64,000 nt of DNA from an uncultured Alphaproteobacteria bacterium (GTDB lineage Bacteria; Pseudomonadota; Alphaproteobacteria; Rhodobacterales; Rhodobacteraceae). The stretch is from contig CACKLF010000003.1 in assembly GCA_902600895.1 (NCBI GenBank), positions 1 to 64,000 on the forward strand. The letters are read 5' to 3'. The first letter of the stretch is position 1. Every line of letters starts with the position of its first letter. Under the pieces are notes generated by a model. The model was not told the DNA's origin, made no database searches, and saw nothing but the letters and a program-made list of their open reading frames with translations. Both the position numbers and the translations under genes were made by a program. Shown in pieces: positions 1-64,000 of this stretch.

Positions 1-266
1 TAGATGGAATAGAGGACGCAATAATATCAATTGTGTTTAATCAAGACCAAAAACATACTACAGTGAAAGTAATTGATAATGGTAAAGGGATAGACGAACC
101 AGATAAGATTTTTGAACCCTTTTTTACAACTAAAGCTCAAGGAAAGGGTGTTGGTCTCGGCTTGTCTATTTCAGCAGATCTAGCCCAAAAATTTGGTGGT
201 GGTTTGAGGGCAGCTAATTTGACGCCATTTGGATCAGAATTTACATTAACTCTTAAAAATGGGTAA
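1..266 (+). CDS. DctB-like sensor histidine kinase, C-terminal fragment (5' end outside window)
   Basis: The frame is open from base 3, so the gene starts upstream and only the last ~88 codons are visible. They form the ATP-binding HATPase_c domain: an N-box remnant (DGIEDAI), the G1 box (VIDNGKGI), the F box (EPFFTTK) and the G2 box (GVGLGLSIS), then FGG-L-AAN and G-x-x-F. This ending is typical of DctB-type kinases, which sense C4-dicarboxylates. The sensing and phosphoacceptor parts are not in view, so the ligand is unknown. The response regulator begins 6 bases after the stop, so the two are almost certainly cotranscribed and partners. The GTG at base 33 could be read as a start but would cut through the kinase domain. 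Confidence 0.85.
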   Translation, partial: DGIEDAIISIVFNQDQKHTTVKVIDNGKGIDEPDKIFEPFFTTKAQGKGVGLGLSISADLAQKFGGGLRAANLTPFGSEFTLTLKNG

Positions 267-272
267 TACCTT

Positions 273-854
273 GTGGATACGAATAGTTGTGACCTGATAA
301 TAATTGATGATGAAAAAGATGTCAGAGACAGTCTTAAACAGATGTTTTCAATAGACGGATTTGAAGTTTTTGAAACTCACAGTGCAATAGATGCATTAAG
401 TTTATTATCTGGTGACTTTGGTGGAGTAGTGATCTGTGACATTAGAATGCCAGAGATGGACGGCCTCGTTTTTCTGACTAAAGTTCGAAAACTTGATAAG
501 CTTCTGCCAGTTGTGCTGATAACCGGACATGGAGATGTGAAATTAGCTGTGAAATCCTTAAAGTTGGGTGCTACAGACTTTTTGGAAAAGCCATTCAATC
601 CTGAAGAATTACTGAAAAAGGTTAAACTTCTATGTTACCAGCGAAAGGAAGTTTTAAAGTCATTACATCAAAAAGCACATGTTTCATTGAAGGAAATGAC
701 AGATGAATTTGAGAAAGAAAGAATTATATATCATCTAAAGAAACACGATGGAAGAATTCTTGCTGTAATGAAAGATTTAAAGCTGCCACGAAGGACACTA
801 AACGAAAAGATGGCAAAATATGGAATAAATCGAAAATTTTACGTAAAAGAATGA
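273..854 (+). CDS. DctD-like response regulator lacking the sigma-54 AAA+ domain
   Basis: 193 aa. Residues ~6-125 are a receiver domain with acidic pocket D12-D13, phosphoacceptor D56, T84 and K106; the stretch around ITGHGDVKLAVKSLKLGATD is close to DctD. Residues ~140-190 are a Fis-type helix-turn-helix (LPRRTLNEKM), again as at the DctD C terminus. The ~240-residue AAA+ sigma-54-activating domain that normally lies between them is absent, giving an ActR/RegA-like two-domain layout with DctD-like ends. It starts at GTG just after the kinase gene and is presumably phosphorylated by it. Without the AAA+ domain it should act as an ordinary DNA-binding activator or repressor rather than drive sigma-54 polymerase (inference). 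Targets are unknown; no transporter lies alongside within the window. Confidence 0.85.
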   Translation: MDTNSCDLIIIDDEKDVRDSLKQMFSIDGFEVFETHSAIDALSLLSGDFGGVVICDIRMPEMDGLVFLTKVRKLDKLLPVVLITGHGDVKLAVKSLKLGATDFLEKPFNPEELLKKVKLLCYQRKEVLKSLHQKAHVSLKEMTDEFEKERIIYHLKKHDGRILAVMKDLKLPRRTLNEKMAKYGINRKFYVKE

Positions 855-857
855 AAG

Positions 858-1559
858 CTATGCCAACATTTGATTATGTTTCTTTTTCATCAGTTCTTTG
901 GCAGTTTCAACAGCTACTGCTGCATCTCTGCAGTATGCATCAGCGCCTATTGCCTTGCTGAATTCTTCGTTAAGAGGAGCTCCACCCACCAAAATAACAT
1001 AGTCTTCCCGTATACCCTGCTGAACCAAAGTGTCTATAACAACCTTCATGTAAGGCATAGTCGTTGTAAGAAGTGCCGACATGCCCAATATATCAGCCTT
1101 CTCATTTGTAATGGCATTAACATAGTTTTCTACTGGATTATTAATGCCTAGGTCAATTACTTCAAAACCAGCTCCCTCCATCATCATACAGACTAAGTTT
1201 TTTCCAATGTCATGAATATCACCTTTAACAGTGCCAATAACCATCTTTCCAAGCCTAGGAGCGCCTGTTTCCGCAAGTAAAGGTTTGAGTATTGCCATCC
1301 CAGCTTTCATCGCATTAGCTGCCAATAGAACTTCAGGTACGAAAAGAATTCCATCTCTAAAATCTATCCCTACAATTCTCATTCCTTCGACTAAAGCTTT
1401 GGTCAAAACGTCATATGGGGTCCAATCTCTCTGTAAAAGAATATTTACACCCTCCTCAATTTCTTCCTTCAATCCGTCATAAAGATCATCATGCATCTGA
1501 AGCACCAAATCTTCATCGTTTAGATCTTCCAGAATTATATCATCTTCATCTTCACTCAT
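858..1559 (-). CDS. Corrinoid (B12-binding) protein of the MtbC/MetH-like methyl carrier family
   Basis: 233 aa. The N-terminal ~90 residues are the helical cap (EEGVNILLQRDWTPYDVL, then FVPEVLLAANAMKAG) and residues ~103-225 are the Rossmann-like B12 domain. The cobalamin motif DxHxxG is present as D114-H116-G119, with the later GGAP loop. Such proteins carry a methyl group on cobalt between two methyltransferases. A strong GGAGGT ribosome site lies 5 bases before the ATG. No corrinoid methyltransferase is adjacent; the only candidate in the window is the homocysteine-methyltransferase-family gene 60 kb away. Its methyl donor (methylamine, betaine or other) cannot be told. It ends 3 bases from the convergent regulator gene. 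Confidence 0.88.
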   Translation of the reverse strand: MSEDEDDIILEDLNDEDLVLQMHDDLYDGLKEEIEEGVNILLQRDWTPYDVLTKALVEGMRIVGIDFRDGILFVPEVLLAANAMKAGMAILKPLLAETGAPRLGKMVIGTVKGDIHDIGKNLVCMMMEGAGFEVIDLGINNPVENYVNAITNEKADILGMSALLTTTMPYMKVVIDTLVQQGIREDYVILVGGAPLNEEFSKAIGADAYCRDAAVAVETAKELMKKKHNQMLA

Positions 1560-1690
1560 AACGCACCTCCAACCTACTGTTATTTATTATAAATATTTCA
1601 TATAAATAAAATACAATAAACGACATCAGGAGGTATATTTTCGACTAATTTGGTTCCAAGGGAATATTTCAGCGTAAAGTAGACTTTACA

Positions 1691-2101
1691 CTACTGATAC
1701 TCATGGATTTTTTGTATGATAGAGCGTAGTCCGTTGGAGCGCTGTGAAGAAAGATGTGAAAGTAAATCTAACTCGTTAAATTTTTCAAAAGGATTTATTT
1801 TTGAAATATCAGATATTGGCAATCCGTCATAAATTGATCCAATAACTGCTATTAAGCCTTTAACAATCAATGCATCTGAGTCTCCGTTGAAAATAAGCTT
1901 GCAGGAACCATCTTTTTCCTCAGACGCTAATTTTAACCATACTTGAGAAGCACAGCCATGCACCTTATTTAAATCTGATTTATAAGATAGGTCGAATTCT
2001 GGTATTTCTCTACCAAGATCAATAATGTAAGAATACCTGTCTTCCCAGTCTTCAATAATTTCAAAATCTGCTTTTATAGAGTTAAAATCTTTAAATTTCA
2101 T
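1691..2101 (-). CDS. sufE: SufE-family cysteine desulfuration protein
   Basis: 136 aa, the usual SufE length. SufE takes persulfide sulfur from a cysteine desulfurase (SufS) and passes it to the Suf scaffold for iron-sulphur cluster assembly. The acceptor cysteine is C50 in the conserved VHGCASQVW motif, followed by the F-N-G-DSDALIVKGLIA segment typical of the family. The ATG overlaps the stop of the RNase D gene by 4 bases (ATGA), so the two are translationally coupled. No other suf genes are in the window. This supply role fits a genome with many Fe-S proteins, including the multi-cluster cyclase at 59.3 kb. Confidence 0.9.
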   Translation of the reverse strand: MKFKDFNSIKADFEIIEDWEDRYSYIIDLGREIPEFDLSYKSDLNKVHGCASQVWLKLASEEKDGSCKLIFNGDSDALIVKGLIAVIGSIYDGLPISDISKINPFEKFNELDLLSHLSSQRSNGLRSIIQKIHEYQ

Positions 2102-3273
2102 TTTCCTGGAGTGCTTTTAATAATTTTCAAATTTCCATTTTGTATAGATAGTGCAATCTTACCATTTTTCAACTTAAGAGCACTCGATCCGAATATTTCT
2201 TTTCTCCAACCATTAACTGCTTTTGATACCGGTCTGTTATTTGATGCGATGTCTTTAAGGTCATCAACGGATGCAATTATTTTTGAAGCCACTCCTGACT
2301 GTTCTGAAGAAAAAGTGAGCAATACCTTTAATAATTCAACAAGGTTATGATCATACTTATCATCTTTTTGATAGAAATCTCTACTAATATTTGGAGCTTT
2401 CGTTGGATCTGCGTTGATTACAATTGCTTGAATATTTTTACCGATCCAATTTTTTTGAGATTCTTTGGGTAAAAATCGTAACTTTGATAATTCTGATGAA
2501 TTAACTGGTTTTTTTGCAGCTATTTCTAAAATTGCATCATCAGAAAAAATTTTTCTTCGATTAATATTTTTATTTTGGGCCTCTTTCTCTCTGAACTCAG
2601 CTAAATCCCTCAATATCGACAAATATTTACTATTTCCCCCTCTAATTTTAATACGTCGCCAGGCCTCGCTTGGGTCAGGAAAATAACTTTTTGTATCGCA
2701 AAGCCTTTCCATTTCTTCTTTGACCCACAACTCCCGCTCATTTTCATCTAATTTAGCTTTGAGGTATAAATATACATCTCTTAAAAATGTCACATCACCA
2801 ATTGCATATCTGCATTGTTCAGACGTCAGAGGTCTATATGCCCAATTGGAGAACCGACTAGATTTATCTAATGACACCCCAACACATTCTTTTACTAACT
2901 TTTCATAACTAATTTGATCACCAAAACCACATACCATGGCTGCTATTTGGGTATCAAATATTGGATTTGGAATATATCCACTTATGGAAAAGAAAATCTC
3001 CAAGTCTTGTCGTGCAGCATGAAATACTTTTAAAACTGTAGAGTCTTTCATTAGATCAAAAAAAGATGTCAAATCTAAACTCTTATTTAATGGGTCAATC
3101 AATGCAGAGTCTTGCTCTCCATTTTCACCTTTAAAAGCAATTTGGATTAGGCATAAATCAGCATAATAGGTTTTCTCTCTGATAAACTCTGTATCTATTG
3201 TTACAAAAGGCTTCTTTGACGCTGAAATGATAAATGTATCAATTTCTCTAGTTGAGGAGAGTATATTCATCAA
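2098..3273 (-). CDS. rnd: Ribonuclease D
   Basis: 391 aa. DEDD-family 3'-5' exoribonuclease that trims tRNA 3' ends. The catalytic acids are visible: D27 and E29 in IDTEF, D90 in HAARQDLEIFF and D160 in YAIGDV with Y156, making it DEDDy type. The HRDC-like C-terminal half follows (~residues 205-390). Length and motif spacing match the family. It is the first gene of a two-gene unit with sufE. The ORF opens with two consecutive ATG codons; the first was taken. Confidence 0.93.
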   Translation of the reverse strand: MMNILSSTREIDTFIISASKKPFVTIDTEFIREKTYYADLCLIQIAFKGENGEQDSALIDPLNKSLDLTSFFDLMKDSTVLKVFHAARQDLEIFFSISGYIPNPIFDTQIAAMVCGFGDQISYEKLVKECVGVSLDKSSRFSNWAYRPLTSEQCRYAIGDVTFLRDVYLYLKAKLDENERELWVKEEMERLCDTKSYFPDPSEAWRRIKIRGGNSKYLSILRDLAEFREKEAQNKNINRRKIFSDDAILEIAAKKPVNSSELSKLRFLPKESQKNWIGKNIQAIVINADPTKAPNISRDFYQKDDKYDHNLVELLKVLLTFSSEQSGVASKIIASVDDLKDIASNNRPVSKAVNGWRKEIFGSSALKLKNGKIALSIQNGNLKIIKSTPGK

Positions 3274-3304
3274 ATTTCTGACATATACATGAAGATTTCG
3301 TTAA

Positions 3305-4096
3305 TTACGTTTTCCATGATGGATCAATTTTATCTAGCAGTCTTATAAATGCTGGCCACTCTGGGTGTCTAACCGCAGCACCCCCTTGAGCAGTTCCACC
3401 CTCAAACTGTTCCCTAGTATGGATCATTACCTTTCTAGGAATTTTACTAATCTTTTGTCCTGAGGCTAGTGCCCGAAGTTGAATATCACTATTTCGGATA
3501 AATACTTGATGCCTTACAAAGGCCCAAATTGCATTTGGACCTGCCGTAAGAAGGCCATGGTTTTTAAGTAATAAGGTATGGTTTTTTCTACCAAGAGATT
3601 TTATTAATCGCTTCTTTTCTGACGAATCTAGAACTATTCCTTCAAAATCATGATAGCCTACACGCTCAAAAATTTGGCATCCCTCCTGGACCATTGGAAG
3701 AGCTTTGAGGTTAAGCGCTGACATTGTTTGACTAATAGGTTCATGAGTGTGCATTACGCAATGCAAGTCATTAGGCCTAGCCTGATGAACTGCCGAATGT
3801 ATGTTATATCCCGCCTTATTTATGGGCCAGTCTTCATTATCTAACTTATTTCCTTCTAAATCTAACTTGACCAAATTAGAGGCCTTAATTTCGTCATATC
3901 GCAAGCCAAACGGATTTATTAGAAAAGTATTAGTATTTGGTATCCTTAAAGTAATATGATTATATACTACACTGGTCCAGCCGTAATAGTTTGTTAATCT
4001 ATATACTGCTGCAAGATCTACTCTAGAGCGCCATTCATCTTCTGAGTATTTTTTTGGTCTTTTGGGATATTTGATTGATAAACTTTCGATACTCAT
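3305..4096 (-). CDS. Class II aldolase/adducin-family protein
   Basis: 263 aa. It belongs to the fuculose-1-phosphate aldolase/adducin fold. The zinc-binding histidines are H116 and H118 (HCVMHTHEP) and H180 (LLLKNHGLLT). Family members act as sugar-phosphate aldolases, decarboxylases or epimerases; many alphaproteobacterial relatives of this length have no assigned substrate. The 17-base gap from the PanE-like gene upstream on the same strand suggests one transcript, with this gene distal. The substrate cannot be predicted. Confidence 0.85.
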   Translation of the reverse strand: MSIESLSIKYPKRPKKYSEDEWRSRVDLAAVYRLTNYYGWTSVVYNHITLRIPNTNTFLINPFGLRYDEIKASNLVKLDLEGNKLDNEDWPINKAGYNIHSAVHQARPNDLHCVMHTHEPISQTMSALNLKALPMVQEGCQIFERVGYHDFEGIVLDSSEKKRLIKSLGRKNHTLLLKNHGLLTAGPNAIWAFVRHQVFIRNSDIQLRALASGQKISKIPRKVMIHTREQFEGGTAQGGAAVRHPEWPAFIRLLDKIDPSWKT

Positions 4097-4113
4097 TCGA
4101 TTTTCCTTTGGCG

Positions 4114-5034
4114 CTATCTGAAATTATTCTCTAATTCCGAAATTATAGCATACATTACTTTATTATATGGAGTCTGTACATTAGCTTTTTCCCCATTTTC
4201 TATTATCTGTCCAGTAATTGAATTTATTTCTGTTTTTCTACGATTTAAAACATCAACTAACATTGATGGTTTATGCTTTCCGTGCTCGGTAATTGACACA
4301 GTAAACATCTGAATAATATCCTCCTCATTAAGATTAACGCCCACCTGACTCCCAACAAAACACCCTTCTGAGATAATATTTTTTGCTAAACTTATAAGAG
4401 ATTGTGATTTTCCAATCTCTTCGGGGCATCCGCGTATCAGCGCACAGATAACGTTCACAGCGGAATTAAAAATTGCTTTTCTCCAAATATCTACTGAAAT
4501 ATTTTTATTTAATAGGCTTTTAATTCCACACTTATTTAATAAAAACAATATCTTATTTGCAATATTTAAATCATTTTCTAGAAGTGGGTAAAGTATTGTC
4601 TCATGTGATCCAGAGGAAACCACAGTGCCTGGCGCCTCCAAATCTGCAGGTAAAGTTGTACAACCGTAAACAACTTTTTTTGAAAAACGATTAAGTATTT
4701 TGTCATTACCAATTCCATTTTGTAAAGTTACCAAAACAGTGTTGCTATGTATCAAGTGTTTTATAGACTCCAAAGCACTGACAGTGTCCTTAGATTTTGT
4801 GAAAATAAAGATAGCATCATATGAGGCATTCCAATCTTTCACAGCTTCGTTGCTAATGCAGTCTATTTCTATTATTTCATTTTTACCATTCGTTTTAAGA
4901 GTCAAGCCATTTGAACGAACGACCTTTAAGTGTTCCTTGTTCTTTATAACAAGTGTTACTCTGTTTCCAATAAGTTGCAAGCGGCCACCAAAGTAAGAAC
5001 CTAGCGCACCAGCCCCTATAATCAAAAACTCCAT
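4114..5034 (-). CDS. 2-dehydropantoate 2-reductase (PanE/ApbA family)
   Basis: 306 aa, the usual length. The N terminus is an NADPH-binding Rossmann motif (GAGALGSYFGGRL, residues ~7-19). The C-terminal helical domain carries the family catalytic lysine in DIWRKAIFNSAVN and a later conserved glutamate (RRKTEINSITG). PanE reduces ketopantoate to pantoate for coenzyme A synthesis, but many paralogues act on other 2-keto acids. Its position between a class II aldolase and a metallo-hydrolase rather than pan genes leaves the physiological substrate open. Confidence 0.85.
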   Translation of the reverse strand: MEFLIIGAGALGSYFGGRLQLIGNRVTLVIKNKEHLKVVRSNGLTLKTNGKNEIIEIDCISNEAVKDWNASYDAIFIFTKSKDTVSALESIKHLIHSNTVLVTLQNGIGNDKILNRFSKKVVYGCTTLPADLEAPGTVVSSGSHETILYPLLENDLNIANKILFLLNKCGIKSLLNKNISVDIWRKAIFNSAVNVICALIRGCPEEIGKSQSLISLAKNIISEGCFVGSQVGVNLNEEDIIQMFTVSITEHGKHKPSMLVDVLNRRKTEINSITGQIIENGEKANVQTPYNKVMYAIISELENNFR

Positions 5035-5053
5035 TTTATTGCCTCAATTTTAA

Positions 5054-5761
5054 TTAAACTGAGAAAGTATTAAGAACTTCGGGCTCTATAATATTTACTT
5101 CTGGCAAACTATTTTTCAGTTTTGTAGCAGTTTGCTCCAAAAGTGGGAAAGTTCTGTAATGACAAGGAATCAGTGTTTTGAAATTGAAAAACCTTTTTGC
5201 AGCGTATGCAGCTCTTTTCATATCCATTGTAAAATGCCCTCCGCAACATAAAATACCAACTTCTGGATTGTGTAAATCATTAAAAATTTCCATATCAGCC
5301 ATCACATCTGTGTCTCCAGAAAAGTAAATTGTCTTTTCTTGTGTTGAGATCATATAACCCACTTCAGATCCTCCGTAATGTGGTTTTCCGTCAATTTGGA
5401 ATGAAGATGAATGAGAGGCCGAAACCATCGTAATGCTAATCTCTCCAAGAGAAACAGTACCGCCTTTATTGAAACCTGTAGTTTTTACACCGTGGGAGCC
5501 TTCATAGAATTGCATTAAATCATAAATACCAACTATTGGAATATCCTTTTGTTTAGCAATTTCGATAGCGTCTGCTGAATGATCAGAATGTGCATGACTC
5601 AATAGAATGAACTCACATCCTTCTAAAACATTATCGCGCTCATCAATTGGAAACATTGGATTTCCAGTTAACCAAGGATCAATCAGAAAAACACTATTTT
5701 TGTATTGGAGTTTGAAGCCACTGTGACCTAACCAAGTTATTTTGAATGAATTGTTTGCCAT
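5054..5761 (-). CDS. UPF0173-type metal-dependent hydrolase (beta-lactamase fold)
   Basis: 235 aa. Compact MBL-fold protein of the UPF0173 family. Metal ligands are seen as H56-x-H58-x-D60-H61 (LLSHAHSDHS), a distal aspartate in FSGDTDV and a later histidine in CHYRTFPLL. The opening ITWLGHSGFKL is the family signature. No specific reaction is established for this family. It is the first gene of a leftward run with the PanE-like and aldolase genes (spacing ~20 bases) and is divergent from the DMT transporter across 90 bases that must hold both promoters. Confidence 0.85.
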   Translation of the reverse strand: MANNSFKITWLGHSGFKLQYKNSVFLIDPWLTGNPMFPIDERDNVLEGCEFILLSHAHSDHSADAIEIAKQKDIPIVGIYDLMQFYEGSHGVKTTGFNKGGTVSLGEISITMVSASHSSSFQIDGKPHYGGSEVGYMISTQEKTIYFSGDTDVMADMEIFNDLHNPEVGILCCGGHFTMDMKRAAYAAKRFFNFKTLIPCHYRTFPLLEQTATKLKNSLPEVNIIEPEVLNTFSV

Positions 5762-5851
5762 GAATATTCCTTTGAATTTTTATTATTCAATTTTATTTCA
5801 GCGAAAGATATTGTCGAGAAGATATTATTACTATAAGATATTGTTTGGCAA

Positions 5852-6721
5852 ATGACAAAAAATCATGCGATAATAACTATATTATCTGGAAGCGTTTTCA
5901 TGAGTTTTGTTGGCGTGTTATTAAGGCTTTTGGAGGCAGCTAATGGTTTTCAAGTCTTATTTTATCGTTCATTCGGATTAGCATTGATAGTTTTTCTTTT
6001 CATATGCTTTTGGCGAAAAATCACACCTCAAAAAGCAATTCTAAGCCTTGACCGAAGTGATTGTTTAATTGGTTTAAACCTAGCCATAGCATTTTCTATG
6101 TATGTATTTGCTATGTTTAACAGCTCGGTGTCTTCAACTTTATTTATTTTAAGTATAACTCCATTTCTTGCAGCAGTTTTAGGATGGTTATTTCTCAATG
6201 AAAGATTAATGATTCGAACGTATTTTTCAATTTTTCTTGCCACGCTAGGTGTAGTAATCATGGTGTATGATGGATTGGCTTTTCAGAGAACTATCGGAAA
6301 TATATATGCATTTGTTTCTGGTGTATCGTTCGCCCTAGCAATACTTTTTGCACGACTTAGTAAAAAAAAAGATGTCCTTGGCGGAACTTTCTTAGGAGGA
6401 ATTTTTTGTATATTTTTTGGCTTAATGGCATGTTCGTTTTCCGCATCAAGTCTTTCAATATTGTTTTACGATTTTCTAATTCTGATATTTATGGGTAGTT
6501 TTACCATTGGTATTGGAATAATGTTGGTCACTTTAGGTACACCATACGTCCCTACATCAGAGGTTTGCTTACTTGTTTTACTAGAAAGCGTATTAGGTAG
6601 TATCTGGCCTTGGATTTTTATTGGTGAGAAGATGTCCCCACTAGAAGTTTTAGGTGCTTCAATAATAATATTTGCGATAATACTGTTTTCAGTTGTATCT
6701 CGGATCAGCCAAACCTCCTAA
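5852..6721 (+). CDS. EamA/DMT-family membrane transporter
   Basis: 289 aa with about ten hydrophobic segments in two repeats of five (EamA domains at residues ~5-135 and ~150-285), typical of drug/metabolite transporters. The Glu near the end of the fourth helix pair (FLNERLMIR) and the second-half counterpart (IGEKMSPLEVLGA) are characteristic. These carriers export or import amino acids, nucleosides and other small metabolites; the substrate cannot be read from sequence. The stop overlaps the convergent PF06684 gene by 4 bases. Confidence 0.87.
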   Translation: MTKNHAIITILSGSVFMSFVGVLLRLLEAANGFQVLFYRSFGLALIVFLFICFWRKITPQKAILSLDRSDCLIGLNLAIAFSMYVFAMFNSSVSSTLFILSITPFLAAVLGWLFLNERLMIRTYFSIFLATLGVVIMVYDGLAFQRTIGNIYAFVSGVSFALAILFARLSKKKDVLGGTFLGGIFCIFFGLMACSFSASSLSILFYDFLILIFMGSFTIGIGIMLVTLGTPYVPTSEVCLLVLLESVLGSIWPWIFIGEKMSPLEVLGASIIIFAIILFSVVSRISQTS

Positions 6722-7320
6722 ATACCCGCAGGGTTGTCCACGGATTTACCTAATCTCTCAAGGTCGGAATATCTATCCCCAATTCTATGATGAGGTCTTC
6801 CACTAGTTGCGGCGCCTAAGGCAACTACAATCTCATCGACATCAGGTGCATCATAAATTGAAAACTGCACTGTTATATAGTGAGACCTTCGTCCTGTATC
6901 ATGCTTATCCATGAGTGGAATATTGATCTGAGTATTGGCAGGACCGCGACTGTTTGTAAAACCAAGGTAACTTTTTGCCCCAACTGCCTCTCTGTAAAAG
7001 TTTCCAAATTTCAAAGTATGTATAATTGCTGATGCATGCTCTATTTCACAACTAGTACCTGCCACAGCTGCCTTTCCATATGCCTCAATTTTTTCTCCTG
7101 AGCCTATAAGCGAAATTAATCTATCTGTTAATGCCTTGCCCATTATTGGTGCTATGCGATCAATTTCGGGAGTTAAGTCCTGTATGAAGCCTTTACCTTT
7201 CCATGGATTTGATAACACAGCGGCTACCCCAACAATTCTTAGTGGAATTTTGGCCTTTTTATTGCCCTCCTTAAAGATAGTTTCATCAAATGTTACTATT
7301 TTTCTTAACTCATCTATCAT
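6718..7320 (-). CDS. Amino acid synthesis family protein (PF06684, formerly DUF1185)
   Basis: 200 aa. It matches the PF06684 family, whose solved member has a chorismate-mutase-like trimeric fold and is only tentatively linked to amino-acid metabolism. Recognisable stretches are GKAAVAGTSCEIEHASA, the SRGPANTQINIPLMDKHD region and ALGAATSGRPHHRIGD. It is the last gene of the leftward RidA operon, 7 bases after the fusion gene, with an AGGGAG ribosome site. PF06684 genes often sit beside luciferase-like monooxygenases and flavin reductases (from memory), as here, so I infer a role on the product of that monooxygenase system rather than in biosynthesis. Confidence 0.8.
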   Translation of the reverse strand: MIDELRKIVTFDETIFKEGNKKAKIPLRIVGVAAVLSNPWKGKGFIQDLTPEIDRIAPIMGKALTDRLISLIGSGEKIEAYGKAAVAGTSCEIEHASAIIHTLKFGNFYREAVGAKSYLGFTNSRGPANTQINIPLMDKHDTGRRSHYITVQFSIYDAPDVDEIVVALGAATSGRPHHRIGDRYSDLERLGKSVDNPAGI

Positions 7321-7327
7321 CTCTCTG

Positions 7328-9454
7328 TTACTCCCTAAAATTTCTTACCTGCCCTTTGTCTTGTTTTCCTTCATATAATCCAAAGGAATTAGCTTTAGAC
7401 TCTTCTACATAACGATTAACCATAATTTGTTCAGCTTCGTCAAAAAACGATAAATTGAATAGCTTATCAAGAGGAAAAAAAGACAAAGTATCTACTCTTG
7501 ATTTCTTACTAAGTAAATTTCCAACTCCTCTGTAAAAAATAGCATATTGCTCGTGTACTTCATCATAGTAAACTGAGTATAAACTCTCAATTGCACACTC
7601 AATGCCGATTTCTCTTAGATAGCTAATTAATCCATCAGAGCCATTTTTGGGATTATTAGCCCTAGGTAAGCGATAAGAATTATTCTCTTTTATCAAGAGC
7701 ATTTGGTCTTTATTGTCAATCATCAAAATGCCTAAGGATGTCGAACCTTTTTGAGAAATAATATTTGCCAATGACTTTTCGTGAACTAATGAGATATAAT
7801 CACCCCTAAAGTAACATAAAGGACTACCGCTTACTGAAGAAAATTCCTTGATTTCTCCCAACAGAATTATATGGTCTCCCGCATCAAAAGAATTTCGTGT
7901 CTCACATGAAAAATAAGCCAAAGACTCATTAATAATAGGCATATTTTGCCCACATTTTTTCCAATGACACACATCAAATTTATCCTCTCTTTGCGTAGCA
8001 AAAATGCTAGCTATATTTTTTTGGTTTTCAGATAGAATATTCACACAAAAAAACTTTGAATTCATAAACGTAACAGAACTTTTTGCTGCCTTGCTAACAC
8101 AAATCAATAGAAGTGGAGGATCAAGCGATACTGACGAAAATGAATTTGCTGTGAAACCTCTGGGAACACCGTCCTCCTGTAAGGTAGTTACAATGGTTAC
8201 TCCAGTAGCAAATGTTCCAAATGCATTTCTGAGTTTTTTTATGTCAAGTTCTTGGTCTACTTTATCATTTTTAAGGTAAAGTTTGTTATGCTCACCTAAT
8301 TTTGGAGGTCTGGTAAACGTTTCTTTAAAAAAGCCACTAAAATTTAAGGGATTACCAGCTACATTCCATGGTTTAGAGTCATCGGGATGTTTAATCTCTT
8401 GTATAACTTTTCTGACTTTAACATGTTTGTCTTCAAGTATTTCTTTAATATTATTTACGGGACCAAATGGCACATGGCCCCCTAACAACTTACTTAATTC
8501 AGCTTTACTATATTTAGATGTCCATTTTGATACTGTACTGTTCACTAAATGTAGATTATCTCTCCTAGATTTAACAGTTTTGAACTTTTCTTGGTCGATA
8601 AACTCAGGCTTTCCAAGCCTTGTTACTAACTCATTCCAAAAGTGGTTTTCTACTACTGCTAAAGCTATGCTCCCATCTATTGTGGGGAAAATACCAAATG
8701 GAGCAATAAAGGGGTGAAAATTTCCTGTGGGTTTGGGAACTTCATTTGTGAAGTCATATTGGTAGACTGCTCGCTCACAAAGGCTGATCATTGCATCATA
8801 CATAGAAAGGTCCACAAATTGACCTTGACCAGTTTTTTCAGAGTGTCTTAACGCAGCTATTAAACCAAAAGAAAGCATCACACCACTAAATATATCTCCT
8901 ATTCCAGGACCAATTTTCAATGGAGTATCTTTATCTGGCCCAGTTAAACCTATCGGACCTCCCATTGCTTGAGCAACCACGTCATATGACGGCCAATCTA
9001 AATATGGGCTTCCGCCGGACCTTTTATCTCCAAATCCACGAATAGCTCCGTAAACCAGTCGTGGATTAATTTGGATTAGTTTTTCATATCCAAGACCTAA
9101 CCTTTCCATGACGCCTGGACGAAAGTTTTCAACTACTACATCAGCAGTCTCAACGAGACACTCGAATTCATTTTTGTCTACTTCATCTTTTAAATTCAAT
9201 ACAACGCTTTTTTTATTTCTGTTAAGACTAACAAAATACCCTGACCATATTTTCTCAACGTCATCAGTTCTATAGGGACCACTCTGCCTGCTAGTATCAC
9301 CTCTAACGTCTTCTATTTTCAATACCTCTGCTCCATTATCGGCTAATAACATTGTACAGTAAGGGCCTGATAGCATGCGTGTTAAGTCAAGAACTTTTAC
9401 ACCTGAAAGAATTCCATTAGCTAATAAAGACGACTTATTTATTTCTTTTTTCAT
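7328..9454 (-). CDS. Three-part fusion: class III CoA-transferase, flavin reductase, Nudix-like domain
   Basis: 708 aa in one uninterrupted frame. Residues ~14-395 are a complete CaiB/BaiF (class III) CoA-transferase: LSGVKVLDLTRMLSGPY, ENFRPGVMERLGLGY, the expected catalytic Asp D187 (GIGDIFSG) and the C-terminal PPKLGEHN. Residues ~405-560 are a RutF/HpaC-type flavin reductase: LRNAFGTFATGVTIVTT, FTANSFSSVSLDPPLLL and FDAGDHIILLGEI. Residues ~570-680 resemble the Nudix fold (LGILMIDNKDQMLLI, YRLPRANNP), but the Nudix-box glutamates are missing, so it is probably non-catalytic. The last CoA-transferase helix runs straight into the first reductase helix with no linker. Reduced flavin would serve the luciferase-like monooxygenase encoded divergently. 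The three-part fusion is unknown to me; a genuine lost stop codon is the simplest origin. Confidence 0.85.
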   Translation of the reverse strand: MKKEINKSSLLANGILSGVKVLDLTRMLSGPYCTMLLADNGAEVLKIEDVRGDTSRQSGPYRTDDVEKIWSGYFVSLNRNKKSVVLNLKDEVDKNEFECLVETADVVVENFRPGVMERLGLGYEKLIQINPRLVYGAIRGFGDKRSGGSPYLDWPSYDVVAQAMGGPIGLTGPDKDTPLKIGPGIGDIFSGVMLSFGLIAALRHSEKTGQGQFVDLSMYDAMISLCERAVYQYDFTNEVPKPTGNFHPFIAPFGIFPTIDGSIALAVVENHFWNELVTRLGKPEFIDQEKFKTVKSRRDNLHLVNSTVSKWTSKYSKAELSKLLGGHVPFGPVNNIKEILEDKHVKVRKVIQEIKHPDDSKPWNVAGNPLNFSGFFKETFTRPPKLGEHNKLYLKNDKVDQELDIKKLRNAFGTFATGVTIVTTLQEDGVPRGFTANSFSSVSLDPPLLLICVSKAAKSSVTFMNSKFFCVNILSENQKNIASIFATQREDKFDVCHWKKCGQNMPIINESLAYFSCETRNSFDAGDHIILLGEIKEFSSVSGSPLCYFRGDYISLVHEKSLANIISQKGSTSLGILMIDNKDQMLLIKENNSYRLPRANNPKNGSDGLISYLREIGIECAIESLYSVYYDEVHEQYAIFYRGVGNLLSKKSRVDTLSFFPLDKLFNLSFFDEAEQIMVNRYVEESKANSFGLYEGKQDKGQVRNFRE

Positions 9455-9457
9455 AAA

Positions 9458-10240
9458 TTAACTATTTAAAAATTTTTGAACTTCATGATTAACAGTCTCT
9501 GGGCTCTCAATAAGAGCCATATGCCTTAACCCCTTTAGAATAACTACCTTTGAATTTGGAAAATATTCGGCAATCATATATGTTGAAACTGGTCCATTAG
9601 CAAAATCCTCGTCACAAGTTAAAATCAATGTTGGTACAGTGCAAAAATTCCCATGCAACTCCAAAGATCCATAAAAAAGAATAGGGTAGATCATGGAATA
9701 AGTTATTCTCTCATTAGACTGTATCCAGAACTTTGTTAAATTAATCATTTGCTTATTTTTAGTCCGAAAACTATTTGTATACCATCTTTCGATCGCTGCA
9801 TCGGCAGTCACAGCAGCTCCTTTATTTAGGACTAATTTAGAACGTTTTACAACTTCTTCTTTTTCAGAAGCAGATTGTTTATTTGGAGAATTCAACATTA
9901 CTAATTTTTTAACCTTGTGAGAAAATTCTATGGAAAATTTTCTTGCAATCATTGCCCCAAGTGAAAACCCGATTAATATAGCACGTCTAATCTTTAAATA
10001 ATTGAAAAGATCGTCTAGCTGATTTACAAAATCAGATAGTGACGGCTTGGATCGAGCCTTGGTACTATCTCCGTGCCCTCTCAAATCATAAACTAACACG
10101 TTATAATCTGAATAAAAGGGAATTTGCCAGTTCCAAACCTCTAAATTTAAGCCTAAACCATGAATTAAAACAATTGTATCCGCAGAAGAGTTATATTTGT
10201 AAAACTTAAAGCATGTGCCCCTTCTAAATTTCCTCTTCAT
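9458..10240 (-). CDS. Alpha/beta hydrolase (RutD-like position)
   Basis: 260 aa. Classic alpha/beta-hydrolase: oxyanion motif LIHGLG, YDLRGHGDS, nucleophile elbow GFSLGA with S93, acid in TCDEDF and catalytic histidine in LRHMALIESP. The lid lies at residues ~120-190. It sits between RidA (38 bases upstream) and the flavin-reductase fusion (3 bases downstream). RidA, alpha/beta hydrolase and flavin reductase are also the RutC, RutD and RutF components of pyrimidine catabolism, so this enzyme may hydrolyse a carbamate, ester or amide made by the linked monooxygenase (inference). The ATG has an AAGGTG ribosome site. Confidence 0.87.
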   Translation of the reverse strand: MKRKFRRGTCFKFYKYNSSADTIVLIHGLGLNLEVWNWQIPFYSDYNVLVYDLRGHGDSTKARSKPSLSDFVNQLDDLFNYLKIRRAILIGFSLGAMIARKFSIEFSHKVKKLVMLNSPNKQSASEKEEVVKRSKLVLNKGAAVTADAAIERWYTNSFRTKNKQMINLTKFWIQSNERITYSMIYPILFYGSLELHGNFCTVPTLILTCDEDFANGPVSTYMIAEYFPNSKVVILKGLRHMALIESPETVNHEVQKFLNS

Positions 10241-10278
10241 AACAACACCTTATTTACCATTGTAAATCTTCTCGATCG

Positions 10279-10665
10279 TTACTTTGGGTCATAAGCGACT
10301 ACTTCAATTTCTACTTTTACATCGACTAATAGCTCATTTAGCACTGCTGACCTTGCTGGTGGGTCATTAGGAAAAAATTCACTGTAAACACTGTTAAATC
10401 CTGGAAAATCTTCTCTACTACGTAACCATACCATGGTCTTCACAACATGTGATAAATTACAACCGGCTTGCACTAAAGTAGACTGTATTTCGTTTAATAC
10501 TACCTTAGTTTGTTCTTCTATGGTTCCATTAGTCATAACATTACCATCTACCATTGGTACTTGACCAGTCAAAAATATATAGTCCCCTGCTCTTACCGCT
10601 CTTGATAGAGAAAGTTTTCGTCCATTTATTATCATTGGATCGCCAATAATTTCTTTATTTGTCAT
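10279..10665 (-). CDS. RidA/YjgF-family (RutC-like) deaminase
   Basis: 128 aa, the standard length. RidA proteins are trimers that hydrolyse reactive enamine/imine intermediates. The active-site Arg lies in PPARSAV and the conserved Glu in VKVEIEVVAY; the YIFLTGQVP stretch fits too. It is the promoter-proximal gene of the leftward operon and is divergent from the aldehyde dehydrogenase. In the Rut pathway a homologue deaminates an aminoacrylate-type product after flavin-dependent ring opening; the matching neighbours here suggest an analogous step on a nitrogen compound (inference). Confidence 0.9.
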   Translation of the reverse strand: MTNKEIIGDPMIINGRKLSLSRAVRAGDYIFLTGQVPMVDGNVMTNGTIEEQTKVVLNEIQSTLVQAGCNLSHVVKTMVWLRSREDFPGFNSVYSEFFPNDPPARSAVLNELLVDVKVEIEVVAYDPK

Positions 10666-10840
10666 TTATATTTCCATCTAAATTAAAGCTACTAATATTG
10701 ATATTAAAATAATTTCAAATTAGCAAAACTATTTACTGGTATATTTTCGAAAGTATGATCATAATAAAGAATTAGTTCTTCTGAGACATGGTTCTCGTTC
10801 ATAAAATATAAGTAGATGAAGAGATAAATACGGGGGTTGA
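10666..10840. promoter_or_regulatory. Divergent control region of the two catabolic operons
   Basis: 175 bases separate RidA (leftward) from the aldehyde dehydrogenase (rightward), so promoters for both operons must lie here. For the rightward operon a weak sigma-70-like pair is visible: TTTACT at 10732-10737 and TATGAT at 10754-10759, 16 bases apart, but the untranslated leader would be long. A GGGGG run just before the ATG at 10841 serves as ribosome site. No regulator gene is adjacent, and I see no convincing operator palindrome. Confidence 0.35.
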
Positions 10841-12322
10841 ATGACTGATCTTATTGAATACAAGATGCTAATAAACGGCAATTGGGTTAAATCTTCTGAT
10901 GAGAAAACTTTTGATAGCAAAAATCCAACATCAGGCACAGTATGGTGTTCAGTCCCAGAGGCAACTGAGAAAGATGTAAACAGAGCTGTTGAGGCGGCAT
11001 ACGATGCTTTCGAGTCTGGGCCATGGTCTAGAATGACCCCAACTGAAAGAGGTGACTGCTTACGCCGGTTGGCGGATGTTTTGGCTAGCAAATCTGAAGA
11101 ACTTGGTAGAATAGAAACTGTTGACACTGGTAAAATGCTTAAGGAAACAAAATGGCAGGCGAAGTATATATCTCAATTTTTTAATTTTTTTGCTGGTTGT
11201 GCCGATAAAGTTAGCGGAGACACTCTTCCAATTGATAAGGCTGATCTTTTTGTCTTTACTAAACGTGAACCATTAGGAGTTGTCGCTGCTGTAGTTCCAT
11301 GGAACTCGCAGCTTTTTTTAGTAGCTGTCAAAATTGGACCTGCTCTCGCTGCTGGCAACACAGTGGTATTAAAAGCTTCTGAACAGGCTTCAGCCGCGAT
11401 GCTTGAATTTGGCAAATGTATTGAGGAAGCAGGAATACCACCTGGTGTTGTTAATATTATTACTGGGCACGGCGATCCATGTGGGAAAGCTTTGACTTCT
11501 CATCCCAAAGTGGCTCGAATTTCTTTTACAGGAGGTCCAGTTTCAGCAAAGCATGTCGTAAGAAATTCAGCTGAGAACTTTGCTGAGGTTTCCCTTGAAC
11601 TAGGTGGAAAATCTCCATTCATAGTTTTTGAAGACGCAGATATTGAGAATGCAGTAAATTGTTCTATAGCTGGTATATTTGGAGCTACAGGCCAAAGTTG
11701 TGTTGCTGGATCAAGAGCTTACTTGCACGAAGAAATTGCAGATGAGTTTTTAGATAAAATGATCTCTCAGGCAAAAAATATCAAAATAGGAGATCCATTG
11801 TTAGACGAAACCCAGATGGGACCACTATGCACCCGTGAACAATTAAAACATATTAAAAATGAGTTAGATTTCGCAGTATCAGAAGGTGCAACGATACTTA
11901 CTGGTGGTCAGTCCCCAAAAAATCTATCTGAATTATTTTTTGAACCTACTATTGTTTCGTGTCCCAATCAAAAATTAAAAATTGTTGATACTGAGCTTTT
12001 TGGTCCCGTCCTGACAGTGATAAAGTTTACTGACGAGGAAGAAGTTTTGAAATTGGCTAATGACACAAAACACGGCCTAGCCGCTGGTATCTTTAGCTCA
12101 AATAGTGCAAGATGCCTCAGGTTGAGCAAAGCTGTGAAAGCTGGGATAGTATGGGTGAATACATATAGAGTAGTCTCGCCAATTGCAGAGTTTGGAGGTT
12201 TTAAGAATTCTGGTTACGGACGCGAAAGTGGTTTTCAGGCGATTTATGATTACACAAGGCCAAAGACAGTTTGGATGAATATGTCTGATGAACCCGCAGC
12301 CAATCCTTTTGTAATGAAGTAG
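10841..12322 (+). CDS. NAD(P)-dependent aldehyde dehydrogenase
   Basis: 493 aa, full-length ALDH. The catalytic cysteine is C287 (GQSCVAGSR), the general base E253 (LELGGKSP), and the substrate-channel Asn lies in VVPWNSQL. It heads the rightward operon; the next gene (luciferase-like monooxygenase) starts 34 bases later. Given the CaiD-like, carnitine-dehydrogenase-like and BKACE genes downstream, one attractive role is oxidation of 4-trimethylaminobutyraldehyde to gamma-butyrobetaine. Equally it could oxidise an aldehyde released by the monooxygenase. Sequence alone does not separate these. Confidence 0.9.
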   Translation: MTDLIEYKMLINGNWVKSSDEKTFDSKNPTSGTVWCSVPEATEKDVNRAVEAAYDAFESGPWSRMTPTERGDCLRRLADVLASKSEELGRIETVDTGKMLKETKWQAKYISQFFNFFAGCADKVSGDTLPIDKADLFVFTKREPLGVVAAVVPWNSQLFLVAVKIGPALAAGNTVVLKASEQASAAMLEFGKCIEEAGIPPGVVNIITGHGDPCGKALTSHPKVARISFTGGPVSAKHVVRNSAENFAEVSLELGGKSPFIVFEDADIENAVNCSIAGIFGATGQSCVAGSRAYLHEEIADEFLDKMISQAKNIKIGDPLLDETQMGPLCTREQLKHIKNELDFAVSEGATILTGGQSPKNLSELFFEPTIVSCPNQKLKIVDTELFGPVLTVIKFTDEEEVLKLANDTKHGLAAGIFSSNSARCLRLSKAVKAGIVWVNTYRVVSPIAEFGGFKNSGYGRESGFQAIYDYTRPKTVWMNMSDEPAANPFVMK

Positions 12323-12356
12323 ACAAACAAGTTAGTACAAAGAAAGGAATTTTCTA

Positions 12357-13397
12357 TTGAAGTTTGATCTTGCAGTTAATTTAGAACGTATTGATGACAC
12401 AGTTAGTATGGTGGATGTAAAAAATCACACTTTAGAAATGGTACAGATTGCCGATAAACATGGATTTAATATCGTTTGGGCAGCTGAGCACCATGCCCTA
12501 GAAATGACCATTGCACCTAACCCTTTCCAAATTCTTACATGGTGGGCAGCTCACACTGACAAGGTAAGGCTCGGTACAGCTGTTGCAGCTGCAGCGTATT
12601 GGCACCCAATTAAACTTGCTGGCGAAGCCGCATTTACCGATTTAATTACTGGAGGGAGGCTAGAATTTGGAATTGGATCGGGTGCATATCAACGTGAATT
12701 TGATCGTATGCGACCAGGGTTAAAACAATCAGATGCCTGGGAATATATGCAAGAGTCATTGCCAGTTGTACGAAACCTTTGGAGCGGTGACTACGCGCAT
12801 GACGGTAAATTTTGGTCATTCCCAAGAGCTACCTCTATACCCAAACCAGTTCAAAAAGATGGTCCTCCAATTTGGGTTGCTGCCAGATCACCTGTCACTT
12901 TTGATTATGCAATTAAGAATAAGTGTAATGTGATGTCATGGCCCTTGACCAGGCCCTTTTCCGAGGCAAAATTATATAAGCAGCGGTTAGAGGATGCCAT
13001 AAACTCTTCTGATAGAAATTTCCGACCCATATTTGGGATGATGAGACATGCCGCAGTTTATGAGAAATCTTCAGAGGCAAATACCTATATCTCTGCAATA
13101 CAACGAATTTTGGGACAATTTGAAAATTTGTTTAAAAACCTTGATGACGTAGAAAATGGGTTTCCAAAAGCTATTAATCTTGAAGATTTACAAAACAGAG
13201 ATGAATATAACGCAGATATGCTAGAAGAAAATTTGCTATTTGGAACACCGGATCAGGTAATCACTAAGTTAAAGCGATATGAAGATTTGGGAGTAAATAA
13301 CTTTATTTATTATGCCTCAATGGGCCTTGGTCACAAAGAGCAGATCAAGTCTTTAAATCTTTTCTGCAAAGAAGTTATGCCGGAATTTAAAAATTGA
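12357..13397 (+). CDS. Luciferase-like (LLM) flavin-dependent monooxygenase
   Basis: 346 aa single-domain bacterial-luciferase-like TIM barrel. Family marks: WAAEHHALE, the DKVRLGTAV strand, TGGRLEFGIGSG, and the C-terminal FGTPDQVITKLKRYEDLGV. These enzymes use reduced FMN and O2 for Baeyer-Villiger oxidation, desulfurisation, dealkylation or ring cleavage, and need a separate flavin reductase. A reductase domain is encoded in the fusion gene just across the divergent promoter. The start is TTG with an AAAGAAAGGAA ribosome site; no better start aligns. RutA of the uracil pathway is in the same superfamily, matching the RidA/hydrolase/reductase set opposite. Confidence 0.88.
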   Translation: MKFDLAVNLERIDDTVSMVDVKNHTLEMVQIADKHGFNIVWAAEHHALEMTIAPNPFQILTWWAAHTDKVRLGTAVAAAAYWHPIKLAGEAAFTDLITGGRLEFGIGSGAYQREFDRMRPGLKQSDAWEYMQESLPVVRNLWSGDYAHDGKFWSFPRATSIPKPVQKDGPPIWVAARSPVTFDYAIKNKCNVMSWPLTRPFSEAKLYKQRLEDAINSSDRNFRPIFGMMRHAAVYEKSSEANTYISAIQRILGQFENLFKNLDDVENGFPKAINLEDLQNRDEYNADMLEENLLFGTPDQVITKLKRYEDLGVNNFIYYASMGLGHKEQIKSLNLFCKEVMPEFKN

Positions 13398-13407
13398 GGA
13401 GCTAACC

Positions 13408-14211
13408 ATGTCAAGTGGTATAGAAATAACTATAAAAAACAGAGTATTAGAAGTAAAGCTCAATAGGCCAAAAGTAAATGCAATTGATTTAGAACTCAGT
13501 CAGGCTTTGGGAGAAGCATTTGCAGAGCTACGAGACAATAATGACTTACGCGTTGGAATTATAACTGGAGAAGGTGAAAAAATTTTTTCTGCTGGCTGGG
13601 ATCTAAAATCAGTAAATTCTGGCGAGATGGAGATGGATAACTGGTGGGAAAAGTCCGACTATGGTGATGGAGGTTTTGCTGGACTTACGGAAAACTGGAA
13701 TTTGAATAAGCCGGTCATATGTGCGCTGAATGGTTTAGCAATAGGTGGTGGATTTGAGCTTGCGTTATCCTGTGATCTAATTATTGCAGCGGAACATGTC
13801 GAATTTGGTCTACCAGAAATGCCGCTTGGAATAGTACCAGATGCGGGAGCCCTTCAAAGGCTACCAAGGCGCATACCACATAATATTGCTATGGAAATGT
13901 TTCTTCTAGGGCGAAGAATGCCAGCTTTGGAGGCACATCATTTTGGACTTGTAAACAAGGTCGTAAAGAAAGAGGAATTAATGACACAAGCAAGGAGTTG
14001 GGCAGAACAAATTTCTGGATATGCCCCTCTTGCAATGCAAAGTGTAAAGGAAGTTTTAAGGGCAATTGAATGCCAACCCTTAGAAAATGCATTCAACGGT
14101 ATGAGGTCAGGCAAACTTGAAACTTACAGCAAAATGTTGAAATCAGAAGATGCCGCTGAAGGTGTGGCAGCATTTGTTGAAAAAAGGGACCCAAATTTTA
14201 AGGGAAAGTAA
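13408..14211 (+). CDS. CaiD-like crotonobetainyl-CoA hydratase (crotonase family)
   Basis: 267 aa. Beyond general crotonase features (LNRPKVNAID, NGLAIGGGFELAL), it tracks Escherichia coli CaiD closely from memory: SAGWDLK, GGFAGLTE, LGIVPDAG, APLA, the RSGKLETY region, SEDAAEG and EKRDPNFKGK at the C terminus. The two catalytic glutamates are E117 and E137, 20 apart as in CaiD. CaiD adds water to crotonobetainyl-CoA to give carnitinyl-CoA. It lies 10 bases after the monooxygenase gene and directly before a carnitine-dehydrogenase-like gene, which supports a trimethylamine-carboxylate substrate. Confidence 0.85.
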   Translation: MSSGIEITIKNRVLEVKLNRPKVNAIDLELSQALGEAFAELRDNNDLRVGIITGEGEKIFSAGWDLKSVNSGEMEMDNWWEKSDYGDGGFAGLTENWNLNKPVICALNGLAIGGGFELALSCDLIIAAEHVEFGLPEMPLGIVPDAGALQRLPRRIPHNIAMEMFLLGRRMPALEAHHFGLVNKVVKKEELMTQARSWAEQISGYAPLAMQSVKEVLRAIECQPLENAFNGMRSGKLETYSKMLKSEDAAEGVAAFVEKRDPNFKGK

Positions 14212-14212
14212 T

Positions 14213-15145
14213 TTGAAACAATTTCCGAAAATAAGTTCCGTATCTAGTGTTGGCGGAGGGCCCATCGGTGGGGGTTGGGCTGCGCATTTTTTAGCTAAAG
14301 GATTGAAAGTCAAAAGCTATTTACATGATAAAAATGAAGAGAAATTATTCTTAAATATTGTGGAAAGCGCTTGGCAGAGCCTAATGCAAATAGGTCTAAA
14401 AAAAAATGCTTCACTTAATAACCTTGAGATAACATACGATCTCGAACATGCACTGAGTGGAACTGATTTTGTACAGGAAAGCATTCCAGAGGTTCTTTCA
14501 ATAAAGCAACAGTTTTATAAATCTATTGATACCTTGCTAGATGAGAAAATAGTGATAGCTTCCTCTACATCTGGGCTCATGATTTCTGATATTACTAAAA
14601 AATGTCAGACAGCCTTTCGAGCAGTGGTAGGTCATCCTTTTAACCCTCCTTACCTTCTACCGTTAGTGGAAATTGTCGCTGGTGAGAAAACAAAACCAGA
14701 GGTAATTGCATGGACTGAGGGATTTTATGGGTATTTTGATAAAGTTCCAATAGTATTAAAGAAGGAAATTCCGGGATTTATAGCTACTAGGCTACAGGAG
14801 GCTCTCTGGAGAGAAGCTCTCCATATGGTGAAAAATGATGAAGCAACTCCAGAACAAATTGATCTTGCACTTATTAATGGACCAGCTCCCAGGATGGCTA
14901 TCCAAGGACAGTGTATGGCTTTTCATGTGGCATGTGGGGAAGGAGGAATGGCTACAAATCTAGACCAGTTTGGACCGGCCTTAGAACTTCCTTGGACAAG
15001 GTTGAAAGCTCCTGAGTTGGACCAAGTCTTGAGAGACAAAATGGTAAAAGGTTGTAATGAAATGGCTGGTAGCAAAACTTTCCAAGAACTGGTAGCCGAC
15101 AGAGATAAAGCTATAGTCGGTATTCTTAAATCACTAAAGAATTAA
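14213..15145 (+). CDS. L-carnitine dehydrogenase-like 3-hydroxyacyl dehydrogenase
   Basis: 310 aa from the TTG at 14213, one base after the CaiD-like stop; an upstream ATG at 14150 would overlap that gene by 62 bases and add residues that do not fit the family. The N terminus has the NAD-binding VGGGPIGGGWAAHFL. It resembles L-carnitine 3-dehydrogenase more than fatty-acid HADs: SSTSGLMISDI, HPFNPPYLLPLVEIV, LQEALWREALHM, FGPALELPWT and a C-terminal DRDKAIVGIL. Carnitine dehydrogenase oxidises L-carnitine to 3-dehydrocarnitine. The next gene encodes a BKACE enzyme, the usual partner that cleaves 3-dehydrocarnitine. Confidence 0.82.
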   Translation: MKQFPKISSVSSVGGGPIGGGWAAHFLAKGLKVKSYLHDKNEEKLFLNIVESAWQSLMQIGLKKNASLNNLEITYDLEHALSGTDFVQESIPEVLSIKQQFYKSIDTLLDEKIVIASSTSGLMISDITKKCQTAFRAVVGHPFNPPYLLPLVEIVAGEKTKPEVIAWTEGFYGYFDKVPIVLKKEIPGFIATRLQEALWREALHMVKNDEATPEQIDLALINGPAPRMAIQGQCMAFHVACGEGGMATNLDQFGPALELPWTRLKAPELDQVLRDKMVKGCNEMAGSKTFQELVADRDKAIVGILKSLKN

Positions 15146-15160
15146 TTAAAGGAGTAGTTA

Positions 15161-16048
15161 ATGAATTTTGAAGTTATACTAACCTGTGCTGTTACGGGTG
15201 CTGGAGCAACAACTGATAAAAGTCCACATGTTCCCGTAACTCCAAAAGAAATCGCTGAATCGGTAATAGCTGCTGCTGCTGCAGGGGCATCAATAGCTCA
15301 CGTTCATGTTAGAGATCCTGAGACAGGAGCCGGATCCCGGGATATAAACCTGTTCAAAGAGACAGTCGATAGAATAAGGCAAAATAAAACTGATATTGTT
15401 ATTAATTTAACTGCTGGTATGGGAGGAGATTGGATACCTGATGAAGAAAATCTATCAATGCCTGGAGCGGGAACCGATATGATTGGGCCAGAAGAACGCC
15501 TAGCACATGTTGAGCTTTGTAGGCCAGAGATATGTTCTCTAGACTGTGGTACACTCAACTTTGGACTCAATGATAATTTGATATACATATCAACCCTTCC
15601 AATGTTAAAAAAAATGGCCAAATCAACACAAGAGTGGGGCGTTAAGCCTGAACTAGAGGTTTTTGATTTAGGCCATATACGGCTAGCAAATGAATTAATC
15701 AGGAATGGATTGATAAATGAGCCACCAATGTTTCAAATTTGCTTAGGAATACCTTGGGGAGCAGATCAAAGTGCAGATACGATGAAGGTTATGAAAGATC
15801 ATTTGCCTAAAAATGCTCACTGGTCCGGATTCGGAATATCAAGAATGCAAATTCCTATGGCTGCAGCAGCAGTCAGTCTTGGTGGTAATGTTCGGGTTGG
15901 ATTGGAGGACAATATATATCTTTCAAGAGGTGTATTGGCTACAAATGAGCAATTGGTAAAAAGAATTTATGACATTATTGACTTAATGGGAGGACGAGTA
16001 TTATCTCCCAGTGAAGCAAGGAAAAAATTAGGGTTAAAAAAGCAATAG
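15161..16048 (+). CDS. BKACE-family beta-keto acid cleavage enzyme (probable dehydrocarnitine cleavage)
   Basis: 295 aa, DUF849/BKACE TIM barrel. Zinc ligands H47 and H49 lie in AHVHVRDP; the GGDWIP, GAGTDMIGPEERLAHVE and LDCGTLNFG segments are typical. BKACE enzymes condense a beta-keto acid with acetyl-CoA to give acetoacetate and a new acyl-CoA. With 3-dehydrocarnitine the products are betainyl-CoA and acetoacetate. Substrate assignment rests on the carnitine-dehydrogenase-like and CaiD-like neighbours (15-base gap upstream). A betainyl-CoA thioesterase, often in such clusters, is not seen here; the alpha/beta hydrolase of the opposite operon could stand in. Confidence 0.88.
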   Translation: MNFEVILTCAVTGAGATTDKSPHVPVTPKEIAESVIAAAAAGASIAHVHVRDPETGAGSRDINLFKETVDRIRQNKTDIVINLTAGMGGDWIPDEENLSMPGAGTDMIGPEERLAHVELCRPEICSLDCGTLNFGLNDNLIYISTLPMLKKMAKSTQEWGVKPELEVFDLGHIRLANELIRNGLINEPPMFQICLGIPWGADQSADTMKVMKDHLPKNAHWSGFGISRMQIPMAAAAVSLGGNVRVGLEDNIYLSRGVLATNEQLVKRIYDIIDLMGGRVLSPSEARKKLGLKKQ

Positions 16049-16065
16049 AAAAAGGGGTTTTAAGT

Positions 16066-17223
16066 ATGAAAGATTTGAAAGATGAAAATGAACTTCTCTT
16101 AGAGACAATCAAAAAATTCATGGCGGATGAAATTTATCCGCATGAAGAAGCCGTTGATAAGCTTGGGTATGTTCCAACTGAAATTGCCAACCAAATTGAA
16201 ACAAAGTCTAAGGAAATTGGCCTGTTTGCGGCCAATCTACCTATTGAAGTTGGCGGTGGTGGGTTAGATTATGAAAGTATGGCACTAGTCGAACGTGAAT
16301 ATGGTAAAACATCTCATGCACTACATTCATGGATAGCAAGACCTACTGAAATTTTGCTTGCTTGTAATGAGGAACAAAAGGAACAATACCTGTATCCTTG
16401 CGTGAAAGGCGAAAAGCGTGAACTTTTTGCACTGACAGAACCAGATGCCGGGTCTGACATAATGAGTATGAGATCAAATGCAAAAAAGGATGGAGACGAT
16501 TGGATTTTAAATGGATCTAAACATTTTATTTCTGGACCTTGCTTACCAGACTTTGCTATTGTATTTGCCGCTACTGGCGAGGATCAAACTGCAAGGGGAA
16601 GCAGAAAACGAATTACGGCATTTTTGGTGGATGTTGGAACTAAAGGCTTTGACATTCAGGAAGGCACGAAATGTATAAGCTATAAAGGTTATAAAAATTT
16701 TCAGTTGAGTTTTAATGATGTACGTCTACCAAGTGATAAAATTCTTGGGGAAGAAGGCAATGGTCTCCTACTTTCTGGAAAATGGTTGGGAATGGGGCGT
16801 ATTTGGGTAGGTGCTACTTGTTGTGGCAAAGCTGAAAGAATTTTAGATTTGGCAACTGACTGGGCCGCTAATCGAAAACAGTTTGGCAAGCCAATTGGAG
16901 CATTTCAAGCAACAGGTTTCAAACTAGCTGATATGAAAATGAATTTACGTGCCGCCGATCTTCTAGTAGAAGATGCTGTTCTTAGAGCATCAAAAGGAAT
17001 AATGCAGGACCAGGACGCAGCTATCGTCAAAGTCTTTTGCTCAGAAATGTTAAACAAGGTAGCAGATGATACAGTGCAAATTTTTGGAGGAATGGGTTTA
17101 ATGGAAGAAATGCCAATTGAGCGTCTCTGGAGAGACTCTCGCTTAGAGAGAATTTGGGACGGAACTTCTGAAATACAAAGGCATATTATAACTCGAGCAA
17201 TGCTTCGTCCTCTAGGCGCATGA
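16066..17223 (+). CDS. Acyl-CoA dehydrogenase (candidate gamma-butyrobetainyl-CoA dehydrogenase)
   Basis: 385 aa, complete ACAD fold. The FAD/substrate motif is TEPDAGSDIMSM and the C-terminal motif IFGGMGLMEEMP. At the position of the catalytic glutamate of medium-chain ACADs (the IYEGT loop) this protein has D365 (IWDGTSEI), one carbon shorter. An AAAGGGG ribosome site precedes the ATG, and the stop overlaps the CoA-ligase start by 4 bases. In the context of CaiD- and carnitine-type enzymes the natural reaction is desaturation of gamma-butyrobetainyl-CoA to crotonobetainyl-CoA (inference). Confidence 0.87.
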   Translation: MKDLKDENELLLETIKKFMADEIYPHEEAVDKLGYVPTEIANQIETKSKEIGLFAANLPIEVGGGGLDYESMALVEREYGKTSHALHSWIARPTEILLACNEEQKEQYLYPCVKGEKRELFALTEPDAGSDIMSMRSNAKKDGDDWILNGSKHFISGPCLPDFAIVFAATGEDQTARGSRKRITAFLVDVGTKGFDIQEGTKCISYKGYKNFQLSFNDVRLPSDKILGEEGNGLLLSGKWLGMGRIWVGATCCGKAERILDLATDWAANRKQFGKPIGAFQATGFKLADMKMNLRAADLLVEDAVLRASKGIMQDQDAAIVKVFCSEMLNKVADDTVQIFGGMGLMEEMPIERLWRDSRLERIWDGTSEIQRHIITRAMLRPLGA

Positions 17224-19307
17224 ACAATCTTAAAACCGATACTTTTGATCGCCTATTTCAAGCAAAGTCAGTTGTTTTTGTTGGAGGAAAGGATGTCTTT
17301 ACTCCAATTAAAGAAATACAAAGAAGAGGTTTCAAAGGTAGAATATCAGTTGTAAATCCAAATAGAGACAAGATTCTAGGCTATAAATGCTTAAAAGATG
17401 TGAGTGACCTTCCCTACTCACCAGATGCTGCATTTTTGGCAGTACCTGCAGATAAATGTGTCGGAATTGTTAAGCAATTAAAAAAGAAAGGATGTGGTGG
17501 CATTGTTTGTTACTCAGCTGGGTTTAAAGAAACTGGTTTAAAAGGGGAGAAGCTAGAAAATGAACTGATTTTGGCGGCTGGTGACATGCCAGTAATTGGT
17601 CCAAATTGTTATGGTATCATCAATTATGTAGGAAAGTTGGCGTTATGGCCATTCGCGCACGGAGGATTTTCACCTGGTTGGGGTGCCGCAATCGTAACTC
17701 AAAGTGGTATGTTGTCATCAGACATTACGATGACCCAAAGAACAATTCCTATGAGTTATATGGTTTCATTAGGTAATCAAGCATCAGTTGGGCTGGAACA
17801 TCTAATAAGTTATTTTTCTCCTAAAAAGGAAGTGACGGCCATCGGGGTTCATATAGAGGGTTTAAAAAATATAAAATCTTTCTATTCAGCTGCACTTTCT
17901 GCATTGGATGCAAATAAACCAATTGTTGCTTTTAAGACTGGAACATCAAAAATTGGTAAAAATCTGACAAAAAGTCATACAGGATCATTATCTGGGGATG
18001 AAGAAGTTTTTTCAGCACTATGCGATAAACTAGGCATCATACAAGTAACCAATGCAGTTCAATTTCTTGAGACCTTGAAGTTCATGAGTATTTCGAAACC
18101 TGTTAAAAATAATAGGGTTTTAGGTTTTACCTGCTCAGGTGGAGGTGCAACAATGCTTGCAGATTATGGAGAAAAGATTGGTTTGCAGTATCCCAAATTT
18201 AAATCTACTACAAAAAATGAGTTGAAAAAATTGCTTCCAAAAATAGCTACAGTTTCAAATCCGCTGGATTACACAACACCCATATGGGGCATTCCAGATA
18301 AAACATATCCAGTTTTTTTAAAGTCTTCAAAAAGTCTCGATATCGGCTCCACTATTATAAATCAGGATTATCCCAGCGCTGGTTTAAATGAATCCGAAAG
18401 TTCATATTGGAACGACAGCTTATCATTTGTAAGTGCTGCTGAGGAGGCAAATATTCCGCATGTAGTGTGTTCAACTTTCCCAGAAAATATCGGGGCCGAG
18501 GTGCGAGAAAAACTAATTGCTTTAGGCTCAGTGCCGATGCAAGGCATTAATGAAACACTCAATGCAATAAAAAGTTCCTACCTTTATCATAAAAATAGAA
18601 CAAATAGAAAAAAAAATAAAGGTTTGGCTCCTCCACTAGTGGTTAAAAAGGCAAAGTATTTAAGTGAATATGATGGTAAGTTTTTACTAGAGCAATATGG
18701 CATTAAAATTCCAATGAATTCAAAATTTACCGATAGCAATAAATTATTAAAGACACAGTTGAGCTTCCCATTAGCATTAAAATACACACATTCAAAAATT
18801 CCACATAAAACTGAACAGGGCCTTGTACATACCAATATTCAAAATCAAAATGAACTAGAGTACTATGTTAACATTTTAGAAAATAAAATCATAACACTTA
18901 AAAAGAACGAACGAGATGGTTTTATTTTTGCTGAAAAAATGTTGCAAAAGCCAATTGCTGAACTTTTTTTAAGTTTCAGAAATGATGTGAATTTTGGTAA
19001 AATACTAGTTGTTGGGATGGGAGGAATTTTTACTGAACTTTTATATGACGTAAAAACAATTCTATTCCCAATTTCTCGATTTACACTTTTTGAGCAACTG
19101 AAAAGTTTAAAAGGATATAAATTACTTACTGGCTTTAGAGGTAGAAAAAAAGTTAATACTAACAGACTGTTGTCTGACTTGCTTTATTTAAGTGACTTCT
19201 TTTTGGAAGAGGCTAACAAGTGTGTATCTCTTGAAATTAACCCCTTGTTTGTATACGAAAACGAGACCGTGGTTGCTGATTGCGTGATGCAAAAAAAAGT
19301 GTCGTAA
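17220..19307 (+). CDS. ADP-forming acyl-CoA synthetase (acetyl-CoA synthetase, NDP-forming type)
   Basis: 695 aa. Order of domains: CoA-binding Rossmann domain (residues ~10-130), succinyl-CoA-ligase-like domains (~145-455) with the phospho-histidine H253 in KSHTGSL, then an ATP-grasp domain from ~480 (EYDGKFLLEQYGIKIP) to the end with the GMGGIFTELL segment. Such enzymes make acyl-CoA from acid, CoA and ATP giving ADP, at lower cost than AMP-forming ligases. The ATGA overlap couples it to the acyl-CoA dehydrogenase, so it probably activates the pathway acid, for example gamma-butyrobetaine. It ends the rightward operon. Confidence 0.88.
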   Translation: MNNLKTDTFDRLFQAKSVVFVGGKDVFTPIKEIQRRGFKGRISVVNPNRDKILGYKCLKDVSDLPYSPDAAFLAVPADKCVGIVKQLKKKGCGGIVCYSAGFKETGLKGEKLENELILAAGDMPVIGPNCYGIINYVGKLALWPFAHGGFSPGWGAAIVTQSGMLSSDITMTQRTIPMSYMVSLGNQASVGLEHLISYFSPKKEVTAIGVHIEGLKNIKSFYSAALSALDANKPIVAFKTGTSKIGKNLTKSHTGSLSGDEEVFSALCDKLGIIQVTNAVQFLETLKFMSISKPVKNNRVLGFTCSGGGATMLADYGEKIGLQYPKFKSTTKNELKKLLPKIATVSNPLDYTTPIWGIPDKTYPVFLKSSKSLDIGSTIINQDYPSAGLNESESSYWNDSLSFVSAAEEANIPHVVCSTFPENIGAEVREKLIALGSVPMQGINETLNAIKSSYLYHKNRTNRKKNKGLAPPLVVKKAKYLSEYDGKFLLEQYGIKIPMNSKFTDSNKLLKTQLSFPLALKYTHSKIPHKTEQGLVHTNIQNQNELEYYVNILENKIITLKKNERDGFIFAEKMLQKPIAELFLSFRNDVNFGKILVVGMGGIFTELLYDVKTILFPISRFTLFEQLKSLKGYKLLTGFRGRKKVNTNRLLSDLLYLSDFFLEEANKCVSLEINPLFVYENETVVADCVMQKKVS

Positions 19308-19339
19308 AGTTTTCTAATCATTATAAAAATTCTCATGGA

Positions 19340-21703
19340 TTACTCTCCGTATGGAATCCAAATATTTTTTACCTGAACTGACTTCCGCAAAATTTCCTTT
19401 AAAATTGGGCTTTTTGGGTTGCTCCAATCAATCCTTTTTCCTTCAAAGGTTAAAGTTTGTTTTAAATTACTGATTGAGAGAGCTTCAATATTTTTAAATT
19501 TATTTTTTTCTCCAAAGCACCAAATGGCGTCTATTCCGTTATGCTTTGAAAGAACTTCACCTAATTCGTCATGATTTCCGCTTATTATATTTACAACTCC
19601 ATCAGGAATATCAGATGTTTCTATCACCTGAAAAAAATCCAAACAAGTAAGGGGATTTTTCTCTGAAGGAATAATTACCACTCTATTTCCTTGCGATATT
19701 GCCAAACCTAATACGGTTACAAAAGAGAGAAATGGCATATAGTCTGAGCAAAGAATTGCAATAACGCCAATTGGTTCATTTATTGCCAGTGTGTTGGCTT
19801 TGATTGGCGCCTGATGTACTATTCCATCAAGCTTGTCTGACCAAGCAGCGTAATAAAAGAGATTTTTAATGGAGTTTTCTACCTGTATATCTATATCATG
19901 CTCACTTGTAAGATTTTCTAAGTATGTACTAAATTCATCTTTTCGTTTGGAAAAATTTTCTGCAAGGTAGTAAATAACCTGACTGCGGTTATGAGACGTT
20001 GTTGTTGACCAAGAAACTGCCTTTAGTGCAGCTTCTACGCCATCACGAATATCCTTTCTATTACCTATCCCAACTTCCGTTACAAACCCTCCATATATAT
20101 CAAAAATTTTTTTGCTGTAGCCACTATCTGGGCGTACCTGACTTCCTCCAATGAAAAATTTTCTTGTTTCATCAATTTTTAAAACTGTACTCTTTTTTAT
20201 TTTTCGAGATTTCTTCAATGCAGTAGTTTGCCTAACATATTGACTTTCTTTTGGCTTAAGATACTCAAAAATACCTTCTTTACCTCCTTCCCTGCCAAAA
20301 CCACTTTCTCGATAACCACCAAATCCTACAGCAGCATCAAAAATATTTGAGGAATTAATCCAAATTACGCCAGCTTTTATTTTTGGCGCCATATCTAAAG
20401 CTAAATTTATATTTTCAGTCCAAATACTTGCAGCTAAACCATATTGAGTATTATTAGATATTTCTACCGCTTCACTTGGAGTTCGAAATGTCAACATTAC
20501 TAAAACAGGGCCAAATATCTCTTCACGAACTATTTCCATAGAAGATTCGACATTTGAAATTAATGTGGGTGGATAAAAGCACCCCTTCTCATTACAATTT
20601 ATTTCTGCTTGGAATATGTTCGCTCCTTCACCCCGACTTATCTCCACCATATTTTCAATTTTATTTAATTGTGACTTATTTATGATTGCGCCCATATCTA
20701 TCGATTTATCAAGTGGGTTACCAACTCGGAGTTTCTTGATCCTGGCTATAATCTTTTTTTTGACTATCTCATAAATATTTTCTTGAACTAAGAGTCTGGA
20801 CCCAGCACAGCAAACCTCTCCTTGATTTAACCATATCGCGTCAACTAATCCCTCTATTGCACTATCTATGTCAGCGTCATCAAATATGATAAATGGTGAT
20901 TTTCCACCAAGTTCAAATGTCACCTTCTTATCTTTTCCAGCAGTGGCCTTTCTTATCCTTCGACCAACCTCAGTAGACCCGGTAAAAGCAATTTTGTTTA
21001 TACTATTATGTTTTATGAGATTTTCCCCAGTTTCTCCATCTCCAGTAATTATGTTTACCACACCCTTAGGTAATTGAGCCATTTCACAAATTTGGGAAAA
21101 GTATAAGGCGGTAAGTGATGTATATTCTGCTGGCTTTAAAACTACACAATTCCCTGCAGCTAACGCTGGAGCTATTTTCCAAGACAACATTAAAAGAGGG
21201 AAATTCCATGGTATAATTTGAGCTACTACACCAACAGGTTCGTAGTTAGAAAATTCCTCATCAATAATTTCTGCCCATCCAGCATGATGGTAGAAATGTC
21301 TCACAACTAAAGGAACGTCTATATCTCGTGTTTCCCTAATAGATTTACCATTTTCCAAAGTTTCCAACACAGAAAGTAATCTAGAGTTTTTTTGAATAAT
21401 TCGAGCAATTGCATACAAATATTTTGCTCGGTCATGTGGATACAAAGAAGACCACTTTTTTTGTGCTGTTGTGGCAGCTTTTATTGCTGAAACTACATCT
21501 GTAGTATCGCCCTTTGAAATATTTGCTAACACATCTCCATTAGCAGGGTTAAAGGTTTTAAATGTTTTCTTAGGTTTGGTAAATTTACCATTTATAAAAT
21601 GTCCAAAACTTCGATTTTTTGATTTGAGCCACTCTTGAGCAATTAAATCACTTTCCAAAGCCTCTCCATAATCCATTTGTTTATATTCAGAAATTATATT
21701 CAA
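19340..21703 (-). CDS. ALDH16-type two-domain aldehyde dehydrogenase
   Basis: 787 aa, far longer than the usual ~490. The N-terminal half is a complete catalytic ALDH: PWNFP with N167, base E264 (FELGGKSP) and nucleophile C298 (EVCCAGSR). Residues ~505-785 form a second ALDH-like domain (IGGSQVRPDSGYSKKIFD, EPIGVIAILCSDYMP, GVVNIISG) that lacks the nucleophile and is shortened. This is the layout of ALDH16, where the second domain is non-catalytic. It lies 13 bases after deoC, a pairing that suggests oxidation of an aldehyde from deoxyribose or nucleoside breakdown, such as acetaldehyde (inference). The start is TTG; an ATG nine codons further on is an alternative. Confidence 0.87.
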   Translation of the reverse strand: MNIISEYKQMDYGEALESDLIAQEWLKSKNRSFGHFINGKFTKPKKTFKTFNPANGDVLANISKGDTTDVVSAIKAATTAQKKWSSLYPHDRAKYLYAIARIIQKNSRLLSVLETLENGKSIRETRDIDVPLVVRHFYHHAGWAEIIDEEFSNYEPVGVVAQIIPWNFPLLMLSWKIAPALAAGNCVVLKPAEYTSLTALYFSQICEMAQLPKGVVNIITGDGETGENLIKHNSINKIAFTGSTEVGRRIRKATAGKDKKVTFELGGKSPFIIFDDADIDSAIEGLVDAIWLNQGEVCCAGSRLLVQENIYEIVKKKIIARIKKLRVGNPLDKSIDMGAIINKSQLNKIENMVEISRGEGANIFQAEINCNEKGCFYPPTLISNVESSMEIVREEIFGPVLVMLTFRTPSEAVEISNNTQYGLAASIWTENINLALDMAPKIKAGVIWINSSNIFDAAVGFGGYRESGFGREGGKEGIFEYLKPKESQYVRQTTALKKSRKIKKSTVLKIDETRKFFIGGSQVRPDSGYSKKIFDIYGGFVTEVGIGNRKDIRDGVEAALKAVSWSTTTSHNRSQVIYYLAENFSKRKDEFSTYLENLTSEHDIDIQVENSIKNLFYYAAWSDKLDGIVHQAPIKANTLAINEPIGVIAILCSDYMPFLSFVTVLGLAISQGNRVVIIPSEKNPLTCLDFFQVIETSDIPDGVVNIISGNHDELGEVLSKHNGIDAIWCFGEKNKFKNIEALSISNLKQTLTFEGKRIDWSNPKSPILKEILRKSVQVKNIWIPYGE

Positions 21704-21716
21704 TTATTTTTCTCTT

Positions 21717-22721
21717 CTATGATAACCCATGCCTGTTAAAGGCTGAGTATTGACCAGTGATGTAAAAGTCTAGTTGCCTCTCGATATCGGAAAGCAATGA
21801 TGAAGCTCCAAATCGAAATAACTTAGGGTTTAACCACGCTCTCCCAAGTTCTTCATTTACGATTATCAAATAATTCAACGCATCTTTAGCTTTTGATATG
21901 CCACCCGCTGGTTTATAGCCCACTTTATGGCCAGTAAGCTCATAATAATCACGAATTGCCCTTAGCATAACTAATGTAACTGGCAAAGTTGCATTTATAT
22001 TTTCTTTACCTGTCGAAGTTTTTATAAAATCTGCTCCTGCCATCATGCAGACCCAAGAAGCCTTAGCAACATTCCTAAGCGTTCCAAGTTCACCTGTTGC
22101 TAGTATAGTTTTTAAATGACTTTTACCACAAGCAGATTTATACTCTTTCACTTCATCATATAGCTTTTTCCAATTTGCATTTAAAACATGTTGCCTAGAA
22201 ATTACCACATCTATTTCTTCTGCCCCAGCAGCTACAGATTCATGTATTTCTAAAACTTTTAATTTAAAAGGGGTAAGACCAGCTGGAAAACCAGTAGATA
22301 CCGCAGCAACAGGAATTTCACTACCACGAAGTGAATTTCTAGCTTCCTTTACCATATCATGATAAACACATACGGCGCCTACCTGTAAGTTTAGATCTCT
22401 TACTTGAAGAGCATCCACTATAGACCTTTTAATTGGTGATCTCGCCTTAGCGCATAATCGCTTAACCCTACCCGGGGTATCATCTCCCGATAAAGTTGTT
22501 AGGTCAATGCAAGAAATTGCTTTTAGCAGCCATGCAGCCTGACTAACTTTTTTAACAGACCTTCTTTTGGTAACTGTAGCACAGCGGCGTTCTACAGCAC
22601 TAGTATTTACTTTTTTATCAATAAAAAGATGCTCGTCGTAAGGTAAGCCTTGATTTCTAAGGTCATTTAATAAATGGTGCTTTAATATTTGTGCCATTAA
22701 TTTCTGTGAGTAATATTCCAA
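21717..22721 (-). CDS. deoC: Deoxyribose-phosphate aldolase
   Basis: 334 aa. DERA cleaves 2-deoxyribose 5-phosphate to glyceraldehyde 3-phosphate and acetaldehyde. The Schiff-base lysine is K234 in GADFIKTSTGK and the second active-site lysine K270 in YKPAGGI; CIDLTTLSGDDT near residue 71 is the other family signature. It is longer than the E. coli enzyme because of an N-terminal extension of ~65 residues. It is followed by the ALDH16-like gene, which could remove the acetaldehyde. The start is TTG, with an ATG eight codons downstream as an alternative. Only 42 bases separate it from the divergent cyclotransferase-like gene. Confidence 0.92.
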   Translation of the reverse strand: MEYYSQKLMAQILKHHLLNDLRNQGLPYDEHLFIDKKVNTSAVERRCATVTKRRSVKKVSQAAWLLKAISCIDLTTLSGDDTPGRVKRLCAKARSPIKRSIVDALQVRDLNLQVGAVCVYHDMVKEARNSLRGSEIPVAAVSTGFPAGLTPFKLKVLEIHESVAAGAEEIDVVISRQHVLNANWKKLYDEVKEYKSACGKSHLKTILATGELGTLRNVAKASWVCMMAGADFIKTSTGKENINATLPVTLVMLRAIRDYYELTGHKVGYKPAGGISKAKDALNYLIIVNEELGRAWLNPKLFRFGASSLLSDIERQLDFYITGQYSAFNRHGLS

Positions 22722-22763
22722 ATAAAAAATCTGTTCAATCTACATAAGTGAGAAATCTTTAAG

Positions 22764-23297
22764 ATGTCAAAAGAAAAATCAATATATTATTTTGGATATG
22801 GTTCAAATATGTCATTGGCATACATTCAAAATCGGCGTGGCGTTTATCCCACAAAAAGTTTGCCAGGTCGTCTTAATGGTTACCGTCTGATTATGAATAT
22901 GCAAGGACCTATATTCATAGAACCGAGTTTCGCGAATATTACTCCAGACAACAGTGGATTAGTTGAAGGTGTCGTCCATTTAATTTCTGAGACTGAACTA
23001 ACTAAAATCATTAATACTGAAGGCGAAGATTATGAGGTTACCGATATTACGGTACAAACAAAAGATGGTAATAAAGTTGCTAAGACCCTAATTTACAAAG
23101 CTTTAAGTGATAAGGATATTCCACCATCTCGTCGATACATGAAAATTTTAATAAAAGCTGCAAAAGATTCTAGGCTTAGCAAGGAATACATTCGAGGATT
23201 AGAATCTAGACCCAGCGTGTATTATCCAATTTTATCTGAGATCTATGCGGTAAGAGTATTTTATTGGGTATGGTCTAGATCTCGACTTAAAATTTGA
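22764..23297 (+). CDS. Gamma-glutamylcyclotransferase-like protein
   Basis: 177 aa with the GGCT/AIG2 fold. The N terminus shows the substrate-loop motif FGYGSNMSLAYI, followed by PGRLNGYRLIMN, and the likely catalytic glutamate lies in NTEGEDYEV. Characterised relatives release 5-oxoproline from gamma-glutamyl peptides, including glutathione breakdown products, but many have unknown substrates. It stands alone, divergent from deoC. Confidence 0.75.
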   Translation: MSKEKSIYYFGYGSNMSLAYIQNRRGVYPTKSLPGRLNGYRLIMNMQGPIFIEPSFANITPDNSGLVEGVVHLISETELTKIINTEGEDYEVTDITVQTKDGNKVAKTLIYKALSDKDIPPSRRYMKILIKAAKDSRLSKEYIRGLESRPSVYYPILSEIYAVRVFYWVWSRSRLKI

Positions 23298-23348
23298 TAT
23301 TAAATCTTTTTGATATTAGATTAGTATAAAATCGTATAGGGGGAAAAT

Positions 23349-24506
23349 ATGTCATTATTATCGTCAACTGCAGGCTGGGTAACAGAGGAGCATTCACTTT
23401 TTGCGGATGAGGCTTCAAAATTTTTAGATGTTGAGCTAAAACCTCAAATTGAAAAGTGGGCGAACAATGGAGTAGTGGAAAGAAGTTTTTGGAAGAAAGC
23501 TGGAGAAATGGGACTAATGGGAGGAAGCGTACAGGAGGAATTTGGCGGCTCTGGTGGAGACATATCCTTTGACGCAATTACGGCATATTTACAAGCAGCA
23601 AAAGGTGATGCTGGGTGGGGATACGGCATACAGAGTATAGTAATCCATTACATAAACGCCTATGGTTCAGACGAGCAAAAAGCCAAATGGTTACCACAGT
23701 TAGTAAATGGCGAAAAAATAGCCGCGTTAGCAATGACTGAACCAAATTGTGGATCCGACTTGCAGGCTATAAAGACTCATGCAGAAAAAGATGGAAATCA
23801 ATACAAAATTAATGGCTCGAAGACTTTTATAACAAATGGAGGAAGTGCTGACCTCATATGTTTAGCTGCAAAAACTGATCCCAGTGAAGGTTCTAAAGGT
23901 ATATCACTCCTAATGGTTGAAACAGACAATTTAGAAGGCTTTAGACGTGGGACTCCCCTTAAAAAAGTTGGTATGAAAGGAAATGATACGGCTGAATTAT
24001 TTTTCGAGAATGTTAAAATTCCGCAAACTAATTTACTAGGGTCTGAGGAAGGTAAAGGCTTCTATCAGCTAATGAAACAACTTCCTTGGGAACGTCTTTA
24101 TATAGGGATAGCAGGTCTTGGCGCAGCAGACTGCGCTCTGGATGAAACGATTAAATATGTCAAGGAACGAAAAGCTTTTGGGAAAAGAGTATTTGATTTT
24201 CAAAATACTAAGTTTAAATTAGCTGAACTTAAGACAAAAGTTGAAGTAACAAGATCATTTATAAATGACTGCATACAAAAATTAATGTCAGAAGAATTGG
24301 ATGCTGCAACTGCATCAATGGCAAAGTATTGGGGCAGTCAAATACAAGGTGAAGTATTAGATGAATGTGTACAGCTTCACGGTGGTTATGGTTTTATGGC
24401 TGAATATCCTGTAGCTCGAATGTGGACTGACGCAAGAGTACAAAAAATTTATGGTGGCACTAATGAAATTATGAAAGAACTTATTGCTAGGTCTCTTGAT
24501 ATTTAA
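23349..24506 (+). CDS. Acyl-CoA dehydrogenase
   Basis: 385 aa ACAD. Motifs: MTEPNCGSDLQAI, the KTFITNGGSADLI strand, LHGGYGFMAEYPVARMW and IYGGTNEIMKELIAR. The C-terminal loop has Gly where medium-chain enzymes have the catalytic Glu, as in long-chain and isovaleryl types, where the base sits on another helix. The substrate is not predictable. A GGGGGAAAAT ribosome site precedes the ATG. It overlaps the convergent cupin gene by 4 bases. Confidence 0.88.
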   Translation: MSLLSSTAGWVTEEHSLFADEASKFLDVELKPQIEKWANNGVVERSFWKKAGEMGLMGGSVQEEFGGSGGDISFDAITAYLQAAKGDAGWGYGIQSIVIHYINAYGSDEQKAKWLPQLVNGEKIAALAMTEPNCGSDLQAIKTHAEKDGNQYKINGSKTFITNGGSADLICLAAKTDPSEGSKGISLLMVETDNLEGFRRGTPLKKVGMKGNDTAELFFENVKIPQTNLLGSEEGKGFYQLMKQLPWERLYIGIAGLGAADCALDETIKYVKERKAFGKRVFDFQNTKFKLAELKTKVEVTRSFINDCIQKLMSEELDAATASMAKYWGSQIQGEVLDECVQLHGGYGFMAEYPVARMWTDARVQKIYGGTNEIMKELIARSLDI

Positions 24507-24871
24507 GAATCAAAATTATATCTCACATCATGCCAGCTATTAGTTGGAAAAATCCAAAGTATCTCCAGCGGTATCTTACCTATATTTTTTAAGCCGTGTT
24601 TTTCATTTTTTTTGATATATACCACCGAGTCTTTTCTGAGCTTTTGCTCTTCATTAGAACTTAGAAGCATACCTACTCCTTTTCTGACAATATAGATTTC
24701 CTGAGGAATATGATAATGTAGCGATAGTGAAGAGTTTATGGGTATGTGCAATATACCGCAAGAGATACCCTCACTCTTTGATATATTTTTGTCTACAAGC
24801 AATTTCCATTTCAAGGGAGAATAGTCTTCATTACTCTGCCAATCTAATTTATCAATATTGGATATAAACAT
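24503..24871 (-). CDS. Small single-domain cupin protein
   Basis: 122 aa with one cupin barrel: the SLSLHYHIPQEIYIVRKGVGML segment matches cupin motif 1 (H-x-H-x4-E, with G) and the KNEKHGLKNIG segment matches motif 2. It probably binds one metal ion through these histidines and the glutamate. Possible roles range from sugar-phosphate isomerase to dioxygenase or sensor. It lies divergent from the GST at 24946, with only 74 bases for both promoters. Confidence 0.75.
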   Translation of the reverse strand: MFISNIDKLDWQSNEDYSPLKWKLLVDKNISKSEGISCGILHIPINSSLSLHYHIPQEIYIVRKGVGMLLSSNEEQKLRKDSVVYIKKNEKHGLKNIGKIPLEILWIFPTNSWHDVRYNFDS

Positions 24872-24945
24872 TTTACCTCATGTAATTTAAAAAGTTATTG
24901 AAAAAATCATAAACATTATTGTAAAGATAAATAAAGTTTTATGAA

Positions 24946-25617
24946 ATGTACTTTGAATCTATGGATATCAAATTAATCTACTTTAATTTTCCTTTTTGGC
25001 GGGCGGAGGTATCAAGGATTGCTTTGTTTCATGCTGGTATAAAATTTAAAGATGTGAGAATATCCTCAGAGGATTTTTCTAACATCAAAACTAATGGCAA
25101 ACTAAAAGATGGAACCATTATCCCAACGAAAGCTCTTCCTTGTTTGACCGTTGATGGGGTAAGTATTTGTCAGACTGGTGCAATAGCAAGATTTTGTGGA
25201 AAGCTGAGCGGTCTATACCCGAACGATGACTATTTAGCATGCGCATCTATTGATCAAATACTGGATACCTGCACGGATATAACAAATTCCCTGTCATATC
25301 CACCTAATTTTCAAAATGAAAATGATCAAGAAAACTTCAGAAAATCCTTATGTCAAGTTGATGGAAAATTAACTAAATACCTTAAGGCATTAAATTTATT
25401 AATAAAAAATTATAATATTATTATTAAAGACCTATCACCATCTCCACATTTTACTATTGGAGATCTGGCTACTTGGGGAATAGTAAAGTGGCTTAAGAGC
25501 GGTGTAATTGATTATATTCCTACTAACATAGCTGATTCATATTCAGATTTAATACTAACTCACAACAGAGTTTCTGAGCTGAAAACAGTTCAGGAGTGGC
25601 TATCAAAAAAATACTAG
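24946..25617 (+). CDS. Glutathione S-transferase family protein
   Basis: 223 aa. N-terminal thioredoxin-like domain (IKLIYFNFPFWRAEVSRIAL, cis-proline region ALPCLTVDG, glutathione-binding QTGAIARF) followed by an all-alpha domain with the N-capping TIGDLATW motif. The order resembles sigma/mu-like GSTs that begin with KL-YF-GRAE. Translation may begin at the ATG five codons further on (24961). Neither start has a clear ribosome site. Substrate unknown. Confidence 0.82.
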   Translation: MYFESMDIKLIYFNFPFWRAEVSRIALFHAGIKFKDVRISSEDFSNIKTNGKLKDGTIIPTKALPCLTVDGVSICQTGAIARFCGKLSGLYPNDDYLACASIDQILDTCTDITNSLSYPPNFQNENDQENFRKSLCQVDGKLTKYLKALNLLIKNYNIIIKDLSPSPHFTIGDLATWGIVKWLKSGVIDYIPTNIADSYSDLILTHNRVSELKTVQEWLSKKY

Positions 25618-25643
25618 GCAATTAATTCTGCGGAGAAAGTATA

Positions 25644-26594
25644 TCATCGTATTACATCTAATATTGTCACCCTATCAAAATTTGCACCACATAGAAGAAC
25701 GACGCTTTCTTCCATATTAAAGCTAGCTTCATGCTTTAAATATCCCGCCAATGCTAAAGCTGCAGCTCCCTCCACTAAAACCTTCTCATCCCAAGCTAAT
25801 AGTTTAAGGGCGCTCATGATGTCCTGTTCGCTACAATGAATAATTCTATCAATGACTTTACTCGCAATAGGCAAAGTGATTGAGTCATCATCAACACCTC
25901 CAGCACAGCCATCCGCCAGAGTTTCTAAATGCTCTGTTTCAACCACCTTACCCTGCTTGATGCTTGCGGCTAATGCTGCAGAATTTACTGCACTGACTCC
26001 TATAATCTTAACATTAGAAGACAAAGATTTGATGACAGATCCAATACCAGATATGAGGCCTCCACCTCCCATAGAGATGAAAACATTCTTTACTTTGGGT
26101 AATTGCTCTAGTATTTCAAATCCTATTGTTCCTTGTCCCGCGATTACGAATTCGTCATTGTAAGGCGAGACATATGTATAATTGTCAGAAGCTGCTAATT
26201 GGCGAGCTTTTTTTTCCGCCAAACCAGAGTCACCAGAGTTGAGCAATGTTTTTGTCCCATAACTTCTTATTTTTTCTAATTTTGCTCTTGAAACATTTTT
26301 GGGAAGTACCACTGTCAGTTGATACCCCATAATTTTGGCTGCATAAGAACACGCTATTCCATGATTGCCAGATGAAGCGGTGATAATGTCTTTATTGGTT
26401 GGTAATTGAGAAATCTTTGATAACGCCCCCCGTACTTTAAAAGAGCCAGTCATTTGAAAATTCTCTGACTTGAAAAATAAAGAAGGACTAACTCTTGAAC
26501 TTATTAAAGGGGTATAACTTATATCAGGGACTATAATTTTTCTAACTTTAGCACTATTTTTTGCTACCTGTGAGATTAGATCAGAATTTTTCAT
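25644..26594 (-). CDS. PLP-dependent threonine dehydratase-like lyase (EutB/BhcB-like candidate)
   Basis: 316 aa from the ATG at 26594; a further upstream start would overlap the preceding frame by 41 bases. Fold-type II PLP enzyme: Schiff-base lysine in GSFKVRGAL, phosphate-binding SSGNHG, and the GGGGLISG loop. It has no C-terminal ACT domain, so it is the catabolic form (threonine/serine dehydratase, hydroxyectoine EutB or beta-hydroxyaspartate dehydratase BhcB). The gene immediately upstream is what remains of an ornithine-cyclodeaminase-family protein, the usual partner of EutB (as EutC) and of BhcB (as BhcD). The true substrate is not resolved. Confidence 0.85.
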   Translation of the reverse strand: MKNSDLISQVAKNSAKVRKIIVPDISYTPLISSRVSPSLFFKSENFQMTGSFKVRGALSKISQLPTNKDIITASSGNHGIACSYAAKIMGYQLTVVLPKNVSRAKLEKIRSYGTKTLLNSGDSGLAEKKARQLAASDNYTYVSPYNDEFVIAGQGTIGFEILEQLPKVKNVFISMGGGGLISGIGSVIKSLSSNVKIIGVSAVNSAALAASIKQGKVVETEHLETLADGCAGGVDDDSITLPIASKVIDRIIHCSEQDIMSALKLLAWDEKVLVEGAAALALAGYLKHEASFNMEESVVLLCGANFDRVTILDVIR

Positions 26595-26898
26595 TATATT
26601 CTTTATTATGTTTATTGCCAAAAAGAATTCTTCCGAAAATTACAATGTCCTTAGTAGCTAAACCTCCTAGATCTGCTACCATGATATCATTTTCATTTTT
26701 TTTTCTGCCAACTATTTTTTGATCCAAAATATTACCGAACTCTAGTGTTTTACATTCAGTTTTATCAGCATTTAACCTTTGAAATTCTCCATGGTGAAGC
26801 GATTGTGATACTAAATCAGAAACTAAATTTTTACTCTGGTTTACTGCTAAAATGAAATTAAAGTTCCTCTGAATTTCAGCTTTTGTTGAAATACGCAT
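26581..26898 (-). pseudogene. Ornithine cyclodeaminase/mu-crystallin family C-terminal remnant
   Basis: An open frame of 105 codons whose last ~75 resemble the C-terminal end of the ornithine cyclodeaminase family: LVSDLVSQSLHHGEF, then GNILDQKIVGRK, NDIMVADLGGLATKDIVIFG. A full member is ~320 aa and includes an NAD-binding domain, which is absent: the frame begins abruptly at an ATG only 11 bases after the GFA gene. I read it as a truncated gene, possibly still translated. It overlaps the start of the dehydratase by 14 bases, as an intact cyclodeaminase gene in an operon would. Confidence 0.6.
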
Positions 26899-26909
26899 CC
26901 TAGCCCTTT

Positions 26910-27269
26910 CTAACCCTTTACAATGCTGAATGTACTTCCTTTCACAAGGCCTATTTCAGGCAAATCCTCTGTGGTTAAATGGTCAAAACATCCAACATTC
27001 ACCCCCATAGCGGCTACAGATCGGCGAATATGATGCGTATAAATTCCACAAATTTTGCAAAAATAGTGCTTAGCAATATTTGAATTCCATTCGTACAAAG
27101 AGAGAACGTCATCACCTTTTAAGAGTTCAAACTCTTCTGTCTCGATTAAATTTATAACAGTACCTTTTCTTTTACACAAAGAGCAGTCACAACGGATAGT
27201 TTTTTCAAAGTTAGAAGCTACCCTAAATACCACTGCGCCACAATGGCAAGATCCAGTAAATTTTTTCAT
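26910..27269 (-). CDS. GFA-family (CENP-V fold) zinc protein
   Basis: 119 aa. Zinc-binding cysteines in the GFA pattern: CHCG near the N terminus, RCDCSLCKR in the middle and FCKICG later. The family is named for a formaldehyde-glutathione activity shown for one member; most others have no proven reaction. It is divergent from a zinc alcohol dehydrogenase across 78 bases. Confidence 0.83.
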   Translation of the reverse strand: MKKFTGSCHCGAVVFRVASNFEKTIRCDCSLCKRKGTVINLIETEEFELLKGDDVLSLYEWNSNIAKHYFCKICGIYTHHIRRSVAAMGVNVGCFDHLTTEDLPEIGLVKGSTFSIVKG

Positions 27270-27347
27270 CCTGTTGCCTTAAAAACATTCCCAGTATTAA
27301 TATTTGTAATTATAGTAAAAAGTCACAAAATTAGAAAGTTTTTTGAA

Positions 27348-28361
27348 ATGAGTAATACTGCAAGGGGTTATGCCGCTAAAAACGGTTCAAATAAACTTGA
27401 GCTTATGGAGTATCAATTAAAAAATCTTGAAGCTAATGAAGTTGAAATTGATATAGATCATTGTGGCGTTTGTGGTACAGACGTGAGCTACATAAATAAT
27501 AAGTTTGGAACCACAAATTATCCGTTTATTGGCGGGCATGAAATTGTAGGACGCATAACCAAAATGGGTTCTAGAATAACTGATTTTAATTTAGGAACAA
27601 AAGTTGGTGTTGGTTTTTTTAGAGGTTTTTGTAATAAATGCTCTCATTGCCATGATGAAAATGAAAACTTATGTTCGCTAAAAGAACCTACGATTGCATC
27701 GAATGGAGGCTTTTCTAATAGGATACGGGTACAGGCTAATGCTTGTGTGCCTATACCGGACGGATTAGATTACGCCAAAGTATCTCCACTGCTATGTGCA
27801 GGCATTACTGTCTTCAGTCCACTGGTTGAGTATAATGTTTCATCTATGAGTAAAGTAGCTGTTATAGGTGTTGGTGGGCTTGGACATGTAGCTTTAATGT
27901 TTTTAAAAAAATGGGGATGTGAGGTAACTGCAATAACCAGTACGAAATCAAAAGCAACAGATGCTAAGACGTTTGGAGCAGACAAAGTTATTGGAACATA
28001 TGACGAAAAAGAGCAGCAAAAATTTTCACAGTACTTTGATATGATCTTTTATACTATTGAAGAGGACCTACAATGGAACAACTTATTAGATTTAGTGGCT
28101 CCAAACGGGAGATTGCATTTCTTAGGACTCCCGAAACAAGAAATTTCATTTAATATTCTAAACTTACTAAGATTTCAAAAAACTATTTCTGCATCTATAG
28201 TTGGAAGTCCAAAACGAATGTTTGAAATGTTGAAGTTCGCCTCTAAGCATCAAGTTTTGCCAGTAACGGAACAGTTCCATTTTTCAAAAATCAATGAGGC
28301 CATAAGAAAGCTCGAAGCGAATGAACTTAGATACCGCGCGGTCCTTAGTTGGAATTTATAG
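27348..28361 (+). CDS. Zinc-dependent alcohol dehydrogenase (CAD/AdhC-like)
   Basis: 337 aa from the ATG at 27348; an earlier in-frame ATG would run into the divergent GFA gene and adds no family-like residues. Catalytic zinc site: C39 (DHCGVCGTD), H64 (GGHE) and a Cys in LLCAGIT. Structural zinc site: C95, C98, C101 and C109. NAD(P)-binding motif: GVGGLGHVA. Overall closest to cinnamyl-alcohol/AdhC-type NADP-dependent reductases. Expected reaction: reversible reduction of an aldehyde to an alcohol; substrate not predictable. Confidence 0.87.
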   Translation: MSNTARGYAAKNGSNKLELMEYQLKNLEANEVEIDIDHCGVCGTDVSYINNKFGTTNYPFIGGHEIVGRITKMGSRITDFNLGTKVGVGFFRGFCNKCSHCHDENENLCSLKEPTIASNGGFSNRIRVQANACVPIPDGLDYAKVSPLLCAGITVFSPLVEYNVSSMSKVAVIGVGGLGHVALMFLKKWGCEVTAITSTKSKATDAKTFGADKVIGTYDEKEQQKFSQYFDMIFYTIEEDLQWNNLLDLVAPNGRLHFLGLPKQEISFNILNLLRFQKTISASIVGSPKRMFEMLKFASKHQVLPVTEQFHFSKINEAIRKLEANELRYRAVLSWNL

Positions 28362-28505
28362 TTTTTACTATTTCCATAAATTAGTTAGATAACATATATT
28401 AAATGTTGGATTTTTAGTTCCATCTTTAGCAACTTTTTTTAAATGTAGAATGTAATTATTATTTGATGTAAAACTAACTTTGTCATTTTATAAGTTTGGT
28501 CTTAT

Positions 28506-29390
28506 ATGGAAACTGAAATAAGCTATTTTAGAGGAGTAATATTTGTTCTACTTGCAGGTACCTTATGGTCCACTGTAGGTATAGCAGTAAGATCAATAGA
28601 GAATGCATCTGTTTGGCAGATTTTATTTTTCCGATCTATCAGCTTGTCAATTTTTCTTTGTATCGTAATCTATTTTATTTCCCGAGGAAGGCTAACAGCA
28701 TTAATCCAAAAAAATTTTTTGAGCTATTTATATGGAGGAATTGCCCTCTTCTTTGCTTATTCAGGTGGAATTTACTCTATTCAAAATACCTCAGTTGCCA
28801 ATGCTATGCTTTTGTTTGGGTCTGCACCAATAATTACTGCAATCCTAGCAACAGTTTTTATTAAAGAAAAATTAAATTTTGCAACAATTATATCTATAAT
28901 ATTTGCCTTTTTGGGTATTTTGATAATGGTTTTTCAAAAAACATCTGGAAATAACCTCAATGGTAACCTTGCAGCTTTAGCTTCAGCTTTGGCTTTCGCA
29001 CTTTTTACAATTAATTTACGTTATGGAAAAGATACTCAGATGTTACCTTCAATATTTATGTCTGGTCTCGTAGGTATTATTTTTACTTCACTAATTATAT
29101 GGTATAACAAGGCAGGAATAAGCCTTTCAACAAATGACGCTACCATCGCTATAAGTATGGGAGTTTTTCAAGTGGGTAGTGGATTAGTTCTTTACACTAT
29201 TGGATCTAAAGCAGTTCCAGCCACGCAACTCACTATCCTTTCCATGGGAGAGGTTCTATTAGGCCCAGTATGGGTTTGGATTTTCTTAAATGAGGGTACA
29301 ACAACAAATACGATAATTGGTGGTTTTATTTTACTGAATGCTATAATTTATAACGCAATTTATGGAAAACAGAGCAAAAATTTAGCTTAA
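28506..29390 (+). CDS. EamA/DMT-family membrane transporter
   Basis: 294 aa with ten predicted membrane helices in two EamA repeats (residues ~8-140 and ~150-288). The repeat-end glutamates are in VFIKEKLNFAT and the second-half FLNEGTTTNT. A paralogue of the transporter at 5852-6721 (shared pattern AxWQILFFRS/ANGFQVLFYRS). It lies upstream of a crotonase and an amine-oxidase-like gene on the same strand, so it may import their substrate (inference). Confidence 0.87.
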   Translation: METEISYFRGVIFVLLAGTLWSTVGIAVRSIENASVWQILFFRSISLSIFLCIVIYFISRGRLTALIQKNFLSYLYGGIALFFAYSGGIYSIQNTSVANAMLLFGSAPIITAILATVFIKEKLNFATIISIIFAFLGILIMVFQKTSGNNLNGNLAALASALAFALFTINLRYGKDTQMLPSIFMSGLVGIIFTSLIIWYNKAGISLSTNDATIAISMGVFQVGSGLVLYTIGSKAVPATQLTILSMGEVLLGPVWVWIFLNEGTTTNTIIGGFILLNAIIYNAIYGKQSKNLA

Positions 29391-29455
29391 GGTCCAAAAT
29401 TATTTTGAAAAATAAAGATAATTATGAAATATTTATTAAGGGGGATTTTTTAAAA

Positions 29456-30274
29456 ATGTACAATACTCTAGAATTCATGATTGAGGGCGGTATTGCAAAT
29501 GTACGTTTGAATCGCCCAGAAAAACATAATGCTATCAATTTAGACATGTTTCGTGAACTTGGGGAGGTTGGAGAGTTTTTATCAACTAATGAGGATGTAC
29601 GAGTAGTAATCTTGTCCGGAAACGGAAAGTCTTTTTGTGCAGGAATTGATCTTGAGTCTATGGGAAAACTTACTCAAAATGGTTCTTTTGATGAAATGGC
29701 ACTAAAACCACTTAAGGGTTCAGATTCAAATTTTTTTCAAAGGGCGGCAACTATCTGGTATGACCTACCAGTGCCAGTGATAGCCGCTGTACACGGTGCT
29801 TGCTTAGGAGGTGGTATGCAAATTAGCCTCGGTTGTGATGTTCGTGTAGCTAGTCCAGATGCAAGTTTTTCAATAATGGAATTAAAGTGGGGGATAATAC
29901 CTGATATGGGTATTTCTGTAACTTTGCCACGATTAATCAACTACGAAAAAGCCATGGAACTTACCATGACCAATAGAAAATTCTCTGCTAATGAGGCAGT
30001 AAATCTAGGTATTGTGTCAAAATTAGCTGATTCTCCGATAGCTCAGAGTCGTCTGATCGCTAATGAAATTCTCAAAAAGTCACCAGATGCTATTTATCAA
30101 TTAAAGAAATTATATAAAGCAGCTTGGACCACCAATAAGCAAGAGTTATTAAAGTTAGAAGCAAACCTTCAAACTACTTTAATGGGAGGTGAAAATCAGA
30201 TGGAAGCTGTAGCTGCGAATTTTTCCAACAGAGTTCCAATTTTTAAATCAATGAAAAAAGTGATAAAAAATTAA
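29456..30274 (+). CDS. Enoyl-CoA hydratase/isomerase (crotonase family)
   Basis: 272 aa from the ATG at 29456, which has an AAGGGGGA ribosome site about 9 bases upstream; a TTG 17 codons earlier is less likely. Crotonase motifs: LNRPEKHNAIN, SFCAGIDLESM, HGACLGGGMQISLGCDVR and SIMELKWGIIPDMG. The acidic pair (E in SIMELKWG and D in IIPDMG) resembles dienoyl-CoA isomerase-like members, so either hydratase or isomerase activity is possible. Its stop directly abuts the ATG of the oxidoreductase gene. Confidence 0.85.
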   Translation: MYNTLEFMIEGGIANVRLNRPEKHNAINLDMFRELGEVGEFLSTNEDVRVVILSGNGKSFCAGIDLESMGKLTQNGSFDEMALKPLKGSDSNFFQRAATIWYDLPVPVIAAVHGACLGGGMQISLGCDVRVASPDASFSIMELKWGIIPDMGISVTLPRLINYEKAMELTMTNRKFSANEAVNLGIVSKLADSPIAQSRLIANEILKKSPDAIYQLKKLYKAAWTTNKQELLKLEANLQTTLMGGENQMEAVAANFSNRVPIFKSMKKVIKN

Positions 30275-31351
30275 ATGTTTGATGCTCTGGTTATTGGGGG
30301 AGGCATAGCCGGTATTTCTATTGCAGCTCAGTTATCAAAAAAATCTCAGGTGGTATTGATTGAAGCAGAAGATTCTTTATCTTACCATGCCTCTAGCCGT
30401 TCCGCAGCAACATTTATAGAAAATTATGGTAATGCCGTTGTTCGCAACCTTAATACGGCAAGCAAAGACTATTTAACGTATAACAATGGTGGGGTATTGA
30501 CCCCTCGGGGTATGATGTTACTAGGAAAAAAGGGCCAGCGTGAAGATTTCTTGAAAGATATGAAATCATTTGGCTTGAAAGAAATATCAAAGGAAGAGGC
30601 TATATCAAAATTTAACGTTTTAGATAATTCCAAAGTAGTAAATGTTAGCTATAGACCAGACGTATTTGATCTAGACACTGATCTGTTTTTCCAAAACTTT
30701 TTAAAGGAATATAAGAAAAACAAAGGCTCTATATTCACCAATTCTAAAGCTGAAAAAATTCACCACGATGGAAAAAAATGGATAGTTTCAACCACTAAAA
30801 ATGAATTTGAGGCAAAGCTTTTAATTAACGCTTCGGGCGCTTGGGTTGATGAAATTGCAAAATTAGCAGGGGTTAAGCCTATCGGCTTTGTTCCATATAA
30901 GAGATCAATCGCTAGAATAAAATTATCTGATCTCATTACTGTTAAAAGTTGGCCAATGATAACTGGCGTTAACGAGGAATTTTATGCTAAACCAGATGCA
31001 GGGGAACTTATTGTTTCACCTGCTGATGAAACTCCTTCTCATCCTCACGATGCTTGGGCTACGGAAGAAGATCTAGCCACTGGTATTTATTTTTTGAGTG
31101 AGGTAACAAAACTCGCTATCAGCAAAATGTCTTCTAACTGGGCTGGGCTTCGAACATTCTCTCCTGACAGAGCTTTGGTGATTGGTCACGATAAAAAAAA
31201 CTCATCTTTCTTTTGGTTTGCTGGTCAAGGAGGATATGGATTTCAAACCTCTGCAGCAGCCAGTGAACTTGCTGCCGAATTAATATTTGGGTTAAATCCA
31301 GGAATTGGAAAGGCAGTTGCTGAGGCACTTTCTCCTATCCGTTTTAAATAA
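30275..31351 (+). CDS. DadA/DAO-type FAD-dependent amine or amino-acid oxidoreductase
   Basis: 358 aa. N-terminal dinucleotide motif GGGIAG with the FAD-ribose acid in LIEAED, an ASSRSAA stretch that contacts flavin in this family, and the C-terminal GQGGYGFQTS loop. The DAO family covers sarcosine/glycine oxidases and D-amino-acid dehydrogenases. It begins immediately after the crotonase stop (TAAATG). Given quaternary-amine genes elsewhere in the window, demethylation of an N-methyl amino acid is one possibility, but the substrate is not shown by the sequence. Confidence 0.83.
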   Translation: MFDALVIGGGIAGISIAAQLSKKSQVVLIEAEDSLSYHASSRSAATFIENYGNAVVRNLNTASKDYLTYNNGGVLTPRGMMLLGKKGQREDFLKDMKSFGLKEISKEEAISKFNVLDNSKVVNVSYRPDVFDLDTDLFFQNFLKEYKKNKGSIFTNSKAEKIHHDGKKWIVSTTKNEFEAKLLINASGAWVDEIAKLAGVKPIGFVPYKRSIARIKLSDLITVKSWPMITGVNEEFYAKPDAGELIVSPADETPSHPHDAWATEEDLATGIYFLSEVTKLAISKMSSNWAGLRTFSPDRALVIGHDKKNSSFFWFAGQGGYGFQTSAAASELAAELIFGLNPGIGKAVAEALSPIRFK

Positions 31352-31416
31352 TTAATCATATTTTTGAGTTCAAAAATTTCAGATAAACTGATAGTTATTG
31401 TGCCAATAAAAGACAA

Positions 31417-31662
31417 TTAAATCTCTCTTTTAGCCTTTAGCAAAATTTTGTAAATTTCATCAGATACTTCAAGACCGTCTTCTAACGCAAAAATATAAGC
31501 CTGTGTAAAGTTAAAATATGCATTTTCTTTATTTCCCATTTTTAAATCTAATTTCGCTTTTTTGGTGTATATCTCTACAACCAAGGACAAATCATTTTTC
31601 AAAAAAGCATTTTGAAGTTTTGAGTTTTCACTTTCCAAACTATTAATTTTTTTTATTCCCAT
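31417..31662 (-). CDS. Small helical protein downstream of a Rieske oxygenase gene (unknown)
   Basis: 81 aa, not recognised. The protein is predicted largely helical: a charged N-terminal helix (SLESENSKLQNAF), then two helices with TPR-like spacing of aromatics and alanines (KENAYFNFTQAYIFALEDG). No cysteine and no signal peptide. It begins 10 bases after the oxygenase stop on the same strand, which suggests cotranscription and perhaps a partner or assembly role. The ribosome site is weak, consistent with coupling. Function unknown. Confidence 0.55.
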   Translation of the reverse strand: MGIKKINSLESENSKLQNAFLKNDLSLVVEIYTKKAKLDLKMGNKENAYFNFTQAYIFALEDGLEVSDEIYKILLKAKREI

Positions 31663-31672
31663 AAATTAATGA

Positions 31673-32806
31673 TCAGGCCGAATACTGATTGGCAACCCAC
31701 CCGTGAAAATTATGAGTTGGCCCATCCATTGCCGGCGAAAACCGGCCTCCATCAAAAAATTTTCCATAGCGCCCCTTTTGCATTCCCTCAACTACGAAAA
31801 TATCCTCTGAAAGTACTGACTTCCAAAACAAAAAATTGTCTTCTCTCAATTTGCTATAATCTTTATTAATTGACCGAGAACTAGCGTAAAATATATTTAC
31901 ACGCTCAAGAGTGAAATCTTTTGAGATGGGTTGTAAAATTACTGAAAAAATGTGGTCTCGATGAACTCCTAGTAAAACATTTGGATATAGTGCAATATAT
32001 TCGGCTCCTGTTTTCCATGACTCTGAAAGATTTTCAAAATCAACAAATACCCGACCGTTATCACTAATCTGTGTATAATGGTAAGAGCCTTGGCCTGAAA
32101 ATTGGTCTTTGCTTTCAATATTGTAATGATCTTCCAGTTTAGAAACTACGTTTAATTCAGGATGAACCCACGGCAGATGGTAACTTTCACAAAAATTTTC
32201 TACAGCCAATTTCCAATTACATTTTAGCTCTAATTGGAAGGAGCTATAATTTTTACAAGAGAAAAGAGGCTTATTGAATTCACTCCATCTGGACATCAGG
32301 GAGCAATTAGTTTTTTCAAATGGCTCAGCTGAATCTGAAATATTTACAAAAATCACACCGAGATAGACATAAGATCGAATTTTTTTAAGTCGAAGGCTTT
32401 TCTTGTTCAAGTCTTTGTGATGATTATATCCAGGGCCTCCAATATGTGGTGTCGCGCGCAAACTGCCATCAAGATTGTAACTCCATGAGTGATAGGGGCA
32501 TCTAATGGTTCCTCTTATATTTTTTTTCTCTTCAACTAATATCATTCCTCTGTGACGGCACACATTTTGGTAAACACATATTTGGTTCGTGTAATCTCTA
32601 ACAATTAGTAGAGGAAAACCTAATAAATTTAAAGGCAAAGCATCACCTGGATTCACTACATCATGTTCAAATGCCACCCCTGACCAATTATCGTATAGCA
32701 AGCACTCTTTTTCTTTTTGGAAAACCTGTTCATCAATATAGTGAGAATTGGGCAAACCGTTAGCTTTGGATATTGGCAAATTTACTTTTGATAGATCAGA
32801 ACACAT
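31673..32806 (-). CDS. CntA/GbcA-like Rieske oxygenase, alpha subunit
   Basis: 377 aa from the ATG at 32806, chosen because AAAAGGGA lies just upstream; an ATG eight codons earlier lacks one. Rieske cluster ligands: C83, H85 (CRHRG), C103 and H106 (CPYHSW). Mononuclear iron site: two His in ESYHLPWVH and a C-terminal acid around EDIFVVEGMQ. The residue bridging the two sites is Glu (CESYH) rather than the usual Asp, a feature of the carnitine oxygenase CntA and relatives acting on quaternary amines. Likely substrates are glycine betaine, carnitine, proline betaine or similar; no dedicated reductase gene is adjacent. Confidence 0.85.
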   Translation of the reverse strand: MCSDLSKVNLPISKANGLPNSHYIDEQVFQKEKECLLYDNWSGVAFEHDVVNPGDALPLNLLGFPLLIVRDYTNQICVYQNVCRHRGMILVEEKKNIRGTIRCPYHSWSYNLDGSLRATPHIGGPGYNHHKDLNKKSLRLKKIRSYVYLGVIFVNISDSAEPFEKTNCSLMSRWSEFNKPLFSCKNYSSFQLELKCNWKLAVENFCESYHLPWVHPELNVVSKLEDHYNIESKDQFSGQGSYHYTQISDNGRVFVDFENLSESWKTGAEYIALYPNVLLGVHRDHIFSVILQPISKDFTLERVNIFYASSRSINKDYSKLREDNFLFWKSVLSEDIFVVEGMQKGRYGKFFDGGRFSPAMDGPTHNFHGWVANQYSA

Positions 32807-32927
32807 TAGATTCCCTTTTAATTTTTGCAATAAGAATAAAGTATAGGAAAATGTAGAAAAATATTCTATAAAATTTGAGATTCAGTATGGCATTAAATTT
32901 GTGACACTAGAATGGGTATTATTTTAT

Positions 32928-33557
32928 ATGCTAAACAAATTTCCAATACTTTATAGTTTTAGAAGATGCCCATATGCGATAAGGGCACGTTTAGCACTTC
33001 TGGTGTCAAAACAAACAGTGGAAATAAGAGAGGTATTATTAAAGAATAAGCCAGTAGATTTTCTTAAAAAATCTCCCAGTAAAACAGTTCCGTGTCTTAT
33101 TCTTAATGACCAAATAATTGATGAAAGTTTAGATATTATGATCTGGGCACTAGAAATAAACGATCCGGAAAAATGGTTGGAGACTCCAAACTCTGAGTTT
33201 GATTTGATTAATCTAATTGATCATGAATTTAAACCATTATTGGATAAAACTAAGTATGCTACTCGTTTTCCAGGTGAAGACTTTTATAAAAATAGAGAGA
33301 ATGCTTTAAAAATTCTAAAAGAAGTAGATGAAAGGATTTCTGATAAAAATATATATAAAAATCAATTCACTCTTGTTGATATGGCTATTTTTCCTTTCAT
33401 ACGTCAATTTGCTTTCATTGACCGCACTTTTTTTAATAGCCAAAATTGGAAAAATTTAGTCAATTGGCTTGACCTTATATTAAACTCACAATTATTCACT
33501 AGATGTCAAACTAAATTCAAACAATGGTCCCCTTCCGATAAACCACGCTATTTTTAA
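32928..33557 (+). CDS. Glutathione S-transferase-like protein with CPYA active site
   Basis: 209 aa from the ATG at 32928; an in-frame TTG/ATG further upstream adds nine non-conserved residues. The N-terminal thioredoxin fold begins ILYSFRRCPYAIRARLAL, with a CPYA motif like glutaredoxin-2 and YfcF-like GSTs, and a cis-proline region KTVPCLIL followed by ESLDIM. The C-terminal domain is helical (TLVDMAIFPFIRQFA). Thiol transfer or glutathione-dependent isomerisation is plausible. It is divergent from the Rieske oxygenase and 1 base from the hydratase gene. Confidence 0.8.
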   Translation: MLNKFPILYSFRRCPYAIRARLALLVSKQTVEIREVLLKNKPVDFLKKSPSKTVPCLILNDQIIDESLDIMIWALEINDPEKWLETPNSEFDLINLIDHEFKPLLDKTKYATRFPGEDFYKNRENALKILKEVDERISDKNIYKNQFTLVDMAIFPFIRQFAFIDRTFFNSQNWKNLVNWLDLILNSQLFTRCQTKFKQWSPSDKPRYF

Positions 33558-33558
33558 A

Positions 33559-34380
33559 ATGAATATTAAACAAATAAGTTACGATTTATTAAACTGCTTG
33601 GAAAATAAGAAGTATTCGGAATTACTCTCAAAAACCATTACCGATGTAACTATTGAAAATGCCTATGAAATATCCAGCATGATAAATTCTCTGAGGACAG
33701 CAAAAGGAGAAATACTAAGTGGTATTAAAATTGGTTTTACAAATAAATCTCTTTGGGAACAATATAATGTTGACACCCCGATATTTGGAATAATGTATGA
33801 TACAACTATAAAAATGAATAATGCTAAATTGAATATTAACAAATACTTAGAACCTAAAATTGAGCCAGAAATTTATTTTAAGTTTTCTAAGACACCATCT
33901 TCAAAAATGTCTGATTACGAATTATTGGCTTGTTGTTCTAGCTTTGGTATTGGAATAGAAATTGTCAATTCAATTTACAAAGACTGGAAATTTTCTGTCT
34001 CAGATGCCATTGCAGGATTTGGTCTACATGCTGAATATAGTTGTTTAATGGAAATTTCCCTCGCTAAATATAAAGATAAAGTTAAAGATTTAAGTGAAAA
34101 TCTTTCTAAATTTTCTGTTTCTCTGATGAGGGATGGCTTGCTCTTGGAAAAAGGACATAGCTCAAATATTTTGGCAAAAGGACCAATTGAAGCCTTAAGG
34201 CGCTATGTTTCATTTTGTGAACAGTTTATGCCTGACTGGTTGCTTTTAAATAAACCTATTACTACGGGAACTATAACTAATGCGCATGATATATGTGAGG
34301 GCGAAAGGTATACTTTAAAATTTGAAGGTCTTTACATTCAGGAGCTAGAAGAAAAAACTCTGGGACCTATCGTCGTCTAA
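33559..34380 (+). CDS. 2-keto-4-pentenoate hydratase/fumarylacetoacetase-like protein (MhpD family)
   Basis: 273 aa. It matches the MhpD/HpcG hydratase family: SGIKIGFTNKSLWEQYNVD, PIFGIMYD, the metal-binding EPEIYFKF and GIGIEIVNS segments. These enzymes hydrate 2-keto-4-enoic acids from ring-cleavage pathways; relatives decarboxylate 4-oxalocrotonate. No ring-cleavage dioxygenase is nearby, so the physiological substrate is uncertain. It is likely cotranscribed with the GST-like gene and overlaps the convergent methyltransferase by 14 bases. Confidence 0.8.
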   Translation: MNIKQISYDLLNCLENKKYSELLSKTITDVTIENAYEISSMINSLRTAKGEILSGIKIGFTNKSLWEQYNVDTPIFGIMYDTTIKMNNAKLNINKYLEPKIEPEIYFKFSKTPSSKMSDYELLACCSSFGIGIEIVNSIYKDWKFSVSDAIAGFGLHAEYSCLMEISLAKYKDKVKDLSENLSKFSVSLMRDGLLLEKGHSSNILAKGPIEALRRYVSFCEQFMPDWLLLNKPITTGTITNAHDICEGERYTLKFEGLYIQELEEKTLGPIVV

Positions 34381-35002
34381 AAATTATCAGTTTCCCAGGT
34401 CTATCAATTTTTGACATATAATTATGATCATCAATAGCAATTACTTCTATAATATTTAACGACACAAGTTTTTCTATGAATTTATTGTAGTCTTGTAATG
34501 CAAATGGCTCAGCATTCATGAAAATAACAACAATAGATCCCTGAGAGACAAAATCTACTAAAGTTTTAAGTGATTCTGGTCCAATATGACCCATTCCAAA
34601 ACTACCAACGCACATAAGCACATCGAATGTCTCATTGATGGAATTATCTAAATCTTCCACTCTTTTCTTATATAATTTTTTATATATGCCCTTCCCCTCT
34701 GCGATAGCTATCATTTTAGATGAAACATCTAGGCCTGTAATGTTTAAAAATCCTAGCGAAATCAATTTTTCAGCAACGAGTCCAGTACCGCAACCAATAT
34801 CAATAATTTCACAATCTTTTCTAGTTTCATACTTAAGCAATGCTTCAGATGCTATAATATGAGCACAGTAACCATATTCGTTTAATAGTTCATTTTCGTA
34901 TTTTCTTGCCCAGTTATCGTAATGGGATTCGGGATCTATTTTGACATCTTTTCCAGATACGGCAGCTAAATTAGTTCCTATGGACTTTTTATTTATGTTC
35001 AA
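34367..35002 (-). CDS. Class I SAM-dependent methyltransferase
   Basis: 211 aa. The SAM-binding motif I is IDIGCGTGLVAEKL with the ribose-binding acid in GLDVSS; motif post-I and IV follow (NETFDVLMCVG). The opening DNWARKYENELLNEYGY resembles small-molecule methyltransferases of the Williams-Beuren (WBSCR27-like) group. It starts at TTG overlapping the stop of the cyclase gene (TTGA), so it is translationally coupled to it. The acceptor molecule is unknown; the coupling to a cyclase is noteworthy but unexplained. Confidence 0.82.
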   Translation of the reverse strand: MNINKKSIGTNLAAVSGKDVKIDPESHYDNWARKYENELLNEYGYCAHIIASEALLKYETRKDCEIIDIGCGTGLVAEKLISLGFLNITGLDVSSKMIAIAEGKGIYKKLYKKRVEDLDNSINETFDVLMCVGSFGMGHIGPESLKTLVDFVSQGSIVVIFMNAEPFALQDYNKFIEKLVSLNIIEVIAIDDHNYMSKIDRPGKLIIFRRR

Positions 35003-36900
35003 GACTTTATTCCTGCTGATATAAGCATATCTGCCAAATCGGCTAGAAATGTCTGATCTGTCGAAATAAAAGTTTTCATGGATCGCATCATAGACTTGAT
35101 AGTCACGTCATCTTTTAAACTGTGGATTTTTTTAACCAAATCTTTAGCCTTATCACCTTTTGCTTGTTTCATGAGAATATAAGCCATTATTCCCATGGCA
35201 CCAATCTGAGCATCGCCAAAATACTGTTCACTTTCTGAAAGTTCCTTTGCTAATTTAAAAGCTTTCTCATATCGACCAAAACTGGTCAGTGATAATGAGT
35301 AGTTTAATTTTATATTCGCAGGTGGATAAGGAACTAAACTTAAGGCTTTCTGAAAGGTTTTTTGTGCATCATCAGGCATTTGCAATTGAGTAAATGTGTT
35401 CCCAGCCGCACCTAGCGTAGTGATTCCCGTAGGATCTAACTCCACTCCCTTTCTATTATTAAATACAGCTTTCTCAATACGAATAGCATTGGTCATTTCT
35501 GGAAATAATTGTGGCTGTTTAGCTAATAAACCGGCTTTTGTAGTGTAGGCAAATCCATAATCTGGACCACTAATTAGCGCCCGATCTACTAGATTATTCA
35601 TATCTCTAGCTATAAATTGCACTTGGTCTTTTTCCATAAGTCCAGTAATATACTTACATGTCAAATACCAGGCATAATCAACTAAAATTACGGGATTTTC
35701 TGGCTCTAAAAGAAAAAGCTCTTCAAATAACTCAGTTGCCTTAATGACGCCATCCCGGTCACATCTCATATAGTTAATGTGTGCATTTTTTGATATAGAC
35801 CAAGCCTGGGCACTCTTAAAATACTTTCTAGTATCATTTAATTTTTTGCCAGTGGTCAGCTTCACTTGCAACTCGCTGAGAACATTTTCTGCAATATTAT
35901 CTTGAATAGAAAAGATATCATCAAATTCAAAGTCATATTTCTGAGACCAAATTATCTTTGATTTATTCAAATCTGAAAGTTCGACGGTGGTTCTAATTTT
36001 TTGATTAGCTATTTGGTTTGTGCCTGTTAATACAAAACGCACTCCATACCTTTCAACAATTTCCTGATCGATTAATTCTTTTTTAAATATAAAATCACTA
36101 GTACTTCTTGATTGAACTGTAAGCTGAGGATATTGGGATAGATATGATATAATTGTATCTGTCATCCCCTCAGTAACATGCTCATTAGTGTTATCACTGG
36201 AACGATGAATGAAGGGTTTAATTAGCACAGATGGCTTATCACTGACTATAAATTTATCAACATCGTTCTGAAATGCTCTATTTACAACAAAACCTATAAG
36301 GAAGATAAATAAGATGGTGGCAAAAACTAATGCATACAATGGTCTACTTGGTCCTGTTCGAAGAGACCGCTTTTGTGATGGTTCTACCAACACGTCATAT
36401 GCCTGAAAGATATTTTCTTTTACTTTTTGCGTACCAAGATTATTATATTCAAAATTTGTTTTGGATTTAACTAAATCAAAAATTGACTTAGAAACGGTTA
36501 TCCCATTGGCCTGTGATAATGCCTCCAACCTGGCGGCAATGTTAACACCATCACCTAATAGATTTTTGCCCTCCAATATAACATCGCCCATATTTATCCC
36601 TATGCGATATTCGAGTTTAATAAAGTCGCCTTCCCCTTTGTTTCTAAGAATCATTTTCTCTTGAAATTGAACACCTGCTTCAATCGCAGATACAGCACTT
36701 GGAAATTCAGCTAAGATTGAATCTCCACCCGTATTAAATATTCTGCCTTTTTTTATTTTGATTATTTCTTTTAAAATATTAGAACACTCACGAAGACTTT
36801 GTAGTGTGCCATTTTCGTTAGTTTCCATGTGCTTACTGTATGATACAACATCAGTAGCAAAAATTACTGTAATCTTTCTTTCAATATTCTCATCACTCAT
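34999..36900 (-). CDS. Membrane-anchored class III adenylate cyclase with TPR region
   Basis: 633 aa. Residues ~8-170 are a class III cyclase domain with metal aspartates D17 (FATDVVSYS) and D60 (TGGDSILAEF) and the transition-state pair N120 and R124 (GDGVNIAARLE). A single membrane helix lies at ~188-207, after the catalytic domain, so that the C-terminal ~420 residues would be on the other side. That part has a TolB/FlgO-like segment (MTDTIISYLSQYPQL, SQKYDFEFDDIFSIQDNIAENV) and TPR helices. It is the rhizobial type of cyclase. In the position of the adenine-recognising Lys it has Asn, as in the paralogue at 37780. Confidence 0.88.
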   Translation of the reverse strand: MSDENIERKITVIFATDVVSYSKHMETNENGTLQSLRECSNILKEIIKIKKGRIFNTGGDSILAEFPSAVSAIEAGVQFQEKMILRNKGEGDFIKLEYRIGINMGDVILEGKNLLGDGVNIAARLEALSQANGITVSKSIFDLVKSKTNFEYNNLGTQKVKENIFQAYDVLVEPSQKRSLRTGPSRPLYALVFATILFIFLIGFVVNRAFQNDVDKFIVSDKPSVLIKPFIHRSSDNTNEHVTEGMTDTIISYLSQYPQLTVQSRSTSDFIFKKELIDQEIVERYGVRFVLTGTNQIANQKIRTTVELSDLNKSKIIWSQKYDFEFDDIFSIQDNIAENVLSELQVKLTTGKKLNDTRKYFKSAQAWSISKNAHINYMRCDRDGVIKATELFEELFLLEPENPVILVDYAWYLTCKYITGLMEKDQVQFIARDMNNLVDRALISGPDYGFAYTTKAGLLAKQPQLFPEMTNAIRIEKAVFNNRKGVELDPTGITTLGAAGNTFTQLQMPDDAQKTFQKALSLVPYPPANIKLNYSLSLTSFGRYEKAFKLAKELSESEQYFGDAQIGAMGIMAYILMKQAKGDKAKDLVKKIHSLKDDVTIKSMMRSMKTFISTDQTFLADLADMLISAGIKS

Positions 36901-36970
36901 GAGGTCAGCCTATCTAATTAAGTTTCAAATTAAAACTTTTTTGAACACGAAATAATCATTTTTTATATAT

Positions 36971-37624
36971 CTATGCCTTTTGTGCTTTAAACGGTTTTCT
37001 TCTTTTAGGAAAACATGTTCTACAAATTTTGCAAATAGTTCCATCACAGCCCCTAGCCGTACAATATTCTCTTCCATAAAAGATTATCTGGAGATGTAAT
37101 TTATTCCATAAATTTTTTGGAAATATTTTTTTTAAGTCACTCTCTGTTTGAGAGACATTTTTACCATTTGTTAGACCCCATCGCTGTGCAAGTCGATGAA
37201 TATGAGTATCCACTGGAAACGCTGGTGTACCAAAAGCCTGTGCCATTACTACGCTAGCTGTTTTATGACCTACTCCTGGAAGTTTCTCTAATTGTTCAAA
37301 ACTTCTTGGCACTACTCCATTATAATCATTTATCAAGATTTGTGATAATTCTGAAATAGCTTTTGACTTTTTGGGTGCTAAACCGCAAGGACGTATAATG
37401 GAGTAAATAGTTTCAACTTCAAGTTGAGCCATGTCATTAGGGTTTTTAGCTTTCTTAAATAAAATTGGAGTAACCTTATTAACTCTTTCGTCAGTACATT
37501 GTGCACTAAGTAAAACCGCAATTAAGAGTTCAAATTCGTTATTATGATTCAAAGGAACTGAAGTTTTGGGATAAAGTTCCTCTAATTCATTAATTATAAA
37601 TTTTGATCGTTCTGATCTGATCAT
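36971..37624 (-). CDS. nth: Endonuclease III with an atypical C-terminal cysteine pattern
   Basis: 217 aa. A DNA glycosylase/AP lyase for oxidised pyrimidines. The helix-hairpin-helix contains the catalytic lysine K121 (LPGVGHKTA) and the catalytic aspartate is D139 (FPVDTHIHRLA). The C terminus has C188, C193, C198, C201 and C204 (spacing 4-4-2-2), whereas the canonical [4Fe-4S] loop is C-x6-C-x2-C-x5-C. It probably still binds a cluster in a variant loop followed by a basic tail. It sits between the two cyclase-TPR genes. Confidence 0.9.
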   Translation of the reverse strand: MIRSERSKFIINELEELYPKTSVPLNHNNEFELLIAVLLSAQCTDERVNKVTPILFKKAKNPNDMAQLEVETIYSIIRPCGLAPKKSKAISELSQILINDYNGVVPRSFEQLEKLPGVGHKTASVVMAQAFGTPAFPVDTHIHRLAQRWGLTNGKNVSQTESDLKKIFPKNLWNKLHLQIIFYGREYCTARGCDGTICKICRTCFPKRRKPFKAQKA

Positions 37625-37779
37625 TTTAATATTTTTAAAAGTATTTTTACTATTTAGTGAATTGTTAAAGCATAATAATTAACTAAAAAAAATGGTGACA
37701 TCAATAATGATTATTGTACCTATACAATCCACCTAATGATGAATATTATAAAGGTACACTCCTTAATGTGATTCTGATT

Positions 37780-39534
37780 ATGTCCGAAAAAAAAATTGAT
37801 AGAAAAATAGCTGTTATTTTCGTTACCGATGTTGTCGGTTTTAGTAAACTAATGGAAAAAAATGAGGATGCCACCCTTCAAAGCTTTCGAACTTGTAAAG
37901 AAATACTGGAAAAGTTATTCGAGGAACACGGTGGCCGTATTTTTAATACAGCGGGAGATTCTGTATTAGCAGAATTCCAAAGCGCTGTATCAGCTGTTAT
38001 TTGTGCATCTGAGTTTCAAAAACTTTTAAAGGAGCGAAATTCTAATGTAGCTGATGAATCTCAAATGCATTTTAGGATTGGTTTAAATATGGGAGATGTA
38101 ATAGTAGAAGGAGAAAATCTTTACGGTGATGGGGTGAACGTAGCTGCTCGGCTTGAGGCACTTTCACAGCCTGACGGTGTCTGTTTATCCAAAAGCATAC
38201 ACGACTTTGTCGCGCAAAAAACAGATTTAATTTTTAATGATATCGGTGATCAAAAGGTTAAAAATACTGAAGTGCATGCATTTGATCTCTCACTTACCGG
38301 CCTTGAAAAGAGAGAAGTTGAAATTTCAGGAAAGGAAAACAGTGAAAGCGGCAAGCCACCCTCAATCGCGGTTTTACCATTTTTAAATCTAAGTAATGAC
38401 GATGAACAGGAATATTTTGCCGATGGCATAACGGAGGATATAATATCTAATTTATCGCTTTGGAAAACATTCCCAGTTATTTCTAGAAACTCTTCATTCA
38501 GCTTCAAAGGAGCAAAAGAGAGGTCAGGCGAAATTGCTAAAAAATTAGGTGCTGACTATCTTGTAGAAGGGAGTGTTAGAAAAGGAGGAAATAAGGTACG
38601 CATAACGGCTCAACTTACTTTTGCTCCTGAAGAAAAGCAAATATGGTCAAAGCGATGGGATAGATCATTAGAAGATATTTTTGAAGTTCAAGATGAGGTT
38701 TCTCAGGATGTGGCAGCTTTGATTTCTCCAGCTTTGAAAGATCAAGAGCGGGTTAAATTATCTAACAAGCCAAAAAAGAATTTTGGTGCTTGGGATGAAT
38801 ATTTACAAGGCTTAGCTATTTATAATGGACAAAGGTTTACTGAGCATGCCGGAACAGTCATTGAACATTGTAAAAAAGCTATAGAACTTGATGCTAATTT
38901 TTGTGATGCTTATGTTTTGTACTGTACTGCCCTACAATTTGCAATATATAATCATGAACAACAAGATGACAGAGCTGATAATGAGCGCTTGTTTCATCAA
39001 TTAGCTGAAAAAGCAGTTGATCTGGACCCTGAGAATCCTGACGCACTATCAACACTAAGCTTATCGTACAGTATTAAAAAAGATTATGCAAAACGGTTAG
39101 AGCTCGCAGAGAAGGCCTTAGAAATAAATCCTAACCACCCTCGAACAAATTTCCAATACGGTCAAGCTTTGTCTAACTTTGGAAGATTTGAAGAAACCCT
39201 CCATCATGTTAATAAAGCAATTGAGTTAGATCCCATATCAAAAAGAAATTATGAGGGTTTTTATGTGTTACTTTATATAGCATTAAACGATTGGAATAAC
39301 GCTTTAAATTGGTGTGATATACTTCATGAAAGAGATCCCCATTCACGATTTTTGGGATGGAGGGCTGCAATATTAGCCATGAAAGGCGATGCTGATACAG
39401 CTAAGGAATATCTCGCAAAATATCAAAAAGAGCGTCCAGAAATAAAAACTGCTTCTGATTATGAAAAAGTAGCGCCTACAATAATTAAAGATGTTCTATT
39501 AGAGGGCTTAGTAAAAGCTGGGTTGCCAGAATAA
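37780..39534 (+). CDS. Soluble class III adenylate cyclase with TolB-like and TPR regions
   Basis: 584 aa from the ATG at 37780; this start aligns with the paralogue at 34999-36900 (MSEKKIDRKI versus MSDENIERKI), while an ORF start 22 codons earlier does not. Cyclase domain at ~8-175 with D17 and D60 (TAGDSVLAEF) and NVAARLEAL. Residues ~190-330 are the TolB N-like/FlgO-like segment (PPSIAVLPFLNLSND, FADGITEDIISNLS, IWSKRWDRSLEDIFEVQDEV). TPR helices fill the rest (e.g. EKALEINPNHPRTNFQYGQAL). No membrane helix. Probably makes cAMP in response to a partner bound by the C-terminal region. Confidence 0.88.
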   Translation: MSEKKIDRKIAVIFVTDVVGFSKLMEKNEDATLQSFRTCKEILEKLFEEHGGRIFNTAGDSVLAEFQSAVSAVICASEFQKLLKERNSNVADESQMHFRIGLNMGDVIVEGENLYGDGVNVAARLEALSQPDGVCLSKSIHDFVAQKTDLIFNDIGDQKVKNTEVHAFDLSLTGLEKREVEISGKENSESGKPPSIAVLPFLNLSNDDEQEYFADGITEDIISNLSLWKTFPVISRNSSFSFKGAKERSGEIAKKLGADYLVEGSVRKGGNKVRITAQLTFAPEEKQIWSKRWDRSLEDIFEVQDEVSQDVAALISPALKDQERVKLSNKPKKNFGAWDEYLQGLAIYNGQRFTEHAGTVIEHCKKAIELDANFCDAYVLYCTALQFAIYNHEQQDDRADNERLFHQLAEKAVDLDPENPDALSTLSLSYSIKKDYAKRLELAEKALEINPNHPRTNFQYGQALSNFGRFEETLHHVNKAIELDPISKRNYEGFYVLLYIALNDWNNALNWCDILHERDPHSRFLGWRAAILAMKGDADTAKEYLAKYQKERPEIKTASDYEKVAPTIIKDVLLEGLVKAGLPE

Positions 39535-39557
39535 AAAGTATAATCTCAAAAAAAATG

Positions 39558-39592
39558 TATATAGCTCGGCTTGTGCATAAGCTATATTTTTT
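39558..39592 (+). terminator. Rho-independent terminator after the cyclase gene
   Basis: An inverted repeat with arms ATATAGCT (39559-39566) and AGCTATAT (39580-39587) is followed at once by a run of T. It ends the 37780-39534 transcript and separates it from the ilvD/edd-family gene, which has its own GGGAG ribosome site. Confidence 0.65.
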
Positions 39593-39633
39593 GTAAAAAG
39601 CAAAAGCAGGTCTTCTAAACTAAGGGAGAAAAA

Positions 39634-41481
39634 ATGAAAAATTCCAAAACAGTATTAATCGATAAAAATCCTGGTAGAAATTCTCAAACCTATGGGATTG
39701 CACGAGAACTAGGTACTGATCTTGATTTAATACATCAACCATCAGTCGGCGTTTTGGGAAATAAAGGAGACTCACAGTGTTACATGGGTGTTTCGGAGAA
39801 AGTGAATACAATTCATGATTCATTAAAAAAAAGGGTTGGCACAAACCCTAAGCAGCTTAAAATGCGCTTAATTCAACCTGAGTTTACAATAGCCACATCC
39901 GATGGCATTCGGAATGGTACAAAGGAAATGCGTTACTCTCTTATAGGACGTGAAGTAACTAATGATTCAGTATGCGAGCATTTGAGTGCATCTGGGGTTG
40001 AAGGTACTATAGCCGTGGTTGCATGTGACAAACCTCCAGTGGGAACATTAGCTGCAATTCTGGAGCACAACAGACCGGCAATAATCATGTCTGATGGATC
40101 TATTCGGCCTGGCAAGGACTCCGAGACTGGTGAAAGCATAGATATTATTTCTAGTTATCAAATTGCTGGTAGCAAAAATGAAGATCTGAAAGAGAGAATA
40201 GCAAAGGAAGCTTGTCCGGGATATGGAAGTTGTGGCGGTATGTTTACCTATAATACTATGCAAACATTTATTGGTGTTGTTGGAATGCAGCCACTCCATA
40301 TGGTTTCTCCAGCATCAGAGGATATTCGAAGAATAGAAATTTTTCCTAATGAATTAGTTGATTTATTGTCAAATTTGATCAAAAAAAATATTTTACCCAG
40401 AGACATTGTTACTAAAGACTCCATTAGAAATGCAATTGTGGTTTCTATGGCAGTAGGAGGATCAACCAATGTCATGCTACATGCTCCAGAAATATCTCGT
40501 GCAGCTGGATATAGTAAATTCTCAGAAGATATTATGTCTATTGATGAATTTAACCATTTATCAAAAAATGTGATACCAGTGGTAGTCAATGCCCGTCCAT
40601 TTGGCCAATATTCAATGGTTGATATAGATGAAAAAGGAGGAATACAAGTAATAGTCAAAGACTTATTGGATGCTGGCCTTTTGAATGGTGAAGTAATGAC
40701 ATGTACTGGTGAGACTTTGTCGAAACAAATTGACAGACTATCTCCTCCAAAACCTGATGGTGAAGTTATTTACAGTGTTGAAAACCCTTTTAAACCGACT
40801 GGTGGGCTTCGTGTGCTCGGGGGAAATTTGTCACCAGACTCAAGCGCAATTTTGAAATTAGCGGGAGTAGAAGGAGGCTTAGAAAACAACATTTTTGTTG
40901 GAAAAGCTAAAACCTTTGATGGAGAACAAAAACTACTCGAAACATTAGATAATACCCCTGAAGTTTTTCAAAACAATGATATTGTAGTTGTACGCTATGA
41001 AGGCCCAGTAGGAGGGCCAGGAATGCCTGAAATGTTAGATTCTACTTCCAGAATTACTACTCTTTGTAGAGAAAGAAATATTACCGTGGCCCTGATGACT
41101 GATGGTCGTTTTTCTGGTGGATCTGTAGGCCTGGTAATTGGCCATGTCGGACCAGAGGCAGCTATTGGGGGTCCAATTGCTCTTATTAAAGAAGGAGATG
41201 ATATTACCGTAGATTTGAATATTAACGAGCTCTCGTGTGAACAGTTGAATGATAAAAATATATATGCTGATCGATTTTCAGAATGGAAAAGTACTGTAGA
41301 AAAAAACGGGGGTTCTCATCCATCCTTGGGTGAGGTAAATACACGATTACTTAATAAAATGCGATTTTCTGCAGTATCGGCAACATATGGAGCGGGAATG
41401 CACCCAAATAGAGAATTATGGGTAAATGAACCAAGAATTTCAGGATCAAATCGTTTCATTCCTGAAAATAAATATCGATAG
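39634..41481 (+). CDS. IlvD/Edd-family dehydratase
   Basis: 615 aa. Dihydroxy-acid/sugar-acid dehydratase family with the three cluster cysteines in place: C49 (GDSQCYMG), C131 (VACDKPPVG) and C200 (GSCGGMFTYNT). The first two motifs differ from biosynthetic IlvD (usually NTCNMH and CDKNMPG), and the conserved C-terminal FSGGSVGLVIGHVGPEA is present. I therefore read it as a divergent family member, perhaps a sugar-acid or other hydroxy-acid dehydratase, rather than the valine/isoleucine enzyme. A GGGAGAAAAA ribosome site precedes the ATG. Confidence 0.85.
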   Translation: MKNSKTVLIDKNPGRNSQTYGIARELGTDLDLIHQPSVGVLGNKGDSQCYMGVSEKVNTIHDSLKKRVGTNPKQLKMRLIQPEFTIATSDGIRNGTKEMRYSLIGREVTNDSVCEHLSASGVEGTIAVVACDKPPVGTLAAILEHNRPAIIMSDGSIRPGKDSETGESIDIISSYQIAGSKNEDLKERIAKEACPGYGSCGGMFTYNTMQTFIGVVGMQPLHMVSPASEDIRRIEIFPNELVDLLSNLIKKNILPRDIVTKDSIRNAIVVSMAVGGSTNVMLHAPEISRAAGYSKFSEDIMSIDEFNHLSKNVIPVVVNARPFGQYSMVDIDEKGGIQVIVKDLLDAGLLNGEVMTCTGETLSKQIDRLSPPKPDGEVIYSVENPFKPTGGLRVLGGNLSPDSSAILKLAGVEGGLENNIFVGKAKTFDGEQKLLETLDNTPEVFQNNDIVVVRYEGPVGGPGMPEMLDSTSRITTLCRERNITVALMTDGRFSGGSVGLVIGHVGPEAAIGGPIALIKEGDDITVDLNINELSCEQLNDKNIYADRFSEWKSTVEKNGGSHPSLGEVNTRLLNKMRFSAVSATYGAGMHPNRELWVNEPRISGSNRFIPENKYR

Positions 41482-41532
41482 AATTTGTAAAAGACTTCCA
41501 TTAATAGGTTCACTATATTTTTCTTTTCTTTC

Positions 41533-43128
41533 TTACGGTGAGGTTAAGTGTGCCGCAATTTTTTCAGCAATCATCAGAACTGGTACGTTCAGATTTGCAG
41601 TTACATTAGTTCTCATGATTGACGCGTCAACAATTCTCAAGCCTTCAGTATTATGAACTAAGCCAAATGAATTGGTAACTGAATTGTCATCCAAACCCAT
41701 CCGACAAGTAGATGAAGGGTGATACTCTGTGGAAACACTTGTTTTTAGCCAATCAAGGATATCGTTGTCTGAAATTACCGAAGGACCAGGAGCTATTTCT
41801 TCTCTCCGGAGATTAATAAATGCTTTTTGTTGTGCTATTTCACGGGTTTTTCGCAGCCCCATAGTTAAAATATTTCTGTCGCATTTGTCTGCCAAAAAAT
41901 TATAGATAATCTCAGGATCATGTTTTGGATTTGCAGACTTAAGCCGAATTAGACCTTTACTTTTTGGTCTCATTAACCCCAAAGAAAACATAAAACCACC
42001 ACCAAAATTAGATTTTTCGCCTCGAATTAATGATGATAAAGGATAAAACTCATGCTGTAGATCAGGATATGCTACATTATCCGAACTTTTAAAAAAGCTC
42101 CCAACTTCACATATCGTAGACGCTCCAATTCCGTTTTTGAACAACAACCATTGGAGCCCAATTTTATATTTTTTCCAGCCATTTAGTTTTTCTGAAAGTG
42201 AAACGCCCGGCGGACTACCATAAACTATTGGCGCTATAGGATGATTTTCTAAATTTTTTCCTACTGCTGGCAAATCAACGACTGATTTGATATCATGATG
42301 AGCCAGATGCGACTTGTCACCAACTCCGGAAAGCATGAGTATTTTTGGTGTGTTAATCGCCCCAGCACATAATATTATTTCACGAAAAGCTTCAAAATGA
42401 ATTATCTCTCCATTTTTTTCAGCTTTTATCCTAACAGCGCGCTTTCCATCGAACTCAACAGAATTAACCAAACAATTTGTTTCTATAGAAAGGTTATCTC
42501 TATTGATAATCGGTTTTAAATATGAGTCGGCAGCACTTGCCCTTCTCCCATTCTTGGTGAGAGTTTGGGTAATGTGAAATCCTTCTTGATACTGTCCATT
42601 TTGGTCGTCATTTATATTGTAGCCTGACTCCTTTCCGGCACAGAGGAATGCATGGCTGAGTTTTTGTGTTATGTTCGATTGCTCTATACTTTGTGGTCCA
42701 TCACGACCCCGCCAATCATTTGAACCCATCTGAAACGTCTCAAGATTTTTAAAATGTGGCAAGCAATCTTTAAATGACCAATCAATTAAGCCGTCACTTG
42801 CCCATCCGTCATAGTCCATTTTATTACCTCTATTAGCAACCATTCCATTAATAGAAGATGAGCCACCTAGCACTTTGCCTCTGTGTTCAAGAATTTTTCT
42901 GCCACCAAGATTTTCTTCTGGTTCAGTAACATATCCCCAATCAAGATTCTTGTGTCTTGCCGCCATTGCAAAAGCGGCCGGCATCTGGATGATTAAACGC
43001 TGATCAGATCCACCAGCTTCGATCAATAAAATGTTTTGTGATGCATTTTTACTTAATCTATTCGCTAGTACACAGCCTGCAGGTCCAGAACCCACAATTA
43101 CGAAGTCAAATGATAGATTTTTTCTCAT
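41533..43128 (-). CDS. GMC-family (choline dehydrogenase-like) flavoprotein
   Basis: 531 aa. FAD motif VGSGPAGCVLANRL at the N terminus, RGKVLGGSSSINGM (GMC signature 1), and the catalytic pair H470 (YHPSSTCRMG) and N514 (TANLNVPVLM). GMC enzymes oxidise alcohols such as choline, glucose or polyethylene glycol; BetA-like choline dehydrogenase is the nearest familiar type by length and motifs. No betB or betI lies alongside, so the alcohol is unassigned. It is divergent from the AbgB-like peptidase across 163 bases. Confidence 0.87.
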   Translation of the reverse strand: MRKNLSFDFVIVGSGPAGCVLANRLSKNASQNILLIEAGGSDQRLIIQMPAAFAMAARHKNLDWGYVTEPEENLGGRKILEHRGKVLGGSSSINGMVANRGNKMDYDGWASDGLIDWSFKDCLPHFKNLETFQMGSNDWRGRDGPQSIEQSNITQKLSHAFLCAGKESGYNINDDQNGQYQEGFHITQTLTKNGRRASAADSYLKPIINRDNLSIETNCLVNSVEFDGKRAVRIKAEKNGEIIHFEAFREIILCAGAINTPKILMLSGVGDKSHLAHHDIKSVVDLPAVGKNLENHPIAPIVYGSPPGVSLSEKLNGWKKYKIGLQWLLFKNGIGASTICEVGSFFKSSDNVAYPDLQHEFYPLSSLIRGEKSNFGGGFMFSLGLMRPKSKGLIRLKSANPKHDPEIIYNFLADKCDRNILTMGLRKTREIAQQKAFINLRREEIAPGPSVISDNDILDWLKTSVSTEYHPSSTCRMGLDDNSVTNSFGLVHNTEGLRIVDASIMRTNVTANLNVPVLMIAEKIAAHLTSP

Positions 43129-43291
43129 CTTTCTGCTTTTCTTAATTCTTAACCTGGTTTTTTATAATTTAAATTTTGTATTAGGATTAAATCGTTTATA
43201 TAGTTCTGAATAAATATCAAAGATATCCTAAAGTCATGAGGCTGTAATTAAAATAAACAATCTATCTAGCTAGTAAAAAGGAAACGGACCT

Positions 43292-44710
43292 GTGAACAAA
43301 CATGAGATGTGGGAATATGTAGAAAAAATTGAAGCTCAATTTCACGATCTCTCTGATAGGATTTGGGAAACTCCTGAAACTTGCTACATGGAGCAAAAAT
43401 CTATGGGAGCATATCTATCGGAACTAGAAAAGAATAATTTTAAAATCACTAAAGGAATAGCTGGCATACCCACTGCTTTTATAGGTGAGTGCGGCTCTGG
43501 AGAGCCTGTTATTGCTTTTCTCGGAGAATTTGACGCCTTAGCTGGCTTAAGTCAATACCCAAATATGTTTCAAAAAAAACCCTTAAAAGAGGGAGGAAAT
43601 GGGCATGGCTGTGGTCATAACTTACTGGGCTCAGCTGCTTTACAAGCTGCCGTAGCTATAAATAATTGGATGAAAGATACTAGTACACCTGGAACTGTTA
43701 GATTTTATGGTTGTCCAGCAGAGGAAGGTGGTGCAGCTAAGACCTTTATGGTTAGAGAAAATGCATTTTCTGATGTGGATATCGCAATTACCTGGCACCC
43801 AGGATGCCTTGCAGGAGTTGTAAAAGGTTCTAGCCTAGCAAATTGTAGAGTTGATTTTACTTTTGAGGGCAAAGCCAGTCATGCAGCGGGAGCTCCCCAT
43901 TTGGGTCGCTCTGCCCTTGATGCGGTTGAACTGATGAACGTTGGTGTGAATTATATGCGAGAGCATATGTCAGAAAAGGCCCGTATTCATTATGCCATTA
44001 TAGATGGTGGAGGTATTTCTCCTAATGTAGTCCAATCAAATGCACGTGTCAGGTATGTGGTAAGAGATGAAACCTCTATAAAGATGTTGAATTTGTTAAA
44101 TAGAGTAAAAAATGTTGCCAAGGGTGCATCACTCATGACTGAAACAAGTGTAAAGATAAAGGTTTTAGCTGGAGTTTCCAATTTAATTTATAATCCTACT
44201 TTGGGATCGGTAATGCAGCGGAACCTAGATTTAATTGGACCACCTAATTTTGTAGGTGAAGATTATAGGTATGCAACTAAAATGCAGGCTACTTTGGATG
44301 AAAAAGAAATTGAAAATACTTACCTTCAAGCAGGTATCGAGCCACTACGAGGTCAAGTCCTAGGGGAAAAAGTTATCCCAGCAAGCGCAAAAATCGTAGG
44401 GATGGGTGGTTCAACAGATGTTTCTGATGTAAGTTGGGTAGTTCCTACAGTACAGCTTTGGGGAGCAAATTATGTAATCGGTACGCCATTTCACTCTTGG
44501 CAAATGACAGCTCAAGGCAAATCGAACATTGCCAAAAAAGGATTGACCCATGCAGCTATGGTTATGGCATCGACAGCATATGATGTTATTCAAAATAAAG
44601 AAATTCGGGATAATGCTTGGCTAGACTTGAGAAAAGTACTTGACAAGCAACCTTATGTTTCACCTATTTCTATAAAATCGTCACCTCCAATAAGAGATAT
44701 GAGCACATAA
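43292..44710 (+). CDS. M20-family amidohydrolase (AbgB-like)
   Basis: 472 aa. It matches p-aminobenzoyl-glutamate hydrolase subunit B: RIWETPETCYMEQKS, GIPTAFIGE, the metal-binding LGEFDALAGLSQ and GHGCGHNLLG, PAEEGGAAK and a dimerisation domain around KASHAAGAPHLGRSALDA. AbgB normally works with AbgA; no abgA is visible, so it may act alone on an N-acyl amino acid. The start is GTG with a purine-rich site (AAAGGAAACGG) upstream. Confidence 0.85.
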   Translation: MNKHEMWEYVEKIEAQFHDLSDRIWETPETCYMEQKSMGAYLSELEKNNFKITKGIAGIPTAFIGECGSGEPVIAFLGEFDALAGLSQYPNMFQKKPLKEGGNGHGCGHNLLGSAALQAAVAINNWMKDTSTPGTVRFYGCPAEEGGAAKTFMVRENAFSDVDIAITWHPGCLAGVVKGSSLANCRVDFTFEGKASHAAGAPHLGRSALDAVELMNVGVNYMREHMSEKARIHYAIIDGGGISPNVVQSNARVRYVVRDETSIKMLNLLNRVKNVAKGASLMTETSVKIKVLAGVSNLIYNPTLGSVMQRNLDLIGPPNFVGEDYRYATKMQATLDEKEIENTYLQAGIEPLRGQVLGEKVIPASAKIVGMGGSTDVSDVSWVVPTVQLWGANYVIGTPFHSWQMTAQGKSNIAKKGLTHAAMVMASTAYDVIQNKEIRDNAWLDLRKVLDKQPYVSPISIKSSPPIRDMST

Positions 44711-44866
44711 TTTTTCAAATAACTTGATTTACTATTAAAATTGCATGTTATTACGTAAGGTTTTATTTCAAAAAATAAAAAATTTAGTAGGGTTTTAGTT
44801 GTAAATACTCGCGGAACGTGGAAAGTTTACAGGTGAATATTTCAATACAATGCATCGGATTTTACT

Positions 44867-46585
44867 ATGACAGAGGACTTAAATTCAATAATAAGAAGGC
44901 TAAGGGCGTTATCAGGAATAATACTTTTTATTTATGCTATAACCCACTTAATTAACCATTCGCTTAATGTTTACTCTATTGAGCTTGCCGATTTTGTTAG
45001 AGAACATTATTGGCAACCAATATGGAAAAATTCACTCGGAACTTTTCTGCTTTATGGCTCACTTATCGTCCACATACCAATCGGTTTTTATAGTATAGCA
45101 TCTAAAAAATCATTTAGATTAACTGCTAGAGAATGGGTTCAATTAACTTTTCCAGTGTTGGCACTATTATTATTACTTCAACATATCTTAGGAGGATACA
45201 TTTTAAACAGAATGTTTGAAAGCAATTTTGGTTACCAAGCTCTTTTTTCTAGTATATTGTCAGAACCCGCCGAGGCCACTATAGGAACAATACTTTTTAC
45301 CCTAATGGTCATATTTATATGGACACATGGTGTTATCGGAATCAACCAACTGTTAAAATTTAATTTTCAAAATTATGATAAGTTCAAATTGGGCTTAAAC
45401 GTTATATATTATGCAGTACCTTCTCTTGCATTGGCTGGACTCTGGGCTGGCTTAAAGGAACAAAGTCTACTAGCCCAGTTCAAGGCTATACAAGGTGAAG
45501 AAGGCTTTTTAATGACAGTTTTAGGGAAGATTATACCAGCAGAGGCCTTCCCCTACCTTTTACCAATAGAACCATTAGTAATGAATAATTATCCTTTGGT
45601 TGTTTTAGCACTAATTATCCTAACAACAATGAATGTATTACGCTCTAAGTATATTGGAAATATTAAAATCTCTTATCCCGAAGGCAGAGAAGTTACGGTT
45701 GCAAAAGGTACCTCAATATTGGAAGCGAGCCGTTTGGCCAAAATCCCCCATCAGTCGGTTTGTGGAGGTAAAGCCAGATGTACAACCTGTCGCGTGAGAG
45801 TTATTTCACATGATGGGAATTTACCGAATCCTAATGCTTACGAGACAATGGCGATAAAAAAAGGTGGGCTTGAAGATGGAGTGAGGCTTGCTTGTCAGCT
45901 TCATCCAGCAGGAAATATAAAGATAATGCCATTAGTTAACCCTATAAATGTTCTTGAAAGAAATTCAAGTTTAGACGGCTTGTCTAAGCCAAAAGCTTTA
46001 TCAGGCAAGGAACTTGAAACAGTAATACTTTTTATTGATTTAAGAGAATTTACTAAACTCTCTGAAAAAAAATTACCCTATGATATTGTGTATATTTTAA
46101 ATAGATATTACGCAACATGTGGTGAAATAATTGAGCGAAATGGTGGGAGACTTGATAAATTTATAGGTGATGGAATTATGGCTATATTTGACAATAACTC
46201 ATCAGCTCATACGATTTATAACGCATCTTTAAAATCTGCTTCTGAAATCTCCAAAAGGATGAAAGCTCTGAATTCAGAGCTAAGTGAAGATCTTTCTGAA
46301 AAACTAAAGTTTGGAATGGGAATTCACGCAGGTGATACCATTGTTGGCCTCATGGGATATGGTGAAACTTTTTCAGAAACAGCAGTTGGGGACAACGTTA
46401 ATATCGCAAGTAGGTTGGAAGAGTTAACAAAAGCATACAAAGCGGAACTTGTTGTATCAAAATATGTTGTAGACTCTGCTGCCATAAATGTGGACAACTT
46501 TTCTATGGATTCAGTTTCCATTAGAGGTAAAGATGAGAAAGTAGACATTTATACAATTAATGATGCATCTCGAATTTTTGCTTAG
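44867..46585 (+). CDS. Membrane diheme-anchor/ferredoxin/class IIIb adenylate cyclase (CyaC-like)
   Basis: 572 aa. Residues ~12-260 form about six membrane helices with candidate heme-ligand histidines H27/H31, H69, H106 and H154, resembling the diheme-B anchor of succinate dehydrogenase and the quinone-responsive CyaC cyclase of Sinorhizobium. Residues ~265-358 are a plant-type [2Fe-2S] ferredoxin with C299, C305, C308 and C343. Residues ~385-560 are the cyclase, with metal aspartates D391 and D435, base-recognising K431 (DKFIGDG), a Thr in the partner position (class IIIb) and NIASRLE. Predicted role: cAMP output controlled by quinone or heme redox state. Its ferredoxin-cyclase core parallels the CDGSH cyclase at 59290. 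Confidence 0.9.
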   Translation: MTEDLNSIIRRLRALSGIILFIYAITHLINHSLNVYSIELADFVREHYWQPIWKNSLGTFLLYGSLIVHIPIGFYSIASKKSFRLTAREWVQLTFPVLALLLLLQHILGGYILNRMFESNFGYQALFSSILSEPAEATIGTILFTLMVIFIWTHGVIGINQLLKFNFQNYDKFKLGLNVIYYAVPSLALAGLWAGLKEQSLLAQFKAIQGEEGFLMTVLGKIIPAEAFPYLLPIEPLVMNNYPLVVLALIILTTMNVLRSKYIGNIKISYPEGREVTVAKGTSILEASRLAKIPHQSVCGGKARCTTCRVRVISHDGNLPNPNAYETMAIKKGGLEDGVRLACQLHPAGNIKIMPLVNPINVLERNSSLDGLSKPKALSGKELETVILFIDLREFTKLSEKKLPYDIVYILNRYYATCGEIIERNGGRLDKFIGDGIMAIFDNNSSAHTIYNASLKSASEISKRMKALNSELSEDLSEKLKFGMGIHAGDTIVGLMGYGETFSETAVGDNVNIASRLEELTKAYKAELVVSKYVVDSAAINVDNFSMDSVSIRGKDEKVDIYTINDASRIFA

Positions 46586-46609
46586 ATCATTTGTTTTCAT
46601 GCTATAAAA

Positions 46610-47968
46610 TTATACTGACACAGCCCCTACCCATGTTTCTACAATATTTGATCTTGAAGAAAGCATAATCAATTTCTGTATCATGTCTTCGTCACTATCA
46701 ATAAATTTATCTAAAGAGATTCTAGAATGCTCTACTTCAGTATCTATCAGTATGGCATCAAAGTAGAAATCCTTTTCAAAACTACCAGCAGGAATGCTTA
46801 GAACCTGCGCCCCTCCCTTTGTCGCCAAATAAAAAGCCTCTTTGAAGCTAACTCTACTATTTGAAAGACCTCTACCTTCTCGTTGAACAAATGGGTTGAC
46901 ACCACTTTCCAGAGCCCTACTTGCAAAAATTGTATTTTTTGCTGTGTCTAAAACAGAACAGCTTGGACCACCTGCAATGTCTGTACCTAACCCAATACTT
47001 AACCCTTTCCTGAGCGCTCGGCGTAATGGAAATACTGCGTCAGAAAAGAAAAAATTTGATAGAGGACAGTGAGCGATGTTTGCTTGCTGTGCCTTGATTA
47101 TATCCATATCTTGTTCAGAAAGAAAATTTCCATGGGCTAGAATAGTAGACTTCTTTAATAATCCAAACTCCTGCAGTGCCTCAGTATCAGTTTTTCCACA
47201 TCGGTCTAACACATGTTGATGTTCCCAATCACTTTCTGAACAATGAGTTTGCACAAATACATTAGATTGTTTAGCTAACTTTCCAAGTTCGTATAGCGCT
47301 TCATTGGTACAGCTTGGTATGAACCTTGGAGTAATTGCAGCATATATTTTTCCTTCATTGTTCTTTTGAAGTTCTTCAACAAATTTAGTAAAGGTCTCTG
47401 TATCATCCAAGGCGTCTCTTGTTGAAGAATCTCTATAATAATCTGGACATTGTGAATGATTGTCCATAACTACCTTTCCCACAACCGCCCTTTGTCCAAA
47501 CTTGATACATTTCTCAGCCAAAATCTGAGTTGCTCTCTGATGGATAGTACCAAAGTATACGGCTGTAGTAGTGCCAGCTCTTAAAAGGGACCTAACTAAG
47601 TCTTCATACACAAAATGCGCAAAATTTTCATCTTTGAACTTAGCTTCAAGCGGAAAAGTGTATTTCTGAAGCCATTTTTCGAGTGGAATATCTAAGGCTT
47701 TCCCCAACTGGGGCCATTGAGGGGCATGTATATGTAAATCTGTAAAACCAGGTAACAAATATTGATGTCCTTTAATTTCAACTAGTGATTGTGAATACCT
47801 ATATTTTCTCACCTCATTATGATACCGATCCTCATTTCTTTTTATTAGATCTGATATTTTTCCATTGGGCCCAATTACTAAAAGTGCATTTTTTTCTAAA
47901 TAAATATTATTAAGACTTGAGGAAAAAATGATTGAACCCAAAATTGCCTTATTAGTTAATTTTTTCAT
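46610..47968 (-). CDS. guaD: Guanine deaminase
   Basis: 452 aa amidohydrolase. Zinc ligands H79 and H81 (GFTDLHIHAPQWPQLG), with the following LEKWLQKYTFPLE typical of guanine deaminases, QTHCSES, AHGNFL and the terminal zinc Asp in GTDIAGGPSCS. Guanine deaminase converts guanine to xanthine and ammonia in purine salvage or use as a nitrogen source. It follows the second Rieske oxygenase by ~50 bases on the same strand. No other purine-catabolic gene is in the window. Confidence 0.9.
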   Translation of the reverse strand: MKKLTNKAILGSIIFSSSLNNIYLEKNALLVIGPNGKISDLIKRNEDRYHNEVRKYRYSQSLVEIKGHQYLLPGFTDLHIHAPQWPQLGKALDIPLEKWLQKYTFPLEAKFKDENFAHFVYEDLVRSLLRAGTTTAVYFGTIHQRATQILAEKCIKFGQRAVVGKVVMDNHSQCPDYYRDSSTRDALDDTETFTKFVEELQKNNEGKIYAAITPRFIPSCTNEALYELGKLAKQSNVFVQTHCSESDWEHQHVLDRCGKTDTEALQEFGLLKKSTILAHGNFLSEQDMDIIKAQQANIAHCPLSNFFFSDAVFPLRRALRKGLSIGLGTDIAGGPSCSVLDTAKNTIFASRALESGVNPFVQREGRGLSNSRVSFKEAFYLATKGGAQVLSIPAGSFEKDFYFDAILIDTEVEHSRISLDKFIDSDEDMIQKLIMLSSRSNIVETWVGAVSV

Positions 47969-48017
47969 ATCAAATCACGTGAATTATAAATAAGCTAAAA
48001 AGATTCAAGTAGCAGAG

Positions 48018-49019
48018 TCATTTAGCATTACTTTCCAATAGCCGACTTTGAAAATATGCCACACCTTGCTCATGTCTAGGAGATAGTGGACCTGGTCTAT
48101 ATGCACCACTCTCATAATTTTTTTGCGTTTCAATACATACCTCAAAATCTTCCCTAATTACATTTAAATTATCACTAATTATCTTGTCTCTCTGTTTTTT
48201 TGTATTATCTGAGGTGCTTCTAAAATAAAAATTATATATGAGCTCAGTCTTGCCAGTATTAATGGGGTTAATGCGCGATGTATTCATACCACCCTCAAAT
48301 AAAGATAATGTCCAATTAGGCCACATCCATAACCACTTACCTTTGTAAAACAAACCATCTCTTGGTGGCGCAGTCATTCGCACATGTCCATTCAAGGCAG
48401 TTGTCTCAAATTTATCAAAGTCTATTGCTTTATGAAAAGCAGGATGCACTCCTGGAATATGATAACCTTCCACAAAATTATCGGTGTATACTTTCCAGTT
48501 TGCATCAAAAACTAGTTTCTCTTCCTGTGTCCAATTATAATCTTCAATGGGATCATTTTGAAGTTCTTCAATCAAATCGCCGTATTCCAAATCAAAATTA
48601 GCCTCGGGCTGGATAGACAAAAATAAAAGACCCCGCCAAGTTTTTAAAAAAATTTCATCTAGCTTCCAATCTTTTGGTTCAAAATCTGGGTCTTGACCCC
48701 ACCAAGGCACATTGAGGAGTTCACCACCTTCTCCCCATACCCATTGGTGATAAGGACATCGTATTGTTGAAGAAGTTCCACATCCCTCAGGAAGTAATCT
48801 GGCCCCTCTGTGTCGACAGACATTTCTGAACGCCCTTATCCCCTTTTTTGTCTTGATTACAAATACTTTTAAACCAGAAATTTCGGTTGCATAATAATCC
48901 CCTCTTTTAGCTAATCTAGAAACTGGACACACCAATTGCCAACTGTTAGCAAAGATTTTTTGAACATCATCGTTATAGATTGTTGTACTAGTATAGTTCT
49001 CAGAAGGAATATTTAACAT
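48018..49019 (-). CDS. CntA/choline-monooxygenase-like Rieske oxygenase, alpha subunit
   Basis: 333 aa. Rieske ligands C68, H70 (CRHRGARLLP), C88 and H91 (CPYHQW). Mononuclear iron ligands H187 and H192 (EGYHIPGVH) with the acid in VIREDFEV. The bridging residue is E184 instead of Asp, as in CntA and the choline-monooxygenase group. The C-terminal PGPLSPRHEQGVAYFQ motif is shared with that group. It is a distinct paralogue of the oxygenase at 31673-32806 (shorter, different C terminus). Likely substrate: a quaternary or N-methylated amine; the reductase partner is not nearby. Confidence 0.86.
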   Translation of the reverse strand: MLNIPSENYTSTTIYNDDVQKIFANSWQLVCPVSRLAKRGDYYATEISGLKVFVIKTKKGIRAFRNVCRHRGARLLPEGCGTSSTIRCPYHQWVWGEGGELLNVPWWGQDPDFEPKDWKLDEIFLKTWRGLLFLSIQPEANFDLEYGDLIEELQNDPIEDYNWTQEEKLVFDANWKVYTDNFVEGYHIPGVHPAFHKAIDFDKFETTALNGHVRMTAPPRDGLFYKGKWLWMWPNWTLSLFEGGMNTSRINPINTGKTELIYNFYFRSTSDNTKKQRDKIISDNLNVIREDFEVCIETQKNYESGAYRPGPLSPRHEQGVAYFQSRLLESNAK

Positions 49020-49195
49020 TTTACTAACAAATTTTTTAAGTTCATTATCATGAATAGTAAAAATTTTTCAAACCTTAAATTTTTTTGGTTTCATTTATTT
49101 TATTAAGTTTTACTTTGAAAAAAGTATTTAATATCAACCGCTGAAAAAAAATCCTCAAATTTAATATCCTAAAAAAAACAGGAAGGCTCAAAAAT

Positions 49196-49972
49196 ATGCG
49201 AAATATAAGAAGTCTATTAGCTCACTCAAAATATCTAATAATTGCGACGTATATCTTTTCTTCAGCCATTAATGCAGAAACGACGCGTGAACCTGTACCT
49301 GCAAAAAATGAACTTTCTTGCTTATTTTCGAATGGTATTCCAAAGCATAAAATTGGCAAATTTCCAAACAAGGCAAATCCTAACAAATTAATGGAACAAA
49401 AATTAACTTTTTGTTTTCCAACAAGACCTATATTCACAGGCAGTATCACTTGGGATCTTATGACAGTTGGTGTCTCAAAATCTGGTATTCCTTTTCGGCC
49501 TTACACAGCAGAATTTTATGACCATAATTCAAAAACGGGATTTAGTGATGACCCATCTAGTGGCTGGAGAAAGCAAGCAATGCATGACCCACGCAAATTA
49601 GGTATTGATTTTAATCATGGTCACGTTGATAAGTCAGGTCTATATCACTATCATAGAGTCTCAGACAAATTTTTAACAAGCAAAAATAAAATTCTTATAG
49701 GTTTTGCGCCAGACGGTATAAAAATATTTTATAGTAGCTTAGAGACTTCGTCATGGAAATTAAAGAATGGGAGCCGTTCTTCACCACCCGGCGGTAATCA
49801 TGATGGCACTTTTGAAGAGGATTTCGAATATGTAGAAGGATCAGGGTCACTCGATGAATGTAATGGGAGAAAATCAAATAATGAATACTTCTACTTTGCG
49901 ACTACTTCCTACCCCTATTTTCCAAGGTGTTTTAAAGGTTTAGTGAATACAAAATTTCTTCAAAGAAAGTAA
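49196..49972 (+). CDS. Secreted YHYH-domain protein
   Basis: 258 aa. Residues 1-27 look like a signal peptide (basic start, hydrophobic core, cleavage near SAINA-E). The remainder matches the YHYH domain: DFNHGHVDKSGLYHYHR, IGFAPDG, then GSLDECNGRKS and EYFYFATTSYPYFPRCFKG. The family is common in marine bacteria and has no firmly established function; the histidine cluster suggests metal binding. The protein should be periplasmic or exported. It stands alone, divergent from the Rieske-guaD unit. Confidence 0.82.
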   Translation: MRNIRSLLAHSKYLIIATYIFSSAINAETTREPVPAKNELSCLFSNGIPKHKIGKFPNKANPNKLMEQKLTFCFPTRPIFTGSITWDLMTVGVSKSGIPFRPYTAEFYDHNSKTGFSDDPSSGWRKQAMHDPRKLGIDFNHGHVDKSGLYHYHRVSDKFLTSKNKILIGFAPDGIKIFYSSLETSSWKLKNGSRSSPPGGNHDGTFEEDFEYVEGSGSLDECNGRKSNNEYFYFATTSYPYFPRCFKGLVNTKFLQRK

Positions 49973-49995
49973 AAAGCTCGGATTGAAAATATACG

Positions 49996-51321
49996 TTAAT
50001 TCTTTTGAGCGTGCTCTGAAATAAACAACTCACCACCATCTTCCTCCGCTATGCCAAATAATCGGAGCATTTTGTTTTTTTGCATCTCTTTCAACCATGA
50101 ATTTAGTTCCCTTGAACCGAGTCCATCTTTTTGAAAAAGGGTCACAACTAAACCATTTTCCAAGCATAAATTACTCAAATTTTCATCTGATTTTACTTTT
50201 TCAACTGCGTCAGCTAACAAGTCAACAATATCCAAACCTGTTGGTGAAACATCTGGACCACCCGATAAATATCCAACCTTGGCCGTGGGATGCTCTACCC
50301 CTCTTAGCAACGGTATTTCGGCATCATAAATGTTTGATAATAAACCAGGAAATGCAACCAATGTATAAATTTCACAATCTAACATCATTTCTTTAACTGC
50401 TTCATCATCAGAGGGGAGTAAAGAATACTCCAAATAAGCTTTTATGAAATTTTTTCTCAGTTTAAAATTTGTAAATCGCGAACCGAGCCACATCATGTAT
50501 GGGAGTCCAAAATCCATTATGGCAGGTCCTACTTGTACCAAATCATAGTCAATAACGGATAATTCCAATGTTTTAGGATTATAAAGGACATTATCTGGCT
50601 TAAAATCATTATGAACAACTACCTGTCTCTTTGCAGCAATAGATTGAGGGAAAAATGATTCACATTGCATTACTTTCTTGTACACACCTGTCTTTACTTG
50701 CAAGTTGAAAACATTTTGAGCTACCTGTGGATCTGGATTGCCAGCGCCCATGACGGGCGTAAAAGTATCAAATGCGGACCAAGGAAGGCACCAGCATGGA
50801 GCATGTGGTGGCATAGCCTTTAGAATGGAAAATACAGTCTTATCCTGATGTAAAAATTCCTTTTTCAAAGGCTCGTACCAGTCTATGGGAACAGAATGTA
50901 GCTTAGACAATAGATGTGCTACTCTATTTGGTGGAGCAACTTTTTCATTAAAATGGAAAAAGTCTTTCATGGCTGGAATACCAGCAGATTTCTCAATGTG
51001 AAAGTCTCCACCGTTCACCAAAATTGGTGGAGCTATTGCATTCTGACGAAGTATTTCCGTAGCTGCGTCTACTCGTTTTTTTGTGTTTGGATGAGAGCTC
51101 ATAATACTATCTGACGCACGCACTTTAATTATACATTTTGGAATATCTCTTTTAAAACAAATAAACGTTTTGGCACCACTATTGCCGGAGGCATCTTTAA
51201 TTGTCAGCATTTCTTTACCTAGCTCTTGCCCATAAATAAGCTCATGAACTATTTGCCTGACCTGATCTAAAGAAGCTTTACCAAGCAATATATCAGGTTT
51301 TTCAATAATTTTATTATCCAT
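49996..51321 (-). CDS. APH-fold phosphotransferase (choline/aminoglycoside kinase-like)
   Basis: 441 aa. Protein-kinase-like fold of the APH family: catalytic loop VVHNDFKPDNVLY (Asp and Asn present), followed by the metal-binding VIDYDLVQVGPAIMDFG. The N-terminal lobe has a nucleotide-binding strand set (AKTFICFKRDIPKCIIKVRA). Natural substrates of this family include choline, ethanolamine, homoserine and methylthioribose. It is longer than most, with an extra ~90 residues at the C terminus after the kinase core. Substrate not predictable. Confidence 0.78.
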   Translation of the reverse strand: MDNKIIEKPDILLGKASLDQVRQIVHELIYGQELGKEMLTIKDASGNSGAKTFICFKRDIPKCIIKVRASDSIMSSHPNTKKRVDAATEILRQNAIAPPILVNGGDFHIEKSAGIPAMKDFFHFNEKVAPPNRVAHLLSKLHSVPIDWYEPLKKEFLHQDKTVFSILKAMPPHAPCWCLPWSAFDTFTPVMGAGNPDPQVAQNVFNLQVKTGVYKKVMQCESFFPQSIAAKRQVVVHNDFKPDNVLYNPKTLELSVIDYDLVQVGPAIMDFGLPYMMWLGSRFTNFKLRKNFIKAYLEYSLLPSDDEAVKEMMLDCEIYTLVAFPGLLSNIYDAEIPLLRGVEHPTAKVGYLSGGPDVSPTGLDIVDLLADAVEKVKSDENLSNLCLENGLVVTLFQKDGLGSRELNSWLKEMQKNKMLRLFGIAEEDGGELFISEHAQKN

Positions 51322-51640
51322 TGATTTTTTCCTTTATTGATACAAAGATAAAACCCAAACCTATACTCGGCAAGGAGCAATTGTTCTTTTTATATAACGA
51401 AAGATATACAAAATAGCGAAACAAGCATATATACAGCGGTTTATGAGTTATTTTTGATAGATTTTTTTTTATAATTCATTTTAAAGTCTACGGTAATACA
51501 GCACAAACCTTCACCAGTTATGTGTGATGTGTTGACTAATTTCATTTTTCTCCTTTACTGTATACCTTTATTCCGTGAGTTCAATATTTCTGATAATCTA
51601 GAAATATCACTCTTTTTATTAACGTTGAAATGGAGGCTAT
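51322..51640. other. 319-base divergent gap between APH-fold kinase and rhodanese genes
   Basis: The region must hold promoters for both divergent genes. It contains one small open frame on the minus strand with a strong ribosome site (listed separately). I see no convincing hairpin or riboswitch. The rhodanese ATG is preceded by GGAGG. Confidence 0.5.
51441..51545 (-). CDS. Possible 34-residue small protein
   Basis: An ATG-initiated frame of 34 codons with an excellent AAAGGAG ribosome site five bases upstream, inside an otherwise empty gap. The peptide starts MKLVNTSHITGEGLCC, has adjacent cysteines at residues 15-16 and a lysine-rich tail. It is unlike any family I recognise. It could be a leader peptide or small protein upstream of the APH-fold kinase gene (119 bases further on), or a chance frame. 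Confidence 0.35.
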   Translation of the reverse strand: MKLVNTSHITGEGLCCITVDFKMNYKKKSIKNNS

Positions 51641-52015
51641 ATGAAAACATCCAAAGATTATCTTGAAGAGGCTAATAAAGTAGTTAGAAAGATTGATTTT
51701 TCTGAAGCTCTGATAAAGCATACTGAAAAAACTGCTATCTTTATAGATGTTAGGGATAGTTCAGAAATTGCAAAAACTGGTAGCATAACAGACTCTATAA
51801 AAATTCAAAGGGGCTTGATTGAATTTGTAGCAGATGAATCATCCAAGCTTTATAACTTGAAGCTAAAAAAAGACACTGAGATTATTTTAGTCTGTGGAGC
51901 TGGTGGACAAGCAGCTTTAACAGGCAAGACACTCATTGAAATGGGATATAGGAATGTAGCCAATTTAGGAGCAATAGGTGATTGGGAAAAAAATGGAGGA
52001 CCAATGACCAAATAA
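51641..52015 (+). CDS. Single-domain rhodanese-like protein
   Basis: 124 aa. Rhodanese fold with FIDVRDSSEIAKTGSI and active-site cysteine C85 in the loop LVCGAGGQAAL, then NLGAIGDWEKNGGP. Rhodaneses carry sulfane sulfur as a cysteine persulfide. The loop CGAGGQ differs from the CRxGxR of thiosulfate sulfurtransferases, so the acceptor may differ. A GGAGG ribosome site precedes the ATG. Likely cotranscribed with the following alpha/beta hydrolase, about 100 bases on. Confidence 0.85.
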   Translation: MKTSKDYLEEANKVVRKIDFSEALIKHTEKTAIFIDVRDSSEIAKTGSITDSIKIQRGLIEFVADESSKLYNLKLKKDTEIILVCGAGGQAALTGKTLIEMGYRNVANLGAIGDWEKNGGPMTK

Positions 52016-52114
52016 AACTGTGTAAGTAATACTGGAGCCATATTCATATCAAAATTAAAGAAAAGTTTGAGTTAAAATTCATTTTTTAAAGTAATCACCC
52101 TTTAAGGAGCTGTA

Positions 52115-52900
52115 GTGAACGTCGAATATATTGAAAAAGGTTCAGGCCATAGAGTGATACTTCTTCATTCTACTGTTGCCACTAATAAGCAGTGGAAAAA
52201 ATTGATCGAGCTTCTCAGTGATGACTATAATCTTGTTGCGCCAAATTTATACGGATACGGCAAAACGGATAGCTGGAATAGCAAAAAGTTACAGACACTA
52301 AAAGATCAAGCTGAAATCATTCGCCAATTTGTTCCAAATGATGGAGAGAAATTTTCTCTGGTAGGGCATTCATTTGGAGGAAGCGTTGCTATGATGGCAG
52401 CCAAAATATTTAGAAATCATGTCGATAAGCTCATCTTAATTGAGCCAAACCCAAACTATCTACTACGAGAGATGGGGAGAATTAATGAATTTAATGAAAT
52501 TGTAGCTTTGCGAAATTGTATTAAAACCAATGGAGCGAATAACAAATGGGAGGTTGCAGCCAAAGTTTTTGCTGACTACTTCAATGGTAATGGAGCATGG
52601 ATGGTAATGGATAAAGACAGGCAAAAAAAATTTATTGCCGCTTTAAAGCCAAACTATCATGAATGGGACTCCGTAATGAATGAAATTACCTCAATAGAAG
52701 AATGGAAGATTTATTTACCCAAAAAAACAACAGTTTTTAGCTGTAAAAAAACTATCAACTCTATAACTGGTATTATTCATTTGCTACGCTCCAATATGAC
52801 ATCCTGGAACTTTGTAGAATATCAGTCAGGCGGTCATATGGCTCCATTAACAATGCCCGATGTAATCAACCCACTGATAGAAAGAGCATTAGCGGCTTGA
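52115..52900 (+). CDS. Alpha/beta hydrolase
   Basis: 261 aa. VILLHSTVATNKQW (with Ser replacing the usual Gly after the His), NLYGYGKTD, nucleophile elbow GHSFGGSVA, and the catalytic His in SGGHMAPL. The expected acid after strand 7 is not obvious, because that region reads TTVFSCKKTINS. GTG start with an AAGGAG ribosome site. Substrate unknown. Confidence 0.8.
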   Translation: MNVEYIEKGSGHRVILLHSTVATNKQWKKLIELLSDDYNLVAPNLYGYGKTDSWNSKKLQTLKDQAEIIRQFVPNDGEKFSLVGHSFGGSVAMMAAKIFRNHVDKLILIEPNPNYLLREMGRINEFNEIVALRNCIKTNGANNKWEVAAKVFADYFNGNGAWMVMDKDRQKKFIAALKPNYHEWDSVMNEITSIEEWKIYLPKKTTVFSCKKTINSITGIIHLLRSNMTSWNFVEYQSGGHMAPLTMPDVINPLIERALAA

Positions 52901-53052
52901 TGAATTGTCGGTTTTTACATGGATGACAATACTAAGGAAATCGTTTGAAAACAATCTAGATAGTAACTTTGATCCAATTTTAATAATTTTTTATTTCTCA
53001 TAGATACCTATTAAAATCAAAAATACGACTGACGGATATTTGCTTTTTATAA

Positions 53053-53086
53053 ATGGCTCCAGAAGTAGGGATCAAACCAATGACCA
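53053..53086 (-). repeat. Decayed copy of the tRNA-Asn 3' end (possible att remnant)
   Basis: On the plus strand the 34 bases match 53636-53669 (the T-arm and 3' acceptor strand of tRNA-Asn) at 28 positions by hand count, in the same orientation, 583 bases away. It lies on the 3' side of the tRNA, where site-specific integrases leave a duplicate of the tRNA end. There is no 5' half and so no functional tRNA. Confidence 0.6.
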
Positions 53087-53316
53087 TAGTGTCATAATTA
53101 GTTATAAAATATCATAAAGAGTTTTGCTTATACGGGGTACGATGGCCATAAATGATTATAATTGGTCATTAACATTTATACAGTGTCAGACTTATCCTAT
53201 CAGCAAGTTTGTTCGCAGCGTAGGAAATTTGTCAGTAGATTTATGGTAGTAGCTTAAAAAAAAACTTGAGCTAGTCTTAATTATTTTTCATTACCTTTAA
53301 TAAAATCAAAACAAGC

Positions 53317-53538
53317 TTATGCAACATTTATAGGTCTTTCAATATGGATCCAATGCAGCACATCTTTAATAATAGCAAATCTCGAAAATCTTGCTCCTTT
53401 CTTTGTCTTGATAGTTGAATATTTATTAGACGGGTTAGTTTTAACAAACTTCTTCCAGTTTTTTATATGTTGGATACCATATGACAGGAGGACTAGAAAC
53501 CTCCAAGCAACCCAGCCGTAGGCATTTCCTAAAGTAAT
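53317..53538 (-). pseudogene. Broken open frame, origin unknown
   Basis: A stop-to-stop open frame of about 73 codons with no ATG, GTG or TTG near its upstream end. Its translation has a protein-like mix of residues (GNAYGWVAWRFLVLLSYG near the start, LHWIHIERPINVA at the end). I do not recognise the family. It lies between the tRNA-Asn gene and the decayed copy of its 3' end, so it may be the tail of a gene carried by a lost integrated element. Confidence 0.35.
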
Positions 53539-53636
53539 TTATTTAAGTTTTGTCTCCACAATGCGATATCTCAGAACTTATACTTTCGATTTCGCACAAA
53601 AAAACTATTGAAAAACTGATACTTAAAGGTTTTTTA

Positions 53637-53711
53637 TGGCTCCGGCGGTAGGGATCGAACCTACGACCAATTGATTAACAGTCAACTGCTCTACCGCTGA
53701 GCTACGCCGGA
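53637..53711 (-). tRNA. tRNA-Asn (GTT)
   Basis: 75 bases including an encoded CCA. On the minus strand: acceptor TCCGGCG pairs with CGCCGGA, D-arm GCTCAGCGGTAGAGC, anticodon loop CTGTTAA giving GTT, and T-arm with GGTTCGATCCC. Discriminator G. All stems pair. Confidence 0.95.
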
Positions 53712-53798
53712 CCACATCGAATGTTTTAAAGATATAATGAAAATAATCAATAAAAATAATATTTTTCCATTATCAGTTTAGTAATTTGAAAAAAATAT

Positions 53799-54725
53799 TT
53801 ATTTCAAAAAGAATTTACTTTTGGTTGACGGATTATTTGTATCAATAGTAATTAAACCGTTCTCAAAAAAATTAATTAAATGAGCAAATACATTTCTTGA
53901 TGCTGCTGGTTTTAAAAATTCTGATAATTCCGGATATACTTTTTCAACTATTTCCAAAATATTACTTCCTTGCTTGGTGATAGCTAATAAAATTTCTTTT
54001 TCTCTCTGAATTCTGTGCTTTAAATGCTCTTGAACTAAAGTTTTTCCATCTAATATTGGTGCACCATGCCCCGGATAATATAGTTGATTTTTTCGATCTA
54101 ATAGAGCAGCTAAGGAAGCCTTGTATTGACCTATATCTCCATCTGGTGGTGATATCAAAGTTGTAGACCAACCCATAACCAAATCACCCGTAAAAAGCAC
54201 TTTACTATCATTTAATGAGAAACATAAATGATTAGACATGTGCCCAGGTGTATGAATGGCTTCCAGGTCCCAATCTGTACTTGAAATAAAATCATGTGAA
54301 GACAATTGTATGTCAGGCTCAAATCCTGTATCCACACCCTCTCCCCCACCAAGATTATTACCTTGGGAGAGTTTTTGCATAAACACACTTTGACCAGAAA
54401 TATTATTCCCAAACCCATAAAGAGGCACATCATATTTTTTTGAAATTATTCTCCCTAAGGGACTATGGTCTGTATGTGAATGCGTAATAAACACACCAAG
54501 CAATTTTGTTCTTTCCAATGCAAACTCTATGGCCTGCAAGTGACTTTCACTAATTGGTCCTGGGTCAATTAGGGCAACCTCTTGACCTCGACCAATGATG
54601 TAAGTTTGAGTACCCTTAAAGGTCATATATGAAGCGTTAGGTGCAACTATTGATTTCACCCCTTCTGATAGGTCTATTATTTGACCAATAGGCGGATCGT
54701 ATTTAGATTGAACTAATAGAGACAA
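53799..54725 (-). CDS. MBL-fold hydrolase with winged-helix tail (LACTB2-like)
   Basis: 308 aa. Metallo-beta-lactamase fold with THSHTDHSPLGR (HxHxDH), a later HTPGHMSNHLCF histidine, FTGDLVMG aspartate and YYPGHG histidine. The C-terminal ~60 residues form the winged-helix region seen in LACTB2-like proteins (EILLAITKQG, PAASRNVFAHLINFFENGLI). Human LACTB2 is an endoribonuclease; bacterial relatives are mostly uncharacterised. It starts at TTG with AAGGAAAA upstream. It is divergent from the histidine kinase. Confidence 0.85.
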   Translation of the reverse strand: MSLLVQSKYDPPIGQIIDLSEGVKSIVAPNASYMTFKGTQTYIIGRGQEVALIDPGPISESHLQAIEFALERTKLLGVFITHSHTDHSPLGRIISKKYDVPLYGFGNNISGQSVFMQKLSQGNNLGGGEGVDTGFEPDIQLSSHDFISSTDWDLEAIHTPGHMSNHLCFSLNDSKVLFTGDLVMGWSTTLISPPDGDIGQYKASLAALLDRKNQLYYPGHGAPILDGKTLVQEHLKHRIQREKEILLAITKQGSNILEIVEKVYPELSEFLKPAASRNVFAHLINFFENGLITIDTNNPSTKSKFFLK

Positions 54726-54768
54726 AATTTTCCTTTTTGCATATTAAAACAAGTGTTAATGAATATAT

Positions 54769-56115
54769 ATGATAAGTTCATTTGCAAAGCAATTTCTTCC
54801 CAAAAGCCTTTTTGGCAGGACATTACTTATCGTCCTTGTTCCTATAATTTTATTGGAAGTTATAATCGGCTTTGTTTTTATTCAGAGACACTACGAACAG
54901 GTAGCTACTCAAATGAGTAAGAGCATGTCAATTCAACTCAACTATATTATAAGAACTGTGGAAAATGCCACTGATCAGGATTCTGCTGAAACATTTGCGC
55001 ACGAAATAGGAAAAAATCTAGGCATTTCTGTTAGACTTGATAAGGACAAAAGCGTCATACCTACCATAAACTTCAGGTCATATGATTTTGCCGGCAAAGC
55101 CATTACCAAAGTGCTTATGAGCAAAATTCCAAGACCAATAACTTTTGATTTATCAAGCAATTGGAGAATAATCGGCTTGGGGATCCAAACGAGTAAAGGT
55201 ACCTTACACGTGAATATAGGAAGGGATAAACTTTCTGCAGCAAACCCTCACCAGTTATTAGTTCTGATGGTATTTCTTACAATCCTTCTAATGATATTTT
55301 CTCTAATAATGTTAAGAAATCAAATTCGACCAATAGTACGCCTTTCACAAGCCGCAGAAGCATTTGGAAAAGGTGAGAAGATTAATTACAAACCTTCAGG
55401 AGCTGTAGAAGTTCGCGGCGCAGGTTTGGCTTTTTTAAATATGAGAGATCGATTGCAAAAACAAATTGCGCAGAGAACTGAAATGTTATCTGGTATCAGC
55501 CATGACTTAAAAACTCCATTAACCAGGCTTAAACTTGCTCTATCATTGTTAGAGGGGAACAAAAGTGAAATTGCCGAAATGAAAAATGATGTTGATATGA
55601 TGGATAACATGGTCAAAGAATTTCTTGATTTCTCTAAAGACCAAACATTAGAGCAAGCTAAAAGCTACACCAGTAAACAAATTTATGAAAGGGTCTCCAA
55701 CCTCATCTCCTTAAATTATCAAGATGTGATCTTATGTAACCGGATAGAGTTTCCGTTAGAGAAAAAATTCTTAATTAGGCCGGCTAGCTTGGATCGCGCT
55801 CTTCAAAATATCTTAGATAACTCACTGAGATTTGGATCGAAGGTGGTCTTAGAAGTCTATATTAGTCAAAAACAAAAAAATTTAAACTTATCAGTTCATG
55901 ACAACGGACCAGGTATACCTAAAGATTCCTATGATTTAGCTATTCAACCGTTTAATACATTGGATAAATCAAGAAATCAAAATAGTCATGGCGGAGTTGG
56001 ATTGGGATTAAGTATTTCACGTGATATATGCACATCCCACGGTGGGACCCTCACGCTAGATAAAAGTCAAATCTTAGGTGGCTTATTAGTTAACCTGATG
56101 TTTCCAAGCAATTAA
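54769..56115 (+). CDS. EnvZ-like sensor histidine kinase without adjacent regulator
   Basis: 448 aa. Two membrane helices (~17-38 and ~162-182) flank a periplasmic sensor of ~120 residues. A HAMP linker (NQIRPIVRLSQAAEAFGKGE) precedes the phosphoacceptor H245 (SGISHDLKTPLTRLKL) and the ATPase domain (N-box LQNILDNS, VHDNGPGI, GGVGLGLSIS). The motifs around H245 are those of EnvZ/OmpR-type kinases. An ompR gene normally precedes it; here the upstream gene is a divergent metallo-hydrolase, so the regulator is elsewhere. The stop overlaps the convergent kinase-like gene by 4 bases. Confidence 0.9.
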   Translation: MISSFAKQFLPKSLFGRTLLIVLVPIILLEVIIGFVFIQRHYEQVATQMSKSMSIQLNYIIRTVENATDQDSAETFAHEIGKNLGISVRLDKDKSVIPTINFRSYDFAGKAITKVLMSKIPRPITFDLSSNWRIIGLGIQTSKGTLHVNIGRDKLSAANPHQLLVLMVFLTILLMIFSLIMLRNQIRPIVRLSQAAEAFGKGEKINYKPSGAVEVRGAGLAFLNMRDRLQKQIAQRTEMLSGISHDLKTPLTRLKLALSLLEGNKSEIAEMKNDVDMMDNMVKEFLDFSKDQTLEQAKSYTSKQIYERVSNLISLNYQDVILCNRIEFPLEKKFLIRPASLDRALQNILDNSLRFGSKVVLEVYISQKQKNLNLSVHDNGPGIPKDSYDLAIQPFNTLDKSRNQNSHGGVGLGLSISRDICTSHGGTLTLDKSQILGGLLVNLMFPSN

Positions 56116-57143
56116 TTCTCCAAACTCATTAAAGCCTTTCTTGCGTACTGGGGAATGATTTTTCCTACTTTTAACGCCATCAGTGGATTGGAAGCATTGC
56201 CATCAAGCGCTCGTTTTTTTACACCTTGAAGAATGGCGGCCATTCTAAAAAAACAAAATGCTAATGGAAATTTTAAGTCAGGTAACTTGGATAGACCCAC
56301 TCGTTCTGCGTACTTTTCAATATATTCTTGGTCACTGGGAATGCCATAGGCTTTTCTGTTTATACCCTCTAATCCTCTTCCTTCTGTCCCTGTGGGCATG
56401 GCCCATTGCATTATTTGATTTGCAAGATCTGCTCTACCATCACCAGTTGTAGAAATCTCCCAATCTAAAACACTTATTAAATACGGCTTATTCCTACTAA
56501 AGAGCAGGTTGTCAATTCTCCAATCGCCATGAACTAATGAGGGAGATCCAACATCATCAGGCAGATTGCCTTTAAGCCAATCGTATAATTGATCAATTTC
56601 AGATATTTTTTCTGTTTGACTTAATTCGTATTGACGTCCCCAAATAGAAAGTTGTCTAGAGAAATAATTTCCTGGCCTTCCATAGTTCTCTAACCCTACT
56701 GATTTTAACTTGATTGAATGTAGGGCTGCCAATCCTTGATTCATTTGATCATAAAGAAGAGTTCTGTCGTCTGCTGACATCTTTGGTAATGAAGGATCCA
56801 AATAAGCTTTCCCATCAATATACTCCATAACAAAATATGGAGTTCCAATTTCTTCAGCATCTTCACATAAGTAATGCATTTTTGGTACTGGCACCTTTGT
56901 GCCATGTAAGGCTGACATAATCTGATATTCCCTTTCGATCATATGTGCGGACTTAAGAAGTTGGCCAAAAGGTTTGCATCTCACCACTATCTGGTCTGTA
57001 GCGCTTGATACTATAAATGTCGGATTTGACTGACCATGATCAGTTTTTTTAACTTTCCAGGGACCCTTGCAACTTGGAAGTTTTCTATTTAAAGCCAATG
57101 AAAGTCTATCAATGTCTAACTTTGCGGATACATGTGAGGGCAT
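56112..57143 (-). CDS. APH-fold phosphotransferase paired with acyl-CoA dehydrogenase (ACAD10/11 N-terminal-like)
   Basis: 343 aa. APH-family kinase core: VVRCKPFG (nucleotide-binding lysine region), YFVMEYIDGKAY, catalytic LVHGDWRIDNLLF and metal-binding VLDWEISTTGDGRADLA. It starts 4 bases after the stop of an acyl-CoA dehydrogenase of the ASSDATN type. In animals the same two activities are fused in ACAD10/ACAD11, which process 4-hydroxyacyl-CoAs through a phosphorylated intermediate. I infer that this kinase phosphorylates a hydroxyacyl-CoA for the neighbouring enzyme. Confidence 0.84.
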   Translation of the reverse strand: MPSHVSAKLDIDRLSLALNRKLPSCKGPWKVKKTDHGQSNPTFIVSSATDQIVVRCKPFGQLLKSAHMIEREYQIMSALHGTKVPVPKMHYLCEDAEEIGTPYFVMEYIDGKAYLDPSLPKMSADDRTLLYDQMNQGLAALHSIKLKSVGLENYGRPGNYFSRQLSIWGRQYELSQTEKISEIDQLYDWLKGNLPDDVGSPSLVHGDWRIDNLLFSRNKPYLISVLDWEISTTGDGRADLANQIMQWAMPTGTEGRGLEGINRKAYGIPSDQEYIEKYAERVGLSKLPDLKFPLAFCFFRMAAILQGVKKRALDGNASNPLMALKVGKIIPQYARKALMSLEN

Positions 57144-57147
57144 GCGG

Positions 57148-58380
57148 TCACACTCTTGAATTGGAAAACTTTTTCAGTTCTGCCCGTGCAACCTGTCTTC
57201 GATGAACAGCATCGGGACCATCAGCTAATCTTAAAGTTCTTAGATATGTCCAAGATGCAGCCAGCGGTGTATCTTGACTAATACCCTGTCCTCCAAATAC
57301 TTGAATTGCTTCATCTACAACCTTTAAAGCAACTTTTGGAGCAACTACCTTTATTTGGCTTATCCAAGGTGCAGCTGCTTTTGGATCACCCTTATCCATC
57401 ATCCAAGCAGCTTTTAGACAAAGTAAACGCGCCTGCTCAATTTCCATTCTGCATTCAGCGATAATATCATAGTTTGCACCAAGTTGGGCCAGTGGTTTAC
57501 CAAAAGCAACTCTCGAGAGTGCTCTTTGGCAAAGCATTTGCAATGCGACTTCAGCAGATCCTATTGCCCGCATACAATGATGAATTCTCCCAGGTCCTAA
57601 CCTGCCTTGCGAAATTTCAAACCCACGCCCCTCCCCTAACAACAAATTTTCTTGAGGAACTTCAACATTTTTGAACTTAATATGCATGTGGCCGTGAGGA
57701 GCATCATCATGACCATAAACTGTCATTGCCCGAAGAACCTCAATTCCTGGAGTATTGGAAGATACTAAAAACATTGAGTGCTTTTTGTGCCTTTGTTCAT
57801 CATCTTTCCCGGTTTTAGCCATCACAATGTAAAGTTTACATCGTGGGTCTCCCGCACCAGAAGACCACCATTTTTCTCCATTTAGGATATAGTTTTTTCC
57901 AGATTTTTTTGCTGATAAGGCCATATTTGTTGCGTCAGAGGATGCAACCTGAGGTTCTGTCATTAAATACGCCGAACGGATCTGACCATCTAACAGGGGC
58001 TTAAGCCACTTTTCTTTATGAGTTTCTTTTGAATATTTTTCTAAAACCTCCATATTGCCAGTGTCAGGCGCTGAACAATTAAATATTTCGGGAGCTAATC
58101 TAGATTTTCCCATTTCTTCAGCCAAGTATGCATATTCAACCGTCGTTAATCCATACCCCTTTTCACTATTTGTTAACCAAAAATTCCATAAATTTCTAGA
58201 CTTAGCTTTTTTTTTGAGAGCCTCCATAATCTCTGTCATTTTAGGCGAATATTCAAATCTATTTCCGCATTTTCCAACTTCATCGAAATAACAGTCTTCT
58301 TGCGGCCTAATATCCTCTTCAATCATTTTCCTGACGGCTTCAATTAAAGGCTTTACCTTCGGTGTAATACCTAAATCCAT
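57148..58380 (-). CDS. ACAD10/11-like acyl-CoA dehydrogenase
   Basis: 410 aa. The FAD/substrate loop reads MTEPQVASSDATNMAL, the mark of the ACAD10/11 group, with GEKWWSSGAGDPRCK and the C-terminal VFGGQGISQDTPLA. The usual catalytic-glutamate loop (EGT) is replaced by LADGPDAVHRR, also typical of this group. It is the first gene of a two-gene unit with the APH-fold kinase. Together they probably convert 4-hydroxyacyl-CoA to enoyl-CoA by phosphorylation and elimination (inference from recent work on the mammalian enzymes). Confidence 0.87.
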   Translation of the reverse strand: MDLGITPKVKPLIEAVRKMIEEDIRPQEDCYFDEVGKCGNRFEYSPKMTEIMEALKKKAKSRNLWNFWLTNSEKGYGLTTVEYAYLAEEMGKSRLAPEIFNCSAPDTGNMEVLEKYSKETHKEKWLKPLLDGQIRSAYLMTEPQVASSDATNMALSAKKSGKNYILNGEKWWSSGAGDPRCKLYIVMAKTGKDDEQRHKKHSMFLVSSNTPGIEVLRAMTVYGHDDAPHGHMHIKFKNVEVPQENLLLGEGRGFEISQGRLGPGRIHHCMRAIGSAEVALQMLCQRALSRVAFGKPLAQLGANYDIIAECRMEIEQARLLCLKAAWMMDKGDPKAAAPWISQIKVVAPKVALKVVDEAIQVFGGQGISQDTPLAASWTYLRTLRLADGPDAVHRRQVARAELKKFSNSRV

Positions 58381-58535
58381 TTAAATCTCCAACTATATAA
58401 TTTATAATGATAATCATTAAAATGTTATTAAGCAATTTCAAAAACCTTAATTTTATTAACATTAATACTTTTTATTTTTTTTATTACTTGGCGTAATTGA
58501 CAAAGTTTGGGTTACTCAATATTAAAAAGTAATGG

Positions 58536-58612
58536 GGGCGCGTAGCTCAGTTGGTTAGAGCAGAACGCTCATAACGTTTTGGTCGCAGGTTCGAGTCCTG
58601 CCGCGCCTACCA
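58536..58612 (+). tRNA. tRNA-Met (CAT)
   Basis: 77 bases with encoded CCA. Acceptor GGGCGCG pairs with CGCGCCT (first pair G-U), D-arm GCTCAGTTGGTTAGAGC, anticodon stem GAACG/CGTTT around loop CTCATAA giving CAT, T-arm GCAGGTTCGAGTCCTGC. Elongator methionine is the likely identity; a CAT tRNA can also be the lysidine-modified Ile tRNA, which cannot be excluded by eye. It lacks the mismatched first acceptor pair of initiator tRNA. Confidence 0.93.
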
Positions 58613-59289
58613 TATTTGTTTAAAAAAATAATAACTTAACATTTTTCAGTGACAAGCCTAGTATCAGAGCTATTGCCAAGTTAAGAGCCTGGGAAAACTG
58701 ATCACAGGACTTCAGTGTCAAGTCCAAAAAATCTTAGTTATATGGTCGCAGGTATTCAGTGACAAGCAATGTGATAATTCATGATAAATCAAGATTATTT
58801 AAACCTTATAAGCATCTGTTAATTATTGTTAATTACTGAAATTATAGTGCAACCCGCTATTCAATTTTTGCTGCGCCCATGATTAACTTTATGCTAAGCT
58901 TGTGGTTTTAATAATTTAAGCTGCAAGTGCGGCACTTTTTAAAAATGTAAAGATAAAATCTTATCTCACCGCATGAGAGTAAACCAATTTGGCAACACTC
59001 CAACTCATAACATTTTAGTTTTTATAATATTTTCAATTCTAGTTATATTTGTAGATTTTCCATAAAAATGTCATTTTCAATCAAAGTAAGAACTATCCTA
59101 CCAATATTCAATTTAAAGAAAAAATATTAACAAATCTGCATAAAACATATTCATTAATTAAAACGATAGATGTTTACAATTTTATTCTCTTTAATATTAG
59201 CCAGTGAAAGGTTATATCTTCAGACTATTGAGATCTAACTCTATAAAGAAGCAAGCACTTTCAGTTGATCTAGGAGGAAATAATCCGCT
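58613..59289. other. 677-base gap between tRNA-Met and the iron-sulphur cyclase gene
   Basis: No supported gene. It contains three copies of a 12-base motif (listed separately). A short hairpin with a following T run at 58925-58940 (arms AAGTG and CACTT) is a weak terminator candidate, and tandem GTTAATTA copies lie near 58820. The last part holds the AGGAGG ribosome site (59272-59277) of the cyclase. Confidence 0.5.
58645..58766 (+). repeat. Three spaced copies of TTCAGTGACAAG
   Basis: Copies at 58645-58656 and 58755-58766 are exact; that at 58711-58722 has one change (TTCAGTGTCAAG). Spacing is 66 and 44 bases. The last copy directly follows GGTCGCAGGT, which also occurs in the T-arm of the tRNA-Met just upstream. 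Nature unknown: a protein-binding repeat or a decayed duplication. Confidence 0.45.
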
Positions 59290-61059
59290 ATGACTATGAA
59301 AAAACCTTTTGCCGTTGATGTCGTTGAAGGTTCCAACTATTTTTGGTGCAGTTGCGGTCTCAGCAAAAAGCAACCTTTTTGTGATGGAAGTCATGCCGGA
59401 TCAAAATTTTCACCAAAGAAATTTACTGCAACTGAATCTAAAAAAGTATTTTTTTGTGGATGTAAAAAAAGTGCAAATAAGCCTTTTTGTGATGGTACCC
59501 ACAACCAACTAAGCGAAGTACAAAGTTTGAAGGAACCTTTTGCTGTTGATGTGGCTGAGGGTTCCAACTATTTTTGGTGCAGTTGTGGTCTCAGCAAAAA
59601 GCAACCTTTTTGTGATGGAAGTCATGCCGGATCAGAATTTTCACCAAAAAAATTTACTGCAACTGAGTCTAAAAAGGTATTTTTTTGTGGATGTAAAAAA
59701 AGTTCAAATAAACCTTTTTGCGATGGTACCCACAACCAGTTAAGTGACTTGAAAGGTCCAAGCAAATCATTTTTAGCAAATGTACGGCCAGATAACATAA
59801 AGATTGATATATCGTCGGAGGAATCAATTTTAATCGCCTCACTAAGAAATAATCTTAATCATTTAAGCGCTTGTGGAGGAACTGGTAAATGCTCTACCTG
59901 TCGTATTGAGATACTTGAAGGTCTAGAAAATTGCCTGCCTAGAAATAAACTAGAACAGACCCTAGCTGCAAGATTATCATTCCCATCAAATATTCGGTTA
60001 GGATGTCAAACAAAAATAAAAGGGGATGTAACCTACAGAAGGCTTTTACTAGATAAGAAGGACGCTGACTTAAGTAATCAGGTAGCCAATCAAAAACTAG
60101 AGTCTGTTGGAACTATAAGAAATTTAACAATATTATTTTGTGATATAAAAGGTTTTACACCATTCTCTGAATCTCTTTCAGCCTACGATGTGATATTTAT
60201 TTTAAATCGATATATTTCGATTATGCGAGAGATCATTATCGATCATGGAGGAGAAATAAACAACTATATAGGTGACGCAATCCTAGCGATATTTGGTTTA
60301 AAAGAATCAAGACAACAATCTCTAAGAGCTGTAAGTACAGCAACGAAAATGCTAGAAGCAATGGATAATTTTAAGTTATATCTCAAACAGGCGTATGGTC
60401 GAGAATTTGATATAAGGATAGGAATTCATTACGGTGAAGTGATTTCAGGTTCAGTAGGTTTCGGAGAAGACAGAAAAGATACTGTTATTGGAGATGCGGT
60501 AAACATAGCAAGTAGAATAGAGGCAATTAATAAAGAATCTGGCACCAGACTACTTATTTCTGAAAATGTATATGAGCAAGTAAAGAACCATATAAGCGTA
60601 AAGAATTTTCTGCGATTAAAGCTGAGGGGGTCGAGTAACTTGATTACACTCCACGAGGTTAGCCAATTGAAAAGTGACTTCTTAAATTTTAAAGTGATTG
60701 AGGAAGAGAAAATTATTGACAACAGAAAATGGTTCAGAACCTTACCTGTTAGTGAATTAGGCCCAGGTGAAAAGAAGAAGTTCAAATTAAAAAATAGGGA
60801 AATTTTATTAATTAATCAGGGTGACATTTTTGTAATTGAAAATCTTTGTCCTCATATGGATTTACCATTAGACATTGGACAAATTACTGAGGATGATACT
60901 ATTATGTGTCCATATCATAATAGTGAATTCTGTTTTAAAACTGGGGAGGTCAGGAAATGGATCGGTGAGGACCCAAAATTGAAACTAGATGACTGTAAAC
61001 CATTAAAAATAATAAATGTACAGAAACGAGATGATTACATTTGGGTTGCAGAGACATAA
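59290..61059 (+). CDS. Four-CDGSH/ferredoxin/class III nucleotide cyclase/Rieske multi-cluster protein
   Basis: 589 aa, no membrane helix. Residues 4-157 hold four CDGSH [2Fe-2S] motifs: C20-C22-C31-H35, C56-C58-C67-H71, C97-C99-C108-H112 and C133-C135-C144-H148. Residues ~162-250 are a plant-type [2Fe-2S] ferredoxin (C195, C201, C204, C239). Residues ~275-455 are a class III cyclase with metal aspartates D285 and D329 and the transition-state pair N405 and R409. Thr398 marks class IIIb, but the base-recognising Lys is replaced by N325. Residues ~480-587 are a Rieske domain (C520-P-H522, C540-P-Y-H543). All cluster ligands are intact, so up to six [2Fe-2S] clusters are predicted. Start set by AGGAGG 12 bases upstream. 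I infer a cytosolic redox, iron or NO-sensing cyclase. I do not know this architecture from any described protein. Confidence 0.9.
   Translation: MTMKKPFAVDVVEGSNYFWCSCGLSKKQPFCDGSHAGSKFSPKKFTATESKKVFFCGCKKSANKPFCDGTHNQLSEVQSLKEPFAVDVAEGSNYFWCSCGLSKKQPFCDGSHAGSEFSPKKFTATESKKVFFCGCKKSSNKPFCDGTHNQLSDLKGPSKSFLANVRPDNIKIDISSEESILIASLRNNLNHLSACGGTGKCSTCRIEILEGLENCLPRNKLEQTLAARLSFPSNIRLGCQTKIKGDVTYRRLLLDKKDADLSNQVANQKLESVGTIRNLTILFCDIKGFTPFSESLSAYDVIFILNRYISIMREIIIDHGGEINNYIGDAILAIFGLKESRQQSLRAVSTATKMLEAMDNFKLYLKQAYGREFDIRIGIHYGEVISGSVGFGEDRKDTVIGDAVNIASRIEAINKESGTRLLISENVYEQVKNHISVKNFLRLKLRGSSNLITLHEVSQLKSDFLNFKVIEEEKIIDNRKWFRTLPVSELGPGEKKKFKLKNREILLINQGDIFVIENLCPHMDLPLDIGQITEDDTIMCPYHNSEFCFKTGEVRKWIGEDPKLKLDDCKPLKIINVQKRDDYIWVAET
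59299..59760 (+). repeat. Tandem duplication of the double-CDGSH segment (2 x 231 bases)
   Basis: Codons 4-80 and 81-157 of the cyclase gene are direct repeats. By hand count the first 216 bases differ at 17 positions (about 92% identical); 13 changes are silent and only four alter the residue (K5E, V12A, K39E, A62S). All 16 cluster ligands are kept. The excess of silent changes points to selection for function of both copies after duplication, or ongoing gene conversion. Confidence 0.9.
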
Positions 61060-61194
61060 TGTGAATATTTGCTATTTACTTTAGCTATTAACAGAAGGTC
61101 ATATTTTTGTGACGTTCTATTTAAGACTATTTCACAACCGGTTAGATTTTATATTATAATTCCTCTATGCATTTTTATTGGAACAACAGCATTA

Positions 61195-61243
61195 ACAATC
61201 TTAGTCAGTAAATTTTTTTAAAAAATTTACTGACTAAGATTGT
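61195..61243. terminator. Perfect 24-base inverted repeat between convergent genes
   Basis: Arms 61195-61218 and 61220-61243 are exact reverse complements around one central base. The arms end in T and A runs at the centre (AATTTTTT / AAAAAATT). It lies between the stops of the cyclase and the convergent GST gene, so a bidirectional terminator is the simplest reading; its length and perfection are unusual for that. Confidence 0.6.
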
Positions 61244-61266
61244 GTTGATCTACTATTAGCAAAATA

Positions 61267-61983
61267 TTAAATTGGACACTCAGCAAATTTGTTGCCTATA
61301 GTCTCCAATACTTTGTCAATCTTACCTACCTCTGCAGTAATTTCCTCGATTAGCGGGCAATCTTTGAATGGATTACCGGCATACTCATCTCGGAGTATAG
61401 AAAATCCCTTGGTATCTTTTACCGTTTTTACAATAGTGAACAAAAATATATCTGCATAAGAACAATTATTACCGAGTAAAAACGGCTTAACAATGGTATT
61501 TTTTCCGAGATATTCCTCTAGCAATTTAGTACGGTTTTTATGGAGGGTTACTAAATTTTTTACACCCTTTTCTTTTCCACCATCAGCTAGTGTATCAGTT
61601 AATCTCAAATTACGCCAAAAAGGTTCATTATGCCCTGTAATAATATCATGAAAAGGAGAAAGGACATATGAGTAGTAGTCTTGACACCAAGCCCAGTACA
61701 TACCAATAATAGCTCCTTCTTCCGGACTTTTCGGTGTAAGGGGACCTTGGTATTTGGTAATTAAATATTGTACTATTGCCATAGAATCATTCAATTCAAG
61801 CCCATTCGAATGATCTCTCATCCATGGGACTGTCCCAAAAGGCGCTTCAATATCCTTATCAAAGTCATCACCCATAGGTTTTGACATCATTGAGTTCACT
61901 TTTATTCCATGCATGGCACAAACAATATTAATTTGTTCTCCACGCCCAACAATTGGAAGGTAAGCTAAATCAATTTCAGGCAT
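61267..61983 (-). CDS. Glutathione S-transferase family protein
   Basis: 238 aa. N-terminal thioredoxin-like domain (EIDLAYLPIVGRGEQINIVCAM, GTVPWMRDHSNGLELNDSMAIVQYL, with the cis-Pro and Glu/Asp-Ser glutathione motif) followed by a helical domain with NNCSYADIFLFTIV. The GRGEQ start resembles sigma-type GSTs. It stands alone, convergent to the cyclase gene across the inverted repeat. Substrate unknown. Confidence 0.82.
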   Translation of the reverse strand: MPEIDLAYLPIVGRGEQINIVCAMHGIKVNSMMSKPMGDDFDKDIEAPFGTVPWMRDHSNGLELNDSMAIVQYLITKYQGPLTPKSPEEGAIIGMYWAWCQDYYSYVLSPFHDIITGHNEPFWRNLRLTDTLADGGKEKGVKNLVTLHKNRTKLLEEYLGKNTIVKPFLLGNNCSYADIFLFTIVKTVKDTKGFSILRDEYAGNPFKDCPLIEEITAEVGKIDKVLETIGNKFAECPI

Positions 61984-62175
61984 TTTTGTCTCCTATTTCT
62001 GAAAGCAACAATTATAATTAAACGGTAAGTTTATTGTATCAAAAATTTCTCAAAGAGAAACTACTTAATTAAATTAATTGAATCCAACTTGGATTGTCAT
62101 ATCACCGTATTTCGCGAAAGTTGTATCGCCTTGCTTTACTCGAACAGTATATGCAATATTGAACAAATTATGTTT

Positions 62176-63096
62176 TCACAATGATAAATTAGCAATATGT
62201 TCTGGTGACAAACCGCAGCAGCCTCCAATAATCCGAGCACCTTCCCCTTTCCATTCTATAGCTTTTTTAGAAAACTGTTCTACTGAAATCACACTTGAAA
62301 AGTCCCAATTTGGTGAAAGCCAACCACCTGAGTCCGGATAGACCATAATTGGCCCATCATAAAAATCTTTCAAAATTCGTATACAATCTGTAATTAACTC
62401 GACGTTTGTATGCATTATCCCCAAAACATCAAAATCATAATCTTTTGTCAGATATAAAAGCTCGTTCAAGGGTATAATTTTCTCATCAGTTAAGCTAACA
62501 ATTCTCCCATCTCTTGTTTTTCTTAATGAAAAACCAGCCCAAACAGGCAACCCTACCTCTTTGACCGCTTCAAATACCACCTGCATACGGTCTGGATGAT
62601 ACATCATTTCTAGAAGAATAAAGTCACAACCATTTTTAACCAAAAATGTAGCCATTTCCTTACAAGTATTAAAAAGTTCATCTCGACTTACTTTTATTTT
62701 AGGATCTGATTTTTTATCACCATCTGCAATAGGGAAACGGTGTGATACCGAACCTGCAATTAAAATATCATCTCTTCCAGAGGATATCCTTGCATCTTTG
62801 GCAGCTTGAACAGCTTTTGCATTTATTTCGCTGAATGAATTGCCTAATCCAGCTGCATTTAACATTAATCTGCTGGACGCATAGGTATTAGTTGTAATTA
62901 TCTCGGAACCAGCTCTAATATAATCTAGATGAATTTCGGTTAATATTTTTGTATTTAATGATGCTGACCCACACCAGGAGGCATCCATTTGGACACCCCG
63001 CCGTTCAAGCTCGGTGCCAACACCTCCATCAAGAATTGCAGTTTTACCCTCTTTTAATTTTTTCATCAGTTTTTTATAACGAGAGTACAATTGCAA
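62176..63096 (-). CDS. Homocysteine S-methyltransferase family protein (BHMT/MmuM-like)
   Basis: 306 aa TIM barrel. It opens ILDGGVGTELERRG, has TTNTYASSR and ends with the zinc cysteines C293 and C294 (IIGGCCGLSPEHI). The third zinc ligand, normally Cys in a GxNC strand, aligns with H229 (LGIMHTN), so the site is Cys2His or altered. Family members move a methyl group from betaine, S-methylmethionine or a methylcorrinoid to homocysteine or another thiol. It starts at TTG 15 bases after the bicupin stop; a later ATG ten codons in is possible. A donor from quaternary-amine breakdown would fit the window (inference). Confidence 0.85.
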   Translation of the reverse strand: MQLYSRYKKLMKKLKEGKTAILDGGVGTELERRGVQMDASWCGSASLNTKILTEIHLDYIRAGSEIITTNTYASSRLMLNAAGLGNSFSEINAKAVQAAKDARISSGRDDILIAGSVSHRFPIADGDKKSDPKIKVSRDELFNTCKEMATFLVKNGCDFILLEMMYHPDRMQVVFEAVKEVGLPVWAGFSLRKTRDGRIVSLTDEKIIPLNELLYLTKDYDFDVLGIMHTNVELITDCIRILKDFYDGPIMVYPDSGGWLSPNWDFSSVISVEQFSKKAIEWKGEGARIIGGCCGLSPEHIANLSL

Positions 63097-63111
63097 TCCT
63101 TATTTGATATG

Positions 63112-64000
63112 TCAATAAAGCTTTGTTTCAAATTTTCCTGGAAGCGAAACCTCTAACAGTTCTAAATCTTTGCTAATGTTTTTATATTGAGTAACCAAAC
63201 CCGGAGGAACAACAAAAGCATCACCAGGTGTTAAAACAAAAGATTCCCTACCCTCTCCTTCTAGGGTCATGCTTCCCTCCATAACAAAGTTAAAGAGAAT
63301 ATCACCAAGGTGTGAGCTTTTTTGAGTACTTTTCACATTACTTTTCAAATTACTTTTCACCACCTTAACTCCTGCTACTCCATTAGTATTTAGTGAAATA
63401 GTTGTATCTTTTTGCATAAAGCCAGGAATCCTATATTTTTTCCATGGAACATCCTCTGCCTTGAAATGAACAAATTTTTGACCTTGAAATAACCTATCCC
63501 TATTAATCACACTGTTTGGAAGGTCCATTGAGTGGTCAATGGTGGTTACATGCTCTGCTGGAACCCCAATTTCAATTACTTCGATATTTTCACTAGCATA
63601 CAATACCTTATGCCTAATTTCAGGCGGTTGAATTACACAGTTTCCAGCGAATAATCTAAAAGGATCTCCTTGATCCTCATAAACCAGATCTACCCAGCCT
63701 CGGTAGCAAAAAATTAACTGAAAACCAACTGTATGATAATGAACAGTGTCTGGCACAGGGCCTCCATCAGGGATCCTAATATGACTAGCAATTATTGAAC
63801 CTCCTAATCTGTCTGGAATTAGGTCACGATAGTGCATACCTGCGCGTCCAATAATCCAAGGTGCTTGATCAGCTAAACGCCTTACAACAAAGCTATGCTG
63901 GGTTGGAGGCATAACCAGAGGGGGGTTTAATTGATCAATTTCAATTTCGGTGCCGTTGGGCGCAATTAAAAAGCGATCACCATTACAAAACTGATCAGGC
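63112..64000 (-). CDS. Two-domain cupin protein, 5' end outside window
   Basis: At least 296 codons are visible. An ATG at 63912 exists, but the frame stays open and protein-like through the window edge (RFLIAPNGTEIEIDQLNPP just before it), so the gene starts beyond. Two cupin barrels: the first with VHYHTVGFQLIFCYRGW and PPEIRHKV, the second (GDILFNFVMEGSMTLEGEG, PGDAFVVPPG) with fewer metal-ligand histidines. Bicupins include dioxygenases, decarboxylases and isomerases; no specific reaction is evident. It is cotranscribed with the methyltransferase-family gene. Confidence 0.78.
   Translation of the reverse strand, partial: PDQFCNGDRFLIAPNGTEIEIDQLNPPLVMPPTQHSFVVRRLADQAPWIIGRAGMHYRDLIPDRLGGSIIASHIRIPDGGPVPDTVHYHTVGFQLIFCYRGWVDLVYEDQGDPFRLFAGNCVIQPPEIRHKVLYASENIEVIEIGVPAEHVTTIDHSMDLPNSVINRDRLFQGQKFVHFKAEDVPWKKYRIPGFMQKDTTISLNTNGVAGVKVVKSNLKSNVKSTQKSSHLGDILFNFVMEGSMTLEGEGRESFVLTPGDAFVVPPGLVTQYKNISKDLELLEVSLPGKFETKLY

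Follow-up and report, generated by a model that had tools for sequence, protein, structure and literature searches.

A predicted soluble nucleotide cyclase with CDGSH, ferredoxin and Rieske [2Fe-2S] sites as a candidate redox sensor

Domain architecture of the 589-aa protein

We analyzed a window of 64,000 nucleotides, a term that here means the whole stretch of DNA under study. A single open reading frame at 59290–61059 on the forward strand encodes a 589-aa protein in which CDGSH motifs, a plant-type ferredoxin (Fer2) domain, a class III nucleotide cyclase domain, and a Rieske domain follow one another; as the preliminary description stated, all of them lie in one frame. The relevant features are as follows.

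59290..61059, + strand: gene for a CDGSH(4)-Fer2-cyclase-Rieske protein, 589 aa, ATG start (open reading frame list, Pfam, relatives search)
59272..59277, + strand: AGGAGG, ribosome-binding-like site 12 bases 5' of the ATG (read from the DNA)
59303..59738, + strand: tandem duplication of 231 bp, 1.9 copies, doubling the CDGSH pair (94% matches)
59347..59502, + strand: CDGSH pair A, residues 20–71, two C-x-C-x8-C-x3-H sets (ligand pattern)
59578..59733, + strand: CDGSH pair B, residues 97–148 (ligand pattern)
59782..60021, + strand: Fer2 plant-type [2Fe-2S] domain, residues 165–244, Cys195/201/204/239 (Pfam, alignment)
60022..60114, + strand: Fer2-cyclase linker, residues 245–275, proposed switch (alignment, AlphaFold model)
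60115..60645, + strand: class III nucleotide cyclase domain, residues 276–452 (Pfam, alignment, fold matches)
60727..60960, + strand: Rieske [2Fe-2S] domain, residues 480–557, Cys520/His522/Cys540/His543 (Pfam, alignment)
44867..46585, + strand: CyaC-like gene, 572 aa, hydrophobic N-terminus followed by Fer2 and cyclase, core homologous, outside the system described here

The tandem duplication, the presence of Asn325 at the position of the purine-selecting Lys, and the CyaC-like gene had all been overlooked in the preliminary description. Its "strong" ribosome site holds in part: the AGGAGG is real but stands slightly far from the ATG. A scan for promoters and terminators remained at chance level, with 12 promoter-like matches against 11.2 expected and 1 terminator-like match against 1.3 expected.

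All Pfam matches of the protein exceed the curated cut-offs. These comprise zf-CDGSH (1.9e-36, in four stretches), Guanylate_cyc (4.4e-25), Rieske (1.2e-15), Fer2 (1.8e-7), and a fifth family, Rieske_2, which overlaps Rieske; no heme-binding family is among the five. A pattern scan confirms four complete CDGSH ligand sets at the spacing originally given (C20/C22/C31/H35, C56/C58/C67/H71, C97/C99/C108/H112, and C133/C135/C144/H148), and 20 residues separate the two motifs of each pair (H35 to C56; H112 to C133). The Fer2 domain presents C195, C201, and C204 in a C-x5-C-x2-C arrangement with C239 as the fourth ligand, and the Rieske domain has the C-x-H ... C-x-x-H ligands C520/H522/C540/H543. 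The cyclase domain retains the metal-binding Asp285 and Asp329 as well as the transition-state pair Asn405 and Arg409, and it carries Asn325 and Thr398, versus Lys/Asp, at its purine-selecting positions. A chance match to these motifs was rejected on the basis of the Pfam scores and the conservation of the ligands.

Solved sequences that match the protein include class III cyclases, human CISD3 (6avj), and Rieske-type dioxygenase ferredoxin subunits; further matches are an unnamed chain, 3tbn, over the CDGSH part and an adrenodoxin-like protein. The top matches of a fold search include 2w01 and 3r5g, both to the cyclase domain. As this domain filled the fold-search lists, the Fer2, Rieske, and CDGSH assignments rest on sequence evidence, and no weight attaches to the absence of those domains from the lists. 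The AlphaFold model contains folded domains joined by low-confidence linkers at residues 72–79, 150–157, and 254–273 (pTM 0.52), and a fixed chain of clusters, as in the internal electron wire first suggested, finds no support in a model of this kind. The best hydropathy window reaches 1.12, and no segment of the protein exceeds 1.6.

Relatives, conservation, and doubling of the CDGSH pairs

Our search of ~5.8 billion proteins scored 7998 candidates, at which number it was capped, and so yielded at least 2550 relatives at E ≤ 0.001. When the architecture check proposed earlier was applied to the best 120 rows, 114, the window protein included, were found to carry PF00111, PF09360, PF00211, and PF00355 together; the rows without the full set are P0083, P0098, P0107, P0110, P0112, and P0120. 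Judged by ligand pattern, four CDGSH sets occur in 49 of these 120 rows, three in 1, two in 67, one in 1, and none in 2, although the four-set rows are not independent because many are near copies.

Five loci (L005–L009), found among 84,980 species represented by one genome each, match residues 1 to 586–588 at 66–73% in the best segment. Three are labeled SAR116 cluster, one Alphaproteobacteria, and one Rhodobacteraceae. The SAR116 cluster is marine. Because this locus search was seeded with patterns from the 589-aa protein alone and covered the best 80 of 369 loci, it will have missed distant carriers. Within its own GTDB order, a whole-length match was found in the source genome only (1 of 390 genomes, 389 of them ≥90% complete, leaving partial genomes scarcely represented), and at the class level in that genome and one other, G644 (385 genomes). 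The window genome itself comprises 1.59 Mb and is 60% complete; judged by its relatives, it probably belongs to a marine alphaproteobacterium.

A second query, L012 from Bacteriovoracales, reveals a graded series among the best 120 of 6410 matches, consisting of Fer2-cyclase, Fer2-cyclase-Rieske, CDGSH2, and CDGSH4 forms. The Fer2-cyclase form (~305 aa) occurs in Desulfobacterota, Blastocatellia, and Microcoleus. The Fer2-cyclase-Rieske form (~420–466 aa) occurs in Stappia sediminis, Rhizobiales, Chloroflexi, and Bacteriovoracales, and also at the SAR116 loci L010, L011, and L014. Among the fetched proteins of 420–479 aa lacking a CDGSH set, 54 of 55 keep the Rieske ligands; the ligand spacing is wider in six of the Rieske-bearing proteins P0138, P0167, P0169, P0173, P0204, P0205, and P0213, and P0138 lacks a Cys. 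A tree of the Fer2-cyclase core, built from 69 of 74 rows (P0142 and the CyaC-like L090, L129, L130, and L132 were left out), unites the 19 sampled CDGSH carriers in one clade (100/100) beside the Fer2-cyclase-Rieske rows and places seven CyaC-like membrane forms in a separate clade (100/100). The 589-aa protein had been treated as a lone oddity; judged from these sequences, it instead belongs to a family whose step-wise history can be traced.

We aligned 76 rows of the family and counted 70 of the best 120, leaving out near-duplicates and short rows, with six others uncounted. Across the 70 rows, which reach down to 58% identity, conservation extends to both the cluster ligands and the catalytic residues. 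The four Fer2 Cys, the four Rieske ligands, and Asp285, Asp329, Asn405, and Arg409 are each present in 70/70 rows, so both metal aspartates and the Asn/Arg pair named at the outset are intact. The pair B ligands occur in 70/70 rows except for Cys108 (69/70), and those of pair A in all 17 rows that reach them except for His71 (17/18); these two single-row losses are the only ones among the cluster and catalytic residues. Given this shared conservation, clusters and catalysis appear to be under joint selection.

Mean column identity is highest in the cyclase, at 0.85 versus 0.70–0.76 for the iron-sulfur domains. This bears on the possibility that electron transfer comes first, with the protein acting as a multi-cluster ferredoxin for some oxidoreductase and the cyclase loosely coupled or regulated by a partner. 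The best NCBIfam matches are indeed electron carriers (the HcaC ferredoxin subunit for the Rieske part, 1.2e-9, and nqrF for the Fer2 part, 3.5e-8), although both fall far below the cut-offs. A subordinate role for the cyclase is nevertheless difficult to reconcile with its being the most conserved part and being retained in the listed forms of the series, and no recurring oxidoreductase neighbor was seen in the loci compared. We regard this explanation as improbable.

The linker between Fer2 and cyclase (residues 245–275) has a mean column identity of 0.77, with L253–K256 and D258 at 1.00, and model confidence (pLDDT) falls below 50 at residues 254–273. Conservation combined with low confidence fits a segment that might move, but low confidence alone proves nothing.

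The purine-selecting residues concern the substrate of the cyclase and nothing else. Asn325 and Thr398 are each present in 70/70 aligned rows. The Asn/Thr pair is found in 115/115 CDGSH-bearing rows readable at both positions (5 more are unreadable) and in 57/68 CDGSH-free rows readable at both (29 are unreadable); P0204 has a Leu at the purine position. Adenylyl cyclases are described as having Lys/Asp at these positions, and guanylyl cyclases Glu together with varied residues, Thr included (PMC4215837). The choice between ATP and GTP is therefore uncertain, as Asn325/Thr398 is neither the adenylyl cyclase Lys/Asp nor a combination with the guanylyl cyclase Glu. In two of ten genomes of the order of G644, both from one genus, guaB and guaA flank the cyclase gene, which follows guaB by 3 bases, an order that would suit GTP as the substrate. 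A third genome of this genus (64% complete) shows no such cyclase, and tblastn searches with both gua genes found neither in the window, L005–L014, or L159 (12 records), for which reasons we do not rest the case on this linkage.

The two copies of the tandem repeat differ in 17 of 71 compared codons, 12 of them synonymous, so the doubling of the CDGSH pair in the window gene has the appearance of a genuine duplication of recent date that is under purifying selection. One could instead suppose that an assembly error duplicated the block in a gene that truly has two CDGSH motifs. The copies match at 94%, the twelve nearest listed relatives carry one CDGSH pair, and the nearest of all (P0002, 87%) comes from a contig of 1,756 bases and may be truncated. 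A duplicated stretch of reads would not yield the observed codon differences, however, and four motifs also occur in 49 of the best 120 rows (own included), 46 of which have pairs that are 56–66% identical. On these sequences, such an artefact is most unlikely.

Identity between pair A and pair B is 96% for the window protein, 93% for P0014, and 91% for P0034, versus the 56–66% of the other 46 four-CDGSH proteins. A tree of 43 pairs from 12 of the 49 four-CDGSH proteins and 19 two-CDGSH proteins (68 columns, with 13 of 36 inner branches open) joins the two pairs of the window protein as sisters (98/84) and groups the pairs of P0014 and P0034 on their own (95/88), and the older group splits into separate A and B clades. 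Unless gene conversion homogenized old copies, these groupings imply at least three doublings; the rise from two CDGSH motifs to four thus seems to have occurred at least three times, each by whole pairs. Growth by whole pairs agrees with the description of CDGSH modules as having to occur in pairs (PMC3174974).

Genomic neighbors and known systems

Comparison of the window open reading frames with the ten loci L005–L014 (L006, L009, and L013 are shorter than 8 kb) revealed no recurring partner gene. Besides the cyclase, window open reading frames match a 124-aa rhodanese-like protein at L009 (62%) and a 333-aa protein at L008 (24%). Nine neighbors were scanned with Pfam. Those at L007 include a DCC1-like thiol-disulfide oxidoreductase and, likewise upstream, a class III aminotransferase, with a solute-binding protein on the downstream side; a class III aminotransferase was also identified at L008. 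The 60%-complete window genome encodes four cNMP_binding proteins, none with a second Pfam domain. A 615-aa protein at 39634–41481 of the window, presumably a dihydroxy-acid dehydratase, proved uninformative as a taxonomic marker.

The CyaC-like protein of the window has a best hydropathy value of 2.05 and four segments above 1.6 (19-residue window), all in its N-terminal half. Its alignment with the 589-aa protein spans Fer2, linker, and cyclase (30% identity over 296 aa), and it has Lys at the purine position where the latter has Asn. Two more Fer2-cyclases, of 564 and 570 aa, are encoded elsewhere in the genome. By this alignment, the Fer2-linker-cyclase cores of the two window proteins are homologous, and the likeness to CyaC runs through the CyaC-like protein. 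CyaC of Sinorhizobium meliloti is a class III adenylate cyclase with a six-helix diheme-B anchor and a [2Fe-2S] cluster, and its redox sensitivity is credited to the two hemes (PMC10463352). Like CyaC, the 589-aa protein combines a class III cyclase and a [2Fe-2S] site in one chain; with the CyaC-like window protein it shares a Fer2 domain directly before the cyclase. Unlike CyaC, it lacks both a hydrophobic diheme anchor and any heme-binding Pfam family, and its core is preceded by CDGSH pairs and followed by a Rieske domain.

Other systems share parts of this arrangement. The soluble Fer2-cyclases and Fer2-cyclase-Rieske proteins (P0174 from Blastocatellia, P0204 from Stappia sediminis, and P0121 from Bacteriovoracales) have the same core without CDGSH. 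Type 6 CISD proteins contain two CDGSH motifs about 20 residues apart (PMC3174974); this CISD3-like spacing, exactly 20 residues here, and the ligand pattern are the same in the 589-aa protein, which differs in having two such pairs and in joining them to a cyclase. The NO-sensing soluble guanylate cyclase resembles it only in mode of action, in that a class III cyclase is proposed to sense through a metal cofactor; in our protein iron-sulfur sites take the place of heme, there is no heme NO-binding domain, and a homodimer is expected.

A 2018 survey reports having encountered no polypeptide that carries three or more CDGSH domains, a statement to which the four-CDGSH family is an exception, and lists CDGSH together with Rieske-like, Fer4_19, and other domains in bacteria; the word "cyclase" is absent from its main text (PMC5859297). 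Going by that listing, the pairing of CDGSH with a Rieske-like domain was already on record. The preliminary description knew of no cyclase with CDGSH and Rieske domains, and our search of the open literature (titles and the starts of abstracts) likewise found no description of one. We view the CDGSH-Fer2-cyclase-Rieske protein as a variant within the iron-sulfur and redox cyclases, not as a categorically new system.

Proposed function and significance

Cyclization of a nucleoside triphosphate is not a redox reaction. Electrons "feeding" nucleotide synthesis, one of the two roles first suggested for the clusters, would accordingly serve no chemical need, and gating is the sensible link between the clusters and the cyclase. 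Redox gating is the most likely function that we infer from the sequences. Specifically, we propose, with a probability of about 0.6, that the protein senses redox state in the cytoplasm and that its clusters, according to their state, switch cyclic-nucleotide synthesis on or off.

According to this proposal, the protein would form a homodimer like the bacterial class III enzymes, and if all ligand sets are filled (the sequence gives the sites), one dimer would accommodate as many as twelve [2Fe-2S] clusters. Electrons would be traded with oxidants or carriers of the cell at the CDGSH pairs and the Rieske domain, and Fer2, the neighbor of the catalytic domain, would relay the cluster state through the conserved 245–275 linker. 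CyaC can become active once oxidized, and by analogy oxidized clusters may correspond to the "on" state. In its simplest form, the mechanism would be a soluble version of the CyaC type, with CDGSH/Rieske input replacing the membrane heme and the same Fer2-linker-cyclase output core. Potentials of −31 mV for CISD3 (PMC10937110) and about −30 mV for mitoNEET (PMC9490426) have been reported, and clusters near −30 mV, which would be reduced in a healthy cytoplasm and oxidized under stress, suit such a switch. A conformational change upon cluster oxidation has also been suggested for CISD3, the human two-CDGSH protein (PMC10937110).

In favor of the redox sensor, we count the joint conservation of ligands and catalytic residues, the CyaC-like core, the absent anchor, and the graded series. 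Against it, we count the heme-borne redox sensitivity of CyaC, which has no counterpart here, the lack of fixed inter-domain packing in the model (pTM 0.52), the noncanonical Asn325/Thr398 pair, and the absence of a recurring donor or effector gene from the neighborhoods compared.

A possible alternative is that the protein senses iron-sulfur status or NO, responding to loss or nitrosylation of its labile CDGSH clusters and not to electron flow. The cyclase would then report iron shortage, peroxide, or NO, as a heme-free counterpart of the NO-sensing guanylate cyclase. Work on CISD3 lends this substance: iron chelators cause it to lose its clusters and unfold, NO is bound by the reduced form only, and in cells NO destabilizes the protein and peroxide has no effect (PMC10937110). 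Reduced mitoNEET binds NO reversibly (PMC9490426), and repeated doubling of CDGSH pairs fits the tuning of a labile sensor. This explanation does not account for the equally strict conservation of the Fer2 and Rieske ligands or for the CDGSH-free Fer2-cyclase and Fer2-cyclase-Rieske forms. The behavior of CISD3 in cells, indifferent to peroxide and destabilized by NO, favors sensing of NO or cluster occupancy over plain oxidation. For this reason we leave the alternative a substantial minority share of the weight, while considering it unlikely compared with the redox sensor.

A broader interpretation, which we advance tentatively and at somewhat less than even odds, is that these proteins represent a new class of second-messenger sensor. 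They would be heme-free, soluble cyclases that read NEET-type (CDGSH) clusters, backed by ferredoxin and Rieske domains, and whose cyclic-nucleotide product, possibly cGMP, reports the redox, iron-sulfur, or NO state, with tuning by the gain or loss of whole CDGSH pairs; they would include the first known four-CDGSH polypeptides, with up to twelve [2Fe-2S] clusters per dimer. The existence of a four-CDGSH family contradicts the absence of proteins with three or more CDGSH domains reported in the 2018 survey (PMC5859297). The functional role of CISD3 has been called largely unknown (PMC10937110); here, CDGSH is joined to an enzyme whose product is easy to measure, so that a single assay would directly test what these clusters sense. 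Ready-made proteins for comparison exist in the series that runs from Fer2-cyclase to the six-cluster form, and Stappia sediminis is a named species that supplies one of them. The host bacteria, several of them labeled SAR116 cluster, would gain a cytoplasmic counterpart to the membrane-bound redox cyclases.

Other cyclases and cyclic-nucleotide-binding proteins

The genome that contains the window (GCA_902600895.1; 1.59 Mb, 60% complete) encodes 13 class III cyclase domains. Beside the 589-aa protein with four CDGSH motifs, Fer2, cyclase, and Rieske domains (59290..61059, plus strand), the window contains the following cyclase-domain proteins.

44867-46585: CyaC-like protein with a hydrophobic N-terminus, Fer2, and cyclase
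34999-36900, minus strand: protein of >600 aa, cyclase domain at the N-terminus
37714-39534, plus strand: protein of >600 aa, cyclase domain at the N-terminus, TPR repeats

In the cyclase of the CyaC-like protein, Lys occupies the purine-selecting position, which corresponds to Asn325 in the 589-aa protein. Two further Fer2-cyclases, similar to the CyaC-like protein in length, are encoded elsewhere in the genome (contigs C9, 10361, and C2, 11897). The two >600-aa proteins are encoded near each other, on opposite strands. We also detected four cyclic-nucleotide-binding proteins in this 60% complete genome; all are small, and none was found to carry a second Pfam domain.

Surroundings of the cyclase gene and its relatives

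The interval that separates the cyclase gene from the tRNA-Met gene contains three exact copies of TTCAGTGWCAAG, with no exact copy elsewhere in the window.

58645-58656: TTCAGTGWCAAG
58711-58722: TTCAGTGWCAAG
58755-58766: TTCAGTGWCAAG

When up to one mismatch is allowed, the chance expectation is 0.63 copies, and three were reached in 1 of 100 shuffles. Genomic loci of relatives provided the following features.

L156, 6741-11287 (genome G644): two-CDGSH cyclase between guaB and guaA
L194, 1423-4901 (genome G773): two-CDGSH cyclase between guaB and guaA
L009, 3125-3499: rhodanese-like gene (124 aa) adjoining the cyclase gene

In both G644 and G773, the cyclase follows guaB after a gap of 3 bases. 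The counterpart of the rhodanese-like gene, 62% identical, is found in the window at 51641-52015, approximately 7 kb upstream of the cyclase gene.

Fifth ferredoxin cysteine and CDGSH pairs

A fifth Fer2 cysteine, at residue 215 (59932-59934), falls outside the ligand pattern and is kept in all 70 aligned rows, which were chosen from the 120 best database rows after near-duplicates and short rows were left out. The SAR116 paralogues without CDGSH motifs (L010, L011, and L014) have no counterpart of this residue.

All four CDGSH matches in the 60% complete genome (E <= 0.001) fall within the one cyclase gene, and no stand-alone CDGSH protein was found there at this threshold. The related 506-aa protein P0109 begins with a sequence that resembles the first CDGSH pair of the four-CDGSH proteins related to it; its own pair of motifs clusters with the second pairs of those proteins. 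P0109 looks like a contraction, as if one CDGSH pair had been removed by recombination.
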